Shown here piece after piece: positions 1 through 25,808 of a stretch of DNA of 25,808 bases. Both the position numbers and the translations under genes were made by a program. This DNA is from a virus: positions 1 through 25,808 of the IMG/VR virus record IMGVR_UViG_3300042987_001222. One strand, written 5' to 3'. Positions within the stretch are counted from its first letter, which is position 1. The number at the start of each line of letters is the position of its first letter. Under the pieces are notes generated by a model that was given only the letters and a program-made list of their open reading frames with translations, was not told where the DNA came from and made no database searches.

Positions 1-1
1 G

Positions 2-85
2 ACCCTCGTGGAGCGGGGGAAGCACAAGGCGTTGCAAACCATGTATAACGCCGCACTGGAGGAGATCAAACGACTCAAATCCTGA
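2..85 (+). CDS. C-terminal end of an unidentified upstream gene (partial)
   Basis: A frame open from the left edge reads 27 residues and stops at TGA 83-85. The visible tail is charged and helical-looking (VERGKHKALQTMYNAALEEI, then KRLKS). It stops 25 bases before the primase-helicase start, on the same strand, so it probably belongs to the same early operon. Too little is present to name a function, and the frame itself is supported only by its lack of stops and its spacing to the next gene. Confidence 0.5.
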   Translation, partial: TLVERGKHKALQTMYNAALEEIKRLKS

Positions 86-110
86 CCTCGGAGCAGGTCA
101 CAAAACAACC

Positions 111-1994
111 ATGCTGACACCGTATGAACGCGCCGCCTCTTACGCGGCAAAAGTGCCCGGGGCAGTCTCTGGGCAGGGAGGCCACTCGGCCACCTACGAC
201 CTCGCTAGAGTGCTCGCCCATGACTTCGCCTTGAGCGAGGGGGAGAGTCTCCAAATCCTCGAGCAGTGGAACCAGCGATGCTCTCCACCGTGGTCCCGCA
301 AAGATCTCGAGCACAAGGTCCGACAAGCCGCGACGAAGCCGCACAACAACCCGCGAGGGTCGAAGCTCGACACGCACCAGACGGTCAGTCCGACGGGGCG
401 ATTTATAGTCAATCGCAATGCGGCACCCGTTGACCTGTCAGGAGATGACTCGTCGGCATCGACGATCCGCTTCCTTCGCGCTGCGTTCCTCCCCGGGGAG
501 CTGGTGTGCATCTGCACTCAGGCTCTCGAGGGAGAGGATGGAAAGCATCGACCGGGGAGCCACGGCACCTTTAAGCCGCTCGAGTGGTTCGTGGACCAGA
601 TCGAGCAAGGCGACAACCCGTTCACATGCTCCTCGGCCTCGGGGCGATGGATACGCATCAACCCCTATCGCTCAGAGAGTACGACGGGGGCGGACTCCAA
701 CGTCTCCGCATATCGTCACGTGCTGATTGAGTTCGATGACCTCCCGGAGGCTGACCAGTTGGCAACGCTCAAGGGCTCAAACCTCCCGCTCACTGCCATC
801 ATCTCGAGCGGGGGCCGCTCGTTTCACGGTTGGGTGAGAGTCGATGCACCTGATAAGACAACTTGGGAGGCCCGTCGGGACCTCGTTTACCAGTACCTCG
901 AGGATGCCGGCCCTTGTCCGGCAAATAAAAACCCCGGTAGGTTCTCGCGCCTTCCCGGCTGCAAGCGGGGCGACCAGTGGCAACGCCTGATCTCACTTCG
1001 CGAGGGACCGGAGACGTGGGAAGAGTTCGAGGTGTGGTTGCGTCGCCGAGACCTGCCACAGGTGATGACCTGGGACACCCTCAAAGAGATCCCCATCATG
1101 CCGGACCCCACCTGCATTCTCGGTGAGCGGTGGTTGTGCAAGGGGGGAAGCCTCACCATCGTCTCCTCATCGGGCGTGGGGAAGTCGTCATTCTGCCTTC
1201 AGTTTGCGACAGCTATGGCCACCGGCACCCCGTTCTTCGGCATCGCGCATCCTGAGGGGAAGCCGATGAGGGTCGGCATCATTCAAGCCGAGAACGATTG
1301 GGGCGACGTGCTCGAAGCCATGTTCGGATCGGTGCAGTGGTTGCTGACCGCTGGCCGCGGGACCACAGGAGCAGGGCAGTTGCTCAACGAGAACCTGAAA
1401 CTATTTCGGGAGAACACCAAGACCGGCCACGTCTTCCTCGGGATCCTGCGTCAACTCATCAAAGAACACAGGTTGGAAGTCGTCATCATCGACCCGCTCA
1501 TGGCGTTCTTTGGGGGCGACGTGAACGACCAAAAGGGGATGTCAGTCTTCCTCCGCAACACCCTGCAACCCATCCTCGAGGAGACCGGATGCGTCGTGGT
1601 CTTGATCCACCACACGGCCAAACCCAAGGCCGAGAAGGCGCAGTCCTCGAGCGAGGTGGCCTATCTCGGAGCGGGTTCGAGCGAACTCACCAACTGGTCC
1701 CGAGAGGTGGCCGTCCTGCAACGTGAGCCAGACCGAAAGGACGGAAACAAGGCCGCATTCAGCCTGACGCTCTGCAAGCGAGCCGGTCGCTCGGGGATGG
1801 TTGACGAAGAGGGTAACCGCCAACCCAAAATCCGAATCGACCACTCGACGCAGGGCATTTGGTGGGTCTACGCACCCCCACTTCCTCCCGATTCCGAGCC
1901 CGAGAAAAAGGGAAAAAAGGATGGCGAATGGACAGCAAATCGAGATCTCAAAAGTCCCGTACCTAAACGATTCCGGAAGGAGCAAGGCGAATGA
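111..1994 (+). CDS. Phage primase-helicase fusion (AEP-like primase plus RepA/AAA_25 helicase)
   Basis: 627 aa. Residues about 1-75 form a small helical domain with GQGGHSATYD and WNQRCSPPWS, a type I know from the N-terminus of phage and plasmid primases. Residues about 118-310 look like an archaeo-eukaryotic-type primase: acidic LIEFDDL at 205-211, SSGGRSFHGWV at 232-242 (an sxH-like motif) and RFSRLPGCKR at 277-286. Residues about 335-600 are a RecA-fold helicase of the RepA/AAA_25 type: Walker A SSSGVGKSS (352-360), Walker B VVIIDPLMAF (457-466, D461) and LIHHTAKP (498-505). The likely role is to prime and unwind phage DNA at replication forks. The ATG is the first in the frame after the upstream stop; a GGAG sits rather far upstream. 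The stop overlaps the ATG at 1991. The helicase call is firm and the primase chemistry is inferred from motifs. Confidence 0.87.
   Translation: MLTPYERAASYAAKVPGAVSGQGGHSATYDLARVLAHDFALSEGESLQILEQWNQRCSPPWSRKDLEHKVRQAATKPHNNPRGSKLDTHQTVSPTGRFIVNRNAAPVDLSGDDSSASTIRFLRAAFLPGELVCICTQALEGEDGKHRPGSHGTFKPLEWFVDQIEQGDNPFTCSSASGRWIRINPYRSESTTGADSNVSAYRHVLIEFDDLPEADQLATLKGSNLPLTAIISSGGRSFHGWVRVDAPDKTTWEARRDLVYQYLEDAGPCPANKNPGRFSRLPGCKRGDQWQRLISLREGPETWEEFEVWLRRRDLPQVMTWDTLKEIPIMPDPTCILGERWLCKGGSLTIVSSSGVGKSSFCLQFATAMATGTPFFGIAHPEGKPMRVGIIQAENDWGDVLEAMFGSVQWLLTAGRGTTGAGQLLNENLKLFRENTKTGHVFLGILRQLIKEHRLEVVIIDPLMAFFGGDVNDQKGMSVFLRNTLQPILEETGCVVVLIHHTAKPKAEKAQSSSEVAYLGAGSSELTNWSREVAVLQREPDRKDGNKAAFSLTLCKRAGRSGMVDEEGNRQPKIRIDHSTQGIWWVYAPPLPPDSEPEKKGKKDGEWTANRDLKSPVPKRFRKEQGE
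1977..1982 (+). promoter_or_regulatory. Strong Shine-Dalgarno AAGGAG before ATG 1991
   Basis: AAGGAG lies inside the end of the primase-helicase gene, 8 bases before an ATG at 1991 whose ATGA overlaps the helicase stop. This is near-ideal placement. It argues that translation may begin at 1991, although the reading frame then runs through the hairpin region before reaching the more protein-like part at 2357. Confidence 0.5.
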
Positions 1995-2027
1995 ATAATC
2001 CGCTCTTATTTAATACCTATTCCCCCC

Positions 2028-2140
2028 GCCCCGTACCACCCCCCCATCGGGAACCCCACCCGGGGCCCATAGCCACCCCCCTTCATGGGGGGGGGTGGCG
2101 TAGGGACCCCGGTGGGGATTCCCGTGGGGTGGGGTGGGGC
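2028..2140. repeat. Very long imperfect GC-rich hairpin
   Basis: The two arms are near reverse complements. The core runs from CGGGAA (2048) to TTCCCG (ending 2124). Inside it, CCCCACC pairs with GGTGGGG, CGGGG with CCCCGG, and GCCACCCCCC with a G-run plus TGGC. The loop is about TTCAT (2082-2086). Weaker complementarity continues outward from GCCCC at 2028 to GGGGC at 2140. Small bulges and G.T pairs interrupt the stem. No T-run follows on either strand, so it does not look like an intrinsic terminator. It could be an origin element, a mobile palindromic repeat, or an RNA structure controlling the genes behind it. Folding was done by eye. Confidence 0.75.
2114..2139 (+). other. G-quadruplex motif
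   Basis: Four runs of GGGG lie at 2114-2117, 2126-2129, 2131-2134 and 2136-2139, with loops of 8, 1 and 1 bases. This fits the usual G4 pattern on the + strand. It overlaps the right arm of the long hairpin, so the two folds would compete. It is followed by a purine-rich tract to about 2175. Confidence 0.6.
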
Positions 2141-2320
2141 GAGGGCAGAGAGAGGGGAGAGAAGACAAGAAAAACCCTCGCCCGCTATCTCCACCCTCGG
2201 AACGGTCTAGAACGCCGATTTGAGGCCATTCCGTTCGATTCTCGGCCATTCGGCGACGGAATCAAAACTGCAAAACGCAATGCAGGACGGAAACGACCAA
2301 TCTCCCAGAGAGCAGCAACA

Positions 2321-2344
2321 ACCAGACAACCAGACAACCAGACA
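2321..2344 (+). repeat. Three perfect tandem copies of ACCAGACA
   Basis: Three head-to-tail 8-base units end 12 bases before the ATG at 2357, followed by the A-rich ACTAAAAATAAA. Possible roles are an iteron-like protein site or simply slippage in a leader. Together with the hairpin this accounts for much of 1995-2356. Besides these elements that stretch shows only a short inverted pair ATTCCGT/ACGGAAT (about 2229-2265), and no gene I would call with confidence. Confidence 0.6.
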
Positions 2345-2356
2345 ACTAAAAATAAA

Positions 2357-2587
2357 ATGAAGAAACATAAACACACTGCACCAGTCGATCAACTGCCCAA
2401 TGGGGTCGAGGCGATTGTGATGCTGTCCCTCAAAAAAGATGGCAATGTCACGCGCCGCATCTATGGAAACCGCGAGAAAGCCATGTTGATGGTCGTGCGT
2501 TACTCCGCGCACATGCTGGCCGACACAGCTAAAAAGCTCCTCCTCGAAACGGAGGAGATGCAGTCATCCGAGGAGGTGCATGGATGA
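2357..2587 (+). CDS. Small hypothetical protein
   Basis: 76 aa from MKKHKHTAPVDQLPNGVEAI to SEEVHG. It contains a beta-like segment (VEAIVMLSLKKDG) and an amphipathic helix towards the C-terminus. I do not recognise a family. The leader is A-rich (AAAATAAA) with no Shine-Dalgarno. The same frame stays open back to ATG 1991, which has an excellent AAGGAG and would give 198 aa, but those 122 extra residues are Pro/Gly/Arg-rich translation of the hairpin region and do not look like a protein. I therefore prefer 2357. The stop overlaps the next start (ATGA at 2584). Confidence 0.6.
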   Translation: MKKHKHTAPVDQLPNGVEAIVMLSLKKDGNVTRRIYGNREKAMLMVVRYSAHMLADTAKKLLLETEEMQSSEEVHG

Positions 2588-2778
2588 GCGAGAATCATCA
2601 ACGCTGGATTGCGGTCGAGGAACGGTTGCCGCAAACGCGAGACGCCGTGCTGACGTTGTGGGTGAGCGGAATGCAAAGCGTCAAACAATACGACGAGCAA
2701 CATGGTTGGAACACAGGCGCACAGGTCACCCACTGGATGCTATTGCCCGAGCTGCCGAAGAAGGAGGTGCAGGAATGA
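2584..2778 (+). CDS. DUF551 family protein, copy 1
   Basis: 64 aa. It carries the DUF551 signature almost end to end: W-I-A-V-E-E-R-L-P near residues 8-16, then VLTLWV, a W near the middle, and the closing THWMLLPELP. DUF551 proteins are small and common in phages, and their function is unknown. Translation is probably coupled to the preceding gene (ATGA overlap, GGAGG just upstream). It ends with an AAGGAGG that serves the next gene. It is a clear paralogue of the DUF551 domain in the gene at 2775. Confidence 0.8.
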   Translation: MSENHQRWIAVEERLPQTRDAVLTLWVSGMQSVKQYDEQHGWNTGAQVTHWMLLPELPKKEVQE

Positions 2779-3068
2779 GCGCGCACGACGAAATCCTGCA
2801 GGGGCTAAATCGGCTCATCGGCGAAAACGTCAACCTGATTAAGGAGCGGGATGCGCTCCGCGAAGAAGTGGAGCGGTTGAAACAGGCTCAACGATGGATC
2901 CCGGTGGAGGAGCGGTTCCCTCAAGCGGAACGCGCAGTTTTGACGCTGTGGAAAGATAGCGTGCGGACCGTCGAGTGGATGTTTCGCAATGGAGAATGGA
3001 CCACAGGCGCAACGATCACCCATTGGATGCCGCTGCCACCATTGCCACAAAAGGAGGCTCAGCCATGA
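2775..3068 (+). CDS. DUF551 family protein, copy 2, with coiled-coil N-terminus
   Basis: 97 aa. Residues 1-38 form a charged heptad-like helix (LNRLIGENVNLIKERDALRE and on to VERLKQ), probably a short coiled coil for oligomerisation. Residues 40-97 are a DUF551 domain (RWIPVEERFP, VLTLWK, THWMPLPPLP) parallel to the whole of the upstream 64-aa protein. The start is set by AAGGAGG at 2762-2768 and by the ATGA overlap with the previous stop. A longer in-frame ATG at 2580 exists but would only translate the other copy out of frame. Function unknown. Confidence 0.8.
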   Translation: MSAHDEILQGLNRLIGENVNLIKERDALREEVERLKQAQRWIPVEERFPQAERAVLTLWKDSVRTVEWMFRNGEWTTGATITHWMPLPPLPQKEAQP

Positions 3069-3217
3069 CCGCCTTCCGTCTCACCCTCTCCATCATCGCC
3101 GCCATGCTGGTCGGGCTGCTCCTCTACGCTCGAGAGCACGGCAAGGTCAAGCGCTTCGCTCGTGCATGGGCGGAGCAGGCCATCGAGCCCCGTATCTATC
3201 TAATCAAATGGGATTAG
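3065..3217 (+). CDS. Small single-pass membrane protein
   Basis: 50 aa. One hydrophobic segment spans about residues 4-22 (FRLTLSIIAAMLVGLLLYA), followed by a basic, Arg/Lys-rich stretch and a short C-terminal tail ending IKWD. The positive charges after the membrane span suggest a cytoplasmic C-terminus. The start follows AAAAGGAGG closely and overlaps the DUF551 stop as ATGA. Its small size and single span could fit an accessory or lysis-related protein, but nothing identifies it as a holin or spanin, and no endolysin is nearby. It is the last gene of the early-type cluster before a 169-base gap. Confidence 0.65.
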   Translation: MTAFRLTLSIIAAMLVGLLLYAREHGKVKRFARAWAEQAIEPRIYLIKWD

Positions 3218-3243
3218 GTATAGAGACGAGTGAGCCGGAGATG

Positions 3244-3329
3244 GTCCGAAACTGTCCGAAAACCGACGAAACAGGGCGTTCGATGGCTCAAAAACGAGTA
3301 AGGAATCTCTTTTCATACCGAAATCGGAC
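3244..3329. other. Candidate packaging/cos region with GTCCGA motifs
   Basis: The non-coding gap 3218-3386, directly upstream of the Nu1-like terminase gene, has GTCCGA at 3244-3249 and 3254-3259 (ten bases apart, each followed by AA) and the inverted copy TCGGAC at 3324-3329. In lambda, cos and the gpNu1-binding R sites sit just upstream of nu1, so location and repetition fit a terminase-binding site. No cohesive-end sequence can be recognised by eye. The last part (3361-3386) is AT-rich, unlike its surroundings, and could hold a promoter. Confidence 0.3.
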
Positions 3330-3386
3330 ACCGCAGGGTCGGGCTCGGGGAATCCGTGATTGAAGTCTGTTTATTAAATATACAAA

Positions 3387-4097
3387 ATGAAATCACAGAG
3401 CGACGGGCTATTGAGCAAGGTCACCGCGCAGAACATCCGCCTCCTGATCGAAAAGCAGAAGTCGGGTAAACCGTTGACCCGCGCTCAGTTGCAACAGGTG
3501 GAGAACTACCTATCGGGCAAAGAGGAGAAGCCGAGGACGTGGGCGAAGTCACTCGCTGAGTTGGCCGCGATGTTCGGGGTGACCCGGGCCGCTTGCAAAA
3601 GCTGGATCGCTCGAGGAGCACCAGCTGCCAACGCTTCGGGGTTTTACCCGATCGAAGAGTGGCGCGAGTGGGTTGAGGCACACGGGGCCGGTGCATCGGG
3701 TGACGGTGAAGACCTCGACAAGAGCAAGCTCACCGCTCGGCAGGTCTACCTGCGAAACCAACTTCTCGAACTTCAAATCCAACAGGCTCGAGGTGAGGTG
3801 ATGCACCGTGACGAAATCCGGAAAAAGCTCTACCAAACCTTCGACACCTGCAAACGTCTCCAGCTTCGCATCGGGCCATCACTCGCTGGCCGCCTTTCGG
3901 GAATGACCCCCACCCAAATCTCCAATGAAATCACGACAGCAATCCGAAACAGCTATGCCGAAATACAAAGATGGGCCGACGAACAAGCCGCAGCCGAAGC
4001 TGGAGCAGATGCACCCAGCGGACCTGATACCCTACGCGAGAAACGCGAAGAAACACGATCCGGAGCAGGTCGCAAAACTCGCGGGAAGCATTCGTGA
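3387..4097 (+). CDS. Terminase small subunit, Nu1-like
   Basis: 236 aa. A winged-helix/HTH DNA-binding domain lies at about residues 53-98: SLAELAAMFGVTRAACKSWI followed by a wing and YPIEEWREWVE, the pattern of lambda gpNu1 and its relatives. Residues about 105-195 are helical and should mediate oligomerisation and contact with the large subunit. The last 35 or so residues are Ala-, Arg- and Lys-rich. The protein would bind the packaging site and recruit the large subunit. The ATG has an A-rich leader (TATACAAA) and no Shine-Dalgarno. The 3' end overlaps the methyltransferase gene by more than 80 bases in another frame, so its C-terminal tail sequence is constrained by that overlap. Confidence 0.8.
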   Translation: MKSQSDGLLSKVTAQNIRLLIEKQKSGKPLTRAQLQQVENYLSGKEEKPRTWAKSLAELAAMFGVTRAACKSWIARGAPAANASGFYPIEEWREWVEAHGAGASGDGEDLDKSKLTARQVYLRNQLLELQIQQARGEVMHRDEIRKKLYQTFDTCKRLQLRIGPSLAGRLSGMTPTQISNEITTAIRNSYAEIQRWADEQAAAEAGADAPSGPDTLREKREETRSGAGRKTRGKHS

Positions 4098-5136
4098 GTT
4101 CGGGTTCAACAACCCGGTCCTCGTTGACCAGAGCAACGGCATCATTGCCGGGCATGGACGGGTTATGGCCGCGATCAAGTTAGGTCTTGAGTCAGTACCG
4201 GTCATCAGGCTCTCGCACCTGAGCGAGACTCAGCGCAGGGCGTACATTCTGGCCGATAACAAACTTGCGGAACTCGGTGGAGGATGGGACGAGGAGATGC
4301 TCAAGGTCGAGTTGGAAGCCATCAAGGAAAGCGACCTCGACCACCTCCTGACAGGCTTCTCGGATGAAGAGATGGCCGAGCTACTCGCGGAAACCAATCA
4401 ACTCAACGGAGACCCCGACGAGGTGCCGGAGACACCGGAAGATCCGATCACGAAGCCGGGCGACCTATGGATTCTCGGGGAGCATCGTCTGCTCTGCGGC
4501 GACTCGACGAAGGCGGAGGATGTCGAGCGGCTGATGGCGGGAGCGAAAGCGGACGCTTGCGTCCCCGATCCGCCTTATGGAATTGGCGTGGACGCCGCGA
4601 TGCACAAACAAAGCGGGACGCAGTATGGAAAAGCAGCAGCGGCAAAGAGGCACTACGCTGCGACCGACTGGGACAAGCTGCCACCACAGTCTGTGATAGA
4701 CAACGCCGCGTCTCACTCCGAGGCCATCATTTTCGGCGGCAACTATTTCAAACTTCCGCCTGCGCGATGTTGGCTTGTGTGGGACAAGGAGAACGGCGAC
4801 AACGCCTTCGCGGACTGCGAACTGGCGTGGACAAACCTCGACAAGCCCGTGCGACTAAAGCGGCATCTTTGGAACGGGATGATTCGCAAAGGTCGAGAAG
4901 AGAGAACCATCCACCCGACGCAAAAGCCAGTGGATGTAATGGCTTGGTGTATTGGCATGACGGCGGGCGTCGTCTACGACCCGTTCCTCGGCTCCGGCAC
5001 CACGCTGATCGCCGCCGAGCAACTGGGCCGCAAGTGCTACGGAATGGAGATCTCGCCGGCCTACTGCGACGTCATCGTGAAGCGGTGGGAGACACTGACA
5101 GGCAAAAAAGCCACCAGAGAATCAGATGTTCTTTGA
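3955..5136 (+). CDS. ParB-like nuclease domain fused to beta-class DNA methyltransferase
   Basis: 393 aa from ATG 3955. Residues about 17-110 are a ParB/Srx-type domain (ADLIPYARNAKKHDPEQVAK, then GIIAGHGRVMAA at 62-73). From about 166 a methyltransferase follows: DPPYG at 205-209 (motif IV), RCWLVWDKENGDNAFADCEL, HPTQKPVDVM at 320-329, and FLGSGTT at 344-350 (motif I). Motif IV before motif I marks the beta class; DPPY suggests N6-adenine or N4-cytosine methylation of phage DNA. The start is uncertain: 3925 and 4009 are in frame, and 4009 would cut into the ParB domain. All options overlap the small terminase gene out of frame. Placing a modification gene between the terminase subunits suggests a role in protecting or marking DNA for packaging, which is inference. 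Confidence 0.88.
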   Translation: MPKYKDGPTNKPQPKLEQMHPADLIPYARNAKKHDPEQVAKLAGSIREFGFNNPVLVDQSNGIIAGHGRVMAAIKLGLESVPVIRLSHLSETQRRAYILADNKLAELGGGWDEEMLKVELEAIKESDLDHLLTGFSDEEMAELLAETNQLNGDPDEVPETPEDPITKPGDLWILGEHRLLCGDSTKAEDVERLMAGAKADACVPDPPYGIGVDAAMHKQSGTQYGKAAAAKRHYAATDWDKLPPQSVIDNAASHSEAIIFGGNYFKLPPARCWLVWDKENGDNAFADCELAWTNLDKPVRLKRHLWNGMIRKGREERTIHPTQKPVDVMAWCIGMTAGVVYDPFLGSGTTLIAAEQLGRKCYGMEISPAYCDVIVKRWETLTGKKATRESDVL

Positions 5137-6862
5137 GACAATCTCCGAGATCGCGACCCTTCGCGACTACAGGCACCCTTGGCAATGGGCCGAGGATCAC
5201 ATCATCATCGACAAGCAGTCGTCGATGCCGGGGCAGTTCAGTGCCAATACCGCGCCGTGGACCAAGGAGATCATGGAGGTCTTCGCCGATGACAGCATTC
5301 GGGAGATCTCCATCATGTGTTCCGCGCAGTCTGGCAAAACCCAGACGATGATGATCCTCCTCGCGTGGGCCATCGCTGAGGATCCCGGACCCGCGATGTG
5401 GGTGCTCGCGGCTCAGGACGAGGCCGAGGACTTCATGCAGACCAGACTCCTCCCGACCCTCATGGACTGCCAGACCATCAAGCGGATGATGCCGAAGGAA
5501 CGGTCGGGCAAGAGGAAGGGCACCATCGACTTCGCTCCCATGACGCTGATGGTTCGCGGAGCTGGCTCACCCTCGAAGCTGCAATCGGTGCCTGTTCGCT
5601 GGCTCATCCTCGACGAGGTGCGGAACTACCCACCGGGGGCACTCGAGATGGTGCGGAAGCGGGTGAGGGCGCAGTGGAACTATCGAATCGTGCAGATATC
5701 AACTCCACTGTTCGAAAACGACGCGGTGCACCAGTCCTTCCTTGACGGAGACCAGAGACGCTTTCAGTGGCCATGTCAGGCGTGCGGGATGTTCTTCACT
5801 CCGCTCTGGGAGCATGTTGAGTGGGAAGAGTCGGAGCAGACCAAAACACCGGAGGGAAAGTGGCTTTTTGAGAAGGTGGCGGAAAGCATCAGGTTGAAGT
5901 GTCCATCGTGCGGACACGGGCACACCGACGATCCTGTGACCCGCCGCACCCTCGTTGAGAATGGCCGATGGGAGAAGGGGAATCTCATCGCACCGAAGCA
6001 CAAGGTCAGCTTCACTTGGTCGTCTCTCGTCCCGTGGTGGATCCCGTGGCGCGAAGCTGTTGAGGAGTTCCTCGTAGCCAAGCGGCAGATGACCTTCGGC
6101 AACGTGATACCGATGCAGACGTGGAAACGCGAGACGATGGGCGAACCATGGGTCAGTGACCTCAAGGCGGAGCAGTTCGGGGACGACCTCCGAGGGACCG
6201 ACTACAAGCTGAAGGAGACCACTGGAGGCCGTGTTTTCCTCTCCATCGACGTGCAGTCCTACGGGCTTTGGTTCGTCGTCCGAGAATGGCATCCCGGGGG
6301 AACCTCTCGCCTCGTCGACTTCGGGAGCGCGGTCAGTCTATCGATGATGGATGAGGTGGTGACCAAGTACGGCATCGCGTCGGGCGATGTCATCATCGAC
6401 TCGGGGTTCGACACGCAGACGGTCTACACCGAGATCGCAAAACGTGGCGGAAAGTGGAAGGCGAGCAAGGGCCACGACTCGGTAAACGGCTACATGGTCA
6501 ACAACATACGAAGACCGTTTATGTGGTCAAAGGCTGACGCCATGCTCGGCCAAGGTCAAAAGAGGACCATCAACCTGCTTGTGTTCTCAAACCCGATGCT
6601 CAAGGACGCACTGGCTCATCTCATGTCAGGCAAGGGTCCATCGTGGGAGTTCTCGCGGGAGGCCGGAGAAATCTACCTCGCGCAAGTGACCTCGGAGCGA
6701 CGAGAGGAGAGGGTCGACGCGCACGGGAGAGTCAGCCACGTTTGGAAGCAGATCCGGAAGGACAACCACCTTTTCGACTGTGAGGTGCTTCAGACGCTCG
6801 CTGCGCTTGCAACAAAGATTCTCGGTGGAACGGTTGATGAGACCGAGAAGAGTGATGGCTGA
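5126..6862 (+). CDS. Terminase large subunit, GpA-like
   Basis: 578 aa, close to the usual size for lambda gpA-type terminases. The ATPase has CSAQSGKTQ at 65-73 (Walker A, K71) and RWLILDEV at 158-165 (Walker B, D163/E164). A zinc-finger-like insert has Cys pairs C217/C220 and C259/C262. The RNase H-like nuclease shows acidic positions at FLSIDVQ (D375), VIIDSGFD (D425) and the C-terminal NHLFDCEV. It cuts concatemeric DNA at the packaging site and powers translocation through the portal. It overlaps the methyltransferase by 11 bases and is followed with an 8-base overlap by a gpW-position gene, the lambda gene order. Confidence 0.94.
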   Translation: MFFETISEIATLRDYRHPWQWAEDHIIIDKQSSMPGQFSANTAPWTKEIMEVFADDSIREISIMCSAQSGKTQTMMILLAWAIAEDPGPAMWVLAAQDEAEDFMQTRLLPTLMDCQTIKRMMPKERSGKRKGTIDFAPMTLMVRGAGSPSKLQSVPVRWLILDEVRNYPPGALEMVRKRVRAQWNYRIVQISTPLFENDAVHQSFLDGDQRRFQWPCQACGMFFTPLWEHVEWEESEQTKTPEGKWLFEKVAESIRLKCPSCGHGHTDDPVTRRTLVENGRWEKGNLIAPKHKVSFTWSSLVPWWIPWREAVEEFLVAKRQMTFGNVIPMQTWKRETMGEPWVSDLKAEQFGDDLRGTDYKLKETTGGRVFLSIDVQSYGLWFVVREWHPGGTSRLVDFGSAVSLSMMDEVVTKYGIASGDVIIDSGFDTQTVYTEIAKRGGKWKASKGHDSVNGYMVNNIRRPFMWSKADAMLGQGQKRTINLLVFSNPMLKDALAHLMSGKGPSWEFSREAGEIYLAQVTSERREERVDAHGRVSHVWKQIRKDNHLFDCEVLQTLAALATKILGGTVDETEKSDG

Positions 6863-7094
6863 CGAAATCGACTATCAGGGGATTTTTCGAGCGATGACCG
6901 CTTCGGAGTTGGCGGAAGCATACGCTCGCCTCAAGGCCGAGTTCGCAGACCCGTACACCTCGGTGTCGTCAGCCGGAACATCCTCGCAACGCGACCGCGT
7001 ACAGATCGCCAAAGAACTCGCCGCGTGCGCTCAAATCGTTACCGAACGCTCACGCTCGACGCCGAGAAACCGCGTGCGAGCATCCTTCCGATGA
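6855..7094 (+). CDS. Small protein in the position of lambda gpW
   Basis: 79 aa. An N-terminal helix (FRAMTASELAEAYARLKAEF) is followed by a Ser-rich turn (SVSSAGTSSQRDRVQIAKEL), a second helix and a basic tail. The size, the helix-turn-helix order and the location between large terminase and portal match lambda gpW, which completes the head and prepares it for tail joining. The sequence itself is not clearly gpW. ATG 6855 overlaps the terminase stop, and the stop overlaps the portal ATG (ATGA). A longer in-frame start at 6780 would lie inside the terminase gene and is unlikely. Confidence 0.6.
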   Translation: MADEIDYQGIFRAMTASELAEAYARLKAEFADPYTSVSSAGTSSQRDRVQIAKELAACAQIVTERSRSTPRNRVRASFR

Positions 7095-8815
7095 AACTCA
7101 TTCGCCGCATTCGCAACGCAGTTCGAGCTTTCCGGTGGGAGGGCGCAGAGCCGACCGAGAGCCGAGCGCAAACACCCTCGAACTACTCAAACCACGCGGA
7201 GTCAGCTTCGGCAAACCGAGGCCGCGTTCAGCTGATCTGGGAAGCTCGCGACCTTGAGAACAACCATCCATTGGTCTCTGGCATCCTCCGCAAGCTGACA
7301 CTCTACACGCTCGGATCCCTCCGCTACCAAGCGAGGACAAGTGACCCCGCTGTTAACTCCGCGTACGAAACCTACTTTGCTGACTGGTGTAAGCGTGCTG
7401 ACTTCTCAGGCCGGTTCGACTTCCTGAGCTTGATGCAACTGGCATTCGTCTCGTTTGTCCGAGATGGCGACTGCCTCCTCGTCAAGAGCCTCACCGAGGA
7501 CGGGCCGCGCCTCCAACTCATCGAGGCCGACCGCATCGGCAACCCGTACCACTCGACCGTGGCCGACGACCTCATCGGAGGCATCCGCATCGACGCAAAG
7601 TCAGGCCGACCAGTGGCGTACCAGATCACGCGCCGCAGCATGGGTGCATCTTACGTTGACGAGCAGGAAGTTCCCGCCGAGCGGTGTCTGCACCTGTTCG
7701 ACCCGCAGCGTCATGACTCCTACCGTGGCGTGTCGGCCTTCGCCCCCGCCATCGCAACCTGCAAAGACATCGTCGAAATCCTCGCGGGAGAGAAGGACGC
7801 AGTCAAATGGGCGAGTCAGCAGACGGGGGTTGTCAGGACTCCATCGGGCGAGGGTCTGGGATGGGACGAGCAGACGACCACCGGAGAATCCATCGAACGC
7901 ATCAAGCCGGGCACTATCCACTACCTTAAGCCCGGTGAAGATGTCACTGGGTTCATGAGCAACCGTCCGAGCGTGACATTCACGGGATTCCTGCAATCAC
8001 TTCAACGTCATCTTGCTGATGCTCTCGGGCTTCCATACGGATTCTTCATCGACTCAAGCAACCTCGGAGGGGTGACCGCCAGACTCGACTCGCAGCAAGC
8101 CGCTCGCGTGTGCAGTCGGTACCAGATGATTCTGACCAACCGCATCCTCGATCCCATCATCGAGGCTGTCATCGCGTTCGGTATCTCCAACGGTGACATT
8201 CCGCAGTCTCCACAATGGAGGGCGCATCGCTGGCAGTTCCCTCCGTGGCCATCCACCGACATCGGCAGAGAGACGACCGCAGAACTGGCAGAACTCCGCC
8301 ACGGGGCGACTACGTTTGCTGAGTACTACGCCAGCAAAGGCGAGGACTGGGAAGAGGCATTCGTCCAAGCGGCAAACGAGGTCCGACGCAGGAAGGAGAT
8401 TTTCGAGGCCGCAGGAGTTGAGGACCCTCTGGTGTTGGCTCAGGCTCAAAACGCGCCACCGGCGCTCAGTTCCGCCGAAGAATCGACGCAGTTTGCTGAG
8501 GACTCGTTCGAGCCACCTCAGGCCGTTCGTGCAGCAGCCGCTCGCGCACTCCGTGAACGTGCCAAGAAGCCAGCATCGCAGCGCGGGATGACTCCGGTCG
8601 GGATCGCTCGCGCTCGTGACTTGGCCAACGGGAGACCAGTTTCAGCCGATACCGTGAGACGGATGAAAGCCTATTTCGACCGGCACCAAAGCGACAAGCA
8701 GGGCTCGACGTGGGACGACTACGGCAAGGGCCGTCAGGCTTGGGATGGATGGGGCGGGGACGCTGGCCAAGCATGGGCCAACCGGATCGTCGAGAGACTC
8801 AACAAGACCGCATGA
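7091..8815 (+). CDS. Portal protein, lambda family, with extra C-terminal domain
   Basis: 574 aa. The lambda-type portal pattern is clear: a basic N-terminus, ARDLENNHPLVSGILRKL (about 52-69), LMQLAFVSFVRDGDCLLV, LQLIEADRIGNP, AYQITRR, VPAERCLHLFDPQRHDSYRG, and the stem/wing region ADALGLPYGFFIDSSNLGG. It forms the dodecameric ring at one head vertex, through which DNA enters and leaves and to which connectors bind. Residues about 500-574 are an added module (TPVGIARARDLANGRPVS, then FDRHQSDKQGSTWDD and a W/G-rich end) that I have seen attached to other phage head proteins. The start is set by the ATGA overlap; an upstream in-frame ATG at 7025 lies in the previous gene. Confidence 0.93.
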   Translation: MKLIRRIRNAVRAFRWEGAEPTESRAQTPSNYSNHAESASANRGRVQLIWEARDLENNHPLVSGILRKLTLYTLGSLRYQARTSDPAVNSAYETYFADWCKRADFSGRFDFLSLMQLAFVSFVRDGDCLLVKSLTEDGPRLQLIEADRIGNPYHSTVADDLIGGIRIDAKSGRPVAYQITRRSMGASYVDEQEVPAERCLHLFDPQRHDSYRGVSAFAPAIATCKDIVEILAGEKDAVKWASQQTGVVRTPSGEGLGWDEQTTTGESIERIKPGTIHYLKPGEDVTGFMSNRPSVTFTGFLQSLQRHLADALGLPYGFFIDSSNLGGVTARLDSQQAARVCSRYQMILTNRILDPIIEAVIAFGISNGDIPQSPQWRAHRWQFPPWPSTDIGRETTAELAELRHGATTFAEYYASKGEDWEEAFVQAANEVRRRKEIFEAAGVEDPLVLAQAQNAPPALSSAEESTQFAEDSFEPPQAVRAAAARALRERAKKPASQRGMTPVGIARARDLANGRPVSADTVRRMKAYFDRHQSDKQGSTWDDYGKGRQAWDGWGGDAGQAWANRIVERLNKTA

Positions 8816-8979
8816 TGCCGTACGCAATCCGCAAAACGCCGACAGGCTGGGCCAAGGTGAAAGTTTACCCGGGGCAGGAATCAGTTGTGTCGCATCACAA
8901 GACTCGCGAGGATGCTATCGCAGCCATTCGGGCTTACTACGCCAACAAGCGCAAACTTCAAACCCGCATGAGCAAATGA
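8812..8979 (+). CDS. 55-aa phage head-region protein
   Basis: The protein is a compact single unit: MPYAIRKTPTGWAKVKVYPG, then HHKTREDAIAAIRAYYANK. This beta-beta-beta-helix pattern (aromatic and Val strands, a conserved His/Thr, an Ala-rich helix) resembles a small domain often found in, or fused to, phage head and tail proteins; its role is unknown. The gene starts at ATGATG: 8812 overlaps the portal stop as ATGA and 8815 is the alternative. It ends with an ATGA overlap into the protease gene, so it is translated as part of the head-assembly operon. Confidence 0.7.
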   Translation: MMPYAIRKTPTGWAKVKVYPGQESVVSHHKTREDAIAAIRAYYANKRKLQTRMSK

Positions 8980-9893
8980 AGACGACTTCCTTCCAAGCAC
9001 TTTCTCCCACAAGCATCGACGCTGACACCATCTTTGGCGTCTCGGTCATCACCCTCGGGGTGGCCAAGGGGCACGGTCTCCTCATCGACGAGACAACCCT
9101 CTCGCAGGTCGTCAAATGCGGCAACGCAGCTAAGAGTGGAATCAAGGTGAAGGTCGGCCACGAATCAGGCGTGGAGGAGATTGTCGGTCGTCTCGTCAAC
9201 TTCCGTGTCGAGGATGAGAAGGTGCTCGCGGATCTCCAACTGTTCCAGACCTCGCCCCGCCGAGATTTCATCCTCGAACTGGCCACCAAAACCCCTGAAT
9301 CATTCGGGCTTTCCATTTCGTTCGAGGGGAAGCCGCAAGACGTCAACGGGGCCGCCTACGCACGATGCACGCGCCTCCGCTCGGTCGACTTGGTTGATGA
9401 GCCAGCAGCAAACCCGGACGGCCTTTTCGAGGCGGCAGTTGATGAGGCGCAGAATGTTGAGACTCCAATGAAGGAAGAACCCAAAACCGAAGCAATGGCC
9501 GAGGCACCCGCGCCGACCGTCGAGGACCGCCTCGCCACGGTCGAAGCAGCAATCTCGGAGATCAAGGGAATGCTCCAAGCACTCCTCACCGAAGAAACAA
9601 CCGAGACACCTGAGGCAGAGATGGGCAAGCCAATGCCCGAGGAAGCAGCGATGAGCGCAAAGGCCGAAGAGGTCGCCGGTGCTGCTTTCGAGGCAGTCGA
9701 GGAGAAGATCCTCGGGGCCGTCGAAACCAAGTTCGAGGCACTCGCCGCTCTCATCAAATCCTTCGGAACACCCGTCGCTCCGGGCGTTGCAACCGAAGCA
9801 AAGGCTGAACAGCCTACCGACTTTTCCGAACTCCGGAAAAACCCTGAAGCGTACAGGAACCACCTGATCGCCAAAGGAATCCTCAAACCCTAA
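8976..9893 (+). CDS. Prohead protease fused to scaffold-like region
   Basis: 305 aa. Residues about 1-150 look like a HK97/U35-type prohead protease: KVKVGHES with H62 as probable catalytic His, EEIVGRLVNFRVEDEKVLAD, and ESFGLSISFEG with S113 or S115 as probable catalytic Ser. Residues about 150-305 are acidic and helical, with coiled-coil propensity (VEDRLATVEAAISEIKGMLQ) and Glu/Ala/Lys repeats, as in capsid scaffolds. The C-terminal helix ends in NPEAYRNHLIAKGILK. It probably directs capsid assembly through the helical part and then digests it. Its position between portal and decoration/capsid genes matches lambda C/Nu3. A longer in-frame start at 8745 would translate portal sequence and is rejected. 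Confidence 0.8.
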   Translation: MKTTSFQALSPTSIDADTIFGVSVITLGVAKGHGLLIDETTLSQVVKCGNAAKSGIKVKVGHESGVEEIVGRLVNFRVEDEKVLADLQLFQTSPRRDFILELATKTPESFGLSISFEGKPQDVNGAAYARCTRLRSVDLVDEPAANPDGLFEAAVDEAQNVETPMKEEPKTEAMAEAPAPTVEDRLATVEAAISEIKGMLQALLTEETTETPEAEMGKPMPEEAAMSAKAEEVAGAAFEAVEEKILGAVETKFEALAALIKSFGTPVAPGVATEAKAEQPTDFSELRKNPEAYRNHLIAKGILKP

Positions 9894-9905
9894 AGCACAA
9901 AACAC

Positions 9906-10277
9906 ATGGCACAAAACGACTCCGGGTTCAAAGCGTTCGCCGTGGGAGCCTCGGCTCTCTCGGTCGGTCAGCGCATTGCACTCTCCTCTGGGCTGGCTGT
10001 CGCAGCTGGCGCACCAAACGGCACCGCTCTCGGCGTAGCTCTCGCTGACGCAGCAGCGAGCGGCATCGTGACGGTCAAACTCAACAGCGCATCCGGAACC
10101 TTCGAAATGAAGGCTGGTGGCGCAATCACCGCCGGTGCTGCAGTTTATCCTGCCGCCTCTGGCAAAATCCTCGCCACAGCAACGTCGAGCAACAACCCCA
10201 TCGGCATCGCTCTCGAAGCGGCAACCGCTGACGGGGACGTGATCGAGGTCGCACTCGGGGTCAACGCTCACTCTTAA
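9906..10277 (+). CDS. Capsid decoration protein (gpD-like / DUF2190-like)
   Basis: 123 aa, low in charge and rich in Ala, Gly, Ser and Val. The pattern FKAFAVGASALSVGQRIALS, then ALGVALADAAASGIVTVKL and GGAITAGAAVYPAASGK, NPIGIALEAA, DGDVIEVAL is the beta-rich arrangement of small capsid decoration proteins, which bind the outside of the expanded shell as trimers and stabilise it against packaged DNA. Its location immediately before the major capsid gene matches lambda D-E order. The leader is A-rich (AAGCACAAAACAC) without a Shine-Dalgarno. No catalytic motif is visible. Confidence 0.8.
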   Translation: MAQNDSGFKAFAVGASALSVGQRIALSSGLAVAAGAPNGTALGVALADAAASGIVTVKLNSASGTFEMKAGGAITAGAAVYPAASGKILATATSSNNPIGIALEAATADGDVIEVALGVNAHS

Positions 10278-10281
10278 ACGG

Positions 10282-10287
10282 AAAGGA
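10282..10287 (+). promoter_or_regulatory. Shine-Dalgarno AAAGGA of the major capsid gene
   Basis: AAAGGA is placed 8 bases before ATG 10296. It stands out because most other non-overlapping structural genes here have A-rich leaders without a Shine-Dalgarno, and it suits the need for very high capsid synthesis. Confidence 0.6.
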
Positions 10288-10295
10288 CTTAGACA

Positions 10296-11240
10296 ATGTA
10301 CGCAAACACAGGCGCAGTACTACGCGGTGACATCCAACAGGCTGTCATTCAATCAGGTGGGGCCGATTCCGGTCTCATCGGCGGTCTCGTGATGCCTCCC
10401 CTCTCGGTGGCCACGAAGGCTGGACAATACCTCAAAATCGACACCGCAACGGGCCATCTGATGCGGGTTGACGCTGACGCGGCAAAGCGCAACGCTGACG
10501 GCTCTTACAGCCGCATCAGCCGTGCTTTCACGTCCGACACCTACCTCTGCGAGGATCGCGGGTTGGAAGAGTTGATCGACGACTCCAATCAAGCTGACCT
10601 CTCGCGGTTCCTCGACACCGAGGCCACGATCGCGAAGCTGTTGCTCCGCAACATCAAGCTGGCTCACGAAACCCGTGTGGCCGCTGCGATCTTCAACACG
10701 TCGAACTTCAACAACACGACGGTGGGAACGGTGTGGAGCAACTCCGCAGCAGACCCCGTGAGTGACTTGCAGGACGCCATCTCCCGCCTTCGCAAGAAAG
10801 GCGTGGATGCGAACACACTCGTGGTCAACCTCGACGTGTACAACCTGCTCAGGAAGAACGCGAAGATGCAGAGCTACATCTTCGGGTCTGTTGGAACGGG
10901 TGACCTCCGCAACGTGGACGCCGCACTGATCGCTGCCAACATCGGCATCGACAAGGTGCTGGTCGCCTCGTCCGCATACGACTCGTCGAAGAAAGGCCAA
11001 GCCGCTTCGGGCTCGTTCATCTGGGGCTCCAACCGCGCATGGATCGGCAATGTTCAGTCTGGTGACTTCGTCGCTGGCGGAGCTGGCCGCACGCTGACGT
11101 GGACGGGAGACGCTTCCGACCTGTTCGTCGTTGAGACCTACCGCGACGAAGCACGCCGCTCGGGCGTGGTTCGCGTGCGTCAACACACCTCCGAGAAGGT
11201 TGTTGATGCGACCGCTGGTGAGTTGCTCACGATCGCGTAA
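10296..11240 (+). CDS. Major capsid protein
   Basis: 314 aa. It has the features of a HK97-fold major capsid protein: an N-terminal arm (GAVLRGDIQQAVIQSGGADS), a beta region with RISRAFTSDTYLCEDRGLEE, the long helix DTEATIAKLLLRNIKLAHET, SDLQDAISRLRKKGVDANTL (helix and turn before NLDVYNLLRKN), and a C-terminal AWIGNVQSGD...FVVETYRDEARRSGVVRVRQ strand segment. Hundreds of copies would build the icosahedral head. It follows the protease and decoration genes, has the best-placed ribosome binding site in the head cluster, and is followed 17 bases downstream by a strong terminator. Confidence 0.9.
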   Translation: MYANTGAVLRGDIQQAVIQSGGADSGLIGGLVMPPLSVATKAGQYLKIDTATGHLMRVDADAAKRNADGSYSRISRAFTSDTYLCEDRGLEELIDDSNQADLSRFLDTEATIAKLLLRNIKLAHETRVAAAIFNTSNFNNTTVGTVWSNSAADPVSDLQDAISRLRKKGVDANTLVVNLDVYNLLRKNAKMQSYIFGSVGTGDLRNVDAALIAANIGIDKVLVASSAYDSSKKGQAASGSFIWGSNRAWIGNVQSGDFVAGGAGRTLTWTGDASDLFVVETYRDEARRSGVVRVRQHTSEKVVDATAGELLTIA

Positions 11241-11257
11241 TGCATTGCAGTTCGAAG

Positions 11258-11288
11258 GGGGAACGGGAGAACCCCGTTCCCCTTTTTT
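11258..11288 (+). terminator. Rho-independent terminator after the capsid gene
   Basis: GGGGAACGGG (11258-11267) pairs perfectly with CCCGTTCCCC (11273-11282) across a 5-base loop, followed at once by six T (11283-11288). It lies 17 bases after the capsid stop and ends 3 bases before the next possible start at 11292. It is likely to end most head-gene transcripts, with tail genes expressed by read-through or from a promoter not visible here. Confidence 0.92.
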
Positions 11289-11291
11289 CGT

Positions 11292-11513
11292 ATGGTTCCA
11301 CCCACCTCACAAGTTCAACGCTACACCGGAATGGACACCCCGGGGGGCCTCGCCGTGCTGGCCAAGGTGACGTTCCAGTCGGGACCGAAGGCCGTCAACC
11401 CGCCTCCCATCACCGCCGCTCCACTCGTCCCAAAAGGTGCGGGGATTTACGATGAAAACGGGATGCTGCCGACCATCAAAGGCAAAGGTCTCGAGTTCAT
11501 CGCCTACGCATGA
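11292..11513 (+). CDS. Small hypothetical protein after the capsid gene
   Basis: 73 aa from ATG 11292, or 60 aa from ATG 11331, which has a weak GGA before it. ATG 11292 begins 3 bases after the terminator T-run and so has almost no leader on a new transcript, making 11331 attractive. The body contains LAVLAKVTFQSGPKAVNPPP and a C-terminal GKGLEFIAYA. No family is recognised. It sits in the lambda FI/FII region, so a head-completion role is possible. The stop overlaps the next ATG as ATGA. Confidence 0.55.
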   Translation: MVPPTSQVQRYTGMDTPGGLAVLAKVTFQSGPKAVNPPPITAAPLVPKGAGIYDENGMLPTIKGKGLEFIAYA

Positions 11514-11833
11514 GAACCGCATTCTCCAACGCTCTGCTCCGAGCATTCAACCGCGCCGCTTCGACGATGGGTGCGACGGTGTTGCTCAACGGTGAGAGCG
11601 TGCAAGCGATGGTGTCAGAGTCGGACTACATGACGATCCCGGAGGAAGGCGGAATCAACGCTGGAGGAGAGTTGACCATTCGAATCTCGCGCACGGCGTT
11701 TGATGAGTTCGGTAAAGGTGGGGACCCTCGCAAGAATCAGTTCACCATCGACGGGATGAAGTACCGCGTGATGACGGTGAAAAACCTGCCTGAGAACCCG
11801 ATCCTGCAGTTCGTCGTCCGACAAGACCAATGA
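11510..11833 (+). CDS. Candidate head-tail connector protein
   Basis: 107 aa: an N-terminal helix (FSNALLRAFNRAASTM) followed by beta strands (TVLLNGESVQAMVSE, GELTIRISRTAF) and a closing ITVK-like strand pair (KYRVMTVKNL, ILQFVVRQD). The short helix-plus-beta-barrel layout resembles lambda gpFII-type connectors or stoppers, which bind the gpW-like ring and receive the tail. Position after the capsid genes and ATGA overlaps on both sides support that. No diagnostic motif is present, so the call rests on size, predicted strands and gene order. Confidence 0.55.
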   Translation: MRTAFSNALLRAFNRAASTMGATVLLNGESVQAMVSESDYMTIPEEGGINAGGELTIRISRTAFDEFGKGGDPRKNQFTIDGMKYRVMTVKNLPENPILQFVVRQDQ

Positions 11834-12258
11834 GCACTAACTTCCAAGCCGATGTCCAAGCTGGGATCGTCGCCGCGATGAAGGCCGACGAGGATCTCGC
11901 GACATTGCAGGTGCTCACTTCGGACACCGATGAGGTCAAGGAGACCGCGTCCATCTTCATCTCGACCGAAATCAACCGCGAACTCGTCGCTGGCTCACGG
12001 GTCTTCATTCTCGACGGGCAAGCCATACTCCGCGTCAACCGCTCAGCATACACTGCTGAGGAGAGCGCACAGATCCGGCAAAACGTGCTCGCGGCACTCC
12101 TGAACCCCGTGGCTGATGGCGACTTCGACCAGTTTTCTTTTGAGTCAGCCAAGGTGCTCGGGTTCGTGCTCGGAGCGCAAAACACCACTTTTACCGACGA
12201 GGTCCAGCTGGACTCATTCGCTTTCAAGGTCTGGGCTTATCAACTCTCTCAACAATAA
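11830..12258 (+). CDS. Candidate tail terminator/completion protein (gpU-position)
   Basis: 142 aa: an N-terminal helix (FQADVQAGIVAAMKADEDLA), then strands around ETASIFISTEINREL and RVFILDGQAILRVNR, a helix SAQIRQNVLAALLNP, and a C-terminal strand segment (FAFKVWAYQLSQQ). This alpha-beta order with an internal helix fits tail terminator proteins such as lambda gpU, which cap the growing tube. It is directly before the two small tail proteins, the position of U before V in lambda. It starts in an ATGA overlap. The assignment is by synteny and size; I do not see a family signature. Confidence 0.5.
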   Translation: MSTNFQADVQAGIVAAMKADEDLATLQVLTSDTDEVKETASIFISTEINRELVAGSRVFILDGQAILRVNRSAYTAEESAQIRQNVLAALLNPVADGDFDQFSFESAKVLGFVLGAQNTTFTDEVQLDSFAFKVWAYQLSQQ

Positions 12259-12262
12259 AGAC

Positions 12263-12589
12263 ATGGCAACCATCCACGACAACGGAGAAGACTATGGCAC
12301 ACTCGGAACGGCGCAAACCCAGACGGGGATGCTCGTTACGCAGTACAACGCCAAAAAATCCTCCGCCACAAAAGAAATCATCGGGCCGAACGGGGACGTG
12401 CAGAGCGTCGCGCTCTACAACCTGAAAACGGAAATCACGATCGACGGCTACATCAGCGGGACGTTCAGCGGAACCATTGGTAGTGCAGCCGGTTCGAACA
12501 CGTTCATCGATTCCATCAACCGCTCGTTCTCCGCCGAGGATGTGGCGAAGCTGACGGTGTCGAAGACCCTCTACGCTGGCTTGACCTAA
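12263..12589 (+). CDS. Small tail protein, copy 1 (candidate tube component)
   Basis: 108 aa. Beta-rich with TKEIIGPNGDVQSVALYNLK, ITIDGYISGTFSGTIG and a C-terminal SAEDVAKLTVSKTLYAGL. It aligns along its length with the next gene's product (12609): SS..KEI.. G.NG.....V....IK/LK.E....  and SxED...K.....Y.G. The position after the terminator candidate and before the G/T chaperones is that of the major tail protein, but at about 110 aa it is smaller than usual tube proteins. The ATG at 12263 has an A-rich leader (CAATAAAGAC). An earlier in-frame ATG at 12116 lies in the previous gene. Confidence 0.6.
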   Translation: MATIHDNGEDYGTLGTAQTQTGMLVTQYNAKKSSATKEIIGPNGDVQSVALYNLKTEITIDGYISGTFSGTIGSAAGSNTFIDSINRSFSAEDVAKLTVSKTLYAGLT

Positions 12590-12608
12590 CCTCAACCAAC
12601 TCAAAATC

Positions 12609-12950
12609 ATGGCTGAAATCATCAAAGGTACAGCGGTAACATTCGGCACCGGAGGGTCATCCGCGACGCTCCTCACCACCGCAACCGTCAACAAGACCTC
12701 ATCCAAAAAGGAAATCCCTGACGGGAACGGGGGCTTCGGTGCTGTCGTTTACTTCGCGATCAAGGACGAGGTGAACTTCGAGACCTACGAAGCGACCTCG
12801 CCAAACGTGGGAGACACCGCAACGCTTCCGAGTCTCATCTCAGGCTTCGTCACCGGTGCGGTATTCGTGACCTCTTCCGAGGTCGTCGAATCGTCGGAAG
12901 ACCTCACCAAATCGAACGTGCAGGCGGTCGCTTACGACGGCATCTCTTAA
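12609..12950 (+). CDS. Small tail protein, copy 2 (candidate tube component)
   Basis: 113 aa: TAVTFGTGGSSATLL, SSKKEIPDGNGGFGAVVYFA, IKDEVNFETYEAT, LISGFVTGAVFVTSSEV, SSEDLTKSNVQAVAYDGIS. It is a diverged tandem duplicate of the 108-aa protein upstream. One copy may form the tube and the other a minor ring, or the two may form a mixed ring; the sequence does not decide this. The leader is SD-less (CTCAAAATC). A weak hairpin follows in the 77-base gap downstream. Confidence 0.6.
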   Translation: MAEIIKGTAVTFGTGGSSATLLTTATVNKTSSKKEIPDGNGGFGAVVYFAIKDEVNFETYEATSPNVGDTATLPSLISGFVTGAVFVTSSEVVESSEDLTKSNVQAVAYDGIS

Positions 12951-12964
12951 TCCATCAGCCCCGA

Positions 12965-13001
12965 GGAGTTTCCGGAAGCGGTGGGCCAAAACCGCGTCTC
13001 C
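12965..13001 (+). other. Weak hairpin in the gap after the small tail genes
   Basis: GCGGT (12978-12982) pairs with ACCGC (12991-12995), and outside that GGAG (12965-12968) can pair with CTCC (12998-13001), followed by only three T. It may be a weak terminator or RNA-stability structure for the tail gene; the stem is short and interrupted, so this is tentative. Confidence 0.25.
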
Positions 13002-13027
13002 TTTCAAAACCGGATTCTCACCTTGTC

Positions 13028-13546
13028 ATGATCACCTCTTTTTACACCACGGGAAATCAGCGATTGGCTGTCGCACTAGCTACCATCGGGATCCCTCCGC
13101 ACGCAGAGAACCCCGTCACCGTCGAACGTCGAACGCTACCAAACGGAGAAGCAGAAGTTCGTACGACGTTCCACTTCGAGGTCGCTGGAACGTGGAAGGG
13201 ATTCGGCGGAGAACCTCAAATCGCCATCAAGGCCGATGCAATCGCGAGCGCATACTTCGCCCTCACCAAAGGCAAGAGACCCGAGAACCTCGACTTCCGG
13301 ATTCTCGCCGAACTGCAGATCATCCACGCGTGCCTCGAGGTGCGCGACGAAATCAACCGCGTGCGAAAGGCTGCAAATCCCGAGCAGTCTTACATCGGCG
13401 TTGCCATCTGCGAGAATGCCACCACGCTCGCCTCATTCGTTAACGCAACGCACGAACTGACCCGTCAAAAGCTTCGTCGTGGAATCCTCTACGCTCCCAC
13501 CGAGACGCTTCAAGACGCGCTCAAAACCTTCAAACATTTCGCCTAA
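13028..13546 (+). CDS. Unidentified protein before the tail chaperone gene
   Basis: 172 aa. The N-terminal half is beta-like (ENPVTVERRTLPNGEAEVRT, FHFEVAGTW); the C-terminal half is helical (LAELQIIHACLEVRDEINRV, TLASFVNATHELTRQKL, TLQDALKTFKHFA). I recognise no family. Its place between the tail tube candidates and the G-like chaperone suggests a tail-assembly role. The start has no Shine-Dalgarno (ATTCTCACCTTGTC before ATG). The gene is free-standing, with a 77-base gap before and 8 bases after. Confidence 0.65.
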   Translation: MITSFYTTGNQRLAVALATIGIPPHAENPVTVERRTLPNGEAEVRTTFHFEVAGTWKGFGGEPQIAIKADAIASAYFALTKGKRPENLDFRILAELQIIHACLEVRDEINRVRKAANPEQSYIGVAICENATTLASFVNATHELTRQKLRRGILYAPTETLQDALKTFKHFA

Positions 13547-13554
13547 CCATAACC

Positions 13555-13938
13555 ATGCTGACTGACATCCAACACCTCATCACGGGCACGTCCAACGCTG
13601 CCGCCACCGTGGCCGGAATCCCATGCCGACCACTCACGCTCCAAACCTTTGCGCTTATGGAGTTGACCGGAAACGAACTCCTCACCGCTCCGAGCACACG
13701 CATGGCTGATGTCCTCGGGTTCATCTATCTTCACAGTGCACCGCAGGAAAAGGTTGCAGAGGCCACCGCCGCTTACCTTGCAGGGGACAAAGCACGCATC
13801 CTAAAAGAGTCGCTCAACCTGCCATCCATCCCGCTCGCCGACTTGGCCGACATCGCTTGTCAGATCCGCGAGATGATCGAGCAGGCCACAGGGTCTCAGG
13901 TCGTCATCGAGGGTTCTGAGGCTGTACCGGGAAACTGA
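13555..13938 (+). CDS. Tail assembly chaperone, G-like (zero frame)
   Basis: 127 aa, mostly helical: LTLQTFALMELTGNELLTAP, TRMADVLGFIYLHSAP, AEATAAYLAGDKARILKESL, LADLADIACQIREMIEQATG. The gene order (tube candidates, this gene, tape measure two genes later) and the slippery GGGAAAC directly before its stop match lambda G. Lambda G and the frameshifted GT bind the tape measure and tail tube protein and are absent from the finished virion. Most ribosomes would stop at TGA 13936-13938. The start has no Shine-Dalgarno (CTAACCATAACC). Confidence 0.8.
   Translation: MLTDIQHLITGTSNAAATVAGIPCRPLTLQTFALMELTGNELLTAPSTRMADVLGFIYLHSAPQEKVAEATAAYLAGDKARILKESLNLPSIPLADLADIACQIREMIEQATGSQVVIEGSEAVPGN
13929..13935 (+). 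other. Programmed -1 frameshift site GGGAAAC
   Basis: In the zero frame the bases read G GGA AAC followed at once by TGA, the X XXY YYZ arrangement for tandem -1 slippage. Slipping back gives GGG AAA CTG and continues in an open frame of 60 codons to 14117. Lambda uses GGGAAAG at the same place in its G/T genes. I see no strong downstream structure by eye. Confidence 0.9.
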
Positions 13939-14117
13939 GTCGGGCAGGGATGGTCGCTAAGTACATCCATCATTTCGCCAGTGCATATGGATGGCACCCG
14001 AGCGAGATCCTTGCCCTGTCTATGCAGGACGCAAACGCGTTATTTGGTGCCTCGCTCGAGGCTCAAGGCCACCGTATTCGTCCGATAGTGGATGACCCAC
14101 GCCTTTGTGAGGCATGA
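13935..14117 (+). CDS. T-like extension, read by -1 frameshift to make GT fusion
   Basis: The -1 frame from CTG 13935 encodes 60 residues that look like true protein: LSRAGMVAKYIHHFASAYGW, then HPSEILALSMQDANALFGAS, LEAQG, and a tail ending DDPRLCEA. HPSEILALSM resembles the end of many T-type extensions. With the G part it gives a 187-aa GT protein. Separate initiation at ATG 13950 is possible but has no properly spaced ribosome site. The stop overlaps the next gene as ATGA at 14114. In lambda the GT:G ratio is critical to tail assembly, and the same is inferred here. Confidence 0.85.
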   Translation: MSRAGMVAKYIHHFASAYGWHPSEILALSMQDANALFGASLEAQGHRIRPIVDDPRLCEA

Positions 14118-14764
14118 AACTAACACTCTCAATGGATCTGACGAACTTCAACCGAGTGCTCGGGATTTACCTCCAGAACTCACGGAAAGAGGTGAAGAGC
14201 ATCGTCGGGAGGAAGTTTCGCGATGTCGTTATTCGCGCCGGCAAGTTTCACATGGACACTCGCGCCGAGACGCTGCAAGCCATCGAAAGGCGGAAGAAGG
14301 ACGGAAACCTGAGAATCTCCAAACGGATCATCGACCGCGTTGGTGCTCGCCGCTCGAAACTCCAAGCCGAACTGGAAAAACAAAAGAAATACATCGGCAA
14401 GAGGGGCAAGCGGGGAGAACTGGCCGTGGTCAAAATGATGATGGCTGCCGCGCAACTGCAACGCACAACAGTGCAACAAGACCGCTGGGGCCTCGAGATC
14501 AAGCAGCGACAAGACGCAGCCGGTCGAGCAGGGGCGTGGGGATGGCTAGTCAAGGGAGCCAAGTTTGACACCATCGAGTCGAAGCACCCCGCCGCAGTCG
14601 TGCGAAAGTTCGACGGACTTCTTGAGACGTACCTTGAGATCCAAAACAAGCGACCCGGGATCAGTTCGTTCGTCGACCGCAAAGGCTACATCGAAAAGGC
14701 GTTGGGTGCAGTGGCCGCTGACATGGCCGAGTACCTTTATCGCAAACTTGGGATCACAATATGA
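14114..14764 (+). CDS. Unidentified basic helical protein between GT and tape measure
   Basis: 216 aa, very basic in its middle (ERRKKDGNLRISKRIIDRVG, KLQAELEKQKKYIGKRGKRG) and mainly helical, with a C-terminal IEKALGAVAADMAEYLYRKL. That C-terminal pattern recalls HK97 gp10-type tail proteins, which have a similar A..l..a...E.a helix, but the resemblance is slight. Lambda has no gene here. Both ends are ATGA overlaps, so it is made with GT and the tape measure protein. A DNA- or tape-binding role is conceivable from charge alone. Confidence 0.65.
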   Translation: MKLTLSMDLTNFNRVLGIYLQNSRKEVKSIVGRKFRDVVIRAGKFHMDTRAETLQAIERRKKDGNLRISKRIIDRVGARRSKLQAELEKQKKYIGKRGKRGELAVVKMMMAAAQLQRTTVQQDRWGLEIKQRQDAAGRAGAWGWLVKGAKFDTIESKHPAAVVRKFDGLLETYLEIQNKRPGISSFVDRKGYIEKALGAVAADMAEYLYRKLGITI

Positions 14765-16953
14765 GCACAGCCACAATCCGCATCGGCGCAGACACGAGCA
14801 ACTTCAGGCAGGGGCTCACTCAGGCAGGGTCTCAGCTTCGATCATTCGCCGCGTCGGTCGCTTCCGTCGCAGGGGGACAAGCTCTCTTCGCTGGCCTTCA
14901 AGCTGGTATTGGTTCCGTCGGTAATGCTTTCCGCGCACTCGGTCAGACGTTCGCCGAAAGCATCTCGGTGGCCGGAGAGTTCGAGGCCGTGGTGGCTCAG
15001 TTCACCACATTTTATAAGTCCGCCGAGACAGCGCAGGGTGCCGTCTCCGAGTTGGCAAAATACGCCGCAACAACCTCTTTTCAACTGAGCGAGGTGGCCA
15101 ACGCTGGCGCATCGCTCGCCGCCGCAAACGTACCGGCCGAGCAACTCAAGGAGTCGATTCGAGTGATCGGAGACATCGCCGCCGCGACGAAAAAGCCGAT
15201 GGCTGAGATCCTTCAGCCATACGTGAAGACGCTCTCGGTCGGTAAGATGCAGACTGAGACTTTCCTTCAGTTCCTCGAGCGAGGGATTCCCATCGGCGAA
15301 GAGTTGAAAAAGGCTCTCAACCTCAGTGACGCTGGACTTCAGGAGGCACTGACGAAGAGCAAGATCTCAGCGCAGGACATGGTTAACGCGCTCCAAGCGA
15401 TGACCACCACGGGCCTTTTCTCGGGTGCCGCAGCAAACCAAGGCCAGACGCTGAACGGGCTCATCTCGACTCTCAAAGACAACGTGGAGGAGGTAAAGCG
15501 GAACCTCGGCCTCGCAGCGTCGGAGGGGCTCAAACCCCTCATCGAGTTTGCTCAAAATCTCGTCGGGAAGTTCGCACCGATCGGGACCGCTCTCGGCAAC
15601 ATTTTCTCAACGGCCACCAAGAAGGCTCTACAGTTTTCAAACGACTTCAGCGCAGGCTTCGGACGAGCCGTCGACACATCGGTGCGAGCGTTTCAAATCA
15701 TCGAAGGAGCGATCCAAAACGGGACGCTCTGGGACATCCTCACGGTCTCAGGGAAACTTGCATTTGCCGAGGTGCAAGCATTCGGGATTCGGGCACTTGA
15801 AGGCATCACGGAGGTGTTCTCTGGGGCTGACCTCATCGGGGCTCTCGCTCCAGTGGCTGACTCGTTCATCGACCGGATCGTCAACGCTGGACCAGCCATC
15901 GGGGCCGCTCTCGAGTCTCCGCTTGGTCAGGCATTCATTCGCGCAGTCGATGCGTTCGCGTCCTACCTCAAGCAGCAAATCGGTTTCGCAGTGGCGGGGC
16001 TCGCTGACATTGCATTGCCAAGTTTCATATCTCCGACCCGCAACGAGACGACGGGGCGAGGAATGCGGATGGGTGGCCTCGGTCTAGAAGGGCCGATTGG
16101 ATTTGCCTCCGGTGGTGTCACTTCGGCGCAGGCCGGCGAGATGCTCGCGGCGCAGGCCGCCGGCTACCCGACACCGCTTAGCCCGGGCGAGGTGCGCGAG
16201 ACGTTTGCGAACGGGAAGCGCATCACCTACAACACCAAGGAGTCGTTTTCCAACGGTGTCATCGTGCCTCCGAGCAACGCTGACGCTTACGCTGAGGGAA
16301 CACCGGGACAAGGAGTGATCGCCGCATTCGAGCGTGGGTTCAGTCGTCAGACAGCAGCGACCGAGAAGCTCCAAGTTCAGAACGAGCGACTCAGAACCGA
16401 GTTGGCCAAGCTCACCGAGGCCGCGCTTCGAAACGCAACGGCCATCCGCGAACAGTCGAGCACCCTCAAAAACCAGACGGAGTTGACCGCGAAGACGGCT
16501 CAGGCTGAGGAGAAGAAAAGCAAGGCCACCAAGACCGGTGACTTCTTTACCTCGCTGGAGAAAATCGGAGGTGGCCGACGGATGATGAACCTCGCGCCTC
16601 GAGGAGAGATGATCGGGCTCGAGGGCAGAGCACCCGGACTTCGAGGGGCTGGAGATCTCGGTGGAGGATTCGCAGCGTCACCGGCATTTCTCGCTGCCAA
16701 GAAACGCGAGGAGATTGCCAAAATCCCTGTCCAAGGGCCACCCGCCGAGGAGTTCTTTCGGATCCAGCGTGAGAACCTCAAGCAGGCAACCGACATCGTC
16801 GCCGAACCATTCCCGCTTCCCATTCCCGGGGGCGACAAAACGGATCCTGTCATCCGCTCGATCCAAATCTGGCAGCAAGCGGTCACTGGCAAGCTCGACA
16901 ACGTGGTCAGCGCGATCAGTAAACAAGGCTCCCTCAACGTGGCCGTGGTATGA
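14761..16953 (+). CDS. Tail tape measure protein
   Basis: 730 aa, the largest complete gene here. The start IRIGADTSNFRQGLTQAGSQ is the typical opening of tape measure proteins, followed by an Ala/Gly-rich hydrophobic stretch (about 31-60), then the conserved region with FEAVVAQFTTFYKSAETAQG, YAATTSFQLSEVANAGASLA, FLQFLERGIPIGEELKKALN and ALTKSKISAQDMVNALQAMT. Hydrophobic helices follow to about 430. A charged coiled coil lies at about 530-590 (VQNERLRTELAKLTEAALRN). It sets tail length and is injected with DNA; its length is moderate for siphoviruses. The position after G/GT and before tip genes agrees. The ATG is in an ATGA overlap. Confidence 0.9.
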   Translation: MSTATIRIGADTSNFRQGLTQAGSQLRSFAASVASVAGGQALFAGLQAGIGSVGNAFRALGQTFAESISVAGEFEAVVAQFTTFYKSAETAQGAVSELAKYAATTSFQLSEVANAGASLAAANVPAEQLKESIRVIGDIAAATKKPMAEILQPYVKTLSVGKMQTETFLQFLERGIPIGEELKKALNLSDAGLQEALTKSKISAQDMVNALQAMTTTGLFSGAAANQGQTLNGLISTLKDNVEEVKRNLGLAASEGLKPLIEFAQNLVGKFAPIGTALGNIFSTATKKALQFSNDFSAGFGRAVDTSVRAFQIIEGAIQNGTLWDILTVSGKLAFAEVQAFGIRALEGITEVFSGADLIGALAPVADSFIDRIVNAGPAIGAALESPLGQAFIRAVDAFASYLKQQIGFAVAGLADIALPSFISPTRNETTGRGMRMGGLGLEGPIGFASGGVTSAQAGEMLAAQAAGYPTPLSPGEVRETFANGKRITYNTKESFSNGVIVPPSNADAYAEGTPGQGVIAAFERGFSRQTAATEKLQVQNERLRTELAKLTEAALRNATAIREQSSTLKNQTELTAKTAQAEEKKSKATKTGDFFTSLEKIGGGRRMMNLAPRGEMIGLEGRAPGLRGAGDLGGGFAASPAFLAAKKREEIAKIPVQGPPAEEFFRIQRENLKQATDIVAEPFPLPIPGGDKTDPVIRSIQIWQQAVTGKLDNVVSAISKQGSLNVAVV

Positions 16954-17597
16954 GCTTAAACACCGAGTTCCCAATCTCCGCGCAGGTCGACGAGCAAGGT
17001 GCCATCGAGGTCGTTTTCCGCACCCGCTATGCGCGAACGGGACCCAACACCGAGCCCTACGAGTGGCCAGCAACAAAGACCCTTGGCTCAATCCAGCTGG
17101 CGTTGGTTGGGGCGAAGGAAAACGTCGAGATGCTGAGTGACAGCCTCGGAACCTCGGAGGGAACTTACAGAGGTGCCGCTTTCACCAAGAACTTCGTCAC
17201 CGTCGAGGGGACAATCTCAAACGAACCCATCACCGCGCATCCAGACTTCACGACGTGGGCGGGAGATGCCGAGACGCCAAACACGAGCAATGCCATCTGG
17301 GAGGACTACGACGGCGCGAAACGGTTCGTGCAGTTTCGCGACGACTTCGAGTTGGCTGGCATCACCACCTACCTCGCGCCGCAGTGGACATTCAATCTCA
17401 CTTGGATGGCCATCAACGCAGACGACGCGACGGTGCCTGGGCAGGTCTACGCGCTCCCACCGATCCCAAACTTCGCGATGTTCAACGGCCTTTCACTCCT
17501 CGGGACTTCCGTCTCGCAGGAGCAAAACGGGGCCTCGTGGAAAATCACCGCTCAACTCCTCGGCGCACCAGCATGGTCGTCGGACATCTACACTTAA
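16950..17597 (+). CDS. Distal tail protein, copy 1 of a tandem pair
   Basis: 215 aa, beta-rich: AIEVVFRTRYARTGPN, TYRGAAFTKNFVTVEG, NEPITAHPDFTTWAGD, KRFVQFRDDFELAGITTYL, APQWTFNLTWMAIN and the end WKITAQLLGAPAWSSDIY. It is paralogous to the next protein (17599), most clearly in EPITA.P.F..LAG, KRFV.F...L.G..SY/TYL and WKIT...WSS.IY. The place directly after the tape measure gene is where distal tail or baseplate hub proteins lie, but I see no Dit or gpM/gpL signature. It starts in an ATGA overlap. Confidence 0.7.
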   Translation: MSLNTEFPISAQVDEQGAIEVVFRTRYARTGPNTEPYEWPATKTLGSIQLALVGAKENVEMLSDSLGTSEGTYRGAAFTKNFVTVEGTISNEPITAHPDFTTWAGDAETPNTSNAIWEDYDGAKRFVQFRDDFELAGITTYLAPQWTFNLTWMAINADDATVPGQVYALPPIPNFAMFNGLSLLGTSVSQEQNGASWKITAQLLGAPAWSSDIYT

Positions 17598-17598
17598 A

Positions 17599-18303
17599 AT
17601 GTCCCGAATCTTCAAAGGCGAAACAGCGGTCAAAACCTCGCACTCGTTTGACACTGACGAGTGGGGAAACGTCATTCAGACCTCGGTCCACATTTTCAAG
17701 GACAATCAAATCAACACCATCATTAGCCCAACTGGTTTACCGGACATGGGCGCAGACACGCAGCGGAGCATTATCTCGCGCTCGATGACGTTCGACGAGG
17801 GCTCACAAACCACGATGCTCGAGCAAAGGAGCGTCTATGCCTACGCATCAGCCGCGAAGAAACGGTTGAGCATCGATGCCAACAGCGGGACCGAACCGAT
17901 CACCGCCAACCCGAGATTCCAAGACCTCGCGGGGACACCCGAGAATCCGAACGAAACGAACGCGCTATGGGTCGCATCGAACGACACCGAGTCAACCAAG
18001 CGATTCGTGGAGTTCAAAAAGCCTGGGCTGGTCGGCGTCTCGTCTTACATCGCCGGCAATGGATGCACGTTGAAGGTGACCTACTTTGACATCTGGAGTG
18101 CGTTTGCTCAGACGGTCAACGACATCGGGAAAATCTCGTTCCCACCCGTCGCAATCTGGGGGAGCACTCAATCGTGGCTACTCGCTGGGGCAACAGCAGA
18201 GCCGTTTGGAGAGCGTTGGAAAATCACGCTCATGTACCGCAATGCCTCGGCGAACTACGGGCAGTATACGGGCGCGGGATGGTCATCTCTTATCTACTCA
18301 TGA
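17599..18303 (+). CDS. Distal tail protein, copy 2 of a tandem pair
   Basis: 234 aa, beta-rich: RIFKGETAVKTSHSFDTDEW, SIISRSMTFDEGSQTTMLEQ, EPITANPRFQDLAG, KRFVEFKKPGLVGVSSYIAG, GCTLKVTYFDIW, ERWKITLMYRNAS and GWSSLIYS. It shares its central and C-terminal layout with the 215-aa protein upstream, so the two likely arose by duplication and may form stacked or mixed rings at the tail tip. ATG 17599 comes two bases after the previous stop with leader CACTTAAA. An earlier in-frame ATG at 17137 lies inside the upstream gene. Confidence 0.7.
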   Translation: MSRIFKGETAVKTSHSFDTDEWGNVIQTSVHIFKDNQINTIISPTGLPDMGADTQRSIISRSMTFDEGSQTTMLEQRSVYAYASAAKKRLSIDANSGTEPITANPRFQDLAGTPENPNETNALWVASNDTESTKRFVEFKKPGLVGVSSYIAGNGCTLKVTYFDIWSAFAQTVNDIGKISFPPVAIWGSTQSWLLAGATAEPFGERWKITLMYRNASANYGQYTGAGWSSLIYS

Positions 18304-19427
18304 TCCCGACGGTCACAACACCGGGGCCCATCGGGCGCACGCTCTCAGCCATCCGTCGGGAGTTGGTGCGCTTGCAGGTTCAAAAAACCAAAGACTTCAC
18401 CGCCAACGAAACGCCGAGGGGCACGTTTCTCAAGATTGCTCCACCTAGGACAATCACCGAAGGAGAGCCGCAGGGCACACGCTACCAGCCTTTTTTGAGC
18501 GAGGGATCAACTCGCTATTTCGTGACTCCGTGGCCGTACGGACTCGTTGGACCGATCATCCAAATCGGGGACCGTCAATATCGTGGGTTCGCTTTGAGCG
18601 GAGGATCCAAGCGCATCGTGGCCACCGTGATGCTCCGAGCAACCGCAACGCGCAACGCCGCAGTGGATTACGACCCCGAGAACTCCAATCCGGAAACTTA
18701 CGCGATCCTCAATTCGATCTACCTGATCCACACAGAGGATGTCAGTTTCGGCACCAGACAGACATCGTTCGACCCGCTGACGGGCTTTCAAGGGCTCAAC
18801 TTCGGAGGGCAGAACTGGTTCTTTCCGGTGAAACTGGTTGACACATGGAACGAACCGGCCTCTCGCATTTCGGCTGATGACATCGTGCAGACCGGAGACC
18901 GCAAGATCCCGCTTGAGCCGGGTGAGCAGGACAACCCGTGGTATCCGACCGAGTTTGTCAAAGAGTACGAGGTCGACGTTCTGGTCGGGTTCATCCATCA
19001 AACAGGCACGACGGGCTCAACAAGTGGCTACGTGCTAGACGGGTTCGGGAGCGACATGGCAGCGATGCCAGAGGAAACTGAAATCACGGGCGGGAAGGAC
19101 TTTCTCAACGATCAACCGTACCCGCGATGGCATGCCGAGGTTGAGCTTCAAGCGCGGGTCACGGTTCCTAGCTGTGATCCGGAGGAGACGTTTTCCAAAC
19201 CCGTCGAGGAGTTTGGTTTCATGCTCCGGAACCGCGATGAGAACGGCTACATCCCGGGCAGTGAGTACCCGGGCAGCGATCAGACGCACCCACTCCGCAA
19301 CAACTACCAGCGACAATCCGCTTTCATGCTTCCACTTTTAGGAGGCGGTGGCGGGACCGGAATCCCATCTAGCTTTCGAGGGCAAACAGCGACCAACGAC
19401 CTAAGAGAAATCCCATCATGCCTGTGA
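18300..19427 (+). CDS. Unidentified tail-tip protein
   Basis: 375 aa. The N-terminus is helical and basic (PIGRTLSAIRRELVRLQVQK), then a long beta-rich body: TRYFVTPWPYGLVGPIIQIG, VAATVMLR-like strands, NFGGQNWFFPVKLVDTW, WYPTEFVKEYEVDVLVGFIH, RWHAEVELQARVTVPSC. The end is Gly-rich (LLGGGGGTGIPSSF). No family is recognised. Gene order puts it at the tail tip, after the paralogue pair and before fibres, and its large beta content fits a hub or baseplate component. It starts in an ATGA overlap; the track back to 18174 lies in the previous gene. Confidence 0.65.
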   Translation: MIPTVTTPGPIGRTLSAIRRELVRLQVQKTKDFTANETPRGTFLKIAPPRTITEGEPQGTRYQPFLSEGSTRYFVTPWPYGLVGPIIQIGDRQYRGFALSGGSKRIVATVMLRATATRNAAVDYDPENSNPETYAILNSIYLIHTEDVSFGTRQTSFDPLTGFQGLNFGGQNWFFPVKLVDTWNEPASRISADDIVQTGDRKIPLEPGEQDNPWYPTEFVKEYEVDVLVGFIHQTGTTGSTSGYVLDGFGSDMAAMPEETEITGGKDFLNDQPYPRWHAEVELQARVTVPSCDPEETFSKPVEEFGFMLRNRDENGYIPGSEYPGSDQTHPLRNNYQRQSAFMLPLLGGGGGTGIPSSFRGQTATNDLREIPSCL

Positions 19428-19981
19428 TCCCACGTCTCAAAAGCGGTGGCCAGTTGGCCTCTGCCATCAATGCCATTATCGACTACCTACCACGGTTGGC
19501 CATCCAGTCGACGCCTGACATCACGGCGACCGTGACCCCGCGTGGCCAGCTGGTCTCGCTCAAGAACCGTCGGACAACCCAGACGGCAGCACCATCGGCG
19601 ACGACAAACTTCCCATTTAAGGTGACCGTTCGCGCCGACAATCCCGGCTCTCCGAGCCCGACATACAAAGTGTTTGTGCGTTGGGGGACGGTCAACGGGC
19701 AGAGCGTCATGACTTACCCCGAGGAAGAAGTCGGGACGGCCGCTGACGGCAAACGGGTGGTGCTCAGCGTGGTCGGCAACTTCTCCTCGACGGCATCCAC
19801 GGGCATTTCCAATCCATCTCTCGCCATCGAGGACACTAGTGCGCTGCTTGTGGCCGGTGAGGTCGGGGGGGCCATTAACTACCGAATCGTGCTCGCTTAC
19901 ATCATGGAGGAGGAGGATGGGACCTTCACCGTTTCGCAGCAAACGGGGGGTCATCAAATCATCGGTCTCTATGGGGCATGA
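19418..19981 (+). CDS. Unidentified tail protein
   Basis: 187 aa. A short N-terminal helix (GGQLASAINAIIDYLPRL) leads into strands: DITATVTPRGQLVSLK, FPFKVTVRADNPG, TYKVFVRWGTVNG, KRVVLSVVGNFSS, YRIVLAYIMEEEDGTFTVSQ, ending HQIIGLYGA. The helix-then-beta form is common among proteins that link fibres to the tail tip, but no specific family is recognised. It overlaps the previous gene by 10 bases and has no clear Shine-Dalgarno (AAGAGAAATCCCATC before ATG). Confidence 0.65.
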   Translation: MPVIPRLKSGGQLASAINAIIDYLPRLAIQSTPDITATVTPRGQLVSLKNRRTTQTAAPSATTNFPFKVTVRADNPGSPSPTYKVFVRWGTVNGQSVMTYPEEEVGTAADGKRVVLSVVGNFSSTASTGISNPSLAIEDTSALLVAGEVGGAINYRIVLAYIMEEEDGTFTVSQQTGGHQIIGLYGA

Positions 19982-20006
19982 CAGTTGATGACGGGCGCAA
20001 GAGTGA

Positions 20007-21041
20007 ATGCTCACGCTCACCGTCGCTCTCGACTCTGGCCTCGTCTACGTTGGCGGTCTCCGCCGCTCAGACGATCAGGAGGTGCTGCTCCGCAATGGGG
20101 ACGTGATACCGACTGCCATCGAGTTTCGCAGCACCATCTCGAGCACCTCGACGGTCGACATGGGCTCATCCACGGGCCTCAGGTTGACCGTGAAACCGAA
20201 GGGTGACTTTGACGCTAACCCTCTCCTCTCGTTTGCCAGCTGGACCCGCACGGTGACGGGCTCAACCGTTGACTACCGAGCGACGCTCAACACGGCCTCA
20301 GGTGAGATTGACCGCCTTCTCGGCATCGATCCCTACGACTCCGCCGAGGTCGTGGCCATCCAGACGACAGCCACCACGGCGAACGGAGTTTACTTCGATC
20401 TTGCTGACTCGGTCGGACCGGTGCGCGTTTGGATGGGCACCTCATCCTCGACGGGGCCGGAGGCTCCAGAGGGTGGCCGTCTCATCAAGGTTACCACGCT
20501 CGGAACCGAGAATGCGTCAGCGATGGCCGCGAAGATTGCGACCGCTCTCGATGCGGACTTGGCCTTCGTCGCTTCCTCATCCGCCGACATCGTGACCGTG
20601 GCCGCGTCGACATTTGGCCAACGTCAGGCACCGCACTGCAGGTCATCCGGCTACGGTGTCACAGTGGTTGTCGCTGGCGGAGATGAGACGGTGACAGACC
20701 TCCCATCAGTGGTGCTCCAAGCGGAGATTGCGTGGTCTTACTCTGGAAACCTTACGACGACTCAGGCACTTCGATGGAAGGTCCAGAACACGAACCGCCG
20801 CGCATCGCAGCCGGTCTCGCTACCTTTTTTCGACACGTCCAACATCGCCGCAACAGCCGTGCAATTTGTCGCTCAGGGCCTCACATCGCCCCAGCAAGCT
20901 CAGGCCCGAGCGAACATTGGTGCCGGAGCCGCGATCGCTGGCACAGGCGCGGACGGTGACGTCGTCGGCGTTGTCGGCGGTGTGACGACCTACACGACGC
21001 TTGCCGCTTTGGGCGCATCAGTTGACGGTGGCCAAGTTTAA
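20007..21041 (+). CDS. Tail fibre-region structural protein
   Basis: 344 aa, beta-rich with many Thr, Ser, Val and Gly. The N-terminal half holds LVYVGGLRRSDDQEVLLRNG and GLRLTVKPKGDFDANPL; the middle has SVGPVRVWMGTSSSTGPEAP; near the C-terminus VAQGLTSPQQAQARANIGAG is a motif familiar from phage fibre proteins (short helix preceding fibre shafts). The final part is Gly/Val-rich. A stop codon sits immediately upstream in frame (20004), so ATG 20007 is the earliest start. It is probably a fibre base or adaptor. Confidence 0.65.
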   Translation: MLTLTVALDSGLVYVGGLRRSDDQEVLLRNGDVIPTAIEFRSTISSTSTVDMGSSTGLRLTVKPKGDFDANPLLSFASWTRTVTGSTVDYRATLNTASGEIDRLLGIDPYDSAEVVAIQTTATTANGVYFDLADSVGPVRVWMGTSSSTGPEAPEGGRLIKVTTLGTENASAMAAKIATALDADLAFVASSSADIVTVAASTFGQRQAPHCRSSGYGVTVVVAGGDETVTDLPSVVLQAEIAWSYSGNLTTTQALRWKVQNTNRRASQPVSLPFFDTSNIAATAVQFVAQGLTSPQQAQARANIGAGAAIAGTGADGDVVGVVGGVTTYTTLAALGASVDGGQV

Positions 21042-21056
21042 CAACATCAAGATATT

Positions 21057-22193
21057 ATGCCGAACACGATCCAACTTAAACGCCGCACGACCTCAACGGG
21101 CGTGTCAGGCATCACGCTCGCAACTGGTGAGCTACTCTTCCAAGAGTTTGACAACCAGCTGCTCATCAAAAAGTCCAACGGGGACATCGTTCCGGTCGGT
21201 GGCGAAGGCACTGCCACTTCCGAAGGGATGGTCACCACGGCCAACCGGAACCAGACGATCCAAGGTACGAAAACGGTCTCCGGAACGCTAAACATCACAG
21301 GTCAAATCCAAATCGCAGGGACGCAGGTGACCGCGGACGCCGCCGAGTTGAACAAGCTCGACGGGGTGACGGCAACGACCGCCGAACTCAACACCGTCGC
21401 AGGTGTGACGGCTGGTACGGCGAGCGCGAACAAGGCTCTGGTGGTTGATGCCTCGAAGAACCTGACCCTCGGTGCCGGGCTGATCTCGACGACCGGAGTG
21501 CCGACCGCGGATGCTCATCTGGCTAACAAGAAGTACGTCGATGACGTCGCACAAGGGTTGGACATCAAATCCTCCGCTCACGTCGCAACGACCGAGGCAC
21601 TACCCGCTTGCACCTACAACAACGGATCCAGCGGAGTCGGAGCAACGCTCACAGCAGATGCCAACGGAGCACTCACCATTGACGGCCACGCAATCAACGC
21701 GGGAGAATACGTGCTCGTCAAAAACCAAGTGGCAGGCCTTCAGAACGGCATCTACACGGTCACGAGTGCAGGCGCCGCCGATGGCCCATTCATCCTGACC
21801 CGCCGCACGGATGCTGACAGCGGCACCGAGTTGAGTGCTGGTTCATTCGTCTTCATCGAGCAGGGGAGTTCCAACGCATCAACGGGTTGGGTGGTTTCCA
21901 CGTCAGGCGGAATCACGATCGGGACGACAGCCATCACCTTCACTCAGTTCTCGTCCGCTGGCGTGGTTGACGCTGGGGACGGACTGCAAAAGAGTGGAAC
22001 GACGCTCTCGGTCAAAACCGTATCGTCGAGCCGCATTGCCGTCTCATCGAGCGGGGTCGACTTGGCCGCCTCGGGTGTCACCGCCGCGTCGAATCAGGTG
22101 CTGTTCACGGTTGACACCTACGGGCGCATCACGAGTGCAACAAACTCGATTCCAGCTTCGGCAGGGATTTCCATCGACTGCGGAGACCTCTAA
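21057..22193 (+). CDS. Tail fibre with LNxLxG-type repeats
   Basis: 378 aa. The N-terminal module (1-49) starts MPNTIQLKRRTTSTG and has LATGELLFQEFDNQLLIKKS, a recurring attachment module in tail fibres. Residues 93-120 have ADAAELNKLDGVTATTAELN, a fibre-shaft repeat. DAHLANKKYVDDVAQGLDIK (152-171) is a conserved fibre motif. A beta-rich domain follows (AINAGEYVLVKNQVAGLQNG, IYTVTSAG, ILTRRTDADS, STGWVVSTSGGITIGTTAIT), then a stem ending TNSIPASAGISIDCGDL. The protein should be a trimeric fibre used in host contact. The leader is A-rich (CAACATCAAGATATT) without a Shine-Dalgarno. Confidence 0.82.
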   Translation: MPNTIQLKRRTTSTGVSGITLATGELLFQEFDNQLLIKKSNGDIVPVGGEGTATSEGMVTTANRNQTIQGTKTVSGTLNITGQIQIAGTQVTADAAELNKLDGVTATTAELNTVAGVTAGTASANKALVVDASKNLTLGAGLISTTGVPTADAHLANKKYVDDVAQGLDIKSSAHVATTEALPACTYNNGSSGVGATLTADANGALTIDGHAINAGEYVLVKNQVAGLQNGIYTVTSAGAADGPFILTRRTDADSGTELSAGSFVFIEQGSSNASTGWVVSTSGGITIGTTAITFTQFSSAGVVDAGDGLQKSGTTLSVKTVSSSRIAVSSSGVDLAASGVTAASNQVLFTVDTYGRITSATNSIPASAGISIDCGDL

Positions 22194-22202
22194 TCTTAGG
22201 GG

Positions 22203-23957
22203 ATGCCGAACTTCATCCGCCAACTCCGAAAGGCCACGTCGGGAACCCCTCCCATTGAGGGCATTCCGTCGGGCGTGCTGATCGTCAACACAGCCGACCA
22301 AACCCTCTCGTTTCCTAACGCGGCAGGGAATGGATGGGTGACGTTCCAAGCGGGGGCGTCGGCGCCATCGTTTGCACTTCAACAGTTTACGTTCACGGGA
22401 AACGGTTCGCAAACGGTGTTCACCACGACATCCACCGACTCGACAGACGACCACTTTGTCGTGGCCATCGGAGGTGTCTTCCAGACGGCTGGTGATGACT
22501 ACACGGTCACAGCTGGTGTTGTGACGTTTACGAGCGCACCGCCTGATGGAGAGAAGGTCAACATCCTCGTCGCATCTGGCGGGGTTGCTGGGCCTCAAGG
22601 GCCGATTGGTGCGACTGGTGTTGGGTCTCAAGGGCCGGTCGGTGCAACTGGAGTTGCTGGCGAAATTGGCGCAACAGGCGCAAGTGGAGCAGACGGGGCG
22701 ACCGGAATTGCTGGGCCGCAGGGCGCGACTGGGCACGTCGGCGCATCGGGGGCAACGGGGCCATCTGGACCGCAAGGCGAAACGGGAGCACCGGGGCCGA
22801 CTGGTCCACAAGGCGAAGCGGGATCACCTGGCGGTGCAACAGGTGCCACCGGACCATCGGGGGCCGTCGGCGAACAAGGGCCGCAAGGCAACGTCGGAGA
22901 GGCTGGGCCAACCGGCGCGACAGGACCTAGCGGTGACGTTGGACCAACGGGTGTTGACGGGCAGGTCGGAGCAACAGGTGTCGCAGGTCCAAGCGGAGAG
23001 CAAGGACCTTCGGGGCCAGCGGGAGATGCAGGCGCTACAGGGCCACTCGGCGCAACAGGTGCAACAGGCGCAACAGGTGCATCGGCACTTTGGAACTACA
23101 CCGCAGCTTTTGACCTCGGAGTCAGTTACGCCGTGGGAGATTTGGCGACCTACGAGGGAAACCTTTGGTATCGCACCGATGCAAACGGCGGCAACACCGG
23201 CGACATCCCAAGCACGCTCTCCGCATTCTGGGATCTCATCGCGAGCCGCGGAGCAAACGGTGCAGCTGGCAATGACGGCGCAACAGGTGTCGGTGCCACC
23301 GGCGCGACAGGTATCGCAGGCACTATTTTCTATGGAGGCACTGACGCGCCATCTCCATCGCTTGGAAAAGATGGTGACGTCTATTTTCAGGAAATGCCTG
23401 AGAGCGACAACTACGACGACGTGCAGACTGTGTCGGTTTACGTCAAGGCCTCAAACGAGTGGAATTCCTCGCTCAACATGCGCGGTGGCCGCGGTGCCAC
23501 TGGTGCCACTGGCGATGTTGGACCAAAGGGGGATCAGGGCTTTCCCGGTCCCGCAGGGCCAAGCGGGATGCAAGGTCCCGAGGGCAATCCGGGCATGCCG
23601 GGACCGAGCGGAATGCAGGGTCCAGAGGGGCCCCCTGGGTTTCCCGGGGACACTGGCGAACAGGGGCCGGAGGGGCCGCGAGGCGCAACCGGACCAGTTG
23701 GTGATCCCGGAGCGACCGGCTCAACGGGACCGGCTGGGATTGATGGCATCGACGGTGCGGTCGGTGCCACTGGTGCCACTGGACCCGATGGCGAAAAGGG
23801 TGCCACGGGATCTACGGGCATCACCGGCGATCAAGGCGCAACAGGCGCAACAGGACCCAACTGGACAGTCTCTGAGGAAACACCATCAAACACCGTTGTA
23901 CCAGCGGGTTACTTTGATGCTGGCAATGGTAAGTTGGTGCCATTTTACACCGTATGA
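22203..23957 (+). CDS. Collagen-like tail fibre with inserted binding modules
   Basis: 584 aa. Residues 1-50 resemble the N-terminal module of the previous fibre (MPN.I..LR). Residues 58-125 form a beta domain ([17 protein letters not shown]...). G-X-Y repeats run about 127-293, rich in GAT, with breaks at 139-141 and 210-211. Residues 296-348 ([44 protein letters not shown]) look like a small CBM5/12-type carbohydrate-binding module. A short collagen piece (about 349-373), a beta module (374-428), a second long collagen block (429-552, with [15 protein letters not shown] and a repeated PSGMQGPEG) and a 32-residue tip follow. It would form a triple-helical trimer with sugar-binding parts. Its stop overlaps the next ATG. 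Confidence 0.88.
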
Positions 23958-25808
23958 CAAAGGTTTCGAACAGCTTACTCAAGGACGCGGGCACGACGGG
24001 AAAGGCGCTCATCACGGCGGCATCCGCATCCGCCGCACGCTCAACTCTCGAACTCGGGACCGCTGCAACGACAGCCGCGTCGGATTACGCAGCGGCTAAC
24101 CACACGCACTCAACGGCGCAGATTAGTGGCCTCGCAACAGTGGCCATCTCAGGCTCGTACAACGACCTTGCCGACAAGCCGACCTCAAGCGGGGTGACGT
24201 TCGCAAACACAAAGGTTGTCGGGGTGGACGCTCAAACCATCCAAGGATGCATCGACCTTGTCACAGGCGCGACCGGACTCAACCAGACCCAGATCCTGAT
24301 CCCGCCCGGCGTGTATGCCGAGAATCTGACGCTCAAACCCTGCGTTTCTCTCGCGTCGACCGGAGGCAACAACGGGCAGGGGTCCGTCGTGAGGATCAAC
24401 GGCTACCACACCTGCCAAGGGTCCGCGACCGCTGGCGATTCCATCCTCGAGCTCAATGGTTTACGCTTCGACACCAACACCACCAACCCCGTTCTCACGC
24501 TGACGGCCAACGGGTCGACCAAGTTCTTGGTCCACATGCAGGACTGCATGGTTGGCAACTCCAACAGTTCGACGGCGGTGGTCGGCGTGCAGATCAACGC
24601 CAACGTGTCAGTCCGCGCTGCTAACGTGCGGAGCGTGGCCAACTCAACCGCGGGATCCGGAGGCACGCATTGGGACGTTAACGGCGGAAGTCTCTACCTC
24701 GAGCGGTGCTCTGGTGAGTTTGGGACTGGTGCCATCTTGATGCGCGGAACCAACGGAGCATTAACACCTTACGTCGAGTGTAAGTGGTCCAACTACATCA
24801 CCAATGGCGCCAACGCCATCAGCATCACGTCCGCCACCGCGCTGCTCACAATGGGATGGTCCGCGTTTCAAAACCTCGCGACGACGGGCAACGGCATCTC
24901 CATCGCCGCGGGCTCAGTTGCTGGGGTGTTCAATTCGACGTTCACGGTGGTTGCGGGCGCGTCAAACTACGTGGTGACGGGCGATGCGGGCTCCGTGCTG
25001 TACCAGCAGGGGAACAACTACAGCAACGCGCCGTACGCGACTTACGAAACGAAAATCAACTCGCTGGTCACGCAATTCACCTATTCGCCGAGCCGTCTGA
25101 ACCTAGGCCAGACAGCCACTCCGAGCGCACCGAACGGGGGTGAAGCGTGGTTGTCGTCCTCCAATATCCTCACGTGGTACGGGCAAAATTCGACGCAATA
25201 CACAGCCGCTGCTTTGTCGGTGGCCAACCAGTTCACTGCGCAGCAACAACTCAACAGCGGGCTCAAGTTGACCAGTTCGAGCGGGCCGACCATCACCGCG
25301 GGCACCAACACTCCGGAAGGTGCGGTCACGGCACCGGTTGGCTCGCTTTTCCTCCGCACCAATGGAGCGGCCAACACGACGCTCTACGTCAAGCAAACCG
25401 GCTCCGGGAACACCGGATGGACTGCCACTGCACCGGCTGCCATCACGCAGTTGACCGGAGACGTGACCACGAGCACGGGCGGTGGATCACAGGCAGCGAC
25501 TCTCGCAACGTTGGCGGGCCTGACAACTGGCCAGTACGGCAGCGCGTCGAGCGTGGCTCAGGTGACGGTCAACGCAAAAGGACTCACCACTTTAGCGACT
25601 AGCGTTCCGATTGCGATCACGACGGCGCAGGTGACGGGACTGAGCGCGACCGCTTTGGGGGCCATCACTCAACTCACCGGAGACGTCACAACGAGCACCG
25701 GCGGAGGATCACAAGCGGCAACGCTCAAGACTTTGTCCGGGCTCACGAGCGGGCAGTACGGAGGCGCCGCATCGGTGGCGCAGGTGACGGTCAACGAAAA
25801 GGGTTTGA
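23954..25808 (+). CDS. Tail fibre/tailspike-like protein with probable beta-helix (partial, runs off window)
   Basis: 618 codons are visible and no stop occurs before the window ends. Residues 1-78 are fibre-type: [50 protein letters not shown]. Residues about 85-360 look like a right-handed beta-helix: [19 protein letters not shown] is a typical pectate-lyase-like first coil, followed by short strands separated by Asn/Gly turns. A linker has [20 protein letters not shown] (about 457-476). From residue 497 a 74-residue repeat begins ([19 protein letters not shown]), repeated from 25664. It may recognise or degrade surface polysaccharide; no catalytic residues can be assigned. The ATG is in an ATGA overlap with the collagen gene. 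Confidence 0.85.
25442..25808 (+). repeat. 222-base tandem repeat in the last fibre gene
   Basis: Copy 1 (25442-25663) and copy 2 (25664 to the window end, incomplete) encode the same 74-aa unit: [20 protein letters not shown] at the start and VAQVTVN.KGL later. The copies differ at many third codon positions, so the duplication is not recent. The second half of copy 2 is outside the window, so the number of units is unknown. Confidence 0.85.

Follow-up and report, generated by a model that had tools for sequence, protein, structure and literature searches.

A probable programmed −1 frameshift joining G-like and T-like reading frames upstream of the tape measure gene in an environmental phage group

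Gene organization of the locus

The window, by which we mean the whole stretch of DNA analyzed (25,808 bases), is taken from the IMG/VR virus record IMGVR_UViG_3300042987_001222. The surroundings of the locus are a tailed-phage head and tail module: genes for a gpA-type terminase, a lambda-type portal protein, a cement protein, the major capsid protein and a weak match to a head-tail attachment protein are followed by four small genes without clear family, the G/T gene pair, a gene for a 216-aa protein and the tape measure gene. The features of the locus are as follows.

13555..13938, + strand: G-like gene, zero-frame product of 127 aa; relatives 52–98% identical in alignment
13929..13935, + strand: slippery heptamer G_GGA_AAC; in phase in 20 of 22 contigs
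13936..13938, + strand: zero-frame stop adjoining the heptamer, TGA (TAA in some relatives)
13935..14117, + strand: T-like part in the −1 frame, 60 codons plus TGA, putatively reached by frameshift
13942..13951, + strand: 5′ arm of the predicted stimulatory stem, starting 6 nt after the heptamer
13950..13952, + strand: ATG candidate for a T start; ATC or ACC in 8 of 22 relatives, not a conserved start
13954..14005, + strand: predicted inner stem-loop; the window pairs 13954–13958 with 14001–14005, longer in some relatives
14007..14016, + strand: 3′ arm of the predicted stem; contains an invariant Ala GCC (14 unique sequences)
14114..14764, + strand: gene for a 216-aa protein between the G/T pair and the tape measure gene; ATGA overlap with T
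14761..16953, + strand: tape measure protein gene, 730 aa (PF20155, E 4.9e-22; phrog_9959, E 1.6e-32)

The zero-frame codons at the site read CCG GGA AAC TGA, an in-phase X_XXY_YYZ sequence with a gap of 0 nt between heptamer and stop. The initial annotation had placed GGGAAAC in exact phase, adjoining the TGA of the G-like gene, and this is correct to the base. From 13935 the −1 frame reads LSRAGMVAKY...CEA, with sense codons at 13935–14114 and a TGA stop at 14115–14117 that overlaps the ATG (14114) of the 216-aa gene. A mechanical ORF list begins the T part at 13950, the very start predicted for a simple ORF caller by the annotation; such a caller places the T start too late and, in relatives that have no ATG, not at that place.

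The annotation further described the context as tail proteins before and tape measure after. The second half holds with a correction: a tape measure gene (PF20155) lies downstream, not immediately next, with the gene for the 216-aa protein between. The first half finds no such backing, as none of the four genes immediately preceding G can be clearly assigned to a tail family in Pfam or PHROGs. The interval 12609–12950 gives one weak match to a 'head scaffolding' PHROG (E 0.0067). The gene just upstream of G (13028–13546, 172 aa) is 56–100% identical across loci, and the gene for the 216-aa protein is fast evolving (27–100% identical); each is without a significant Pfam or PHROG match. Elsewhere in the window, positions 3925–5136 encode a ParB-like N-terminal domain joined to an N6/N4 DNA methylase domain, with the first ATG inside the preceding gene.

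G, T and the fusion have no significant match in Pfam or PHROGs. Below threshold, the best match for G was to a yeast-type domain (E 0.048, obtained with 3 of 13 G members) and the best for T was to an unnamed PHROG (E 0.35). There was no match for G or T in the phages collection, the best hit among PDB sequences was to an unrelated protein (E 0.15), and no relative was found in genome_contigs. Fold searches with a structure model of G (pLDDT 69.7) gave no significant match in PDB (best E 2.5), by VIA-align (best Z 2.4) or in BFVD, where the best match was an uncharacterized phage protein (E 0.049) and one protein named tail assembly chaperone appeared only at rank 34 (E 6.6). Negative results of this sort count neither for nor against a chaperone identity. 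Sequence similarity among chaperone ORFs is described as low in a section of a review (PMC5009743).

Chance expectation within the window

The 26 window genes (7,647 codons) contain 30 in-phase XXXYYYZ heptamers and 4 in-phase copies of GGGAAAC, compared with 1.7 expected. Given how often stop triplets occur in the window, a run of 60 codons is open by chance with a probability of 0.35. The heptamer together with an open −1 frame in a single sequence is therefore weak evidence, hardly beyond chance. What does exceed chance is the position of the heptamer at the stop, with a −1 frame that fills the interval before the next gene, and above all its conservation; the comparison with relatives is decisive. 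Two more of the in-phase GGGAAAC copies lie in a gene for a collagen-like GXY-repeat protein (22203–23957), far from its stop; this gene is followed by a 618-codon ORF (23954–25807) that runs off the end of the record.

Conservation of the slip site and of the −1 frame

Relatives were collected by searches with the fusion, a fusion profile, a G profile, a T profile, the upstream 172-aa protein and the tape measure N-terminus, together with a DNA pattern scan; the sets returned overlap. Twenty-two IMG/VR contigs, the window excluded, span the junction (L003–L018, L020, L022, L023, L024, L063 and L066). Contigs that end before the junction (L019, L021, L035) or begin after it (L054) were not counted, nor were L070 and L071, whose common part is a distant tape measure protein (27%), or L100 and L114, which were picked up by the DNA pattern scan and have an unrelated gene pair.

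GGGAAAC occurs in zero-frame phase, accompanied by a −1 frame, in 20 of the 22 contigs, at G identities down to 52%, and in 19 it stands directly before the zero-frame stop (TGA or TAA). In L023 the site reads GAG GGA AAC, in phase, and the stop follows 8 codons further on. L022 and L024 have CTG GGG GAG at the heptamer position (GGGGGAG) and, being identical over the 800 bases compared, represent one lineage. The lowest identity to the window among aligned members is 52% for G and 43% for T. The annotation had proposed alignment with related phages as a check on the heptamer and both frames, and had named a lack of conservation of GGGAAAC or of the −1 frame as a refuting result; this did not occur, as the heptamer and the −1 frame are kept in 20 of the 22 contigs.

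The same distribution bears on whether an assembly or sequencing indel has split a single gene. That the sequences are metagenome contigs is the only point in favor of this explanation, which we regard as extremely improbable: 19 contigs are broken at one and the same position, some with TGA and others with TAA as the stop, the window and 18 of these contigs make up 14 distinct sequences, and the stop of L023 lies 8 codons on.

To measure selection on the site, we used 14 unique fusions drawn from 19 sequences (the window and 18 contigs; L020, L022, L023 and L024 left out). At each of the two slippery codons, GGA and AAC, 0 of 91 same-residue pairs differ synonymously, compared with 0.42 gene-wide. 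The codon before GGA is CCG, GCG, GTG or ACG (Pro, Ala, Val or Thr) and ends in G throughout, as does the Glu codon (GAG) at this position in L023. Two other T codons are equally invariant, Ala154 GCC, inside the predicted stem, and Asn161 AAC. The Leu after the slip is encoded only by CTG or CTA and the next Ser only by AGT or AGC, so that a zero-frame TGA or TAA is always kept there; termination at the heptamer thus appears to be retained by selection.

The −1 frame, open from 13935 to 14114, evidently evolves as protein: the numbers of variable columns at its first, second and third codon positions in T are 30, 21 and 53 (of 58 each). This third-position bias bears out the annotation's description of a protein-like 60-codon frame running to the ATGA of the next gene.

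Alternatively, ribosomes that terminate at the G stop could reinitiate at ATG 13950 and make T as a small protein of its own, in which case the heptamer would be incidental. In the window an ATG does follow soon after the stop, preceded by a G-rich stretch, and in L022/L024 a GTG overlaps the G stop. The ATG is replaced, however, by ATC in L014–L018, L020 and L063 and by ACC in L066, which makes a start at this position impossible in 8 of the 22 contigs. The LSRAG segment, which precedes the sole ATG at which T might start, does not vary as −1-frame protein in the 14 unique sequences while its codons vary synonymously, and the degenerate codon GGA is invariant in the same set. Since the ATG is lost in 8 of 22 contigs while LSRAG is kept, a separately started T is evidently not the mode of expression common to the family, and we consider this explanation of the locus highly improbable. 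Transcriptional slippage was set aside as a candidate because there is no long homopolymer run at the site.

A predicted stem-loop downstream of the heptamer

Downstream structure is a common, not an obligatory, component of −1 frameshifts of the X_XXY_YYZ type. RNAalifold, applied to 13 sequences, proposed a 10-bp stem between 13942–13951 and 14007–14016. The 6-nt spacer is within the usual range of 5–9 nt as given in part of a review (PMC5009743). All ten positions are paired in 10 of 15 unique sequences, L022 included; nine are paired in L014, L017 and L018 and eight in L066, and the stem is not shared by L023. In the alignment of the 14 unique fusions, the stem ranks first among 49,969 antiparallel pairs of 10-base segments, with 0.964 of cells paired vs 0.821 for the best non-overlapping segment pair. 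When the inner pairs are added (19 pairs, 14 sequences), 87.6% of cells pair, and sliding the arms either way reduces this to 42–55%.

We compared 100-nt downstream folds with synonymous shuffles that keep both protein and codons. In 12 of the 15 unique sequences the native fold exceeds the shuffles in stability (z −1.9 to −4.2; no more than 8 of 300 shuffles match it), and in L066, L022 and L023 it is no better than they are. Folds of 70 nt, a length that cuts off the 3′ arm, gave no signal in 8 sequences (z −0.05 to −1.3). The covariation score of the 19 pairs in 14 sequences is 0.158 compared with 0.090 in shuffles (0 of 500 as high), although kinship among sequences can by itself lift the score above such shuffles when there is no structure. 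Three pairs change on both sides, two in the outer stem and one inner, a count reached by 254 of 500 shuffles; the count of nine further pair types is reached by 400 of 500. Two of the five covariation measures show no excess over shuffles in the 14 sequences.

These results bear on whether the frameshift operates without RNA structure, the stem being a by-product of the peptide motifs RAG and ILAL, a reading otherwise compatible with the frameshift itself. Coding evidently explains part of the pairing: when codons are drawn synonymously for the fixed protein sequence, a mean of about 8 of the 10 stem pairs already forms, and all ten form in about 3% of the draws. The three sequences without excess stability and the two covariation measures at shuffle level point the same way, and the same stability test gives little on published comparators (lambda, z −1.2; KL1, z −1.1), P2 giving more (z −2.5). 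Against this stand the 12 of 15 sequences that are more stable than protein-keeping shuffles, the changes on both sides of two outer-stem pairs and one inner pair, and the L023 locus, which has an unrelated hairpin likewise starting 6 nt after the heptamer; of 1000 synonymous draws, 7 reach the stability of this hairpin and none of these 7 starts there. On balance the stem-loop predicted by these models is probably real, and we regard a frameshift without structure as possible but rather doubtful.

Two further candidate elements found no support. For a pseudoknot between the loop and downstream sequence, the best 7-bp candidate has 0.888 of cells paired, and the best background candidate, taken from the G part, reaches 0.867. 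For a Shine-Dalgarno-like upstream stimulator as a general feature, the 30 nt before the heptamer were set against the gene's remaining in-phase 30-mers. In 16 of 20 sequences at least 17% of the latter bind as strongly as those 30 nt (up to 75% in L066), and the upstream binding stands out only in L015, L016, L018 and L063 (3%). A search of Rfam gave no match in 13500–14700. The stem-loop, the kept zero-frame stop and the two natural variants of the site are additions to the initial annotation.

Comparison with known systems

The present locus is very like the published prediction for gp18/gp19 of the Burkholderia phage KL1. In the passages of that report concerned with the gene pair (PMC3483164), GGGAAAC adjoins the TGA of the short product, a −1 fusion is predicted, a downstream stem-loop is predicted, and one gene separates the fusion from the tape measure gene. 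HK97, like KL1, has a single gene separating its frameshifted pair from the tape measure gene (for KL1, the same passages of PMC3483164). The two loci differ in that there is no significant protein similarity (best blastp E 0.22), and in our folds of KL1 the strong stem lies further from the site; its 100-nt fold has z −1.1, with 49 of 300 synonymous shuffles as stable.

Lambda gpG/gpGT likewise has an in-phase G_GGA_AA(G) near the end of the first gene, a −1 extension and a position before the tape measure gene. In lambda, as stated in part of a review (PMC5009743), G binds the tape measure protein and T the tail tube protein, and the mature particle contains neither product. Unlike the present site, GGGAAAG of lambda lies 15 nt before the stop, the T part has 144 aa and the tape measure gene is directly next; there is no significant profile match between the lambda and the present proteins.

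P2 gpE/gpE+E′ resembles the locus in its short −1 extension (57 aa in P2; extension family PF06528), and differs in slipping on TTTTTTG, 18 nt before the stop. T against P2 E′ (GpE) was the best of the 12 profile comparisons listed, HK97 having been dropped from the comparator test for want of an in-phase XXXYYYZ near its stop. The resemblance is weak, with E 0.00087 to P2 alone. Against ten GpE-type sequences the result is slightly weaker than with P2 alone (hhalign probability 13.7%, E 0.002; 1 of 200 column shuffles as high), and Pfam searches with hmmscan gave no match of T to PF06528. Tail-gene frameshifts on the same heptamer G_GGA_AAC are reported for the haloarchaeal siphovirus HCTV-1 (part of PMC5009743) and for Caulobacter phage Colossus (part of PMC3556154).

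Interpretation and proposed mechanism

We conclude that the locus is very probably a −1 programmed frameshift of the lambda G/GT type, yielding G and a G-T fusion from one start codon. In the features that sequence can test, the mechanism fits such a frameshift, the L022/L024 lineage apart. The initial annotation had proposed a programmed −1 frameshift joining a G-like and a T-like tail chaperone, and the joining is supported by heptamers in 20 of 22 contigs, invariant slippery codons and a protein-like −1 frame; the chaperone identity we infer.

Under the proposed mechanism, most ribosomes would stay in the zero frame and terminate at the stop directly after the heptamer, giving the 127-aa G-like protein. 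In a minority, the tRNAs on GGA AAC would slip one base back to GGG AAA, a step probably promoted by the stem-loop 6 nt downstream, and these ribosomes would translate 60 more codons in the −1 frame to give a 187-aa G-T fusion. Most likely both products are tail assembly chaperones, judging from the location of the pair, which follows the head and head-tail genes and is separated from the downstream tape measure gene by one gene, and from the analogy with lambda; on the same analogy G would bind the tape measure protein and the T extension would recruit the tail tube protein. In part of the GeneTack work (PMC3711429), frameshifting levels of 6% and 7% were obtained for two frameshift genes of tail chaperones, and by analogy we would expect the same order of magnitude at this locus.

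Frameshifting by −1 in tail genes is a well-known phage device, so the kind of device is familiar; the proteins that use it here are unmatched by the family libraries searched. The group offers an example of environmental phages whose probable chaperones are missed by Pfam and PHROGs and are recognizable by their frameshift signature. It also provides data for comparing, across relatives, a stem-loop stimulator of tail chaperone frameshifting, with natural variants of the slip site (L022/L024) and of the hairpin (L023).

Exceptional lineages and look-alike sites

In L022 (4378–4400), and in the same region of L024, GGGGGAG is followed by a 6-nt spacer and a stem with all ten pairs kept. This lineage may either slip on a poor non-canonical site or have switched to reinitiation. 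L023 has GGGAAAC within the last 40 bases of a G-like gene that starts at 4001. Most of the family combine GGGAAAC with the large stem-loop, L023 combines the heptamer with an unrelated hairpin, and in L022/L024 the 10-bp stem follows GGGGGAG with the spacing unchanged. The slip site and its RNA stimulator might be separate, exchangeable modules at a fixed 6-nt spacing, with L022/L024 slipping on a non-canonical G_GGG_GAG, a speculation that we put forward tentatively and consider somewhat unlikely. If it is true, the T motif RAG...ILAL would be shaped in part by RNA pairing.

Two of the contigs not counted above, L100 (2308 of the reverse complement) and L114 (6934), have an unrelated gene pair in which GGGAAAC adjoins the TGA and the −1 frame extends for 120 codons up to an ATGA overlap; from its sequence, this pair is probably another tail chaperone frameshift. 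In L070 and L071 (1196–1648, 1522–1923), two overlapping frames offset by −1 occupy the G/T place upstream of the distant tape measure protein.
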